NCBI GenBank assembly: GCA_023399455.1
Contig: JAEWPN010000246.1
Coordinates: forward strand, 1 to 16,219
Source of the DNA: Bacillota bacterium
GTDB taxonomy: Bacteria > Bacillota > Clostridia > Lachnospirales > Lachnospiraceae
Direction: 5' to 3'
DNA: 16,219 nucleotides
Shown here: positions 1-16,219 of the stretch, piece by piece
Position numbering within the stretch: position 1 is the stretch's first letter
Layout of the letters: each line of letters starts with the position of its first letter
Notes under the pieces: generated by a model
What the model saw: only the letters and a program-made list of their open reading frames with translations
Database searches by the model: none
Told to the model about the DNA's origin: nothing
Made by a program: the position numbers and the translations under genes

Positions 1-206
1 TTTTAATTGTGTCAGTTATGACGAAAAAAGTCAATAACTTAATTAAGTAATTCATCGACAAAATTAGAAAAAATACTAATTTAATCATACAATTGGCCAA
101 AATTATGTAAATCATGAAAATAGTATGGCAAAAATTCATCATAGATTTAAGATATGCGTTATATGGGAAGAAAAAGTCAGACAAAAGAGTGATATGGTGA
201 AAAACA

Positions 207-235
207 TTGAAAAAAGGTATTTTTTATGTTAATAT
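207..235 (+). promoter_or_regulatory. Sigma-A-type promoter for the first GH25 gene
   Basis: A -35 box TTGAAA (207-212) is followed by a 17-base spacer and a -10 box TAATAT (230-235). A TG at 227-228, one base before the -10 box, makes it an extended -10. Transcription would start near 242, leaving a short leader with the purine-rich ribosome binding site GGAAGGG at 255-261 before the ATG at 274. The sequence from 1 to 206 is very AT-rich; I see no gene in it, only a weak bulged hairpin at 14-39. Confidence 0.7.
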
Positions 236-273
236 GTATCCAAATGATTATTTGGGAAGGGTTTACATAAACA

Positions 274-3018
274 ATGAAAAAAGAACATAGCAAATCCGAT
301 AATGCTATTAGGGATAACGAAATGAATAATTTTGATATCGTGAAAGAGCTGGATTTCATGGAATTGGATGAAAATGGCTTTTATGACGATGAGGATGAGT
401 ATTTCGAAGAGGAATATACGGCGGTTCCTGTGAAAAAGAAATCTGCTTCTAAAAATGAGAAAATTGTCTCTGAAAATGAGAAAATTATCTCAAAAAATAA
501 GAAAATTGCTTCTGAATATAAGAGAAGTACTTCGGTAAGGAAAGGACACACATCTAAGAAGAAACAAAGCGCTCCGTTAAAGAAGAAAAATACATCTGTC
601 AAAAAAGGAAATACATTGGAGAAGCGGGAAAGTACTTCAATAAAGAAGAAAAGTGCTTCAGCCAAAAAGACAAAAGTATCAACAGCAAATAGGGCTAAGA
701 GCTCCCGGAGTAGAAGAAATAACGGTAAAGAAAGCCGCTTATGGTACAAAATAAAATGTATGGATACCATCGATAGAGTCGTTGCGACTACCGGTGTTTT
801 GATTATGGTGTTCGCCATTGTGACGTGTACGATGTATGCGGACGCGAAAGTGGCCGATATGCAGGTGGCTTCTTTTCAGGAGATCGGTGCCGGAATGGAA
901 GGAATCGAGGTTATCGGCGAAAGCGGACTTCTGGCAGTGGCTGATGCCCAGGCAGCTAAGGTGGCTGTTCAGGAAGAAATGACCGAGGCGGCGGAGTACG
1001 ATGAGAAGGAACTGGAGACGACAGAGTCGATCAAAGTTGAGATGCATCTTAGTTCCATGCAAAAGGACTTAAAAATAAAATTCGTGAACAGCACGACCGG
1101 CAAGCTGGTCGCCAGCATACCTTTTGAAGTAAATATTACGGATGCAGGCGGGAAAACGTATACGCTGAAGGATGAAGATAAGGACGGAATTATTTATAAG
1201 ACCGATATGGCGGCAGGTAAATGCAGTGTTGCCATGGCAAGTATTTCCGGTGCGGAGGATTATACTTTTTCTACGGAAAGTGTATCGGTGACTATAAAGG
1301 ATAAAATCGAATACAAGAAAGTGGATGTTTCCGATGAGGTAAAGAAGGAATCGGATGTTAACGTTGCGGCGGAAGATACGAAGAAGCAGGATACCACAGT
1401 GGAATCTGTGCTTACGGATACGGTAGCGTGGGTGGAATCAACTAAGACGGCATTAAATGGATCAGGAAGCGAGGCCGGTTATGAGGAAGTGCCGAAGGAT
1501 AAGATCACGGATCCTAATACTCTTGTAAAAGCGAGTGAATTCATGCGCTTTGCGGCAACGACCACGGACCAGACGACGGCGGTTACCACCACGACTCCTA
1601 CGGATACGACCACAACGCCTACGGACACAACAACTCCCACGATTACGGAGATAAAGGTTAGCCTGGACAAAACCAGCCTTCCCTTGAAGACAGGTGAGAC
1701 TGCTGTTTTGACGGCAACTACGGATCCTGCAGGTAATGCGGTGGAATGGAACAGCAGCAATGCGGGAATCGTATCGGTGACGGGAGGAACTGTCGTTGCG
1801 GTGAGCGCCGGGACGGCGGATATTACAGCCAAGACATCTACCGGACATATAGCGACCTGTACGGTAACAGTTACGGAGCCGGAGAAGGTGAAGCCGACGA
1901 TTACGATCAGTGCGGCAACCGGCAAGGTGCTTACGGAAAAGACGCTTAAGCTTACTGCGGAAGTAAAAAATGCGTCGGATGCTTCCGTGACATGGTCTTC
2001 CAATAACGACGCGGCAGCGATGGTAGCAAGCGACGGCACGGTAACCGGTGTGAGTGCCGGAACGGCCACGATTAAGGCGATGAGCAATGCGGATAATTCT
2101 GTTGCGGCAACCTGTGAAATTACCGTTAAGGCCAATCCGGAAAAAGACAGCTCCACCAAGTTGAAGGACAACGACGGCAATCAGCTCTATGTTAAGGAAA
2201 CGGACAGCAAATTAAGAGAAGCCGTTTATTCTGATTATTTCAAGGCGGATAAATTTTATAAGGTATCCTCTGTGAGTGCCGAGTACAAATATACCGGCTG
2301 GCAGACTATCGACGGCAAGACCTATTATTTCAATGCAGACGGCAATAAGGTAACCGGTGAGCAGATTATCCAAGGGGCGAAATATAATTTCGGCAGCGAT
2401 GGAGCATTAGCATCCTCTTCGGGAAATATGGGAATCGACGTATCCAAGTGGAACGGAAATATCGACTGGAACGCAGTAAAGAATTCCGGTGTATCTTATG
2501 TAATCATCCGTTGCGGTTATCGTGGTTCCAGCACGGGCGCCCTGATCGAGGATCCGAAGTTCCGGTCCAATATTCAGGGAGCTTCGGCGGCAGGCCTTAA
2601 GGTGGGAGTATATTTCTTTACTCAGGCTGTAAACGAGGTGGAGGCAGTAGAGGAAGCCTCTATGGTAGCGAGCTTGATCAGCGGTTACAAAATATCCTAT
2701 CCGGTGTTTTTGGATGTGGAGCCCAGCGGCGGACGGGCGGATAGCATCGGCAAGGATACAAGGACTGCGGTTTGCATGGCATTCTGCCAGACCATTCAGA
2801 ACTCAGGGTATACGGCGGGAATCTATGCGAACAAGACATGGCTGACCTCCTATATTAATACGGCAAGCCTTACCAGCTATAAGATATGGCTGGCTCAATA
2901 TGCGGCGGCCCCCAGTTACTCGGCGACGAAGTATGATTTGTGGCAATATTCCTCCAAGGGCTCGGTATCGGGCATAAGCGGTTCCGTGGATTTAAATATC
3001 AGTTATCTGGGATATTAA
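274..3018 (+). CDS. Membrane-anchored GH25 muramidase with BIG2 and cell-wall-binding repeats
   Basis: This 914-residue protein is a predicted peptidoglycan-cleaving lysozyme held in the membrane with its catalytic domain outside. Seen in order: an acidic N-terminus (about 1-50), a Lys/Ser-rich heptad-repeat tail (57-133), one membrane segment (about 169-189) preceded by basic residues, which predicts an N-in topology, a module with a DEDKDG loop (about 257-350), a Thr/Pro linker (438-456), two BIG2-type Ig-like domains (457-534 and about 540-619), a cell-wall-binding repeat with GWQTIDGKTYYF (674-712) and a GH25 domain (719-914). The expected GH25 acidic residues are present: D722 in GIDVSKW, D814 and E816 in FLDVEP, and D906 near the end. 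The catalytic domain is a close paralogue of the one encoded at 5172-6560. The 5' third is clearly more AT-rich than the rest. A muramidase fold is very likely; its role in polymer attachment is inferred from its neighbours. Confidence 0.93.
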   Translation: MKKEHSKSDNAIRDNEMNNFDIVKELDFMELDENGFYDDEDEYFEEEYTAVPVKKKSASKNEKIVSENEKIISKNKKIASEYKRSTSVRKGHTSKKKQSAPLKKKNTSVKKGNTLEKRESTSIKKKSASAKKTKVSTANRAKSSRSRRNNGKESRLWYKIKCMDTIDRVVATTGVLIMVFAIVTCTMYADAKVADMQVASFQEIGAGMEGIEVIGESGLLAVADAQAAKVAVQEEMTEAAEYDEKELETTESIKVEMHLSSMQKDLKIKFVNSTTGKLVASIPFEVNITDAGGKTYTLKDEDKDGIIYKTDMAAGKCSVAMASISGAEDYTFSTESVSVTIKDKIEYKKVDVSDEVKKESDVNVAAEDTKKQDTTVESVLTDTVAWVESTKTALNGSGSEAGYEEVPKDKITDPNTLVKASEFMRFAATTTDQTTAVTTTTPTDTTTTPTDTTTPTITEIKVSLDKTSLPLKTGETAVLTATTDPAGNAVEWNSSNAGIVSVTGGTVVAVSAGTADITAKTSTGHIATCTVTVTEPEKVKPTITISAATGKVLTEKTLKLTAEVKNASDASVTWSSNNDAAAMVASDGTVTGVSAGTATIKAMSNADNSVAATCEITVKANPEKDSSTKLKDNDGNQLYVKETDSKLREAVYSDYFKADKFYKVSSVSAEYKYTGWQTIDGKTYYFNADGNKVTGEQIIQGAKYNFGSDGALASSSGNMGIDVSKWNGNIDWNAVKNSGVSYVIIRCGYRGSSTGALIEDPKFRSNIQGASAAGLKVGVYFFTQAVNEVEAVEEASMVASLISGYKISYPVFLDVEPSGGRADSIGKDTRTAVCMAFCQTIQNSGYTAGIYANKTWLTSYINTASLTSYKIWLAQYAAAPSYSATKYDLWQYSSKGSVSGISGSVDLNISYLGY
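442..672 (+). repeat. Eleven tandem 21-base units coding a Lys-rich heptad repeat
   Basis: Residues 57-133 of the first GH25 protein can be written as eleven consecutive seven-residue units without any gap, for example SASKNEK, IVSENEK, IISKNKK, STSVRKG, NTSVKKG, STSIKKK. Most units have Ser or Thr at position 1 and/or 3, and basic residues around positions 4-7. The DNA units are diverged, so this is not a recent expansion. The segment lies on the cytoplasmic side of the predicted membrane anchor. Confidence 0.85.
1585..1641 (+). repeat. Thr/Pro linker made of TTTTPTD heptads
   Basis: Residues 438-456 of the first GH25 protein read TTTTPTD twice and then a partial TTTPT. This low-complexity linker connects the membrane-proximal part to the Ig-like domains. 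It is probably a flexible wall-spanning spacer and a likely place for copy-number change between strains. Confidence 0.75.
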
Positions 3019-3048
3019 TTAATTATTCTTTATAAATTGCGGTGAATA

Positions 3049-3077
3049 TTGCAAAGAGAAGAATAATGAGCTATAGT
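3049..3077 (+). promoter_or_regulatory. Probable promoter for rmlB
   Basis: TTGCAA (3049-3054), a 17-base spacer and TATAGT (3072-3077) form a reasonable sigma-A promoter in the gap after the first GH25 gene. The start site would be near 3084. That places the in-frame GTG at 3042 and ATG at 3066 outside this transcript and supports the ATG at 3111 as the rmlB start. No terminator is visible between the GH25 stop at 3018 and this promoter, so readthrough is also possible. Confidence 0.5.
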
Positions 3078-3110
3078 GAGAATAAAAAACGGAAAGGCAT
3101 GTTAAACATT

Positions 3111-4193
3111 ATGAAAACTTATCTGGTAACGGGCGGGGCAGGCTTTATCGGCTCTAATTACATTCATTACATGTTTAAAAAATATGGAAACAATATTAAG
3201 ATTATTAATGTGGACGCCCTCACCTATGCGGGAAATCCCGAGAATCTGAAGGAAGTGGAAAACAAAGATAATTACGAATTCATTAGGGCGGATATCTGTG
3301 ATAAAGAAGCGATCTCTAAAATATTTGAAAATAACGACATCGACAGAGTCGTACATTTCGCGGCAGAAAGCCATGTGGACAGAAGTATCCGTAATCCGGA
3401 GGTGTTCGTGCAGACCAATGTTCTCGGAACAGCAGTAATGCTTAACTGCGCAAAGAGTGCCTGGGAGCTTGAGGATGGCAGCTTTAAGCCGGACAAGAAG
3501 TTTCTGCATGTATCTACGGATGAGGTATACGGCTCTTTGGAAGAAGACGGCGAATATTTCTATGAGACTACGCCGTATGCGCCTCACAGTCCTTATTCCG
3601 CAAGCAAGGCCGGTTCGGATATGCTGGTAAAGGCATATATGGACACTTACCATTTCCCTGCGAATATAACCAATTGCTCTAATAACTACGGCCCTTATCA
3701 ATTTCCGGAGAAGTTGATTCCCCTCATTATCAACAATGCACTTCAGGGAAAGAACCTTCCGGTATACGGAGACGGCAAAAATGTCAGGGACTGGCTGTAT
3801 GTGGAAGATCATGCCAAGGCGATTGATATGGTTCAGGAGAAGGGAAAGCTCTTTGAGACTTACAATGTGGGCGGACATAACGAGAAGCAAAATATCGAAA
3901 TCATAAATATTATCATAGAAACGCTGCAGGAAATGCTTCCTGAGAACGATCCGCGTAAGAAGCTGGTAAGCAAGGACTTGATTACTTACGTGGAGGACAG
4001 AAAGGGCCATGACAGAAGGTATGCCATAGCACCGGATAAAATCAAAGCGGAAATAGGCTGGGAACCGGAAACCATGTTCAAGGAGGGCATCAGACTGACG
4101 ATTCAGTGGTTCTTCGAGAATGAGGACTGGATGAAGAATGTTACCAGCGGAGAATATCAGAAGTATTATACGGATATGTATAGCGGAAAGTAA
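3111..4193 (+). CDS. rmlB: dTDP-glucose 4,6-dehydratase RmlB
   Basis: RmlB converts dTDP-glucose to dTDP-4-keto-6-deoxyglucose, the second step of dTDP-rhamnose synthesis, in the cytoplasm with bound NAD. The 360-residue protein starts with the Rossmann motif GGAGFIG (8-14), carries the catalytic TDE triad in STDEVYG (T136, D137, E138) and has the YxxxK pair Y162 and K166 in PYSASKAGSD. These are the hallmark residues of the family, and the length is usual. I chose ATG 3111 because the family normally begins just before the YLVTGGAGFIG strand and because a promoter appears to lie just upstream. GGAAAGG at 3091-3097 is the likely ribosome binding site, with a rather long 13-base spacing. In-frame starts at 3099, 3066 and 3042 are alternatives. 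A terminator follows the gene, so it is separated from rmlA. Confidence 0.96.
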   Translation: MKTYLVTGGAGFIGSNYIHYMFKKYGNNIKIINVDALTYAGNPENLKEVENKDNYEFIRADICDKEAISKIFENNDIDRVVHFAAESHVDRSIRNPEVFVQTNVLGTAVMLNCAKSAWELEDGSFKPDKKFLHVSTDEVYGSLEEDGEYFYETTPYAPHSPYSASKAGSDMLVKAYMDTYHFPANITNCSNNYGPYQFPEKLIPLIINNALQGKNLPVYGDGKNVRDWLYVEDHAKAIDMVQEKGKLFETYNVGGHNEKQNIEIINIIIETLQEMLPENDPRKKLVSKDLITYVEDRKGHDRRYAIAPDKIKAEIGWEPETMFKEGIRLTIQWFFENEDWMKNVTSGEYQKYYTDMYSGK

Positions 4194-4208
4194 AGAACTA
4201 TATTTTTG

Positions 4209-4238
4209 ATGGGAACGGTTTTAAATCGTTCCCATTTT
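4209..4238 (+). terminator. Rho-independent terminator after rmlB
   Basis: A perfect 9-base-pair stem, ATGGGAACG (4209-4217) with CGTTCCCAT (4227-4235), encloses a 9-base loop and runs into a TTTT tract, with a further T-run a few bases on. It starts 15 bases after the rmlB stop codon and should end the upstream transcript before the rmlA promoter. Confidence 0.85.
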
Positions 4239-4241
4239 ACG

Positions 4242-4270
4242 TTTTCAATCCAGATATTTTGTGATATACT
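4242..4270 (+). promoter_or_regulatory. Extended -10 promoter of the rmlA operon
   Basis: TTTTCA (4242-4247), a 17-base spacer and TATACT (4265-4270) form the core, with TG at 4262-4263 giving an extended -10. The promoter follows the terminator directly and probably drives the long gene run from rmlA to the second glycosyltransferase. The nine bases TGTGATATA at 4260-4268 recur at the -10 of the phospho-sugar mutase promoter. Confidence 0.65.
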
Positions 4271-4312
4271 AAATGGTAATGTAAACGACCTTGAAAGGAG
4301 AACGTTTTTAAC

Positions 4313-5182
4313 ATGAAAGGAATTATTCTTGCAGGTGGAAGCGGAACACGCCTCTATCCATTGACGAAAGCGATTTCGAAACAGATAATGCCGGTTTACG
4401 ACAAGCCGATGATATATTATCCGCTGTCAACCCTAATGCTGGCAGATATCAGGGAGATACTAATTATATCTACACCCAGGGATGTGCCCGTATTCGAGGA
4501 TTTATTCGGCACGGGAGAGCAGCTTGGCATCGAGATTCAATATGCGGTCCAGGAATATCCCAGGGGGCTTGCGGATGCCTTTATCATCGGAGCGGATTTC
4601 ATAGGAAACGATAGCGTGGCGTTGGTACTGGGCGACAATATTTTTTATGGACAGAGCTTCTCCAGGGTGCTTCGCGAGGTTGCGGAGAGAGAAAAGGGAG
4701 CGACCATTTTCGGATATTATGTCCGCGACCCCAGGGAATACGGAGTGGTAGAGTTCGACGAAAAAGGGAAAGCTCTTTCTATAGAAGAGAAGCCGGAAAA
4801 CCCGAAAAGTAACTATGCGGTGCCGGGGCTGTATTTTTATGACAATGACGTGGTGGAAATTGCCAAGAACGTAAAGCCTTCCGCACGCGGTGAAATAGAG
4901 ATTACGAGCGTAAATAACGAATACTTGCGCCGTGGAACGCTGATGGTGGAGACGCTGGGAAGAGGCTTTGCATGGCTGGATACGGGGAATCATGATTCTC
5001 TTCTGGATGCGGCGGATTTTGTATCTGCATTCCAGAAAAGACAGGGGCTATACATTTCCTGCATTGAGGAGATAGCCTATAAGAGAGGATTTATTACGAA
5101 GGAACAGCTCCTTAAGCTGGCGGAACCATTGATGAAGACAGATTATGGAAAATACATGATAGAGGTTGCTAATGGGCTCTAA
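4313..5182 (+). CDS. rmlA: Glucose-1-phosphate thymidylyltransferase RmlA
   Basis: RmlA joins glucose-1-phosphate and dTTP to give dTDP-glucose, the entry step of dTDP-rhamnose synthesis. The 289-residue protein has the usual full length and shows the nucleotidyltransferase signature GGSGTRLYP (8-16), the following [17 protein letters not shown] stretch (23-39), and the metal-binding aspartates expected in LGDNIFYGQ (D108) and WLDTGNHDS (D223). The ATG at 4313 is preceded by AAAGGAG at 4294-4300. It is the first gene after a terminator and promoter, so it heads the operon. Its last 11 bases overlap the start of the second GH25 muramidase, which suggests translational coupling. The enzyme is a classical target of feedback inhibition by dTDP-rhamnose (family knowledge). 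Confidence 0.97.
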
Positions 5183-6560
5183 GCTGAAGAATGTGACTGT
5201 TTTTCTGGTCATTATAATGTTTGCAGCGGTAATAGGAAGCGTATTATATGCAAACAAGGATATTTTTAACAAAAATGAAGAACAAGAGGTATTTGCCGAA
5301 GTCCAGGAGAGCGGAGAAACGCAGACAGATGCTCAGGCAGACCGGATAGGCTCGGATGAGCGTGCGTTTTTAACGGATGAAACCTTTTTTGACCCGGACA
5401 GAAAGCCTTATTCTTCTATAGAGAAAATGAGCGAAAAAAATCTGTCCCTGCTCATGACTTCGATAGAAAAGGATCTGCGTATTCAGATCGTGGATAACGC
5501 GGGTAAGCTCGTGAAGGGGGAGACCTTTTGCGTGGTCCTGAATGGAGATAAGGAATATTTGGACGAGGATCAGGACGGTGTCATTTACATCGACCATCTT
5601 CGTGCCGGATTCTATGAAGTGACCTTGAAGGAGACGGTGGGCTATCGTGTGCCGGATACGTCGGCCAGAATTGAAGTGAAGCAGAGCGTGGAATATGCGG
5701 CGATCGACGATATCAGCCTGCTCATATTTACGGAGGATGACGTAGACCCTGCATTGGAGGATCTGGAAGTAAACGGTGCTGAAGATGATGCGGACAATAC
5801 TGAGATAACCAAGATGCAGGCAAGCAACCCCAATGCTAAGATCGGTATCGACGTTTCAAAGTGGAACAAGGAAATTGACTGGGATAAAGTAAAAAATGAA
5901 GGCGTGGAATTCGCGATTATCCGTGTGGGTTATCGTGGAGCTACTACGGGCGCGCTGATTGAGGATCCTTATTTCCGAACCAACATAAAAGGTGCCCTGA
6001 ACGCAGGTATTCCTGTAGGAGTATACTTCTTCACGCAGGCGGTGAATACTGTGGAAGCGGTGGAAGAAGCCAGCATGGTTATAAATATGTGTAAGGATTA
6101 CGATATCAGTTATCCGGTTTTCATCGACACGGAGGGCGCGGGCGGCAATGGACGGGCGGACGGCCTGGAACTGGAGGCGCGCACGCAGATATGCAAAGCC
6201 TTCTGTATTACGATGGAAAGTGCCGGATATAGAGCGGGCGTATACGGAGCAAGAAACTGGTTTAACGAGATGTTAGATATGAGCTTGTTAAAAGACTATG
6301 TCGTATGGCTTGCAGAATACAGAGATGTGCCGGTATATCAGGGCTACTACCACATGTGGCAATATACCTCCGGCGGGAGCGTGGACGGAATCGAAGGAAA
6401 GGTAGACTTTAATTTAAGTTATCTGAAAATAGAATCACCTAAGGCGGATGAGGCCGAGAATGCCGAGGGAATCACAACACCGCCGAAGATAGGGGAGTCC
6501 CTTGACGGAGAGGTAGCGGAGCCCAAAACAATCGGCGGAACAGAGAATGCTGACTGGTAG
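5172..6560 (+). CDS. Membrane-anchored GH25 muramidase, second copy
   Basis: This 462-residue protein is a shorter relative of the first muramidase. It has one N-terminal membrane segment (about 8-27) after a short basic start, a linker, a module with a DEDQDG loop (about 91-180) that matches the module in the larger paralogue, the GH25 domain (224-418) and a Pro/Glu-rich tail (419-462). The catalytic acids are kept: D227 in GIDVSKW, D319 and E321 in FIDTEG, and D412. The BIG2 domains, cell-wall-binding repeat and basic heptad tail of the first copy are absent. I chose ATG 5172, six bases after AGAGG (5161-5165), over an in-frame TTG at 5166. The start overlaps the end of rmlA by 11 bases and rmlC follows, so the muramidase sits inside the rhamnose operon. 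It likely cuts glycan strands outside the membrane where the polysaccharide is attached; that role is inference. Confidence 0.93.
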
Positions 6561-6658
6561 TGTGATGCCAACGGGCAGCCGCTAAATGGACAAGCAGGCA
6601 TGTCTGCTCGGCTCGTTGCCTGCGTAAGAATAAAGAAAAGGAGCAAAAGTCGTTTAAT
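6561..6658 (+). other. Spacer with possible cell-wall-repeat remnant and a hairpin
   Basis: Directly after the TAG stop of the second GH25 gene, the same frame continues as C-DANGQPLNG (codons 6561-6590), which resembles the core of a choline/cell-wall-binding repeat. The frame then becomes unrecognisable and ends shortly after the rmlC start. GCAGGCA (6594-6600) pairs perfectly with TGCCTGC (6617-6623) across a 16-base loop. No T-tract follows, so it is not a standard terminator. The rmlC ribosome binding site AAGGAG lies at 6638-6643. Confidence 0.4.
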
Positions 6659-7216
6659 ATGGGAAAGATAACGGTAGAGACATGTGAGATAGAAGGGCTT
6701 AAAGTAATTACGCCTGCAGTTTTTGGAGATTCCAGGGGATATTTCATGGAAACATATCATTATGAGGAGTTCAAAGAGGCTGGAATCGATCAGATTTTTG
6801 TTCAGGACAACCAGTCGGCTTCGAAAAAGGGCGTGCTTCGGGGATTGCACTTCCAGAAGGAATTTCCTCAGGACAAGCTGGTAAGGGTAGTAAGCGGAGA
6901 AGTGTTCGACGTGGCGGTAGACTTGAGAGAAGGAAGCCCGACTTTTGGCAAGTGGTTCGGCGTGGTACTGTCTGCAGAGAATAAAAAACAGTTTTTTGTC
7001 CCGAAAAATTTTGCACATGGATTTCTTGTACTGTCCGATGTTGCGGAGTTCGCATATAAATGCACGGATTTCTATCATCCGAACGATGAGGGAGGCCTGC
7101 TTTATAATGACCCCGATATCGGGGTAAAATGGCCGATTCCGGAAGGAATGGAACTTATCATGTCTGAGAAGGACACGAAATGGGGCGGCATAAAGGAATA
7201 TGCCCGGGAGAAATAG
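6659..7216 (+). CDS. rmlC: dTDP-4-dehydrorhamnose 3,5-epimerase RmlC
   Basis: RmlC epimerises dTDP-4-keto-6-deoxyglucose at C3 and C5 to give dTDP-4-keto-L-rhamnose. The 185-residue cupin protein has the usual full length. It shows DSRGYF (24-29), the catalytic histidine in LRGLHFQ (H64), the FAHGF strand (118-122) and the conserved tyrosine in AYKCTDFY (Y133), followed by HPNDEGG. An AAGGAG site lies at 6638-6643 with a long 15-base spacing to ATG 6659. The gene follows the second muramidase and precedes the export permease, whose start lies eight bases after its stop. The last enzyme of the pathway, RmlD, is not encoded in the window. Confidence 0.97.
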   Translation: MGKITVETCEIEGLKVITPAVFGDSRGYFMETYHYEEFKEAGIDQIFVQDNQSASKKGVLRGLHFQKEFPQDKLVRVVSGEVFDVAVDLREGSPTFGKWFGVVLSAENKKQFFVPKNFAHGFLVLSDVAEFAYKCTDFYHPNDEGGLLYNDPDIGVKWPIPEGMELIMSEKDTKWGGIKEYAREK

Positions 7217-7224
7217 GACGTCGT

Positions 7225-8241
7225 ATGGTTAATGATTCACTCAATTTGAAAATAAAAAGTATTCCTAAGAGGGCGGCGATCGCAGCATTTTATCTTATTG
7301 CCCTCATTCTGGCAGGGATCGTAGTGATGCATCACAATCCGCTTGCAGATCAGACCACAGAGCTTATGAAAAAGGTGATGGCGTGCGTGCTCATCGCTTT
7401 TACCTGCGTGATATTCGGTATATTTTATGAAAGGCTTACGGTGCTGCCCAAGGAGCTGCTTCAGAACCGGAGGCTGATATGGAAGCTGGCGAAGAACGAT
7501 TTTAAAAAGAGGTATGCCGGCTCTTATCTCGGTATGGTATGGGCCTTCGTACAGCCGGTGGTAACCGTGGTCATGTACTGGATCGTGTTCGACAGGGTAT
7601 TCGATACGAGAAGCCAGCTTGTTGCGGGCGGGATAGAGGTTCCTTACGTCTTATACCTGACAGCGGGACTGGTTCCGTGGTTTTATTTTTCGGAAGCGCT
7701 GAGCAATGGGACGACGGCACTCATGGAATATAATTATCTGGTCAAAAAGGTAGTTTTTAAAATCAGTATTTTGCCTATTATCAAGGTAATTGCGGCTACT
7801 TTCATACATGTATTTTTCGTGGTGGTTTTATTGCTTATTGCCATAGCATACGGCTATTATCCCAGCATATACACGCTGCAGGTTTTTTATTACAGTTTCT
7901 GTGAATTCGTGCTGGTGCTCGCCATCAGCTATTCGACCTGCGCAATTGTTGTATTTTTCAGGGATTTACAGCAGATCATAGGTATTGTTCTTCAGATCGG
8001 TATGTGGGCAACGCCTATTTTATGGGACATATCCATGCTGAGCGATACGATGAAGCCTTTATTCAAGCTGAATCCTATGGTTTATATCGTGAATGGCTAT
8101 CGCAGCGCCGTGTATGAGCAGGAATGGTTTTTTGAACATTTTTATTCCTCTACTTATTTTTGGATTTTTACGGTTACGCTGTTTTGCATCGGTTCTTTGA
8201 TTTTCAAAAGGCTGAAGGTACATTTTGCGGATGTGATGTAG
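7225..8241 (+). CDS. ABC-2 type polysaccharide export permease (Wzm/TagG/RgpC-like)
   Basis: This 338-residue membrane protein is the channel half of an ABC exporter for lipid-linked polysaccharide. The family core begins at about residue 78 with the typical cytoplasmic interface helix and the stretch RYAGSYLGMVWAFVQP (96-111), followed by several hydrophobic segments. Before it lies an additional region of about 75 residues with two predicted membrane helices (about 17-35 and 51-68). Usual members are about 260-280 residues and lack this part. I chose ATG 7225, with AGGA at 7215-7218 overlapping the rmlC stop. An in-frame start at 7180 would add 15 residues and overlap rmlC. It pairs with the ATPase encoded 37 bases downstream. 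The substrate is inferred to be the rhamnose-containing glycan made by this cluster. Confidence 0.93.
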   Translation: MVNDSLNLKIKSIPKRAAIAAFYLIALILAGIVVMHHNPLADQTTELMKKVMACVLIAFTCVIFGIFYERLTVLPKELLQNRRLIWKLAKNDFKKRYAGSYLGMVWAFVQPVVTVVMYWIVFDRVFDTRSQLVAGGIEVPYVLYLTAGLVPWFYFSEALSNGTTALMEYNYLVKKVVFKISILPIIKVIAATFIHVFFVVVLLLIAIAYGYYPSIYTLQVFYYSFCEFVLVLAISYSTCAIVVFFRDLQQIIGIVLQIGMWATPILWDISMLSDTMKPLFKLNPMVYIVNGYRSAVYEQEWFFEHFYSSTYFWIFTVTLFCIGSLIFKRLKVHFADVM

Positions 8242-8278
8242 AAAGAAAATATTAGCAGTGCAACGGAGAAATAGCTGA

Positions 8279-9556
8279 ATGGAAGAAAAGAAAATAGCGA
8301 TACAGACCAAGGAATTGGAAAAAGTATATAGATTATATGATAAGCCTTCGGACCGGATGAAAGAAGCCTTTGGACTATTGGGAAAGAAGCGCTACAAGGA
8401 GCACCATGCGCTGGATAAGGTGGACATGACGGTATATCAGGGCGAGACGGTTGGAATCATCGGAACCAATGGATCGGGAAAATCCACGATTTTGAAAATC
8501 ATTACGGGAGTGCTTAATCCCTCTGGGGGTGAGGTAGCCGTGAACGGGCGCATTTCTGCACTTCTCGAACTGGGCGCAGGCTTTAATATGGAATACAACG
8601 GCATAGAAAACATTTACTTAAACGGTACGATGATCGGCTTTTCGGAAAAGGAAATCGGGGAGAAGATGGATGCCATACTGGATTTCGCGGATATCGGCGA
8701 CTATGTGTACCAGCCGGTCAAGACATATTCCAGTGGAATGTTCGTGCGGCTGGCATTTGCGGTGGCAATTAATATTGAACCGGAAATATTGATTGTTGAC
8801 GAAGCCTTGTCGGTGGGCGACGTATTTTTCCAGGCAAAGTGCTATCATAAATTTGAAGAATTCAAGAAAATCGGAAAGACGATTTTATTTGTCAGCCATG
8901 ATTTAAGCAGCATCAGCAAATATTGTGACAGAGTAATACTGCTTAATAAGGGGAAAAAGCTGGGCGAAGGTTCACCTAAGGAGATGATAGACGTCTATAA
9001 GAGAGTGCTGGTCGGGCAATATGCGATTGAAGATGAAGATAAAGAGAACCTTTTAAACGACAGTGATTTGAGAGAGGCAGCGGCCGTGAAAGCGGGAGTC
9101 AATCCTGATTTGCTTGAATATGGAACTAAGGTGGCTTGTATAACGGAATATTATATTACGGACAGCGAAGGGATAAGGACTACGGCTGTCATAAAAGGGC
9201 ATGAATTCACGATTCATATGAAGGTAGAGTTTTCTGAGGACGTTCCGGCACCTATATTTGCATTTACGGTTAAGAATATAAGAGGTACCGAGATTACAGG
9301 GACGAATACCATGTTCGAAAAAACATTTTTAGAGCCGGTAAGCGCCGGAAGTGTAAAGATGATTACTTTCAGGCAGAAGATGAGCCTTCAGGGGGGAGAA
9401 TATCTGTTGTCTTTAGGAGTGACCGGATATGAGGACAATGACTTTGCCGTATATCACAGGCTGTACGATGTAATTAACGTTACGGTAATATCGGATAAGG
9501 ATACGGTAGGTTATTACGATATGGACACGGAGGCTGAGGTAAGCGACTGTATTTAG
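8279..9556 (+). CDS. Polysaccharide export ABC ATPase with Wzt-type C-terminal domain
   Basis: The 425-residue ATPase powers export by the upstream permease. Motifs seen: Walker A GTNGSGKST (62-70), signature YSSGM (150-154), Walker B ILIVDE (170-175) and the switch histidine in VSHD (H207). After the nucleotide-binding domain ends near 250, a further domain of about 150 residues (roughly 270-420) has the alternating strand pattern of the Wzt C-terminal glycan-binding domain. In E. coli O9a this domain binds the capped non-reducing end of the polymer and selects chains for export; ATPases of the TagH/RgpD type often lack it or carry other tails. GGAG at 8265-8268 precedes ATG 8279. The next gene encodes a methyltransferase-kinase fusion, the kind of enzyme that makes such caps. 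The ATPase call is firm; the glycan-binding domain is assigned by pattern. Confidence 0.94.
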   Translation: MEEKKIAIQTKELEKVYRLYDKPSDRMKEAFGLLGKKRYKEHHALDKVDMTVYQGETVGIIGTNGSGKSTILKIITGVLNPSGGEVAVNGRISALLELGAGFNMEYNGIENIYLNGTMIGFSEKEIGEKMDAILDFADIGDYVYQPVKTYSSGMFVRLAFAVAINIEPEILIVDEALSVGDVFFQAKCYHKFEEFKKIGKTILFVSHDLSSISKYCDRVILLNKGKKLGEGSPKEMIDVYKRVLVGQYAIEDEDKENLLNDSDLREAAAVKAGVNPDLLEYGTKVACITEYYITDSEGIRTTAVIKGHEFTIHMKVEFSEDVPAPIFAFTVKNIRGTEITGTNTMFEKTFLEPVSAGSVKMITFRQKMSLQGGEYLLSLGVTGYEDNDFAVYHRLYDVINVTVISDKDTVGYYDMDTEAEVSDCI

Positions 9557-9585
9557 CAACAGACCAGGGCAAAAGGAGAACTGAT

Positions 9586-11727
9586 ATGAATGTTTCTTCA
9601 AACATAGAGCAGATTGGGAAAATAGTTCTTGATTATAAATATTATCCGGGCGAGGACCTTTATTGTGACGGAGAGGTAGAGGATGAGATTCTGGACATCG
9701 TTAAAAACTACTCTCCTATAGAATATAGGCGTATTATCGAAGAACGGGCAAAATGGCCGGTTCTCTATCATTTGTCCCCTCTCAGGGAAAATATTGTGGA
9801 CTGGGTTCCTATGGATAAGGATGCGAAAGTGCTGGAGGTTGGAGCCGGCTGCGGTGCAATTACGGGCAATCTTGCCAAAAAGGCGGGAAGCGTTACCTGC
9901 ATCGACTTATCTAAGAAGAGAAGTATGATCAATGCCTATAGACATCAGGACTGCGATAACGTCACCATACATGTGGGGAATTTTATGGACATAGAACCGG
10001 AGCTGCCGAATGATTTCGATTTTATCTATTTCATTGGTGTATTCGAGTACGGTCAGAGCTATACCGGAACGGTCCGCCCCTATGAGGATCTGCTCAAGAT
10101 GATGCTTCGTCATTTAAAAAAGGACGGGAGAATCATTATTGCTATCGAAAACAGACTGGGACTTAAGTATTTCGCCGGATGCAGGGAAGACCATCTGGGG
10201 ACTTATTTTTCGGGAATTGAGGATTATGCGCAAGGCGGAGGCGTGCGTACCTTTACGAGAGAGGGACTGGAGAATATTTTTCATGCCTGCGGGGTAAAAG
10301 ACTATTCCTTTTATTATCCCTACCCTGACTATAAGTTTATGACTGCCTTGTATTCTGACGGGAGGCTCCCGATGCCCGGAGAGCTGTCGGAGAATAATAG
10401 GAATTTTGATAGAGACAGAATGTTGCTCTTCGATGAGAAGCAGGCTTTCGATGCGGTGATAAAGGATGGACTTTTCCCTGTGTTTTCCAACTCTTATGCT
10501 GCGGTTATCGGAGATGATTTCGATATAAAGTATGCCAAATATTCCAATGATCGTTCGCCGGAGTATGAGATTCGTACGGAGATATGTATTGATGGAGAAG
10601 GGAAAAAGATAGTAAAAAAACATGCGTTATCGAATGAAGCCATAGATCATATCAAAAGCATGGAGACGGCATACATCGATTTGAGGCAAAGATTTGAGGG
10701 CGGTAAGCTCCGGGTCAATAAGTGCAGCTTATGTGAGGACGGTAAATCAGCTCAGTTTGAATTTGTAGAAGGATTAACGCTGGAGGAGATTCTGGACGGA
10801 TGTCTGGAGAGAAATGAAATTGATAAATTCCATGTGTTATTTAAAGAATATCTGGAAAGAATTTCTTATCATGAGGAGATGCCGGTGGCAGATTATGATT
10901 TGATTTTTTCCAATATATTGATTACACCGAAAGAAGTTTCGGAAGAAATGAATGATAAAGCAGAAGAGGATTCTTCTTTGGATGAGTCAGGCCTCAAGGT
11001 GATAATGGATGGAGCTTGGACTATCATAGATTACGAGTGGACTTTCGGTAAGCCGGTCAGTGCTAAGGAAACGGCTTTCCGCGCAGTGTATTGCTATGTT
11101 CTCGAAAATGAGAAGCGAAATAAACTCAATTTGGATGCGATAATAGAAACCCTTGGTATTACCGAAAGGGAAGCGGAGGAGTTCCGTGAGCAAGAGATGG
11201 GATTTCAGGAGTTTGTTACAGGAAAACATAAATCTATGGCACAGATGCGTGATGCCATAGGCTATAAGATCATGGAGCCGCTAAAGTGGGTGCATAAGTT
11301 TGATGATTCTTCCGAGAAGGAAAGAATACAGATTTATGAAGATCGGGGAAACGGATATTGTGAGGAGGATTCCTATTTCGTAAGAGATGCTTATGAAGGG
11401 GAGAATCTGATTCGTCTGGAGTTGGAGACGGCTGGAAACGTTAATATGCTTCGTATAGATCCGGCCATGGATTATTGTGTCGTACGGGTGAAAGAGCTGA
11501 CCTTTAACGGAATGGCGGTGGAACCTGGCAAGAAGAATATTATCACTAATGGAAAGAGCCTGAAGGATGGGAGTTACGTGTTCGCTACGGAGGATCCTAA
11601 TATAAATATCCGACTGGGAAATTTGGATAGGATGGATAGGAATGAAATCGTCGCAGAAATGGAAATTGTGCGCGTGCCGGAAGAAATCGCGAAGGATATG
11701 GCGGGAGCGGTGAAGAAGATATGGTGA
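9586..11727 (+). CDS. SAM-dependent methyltransferase fused to a kinase-like domain (WbdD-like layout)
   Basis: This 713-residue cytoplasmic protein begins with a class I methyltransferase domain (about 45-290): motif I is VLEVGAGCGA (82-91), the acidic residue ending strand 2 is D107 in CIDLS, and LKKDGRIIIAIENR is the usual late motif. The middle part (about 305-500) looks like a protein-kinase or aminoglycoside-phosphotransferase fold: a lysine pair at 344-345, a hinge-like FEFVEGLTLEEIL (391-403), a catalytic-loop pattern D438-x4-N443 and a metal-binding-type D482 in IIDYEW. About 560-713 is a beta-rich region I cannot name. The order methyltransferase then kinase and the length of about 700 match E. 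coli WbdD, which caps O9a chains with methyl-phosphate. The neighbouring ATPase has a Wzt-type domain, which fits a capping role. AAAAGGAG sits seven bases before ATG 9586. The methyltransferase is certain, the kinase likely, the capping role inferred. Confidence 0.85.
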   Translation: MNVSSNIEQIGKIVLDYKYYPGEDLYCDGEVEDEILDIVKNYSPIEYRRIIEERAKWPVLYHLSPLRENIVDWVPMDKDAKVLEVGAGCGAITGNLAKKAGSVTCIDLSKKRSMINAYRHQDCDNVTIHVGNFMDIEPELPNDFDFIYFIGVFEYGQSYTGTVRPYEDLLKMMLRHLKKDGRIIIAIENRLGLKYFAGCREDHLGTYFSGIEDYAQGGGVRTFTREGLENIFHACGVKDYSFYYPYPDYKFMTALYSDGRLPMPGELSENNRNFDRDRMLLFDEKQAFDAVIKDGLFPVFSNSYAAVIGDDFDIKYAKYSNDRSPEYEIRTEICIDGEGKKIVKKHALSNEAIDHIKSMETAYIDLRQRFEGGKLRVNKCSLCEDGKSAQFEFVEGLTLEEILDGCLERNEIDKFHVLFKEYLERISYHEEMPVADYDLIFSNILITPKEVSEEMNDKAEEDSSLDESGLKVIMDGAWTIIDYEWTFGKPVSAKETAFRAVYCYVLENEKRNKLNLDAIIETLGITEREAEEFREQEMGFQEFVTGKHKSMAQMRDAIGYKIMEPLKWVHKFDDSSEKERIQIYEDRGNGYCEEDSYFVRDAYEGENLIRLELETAGNVNMLRIDPAMDYCVVRVKELTFNGMAVEPGKKNIITNGKSLKDGSYVFATEDPNINIRLGNLDRMDRNEIVAEMEIVRVPEEIAKDMAGAVKKIW

Positions 11728-11738
11728 TTTGGTGATTG

Positions 11739-11806
11739 CGATTGCGAAACTGGCAGGGATAGAAAGTTTTATGTGTAATTTTGGGAGACTGTGAAGTTCG
11801 CAATTG
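11739..11806 (+). other. Leader hairpin before the TTG-started glycosyltransferase gene
   Basis: CGATTGCGAA (11739-11748) can pair with TTCGCAATTG (11797-11806): nine Watson-Crick pairs and one G-U pair, closing a 48-base loop. The 3' arm covers the upstream TTG (11804) and ends just before the ribosome binding site at 11814-11818. The loop holds a tiny reading frame (ATG 11771 to TGA 11792-11794). The region from the stop of the methyltransferase gene also holds the direct repeat TGGTGATT. A functional role is speculative. Confidence 0.3.
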
Positions 11807-11813
11807 GAAGTTG

Positions 11814-11827
11814 AGGAGAGGAATTTG
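11814..11827 (+). promoter_or_regulatory. Ribosome binding site that decides a TTG start
   Basis: AGGAG (11814-11818) lies six bases before an in-frame TTG (11825-11827), ideal spacing. The other candidate, TTG 11804, has only GGGAG at 11783-11787, sixteen bases away. No ATG occurs in frame near the beginning of this gene. Confidence 0.6.
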
Positions 11828-13969
11828 GGCGGTGGAATAAAGGCGTGGTTAAAAGAAAAGTTGATAGAGGGGCAGCGTAAACGGTATGATAGGTTGTTCG
11901 AGGAAAAGAGCGTTTCGTATGACGAGTGGATTCGAAAGAGGGAAGACGCTCTGAGGGATAGCCTTGCGGAAGAGACGAAAGCGTATGGTGGAAGAACGCT
12001 TAGTATCAAGCGGGTTCCGTATGAGGCGGTGAAGGATTATTTGACGGCAGGCGGTGCTGATAAAGAGGCGGCGGATATCGTTCTGTTTCAGGCGTCTGGC
12101 GGAAAATGTGCAGTGCTGGCGGAAGAACTAATCAATGACTTTTTTCTTGCGCATCCGCAGATTTCCGTGGCTTATGGAGATGAGGATGTACTGAGTCCTG
12201 ACGGAATCAGATATACGCCATGGCTGAAGCCTGACTGGTCTCCTGATACTTTTCTGTCCTGCTTTTATTTTGGCTCCATATTTGCGGTGCGCACTAATGC
12301 CTTAATGGAATTGTCTAAGGAGGAGATACTTGGCATCGGAGGAAAAGAGGCTGAGGACGACCGTGTGTGGATTTATCATATGTGCCGTCTATTGGCTCAG
12401 AAGGCAGGTGGTTTTGAAAGGAGACAAGAAAGAAATCCGGATGAATTTCCTGTGGGACATATCGATGAAATCCTGTTCCATTCTTTTTTGAACAGGGAAG
12501 GAGAACTGCTTTACAATGAGGGCAGTTATCCTTATGAAAGCAGCACTTCTGATGAAAGCTGCTGTTTCAGTGAACATATTCCTTCCGATGAAGATATCAC
12601 TTCCGGTAAAATAGAGAAACAACTTATTTCTATCATTATCCCTTCCAAGGATAATGAGAAAGTTCTGAAACGATGTATAGAGTCGGTAAAGAATTCGGCA
12701 GGGATGCCTTATGAAATAATTTTGGTGGATAATGGGAGCGAGGAGCGGACCAGGGAGGGCTTGAATGCTTATTTAAGCGGACTCGGCATTAAGTATACTT
12801 ATATTTATGAGAAGATGCCCTTTCATTTTTCTGCTATGTGCAATAAGGGAGCGACAGCGGCAGCGGGTGAAGTGTGCTTGTTTCTCAATGATGATGTAGA
12901 GGTGCCGGGGGTAAAGAAAGCGGACGAACGAAAGTTATCCGGCTGGCTGGAAAGGCTCTATGCGGAGGCAATGAAGCCCTACACAGGTGCCGTCGGGGTC
13001 AAGCTGTTATATCCTGATTCCAATAGAGTGCAGCATGGCGGTATTGTAAATTCGCGTTTGGGGCCGGTGCATAAGCTTCAATTCAAAGATGATAACGATC
13101 GTTATTATTATGGATGGAACCGTGGCATGAGAAATGTCATCGCGGTAACGGGGGCTTGTCTTTCCGTAGCGAAGGAGAAGTTCGAGGAGGTGAACTGCTT
13201 TCCTGAGGAACTGCCAGTGGCCTTTAATGATGTGGACTTATGCTTTTCCTTGTATGAGAAAGGATATTATAACGCTGTTTTACAAGAGGTGACGTTATAT
13301 CACTATGAATCGCTTAGCAGAGGGCAGGATCGAGAACGGGATAAGCTTGAGCGGCTGCTCGCAGAAAAGAGGAAACTCTACGCCCGGCATAGAGAGCTTT
13401 ACGGGAAAGATCCCTTTTATCATAAATATCTGGCAGGAGATATGCTTTCTTCGGGCTTTGAGCTTAGGGCAGATTACGATTGGCAGGAGGGTATGCCTTA
13501 TGGGAAGGTTATAAAGGCTGACGGGCTGCTTAAGGACGCCAGGGAGGATGCATGCGTCATGATCAGTCTGGAATATGCAGGAACTGTGGAGGAATGGCGC
13601 TGTGGCATAGAGCCGGAGTATGAACGGGGCAATCATATGCAAGATTATTATATACAAGGGTATTCCTTTGTAGCAGGTTCGGATAACGCGTGTTATGAAA
13701 AGGCGATTATACTGGAGAGAATAAGTACCGGGTCAGAATCTTTAGAAGGAGAACACGGGCTTTATACAGTCTCACCGGAGATTCTTCTTCGAAAGGACGT
13801 GGAGAGGAATCTTCCGGATCAGGTTAATGTTGGAATGGCAGGTTTCGGAGCAGTGCTTCGGGGTGAGGATGCCGAAAAGGGAAATTACAGGTTGGGGATT
13901 CTTGTTAAAGATAAATGCTCCGGTCAGAAGCTTTATTCATGGACGAACCGTTACCTGAATATTAAGTGA
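11825..13969 (+). CDS. Family 2 glycosyltransferase, RgpF-like, with degenerate N-terminal GT module
   Basis: This 714-residue protein (721 from the alternative TTG 11804) has one complete GT2 domain at about 265-540: ISIIIPSKDN (268-277) begins the nucleotide-binding fold, NDD (355-357) stands at the DxD position, and NDVDLC (468-473) is the late acidic motif of rhamnosyltransferase-type GT2 enzymes. The N-terminal part (1-265) keeps the second half of another GT2 module, with YGDEDVLS (117-124) and KPDWSPDTFLS, but lacks an opening PxYN strand, and FQASGG (88-93) replaces the acidic sugar-nucleotide motif. It is probably non-catalytic. The last 170 residues are beta-rich and unassigned. Start choice rests on AGGAG six bases before TTG 11825. 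It likely adds rhamnose or another sugar to the growing chain at the inner membrane face; donor and linkage cannot be read from sequence. Confidence 0.9.
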   Translation: MGGGIKAWLKEKLIEGQRKRYDRLFEEKSVSYDEWIRKREDALRDSLAEETKAYGGRTLSIKRVPYEAVKDYLTAGGADKEAADIVLFQASGGKCAVLAEELINDFFLAHPQISVAYGDEDVLSPDGIRYTPWLKPDWSPDTFLSCFYFGSIFAVRTNALMELSKEEILGIGGKEAEDDRVWIYHMCRLLAQKAGGFERRQERNPDEFPVGHIDEILFHSFLNREGELLYNEGSYPYESSTSDESCCFSEHIPSDEDITSGKIEKQLISIIIPSKDNEKVLKRCIESVKNSAGMPYEIILVDNGSEERTREGLNAYLSGLGIKYTYIYEKMPFHFSAMCNKGATAAAGEVCLFLNDDVEVPGVKKADERKLSGWLERLYAEAMKPYTGAVGVKLLYPDSNRVQHGGIVNSRLGPVHKLQFKDDNDRYYYGWNRGMRNVIAVTGACLSVAKEKFEEVNCFPEELPVAFNDVDLCFSLYEKGYYNAVLQEVTLYHYESLSRGQDRERDKLERLLAEKRKLYARHRELYGKDPFYHKYLAGDMLSSGFELRADYDWQEGMPYGKVIKADGLLKDAREDACVMISLEYAGTVEEWRCGIEPEYERGNHMQDYYIQGYSFVAGSDNACYEKAIILERISTGSESLEGEHGLYTVSPEILLRKDVERNLPDQVNVGMAGFGAVLRGEDAEKGNYRLGILVKDKCSGQKLYSWTNRYLNIK

Positions 13970-14028
13970 GCAAGCGTTATGTTGCTATGAGGCCGCAGGC
14001 TGAATAGTAATTAGGGAAAGGACAGAGA

Positions 14029-16062
14029 ATGCAGGAAGAAAAGACGGATTATAATGAAAATTATTATAAAGAGGCCTATGAAAAGGAACATATAAAATGT
14101 GCTGATTTAGCGGGCCGGATTGCGGAGCTGGAGGAAAAGAATGAGGAGCTTAGTTTTAAGATAAACCGGATTAAGAGCAATCCTGTTTGGAAAGCGAGCG
14201 CGCCCTTTCGCAAAGCTATGCATTTTCTTCTTCGTCAGCGCGGCCGTTTAAAAAACTGCGGAAATCTGAGAGGACTTGTGGCTAAGATAAAGTATAAGAG
14301 CAGAGAACGCGAAGCCATGGAATGTTTTGGTACGGCCAGCTTTCCCAATGAAGCAAGAAGAAGGAAGGAAAGAGAAAATATTTTCCCCCGAATGGTAAAG
14401 TTCAGTATTCTGGTACCGCTATATAATACTCCTAAGGAGTTTCTTACAGCTATGCTGGATTCCGTAATAAATCAGACCTATGAAAACTGGGAGCTTTGTC
14501 TTGCAGACGGTTCCGACATGGAACATTCCTACGTAGGAGAGATATGCGGGGAATACATGGAGGGGGACAAAGCGCATACTGGAGGAGAGGCCCGTATCGT
14601 TTATAAGAAGCTGGAGAGGAATGAGGGTATTTCAGGGAATACTAATAGATGCTATGCGATGGCCACCGGAGAGTATATCGGGCTGTTCGATCATGATGAT
14701 ATCCTGCATCCGTCGGTGCTTTACGAATATACCAGAGCCATAAATGAGCAGAATGCGGATTATATTTACTGCGATGAGACTACTTTCAAAAATAATGATA
14801 TCAATAAAATGCTTACTATGCACTTTAAGCCCGATTATGCTGTAGATAATCTTCGGGCTAACAATTATATATGTCATTTCAGTGTGTTCCACAGACGACT
14901 TTTGGAGGGGACAGAACTGTTTCGCAGCAAATATGACGGCAGTCAGGATCACGATATGATTCTGCGTCTGACGGACCGTGCTGAGAATGTGGTTCATGTA
15001 CCGAAGCTCATGTACTATTGGCGTTCTCATGCGGGCAGCGTAGCTTCAGGTATTCAGGCCAAGACATATGCTATCGATGCAGCGAAAGGAGCAGTGGCGG
15101 AGCATCTGCGGGGGCACGGTTACGAACATTTTAAAATATCCAGCACCAGAGCTTTTGAGACAATTTTTAAGATCAGCTATCAGATTATCGGCAATCCTAA
15201 GATTTCCATCGTTATTGCCAACAAGGATCACAAAGAGGATCTGAGCAGATGTATCACTTCTATTTTGGAGAAATCCACCTACGATAATTATGAAATCATC
15301 GTGGTGGAAAACAACAGCGAAACGCCGGAGATATGGGAATACTATGATAAACTTAAAGGAAATGAGAAAGTAAGGATAATAAATGCTGAAAAGATACAGC
15401 ATAATGCAGATAAAAAGTTTAATTATTCTGCAGTGAATAATCTTGGCGCAAAAGAAGCTGCCGGCGAGTATATTCTTCTACTCAATAACGACACGCGAGT
15501 GATTACGGTCAACTGGATGGAGGAACTGCTCATGTACGCGCAGCGTGCGGATGTGGGAGCCGTAGGTGCCAAACTCTACTATGAAAATAAGACGATACAG
15601 CACGCCGGTGTGGTTCTTGCGCTCGGTGCTCACCGTACGGCAGGTCATAGCCACTATGGACAGCATAGGGAAAATCTGGGCTACATGGGAAGGCTTTGCT
15701 ATGCGCAGGATGTATCTGCGGTAACGGGGGCCTGTCTGTTAGTTTCCAAGGAATTGTTTGAAAAAGTGGGAGGACTGGATGAATCCTTTGCCATATCCCT
15801 AAACGACGTAGATTTCTGCTTAAAGCTTAGGGAATTAGGATATTTGAATGTTTTTACCCCCTTTGCGGAGCTGTATCATTTTGAATCCATATCCAGAGGC
15901 TTGGATGATGAGGGCGAGAAGGCGGAGCGCTATAATGAGGAATCTGCAAGGTTTCGGGAGAAGTGGAAGGAGGTCCTGGAAAAGGGCGATCCCTATTATA
16001 ATCCCAATTTTTCCTTGGATCGCAGTGACTTTTCTTTGAAAATAGAGAAGAATGTGATATAA
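14029..16062 (+). CDS. Tandem family 2 glycosyltransferase with N-terminal coiled coil
   Basis: The 677-residue protein carries two complete GT2 domains. A short coiled coil (about 20-48) and a basic amphipathic stretch with SNPVWKASAPFRK (50-62), common in membrane-associated polysaccharide glycosyltransferases, come first. Domain A starts with FSILVPLYNTP (125-135) and has the metal motif DHDD (221-224), then KYDGSQDHDM. Domain B starts with ISIVIANKDH (392-401), has NND (486-488) and ends with NDVDFC (592-597) and a YHFESISRG segment typical of RgpF-type rhamnosyltransferases. Two intact active sites suggest it adds two sugars or alternates linkages in a repeat unit. AAAGGA (14017-14022) precedes ATG 14029 by six bases. 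It is the last gene of the run; a promoter for the next gene lies within its 3' end. Confidence 0.93.
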   Translation: MQEEKTDYNENYYKEAYEKEHIKCADLAGRIAELEEKNEELSFKINRIKSNPVWKASAPFRKAMHFLLRQRGRLKNCGNLRGLVAKIKYKSREREAMECFGTASFPNEARRRKERENIFPRMVKFSILVPLYNTPKEFLTAMLDSVINQTYENWELCLADGSDMEHSYVGEICGEYMEGDKAHTGGEARIVYKKLERNEGISGNTNRCYAMATGEYIGLFDHDDILHPSVLYEYTRAINEQNADYIYCDETTFKNNDINKMLTMHFKPDYAVDNLRANNYICHFSVFHRRLLEGTELFRSKYDGSQDHDMILRLTDRAENVVHVPKLMYYWRSHAGSVASGIQAKTYAIDAAKGAVAEHLRGHGYEHFKISSTRAFETIFKISYQIIGNPKISIVIANKDHKEDLSRCITSILEKSTYDNYEIIVVENNSETPEIWEYYDKLKGNEKVRIINAEKIQHNADKKFNYSAVNNLGAKEAAGEYILLLNNDTRVITVNWMEELLMYAQRADVGAVGAKLYYENKTIQHAGVVLALGAHRTAGHSHYGQHRENLGYMGRLCYAQDVSAVTGACLLVSKELFEKVGGLDESFAISLNDVDFCLKLRELGYLNVFTPFAELYHFESISRGLDDEGEKAERYNEESARFREKWKEVLEKGDPYYNPNFSLDRSDFSLKIEKNVI

Positions 16063-16063
16063 T
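16036..16063 (+). promoter_or_regulatory. Strong extended -10 promoter for the phospho-sugar mutase gene
   Basis: TTGAAA (16036-16041), a 16-base spacer and a perfect TATAAT (16058-16063), with TG at 16055-16056 forming an extended -10. The whole core lies in the last codons of the preceding glycosyltransferase gene or just past its stop. The start site would be near 16070, inside the palindrome at 16068-16084. Confidence 0.75.
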
Positions 16064-16067
16064 CCCA

Positions 16068-16084
16068 ATGTGATAATATCACAT
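16068..16084. promoter_or_regulatory. Perfect palindrome at the start site, likely operator
   Basis: ATGTGATA-A-TATCACAT is an 8+1+8 perfect inverted repeat on the predicted transcription start. A further TGTGATA half-site overlaps the -10 box (16053-16059). No T-tract follows, so it is not a terminator. Position and symmetry suggest a repressor operator; the regulator is unknown. The half-site spacing differs from CRP or Rex sites (five bases between TGTGA and TCACA rather than six). Confidence 0.5.
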
Positions 16085-16126
16085 AGAAAACTAAATATCA
16101 GAGTACAGATACAGGAGGAACCTGAA

Positions 16127-16219
16127 ATGAGTTACAAGGAAGAGTTTGAGTTTTGGTTAAATGATTCATACTTCGACGAGGACACGAAGAAGGAGCTTTT
16201 AGCAATTAGAAATGATGAA
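16127..16219 (+). CDS. Phospho-sugar mutase (phosphoglucomutase/phosphomannomutase), 5' end only
   Basis: Only the first 31 codons are in the window. The N-terminus, with EFWLNDSYFDEDTKKEL (8-24), matches the beginning of Firmicute alpha-D-phosphohexomutases, where the catalytic serine loop lies further on, outside the window. AGGAGG (16113-16118) precedes ATG 16127 by eight bases. Such an enzyme interconverts glucose-6-phosphate and glucose-1-phosphate (or the mannose pair) and would supply the RmlA substrate. It has its own promoter and a likely operator, so its expression is not tied simply to the upstream operon. The assignment rests on a short but characteristic N-terminal pattern. Confidence 0.8.
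   Translation, partial: MSYKEEFEFWLNDSYFDEDTKKELLAIRNDE

What the first reader, a model, noticed from the sequence alone, without database searches (positions are those of the whole stretch)
8279..11727. WbdD/Wzt-like chain-capping and export module in an apparent Gram-positive cluster
Seen: an export ATPase with an extra C-terminal domain of about 150 residues, next to a 713-residue fusion with methyltransferase motif I (82-91) and a kinase-like core (D438-x4-N443, D482). Known: in E. coli O9a, WbdD (methyltransferase then kinase, about 700 residues) ends the polymannan with a methyl-phosphate cap, and the Wzt C-terminal domain must bind that cap for export. Inferred: this cluster uses the same logic to set the length of a rhamnose-type wall polysaccharide. 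WbdD measures length through a C-terminal coiled coil; here a beta-rich region takes that place, so any ruler must differ.
Basis: partly seen in the sequence, partly recalled or inferred. Interest (0 to 1): 0.75.

Follow-up and report, generated by a model that had tools for sequence, protein, structure and literature searches.

The report
Sugar-chain capping enzyme and matching exporter
A Gram-positive bacterium carries genes that appear to finish a rhamnose-containing wall polymer with a chemical cap (probably methyl-phosphate) that its own exporter then recognises, a strategy worked out mainly in Gram-negative bacteria and arranged differently here.

Summary
ORF 8279-9556 is a Wzt ATPase with a full Wzt_C cap-binding domain. 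ORF 9586-11727 is a methyltransferase, a kinase-fold domain and a beta-rich domain.

That is the Klebsiella pneumoniae O7 terminator ORF6-N (PMC11231755), shown biochemically to put methyl-phosphate on terminal rhamnose. ORF6 itself could not be fetched. A Pseudomonas plasmid protein with ORF6's published SAM residues at the same numbers aligns with this ORF (E 5e-42) and further on with the dual glycosyltransferase at 14029-16062 (E 4e-115). Some relatives in the same family fuse these pieces.

In 200 genomes of the family, enzyme and Wzt_C co-occur (95 of 98, against 23 of 102 without the enzyme), mostly as neighbours. The genome's only detected wall-ligase (LCP) gene lies just downstream.

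What differs: a Gram-positive wall-polymer setting, terminator and polymerase as separate proteins, and no coiled-coil ruler on the terminator. Cap chemistry, cap recognition and length control are inferred, not shown.

The parts
7180..8241 (+). Wzm, permease of the polysaccharide ABC exporter
   Evidence: Pfam ABC2_membrane E 8.5e-16; start codon not verified, the listed ORF overlaps the end of RmlC
8279..9556 (+). Wzt, ATPase of the exporter with C-terminal domain
   Evidence: Pfam ABC_tran E 1.7e-21 and Wzt_C E 1.7e-39
9116..9523 (+). Wzt_C domain, residues 280-415, predicted cap-binding domain
   Evidence: Pfam match; nearest PDB sequence 2r5o E 3.9e-10
9586..11727 (+). MTK, predicted methyltransferase-kinase chain terminator, 713 aa
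9586..10518 (+). methyltransferase domain, residues 1-311
10525..11265 (+). kinase-fold domain, about residues 314-560, with K345, D438, N443, D482
11311..11679 (+). beta-rich domain, residues 576-698, carbohydrate-binding domain by homology only
   Evidence: model; no Pfam match; profile match to the corresponding domain of long relatives
11804..13969 (+). GTa, GT2-family glycosyltransferase
   Evidence: Pfam Glycos_transf_2 E 8.6e-21
14029..16062 (+). GTb, dual GT2 glycosyltransferase, predicted polymerase partner
   Evidence: Pfam two GT2 stretches; 36% identity to the C-terminal half of the Pseudomonas fusion, E 4e-115
14089..14181 (+). GTb residues 21-51, conserved predicted short coil before NPVWKASAPFR
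   Evidence: heptad score 0.70, not above shuffles at 0.72; length conserved in 41 of 41 scorable orthologues
3042..4193 (+). RmlB, dTDP-rhamnose pathway
   Evidence: Pfam GDP_Man_Dehyd E 9e-93; RmlB by order and relatives
4313..5182 (+). RmlA, dTDP-rhamnose pathway
   Evidence: Pfam NTP_transferase E 3.6e-77
6659..7216 (+). RmlC, dTDP-rhamnose pathway
   Evidence: Pfam dTDP_sugar_isom E 4.8e-73

Best explanation
The module terminates and exports a rhamnose-containing wall polymer. GTb, with GTa and the GT2 enzymes downstream, grows the chain on a lipid carrier. MTK stops growth by phosphorylating the non-reducing terminal sugar, probably rhamnose, with its kinase domain and then methylating that phosphate with its SAM domain; its beta domain probably holds the acceptor chain. 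Wzt_C binds the finished cap, so that only capped chains pass through Wzm. The LCP protein then joins the chain to peptidoglycan. MTK and GTb correspond to the two halves of a Klebsiella O7 ORF6-type protein, split here, so length control must act between two proteins, perhaps through the short GTb coil. Shown by computation: the domains, the kinase fold and conserved residues, homology to O7-type fusions, the fusions and linkage, the identity of Wzt_C. Inferred: methyl-phosphate as the cap, terminal rhamnose as acceptor, recognition by Wzt_C, LCP attachment, the split ruler.
For: Wzt_C over the cut-off, nearest PDB sequence 2r5o. Kinase fold with K345, D438, N443, D482 in 49 of 49. A Pseudomonas plasmid fusion behind Wzm and Wzt has the six published ORF6-O7 SAM residues at identical numbers and D-x4-N at 443 (ORF6: D441) and aligns with MTK (E 5e-42) and GTb (E 4e-115). 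47 of 120 long relatives keep ORF6's exact spacing of four of its SAM positions (51 show all four motifs). ORF6-O7 makes methyl-phospho-rhamnose in vitro and its D441A mutant loses activity and export (PMC11231755 section 11 part 1 and passages). Fusions of kinase, beta domain and GTb in relatives. Co-occurrence 95 of 98 against 23 of 102; 90 of 98 upstream on the same strand within 5 kb. Priming enzyme and sole LCP gene nearby.
Against: No biochemistry on this protein. The ORF6-O7 sequence was not in hand. BLASTP and the four-row alignment A5 do not put D438 opposite the Pseudomonas D443; only A4 pairs D438 with the Asp of long relatives. The beta-domain profile finds no match in the Pseudomonas protein at E 10 and one of two BLASTP runs stops at residue 626. 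The Citrobacter relative aligns only through its methyltransferase (residues 20-366) and has Glu where D482 would be. MTK has no coil, the mark of the known systems. A known clostridial cap is cyclic phosphate, not methyl-phosphate.
Confidence: 0.6

Rival explanations
1. MTK decorates sugars along the chain or on side branches with phosphate or methyl-phosphate and does not terminate it; Wzt_C reads some other end group.
For: No ruler on MTK; several further glycosyltransferases in the cluster; fold and homology do not say which sugar is modified.
Against: The characterised relative modifies the terminal rhamnose; strong linkage to Wzt_C; fusion of the domains with the polymerase in relatives.
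Confidence: 0.15
2. The cap is a phosphate of another form (free or cyclic phosphate on terminal rhamnose), the methyltransferase domain acting elsewhere or methylating a sugar hydroxyl.
For: The C. difficile SLCT-11 S-layer glycan ends in 2,3-cyclophospho-rhamnose (PMC6254364, abstract and passages).
Against: The methyltransferase domain is conserved with its SAM motif in 49 of 49 and matches the ORF6-O7 residues apart from one Glu to Asp change.
Confidence: 0.13
3. The kinase domain is catalytically silent and the cap is O-methyl only, as in Geobacillus WsaE or E. coli O8.
For: A Gram-positive rhamnan with a 2-O-methyl cap exists (PMC2943079, passages); the Citrobacter relative has lost the D482 equivalent.
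Against: K345, D438, N443 and D482 identical in 49 of 49.
Confidence: 0.08
4. MTK is a true WbdD orthologue.
For: Same order of methyltransferase and kinase; WbdD 4ax8 at Foldseek rank 6 over 477 columns, E 6.8e-9.
Against: No WbdD among 35 of 35 rows; none among the 60 rows shown of 115; TM 0.20/0.28; no coil; the O7-type family fits over most of the length.
Confidence: 0.04

Closest known systems
Klebsiella pneumoniae O7 ORF6-N terminator (PMC11231755; section 11 part 1, section 13 part 1 and passages read)
   Same: Methyltransferase, then an aminoglycoside-kinase-like kinase, then a carbohydrate-binding-like domain; dTDP-rhamnose setting; partner Wzm and Wzt; dual GT2 polymerase with DXDD and NXD motifs, which GTb also shows (DHDD, LNND).
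   Different: ORF6 is one 1414-aa protein with a coiled coil and fused GT2 modules in a Gram-negative O-antigen locus; here terminator and polymerase are separate, MTK has no coil, and the locus sits beside an LCP gene in a Gram-positive.
WbdD and Wzt of E. coli O9a (PMC3482155, passages read)
   Same: Methyltransferase-kinase terminator and Wzt_C export checkpoint; the window's Wzt_C is nearest to 2r5o (its O9a identity is recalled).
   Different: WbdD is not found by sequence; its kinase is Src-like; it ends in a coiled coil that recruits WbdA.
Geobacillus stearothermophilus S-layer glycan, WsaE (PMC2943079, passages read)
   Same: Gram-positive rhamnan, Wzm and Wzt, terminal modification proposed to stop the chain.
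   Different: Cap is 2-O-methyl, no kinase in WsaE as described, glycan linked to protein.
Clostridium difficile SLCT-11 S-layer glycan (PMC6254364, abstract and passages read)
   Same: Clostridial rhamnose-containing glycan with a phosphorylated rhamnose at the non-reducing end and an ABC exporter; authors suggest a stop-and-export role.
   Different: Cyclic phosphate; linked to protein; the capping enzyme is not named in the passages read and its locus was not compared here.
Aquifex aeolicus WzmWzt (PMC9445017, passages read)
   Same: Wzt with a cap-binding domain that recognises the modified end of a rhamnose-rich chain.
   Different: 3-O-methyl cap, Gram-negative; weaker sequence match (E 5e-4).

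Membership tests
ORF6-O7-N type terminator | SAM-binding residues Y28, Y66, G91, G93, E112, Y158 | tested here: met
   Window Y26, Y61, G86, G88, D107, Y155: five identical, Glu to Asp at one. The Pseudomonas surrogate has all six at the same numbers.
ORF6-O7-N type terminator | Kinase domain after the methyltransferase, with a catalytic Asp at about 441 | tested here: met
   Kinase fold, D438 with N443 and D482. Pairing with the long relatives' Asp is seen in A4, not.
ORF6-O7-N type terminator | Ig-like carbohydrate-binding domain after the kinase | tested here: inconclusive
   Beta-rich domain in place; profile match to long relatives, BLASTP reach to residue 701 but 626; profile gives no hit in the Pseudomonas protein; fold not searched alone.
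ORF6-O7-N type terminator | Coiled coil behind these domains | tested here: not met
   MTK maximum heptad score 0.47, no region at threshold; a short conserved segment on GTb scores 0.70, not above shuffles.
ORF6-O7-N type terminator | Makes methyl-phosphate on terminal rhamnose | not testable with these tools
   needs enzymology or NMR
WbdD | Sequence similarity to WbdD | tested here: not met
   No WbdD row among 35 of 35 at E 10.
WbdD | Shared overall fold of methyltransferase plus kinase | tested here: inconclusive
   4ax8 rank 6, 477 columns, E 6.8e-9, TM 0.20/0.28; not among the 50 rows shown.
WbdD | C-terminal coiled-coil ruler | tested here: not met
Wzt with cap-binding domain | Wzt_C domain (PF14524) after the ATPase | tested here: met
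   E 1.7e-39, over the cut-off
Wzt with cap-binding domain | Binds the capped chain end | not testable with these tools
   needs binding assay

The most novel reading that the evidence does not exclude
Many Lachnospiraceae build a peptidoglycan-linked, rhamnose-containing wall polymer whose outer end is methyl-phosphorylated, the cap serving as an export pass; and because terminator and polymerase are separate proteins and the long coil is gone, chain length is set by something other than the known coiled-coil ruler, for example a chain-holding beta domain or a docked two-protein spacer.
Probability: 0.35. Interest if true: 0.75.

Novelty: new variant of a known kind. Interest (0 to 1): 0.55.

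Why it matters
It would carry the cap-then-check export strategy into Gram-positive wall biology, predict a specific end group on a polymer of common gut bacteria, and offer natural fused, half-fused and split versions of one machine with which to ask how chain length is measured. The O7 authors write that it is unclear what dictates how the modules are distributed (section 13 part 1); this family is a comparative set for that question.

Tried and rejected
WbdD orthology: sought and dropped; no WbdD chain is among the 50 rows shown, a list filled by the methyltransferase domain. Finding ORF6-O7 itself: 244 protein records (120, 120, four of my own translations) were held against its 12 published residue numbers over offsets of plus or minus 40; the best matched 8 of 12 and none was the protein. 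Hits of the third protein search were not put through that test. The plasmid search then gave the Pseudomonas protein; at offset 0 it matches 7 of the 12 (six SAM residues and 1232), not 441, 975, 977, 978 or 1230. RNA folding across the start of MTK: z 0.41, nothing. Coil score: GTb is conserved but not above its shuffles, and several long relatives (for example P0136, P0238, L104) do not beat theirs either, so the score is crude. Print: nothing on this terminator in Gram-positives was seen in the listings (open-licence PMC only; most hits seen as listings); the word Gram-positive occurs 0 times in the O7 paper. The C. difficile phospho-cap and Geobacillus methyl cap are the nearest.
Full report
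WHAT IS THERE. The window is part of a 4.72-Mb single-contig genome. The nearest named loci for the 713-aa ORF include Kineothrix alysoides at 81-84% identity; of the 80 loci kept from 396, most carry Lachnospiraceae or Acetatifactor titles. Gene order on the + strand: GH25, RmlB, RmlA, GH25, RmlC, Wzm, Wzt, MTK (the 713-aa ORF), GTa, GTb.

THE ATPASE. Residues 280-415 match Pfam Wzt_C at E 1.7e-39, over the curated cut-off. The nearest PDB sequence to residues 268-425 is 2r5o, E 3.9e-10, ahead of the Aquifex Wzt domain, best E 5.3e-4; that 2r5o is the E. coli O9a Wzt C-domain is from memory. The Aquifex domain binds a 3-O-methyl cap sugar and not the unmodified sugar (PMC9445017, passages).

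CLOSEST KNOWN SYSTEM. WbdD is not found by sequence (35 of 35 rows, 60 of 115 rows shown). By fold 4ax8 is rank 6 over 477 columns with TM 0.20/0.28. ORF6 of Klebsiella pneumoniae O7 (PMC11231755; section 11 part 1, section 13 part 1 and passages) has a methyltransferase, a 223-aa kinase with catalytic D441 resembling the kinase AmiN, an Ig-like carbohydrate-binding domain, a coiled coil and two GT2 modules (1414 aa). It makes methyl-phospho-rhamnose in vitro; D441A kills activity and export. I could not fetch its sequence. A Pseudomonas asturiensis plasmid protein (WP_024686765.1, 1457 aa, directly behind Wzm and Wzt) carries 6 of 6 published ORF6 SAM residues at the same numbers and D-x4-N at 443. 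It aligns with MTK (Pseudomonas 28-695 to MTK 26-701, 24%, E 5e-42) and with GTb (923-1455 to 125-676, 36%, E 4e-115); a second BLASTP run with the filter off stops at MTK residue 626 (E 1e-41). Neither that run nor alignment A5 pairs D438 with D443; the kinase profile does hit Pseudomonas 442-539 (E 8e-6), and A4 pairs D438 with the Asp of other long relatives. The beta-domain profile finds nothing in the Pseudomonas protein at E 10 but matches a profile of seven long relatives' domains (hhalign probability 82-87%; a single comparison). GTb has DHDD and LNND where ORF6 has DXDD and NXD. Of 120 long relatives, 47 keep ORF6's exact spacing of four SAM positions; 51 show all four motifs. A Citrobacter braakii plasmid has RmlBACD, Wzm, Wzt, a 649-aa methyltransferase gene and glycosyltransferases in nearly the window's order, but aligns with MTK only through residues 20-366 and has Glu in place of D482.

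FUSIONS AND LINKAGE. I fetched 19 loci of the 98 genomes with a match, mostly chosen for unusual architecture. L127, L130 and L134: a methyltransferase ORF, then one protein kinase-beta domain-GTb1-GTb2. L128: the same without a beta-domain hit. L129: methyltransferase, kinase and GT in one protein. L121-L125 and L131: single proteins of 1241-1384 aa with a GT match behind the kinase. L136: the window's arrangement. L126, L132, L133, L135, L137, L138, L139: otherwise arranged or partial. In 200 genomes of the family 98 match MTK at E 1e-20 or better and 118 have Wzt_C over the cut-off: both 95, MTK only 3, Wzt_C only 23, neither 79 (Fisher p 2e-30, ignoring shared ancestry). In 90 of 98 Wzt_C lies upstream on the same strand within 5 kb. 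The three MTK-only genomes are G473, G582 and G584. In the phylum sample 13 of 398 match at E 1e-10. Among the 80 named loci 77 have room upstream and 73 have Wzt with its C-domain within 2 kb; the misses are L003, L060, L062 and L065, and in the last three Wzt lies one gene further up. A GTb-like gene follows in 52 of 59 loci with room.

CONTEXT. Beyond the window lie phosphoglucomutase, three GT2 enzymes, a bacterial sugar transferase (priming enzyme) and an LCP protein. That LCP gene is the only one detected in the genome. RmlD candidates lie elsewhere, best E 2.4e-90. This is the inventory expected for an LCP-attached wall polymer; attachment is inferred.

HOW IT MOST LIKELY WORKS. Polymerise with GTb and partners; phosphorylate, then methylate the terminal sugar with MTK; recognise the cap with Wzt_C; export; ligate. 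The cap's chemistry rests on homology. A clostridial precedent for a phosphorylated terminal rhamnose exists: the C. difficile SLCT-11 S-layer glycan ends in 2,3-cyclophospho-rhamnose and its authors speculate on an O9a-like role (PMC6254364, abstract and passages). The Geobacillus S-layer rhamnan ends in 2-O-methyl (PMC2943079, passages). So phospho- or methyl-capping in Gram-positives is not new as chemistry. What I did not find in print (searches) is the O7-type enzyme there, its pairing with Wzt_C in about half of the sampled family, and its split form.

LENGTH CONTROL. MTK shows no coil (maximum heptad score 0.47). Long relatives carry heptad stretches of varied length behind the kinase or beta domain, though several do not beat their shuffles. 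GTb has a conserved segment (21-51) before NPVWKASAPFR, which resembles the SWRxTxPLR motif behind the coil of long relatives. Its length to the Trp is 25 in 41 of 41 scorable orthologues; 15 of 56 were not scorable. Its score, 0.70, does not exceed shuffles (0.72). A ruler in trans is a hypothesis.

LIMITS. No biochemistry; ORF6-O7 sequence not in hand; beta domain's fold not searched alone; family counts ignore ancestry; literature searches cover open-licence PMC only.

Noticed in passing
274-3018 and 5166-6560: Two secreted GH25 lysozyme-type genes sit inside the cluster; a GH25 gene is upstream of MTK in 65 of 65 named loci with at least 7 kb upstream. Why a wall-polymer cluster keeps them is unexplained.
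   Followed up: partly
L142 10849-11979 (downstream of the window): The only LytR-CpsA-Psr gene detected in the genome lies just downstream of this cluster.
   Followed up: yes
L144 3468-8873 (same genome): A second Wzt with Wzt_C (E 5.9e-26) beside a 1360-aa protein with methyltransferase, GT2 and GT1 domains and no kinase match looked for: possibly a second, methyl-capped export system.
   Followed up: partly
L020 5119-6645, L013 5212-6522: Some relatives have a membrane-protein-like gene between Wzm and Wzt; the L020 one has no Pfam match.
   Followed up: partly
10927-11013: A low-confidence insert between N443 and D482 of the kinase in this protein that many relatives lack.
   Followed up: no
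L003, L004: In the Kineothrix alysoides record MTK and Wzt appear in broken frames at contig ends, L003 with two sets; possibly assembly errors.
   Followed up: no
L034, L045: MAGs titled Gastranaerophilales and Muribaculum carry the same cluster; probably mis-binned or mislabelled.
   Followed up: no
L099 11058-13469, L100 2411-4519 and 5536-7803: The beta domain of MTK also occurs in other proteins of related clusters, twice in one of them, as a mobile module would.
   Followed up: no
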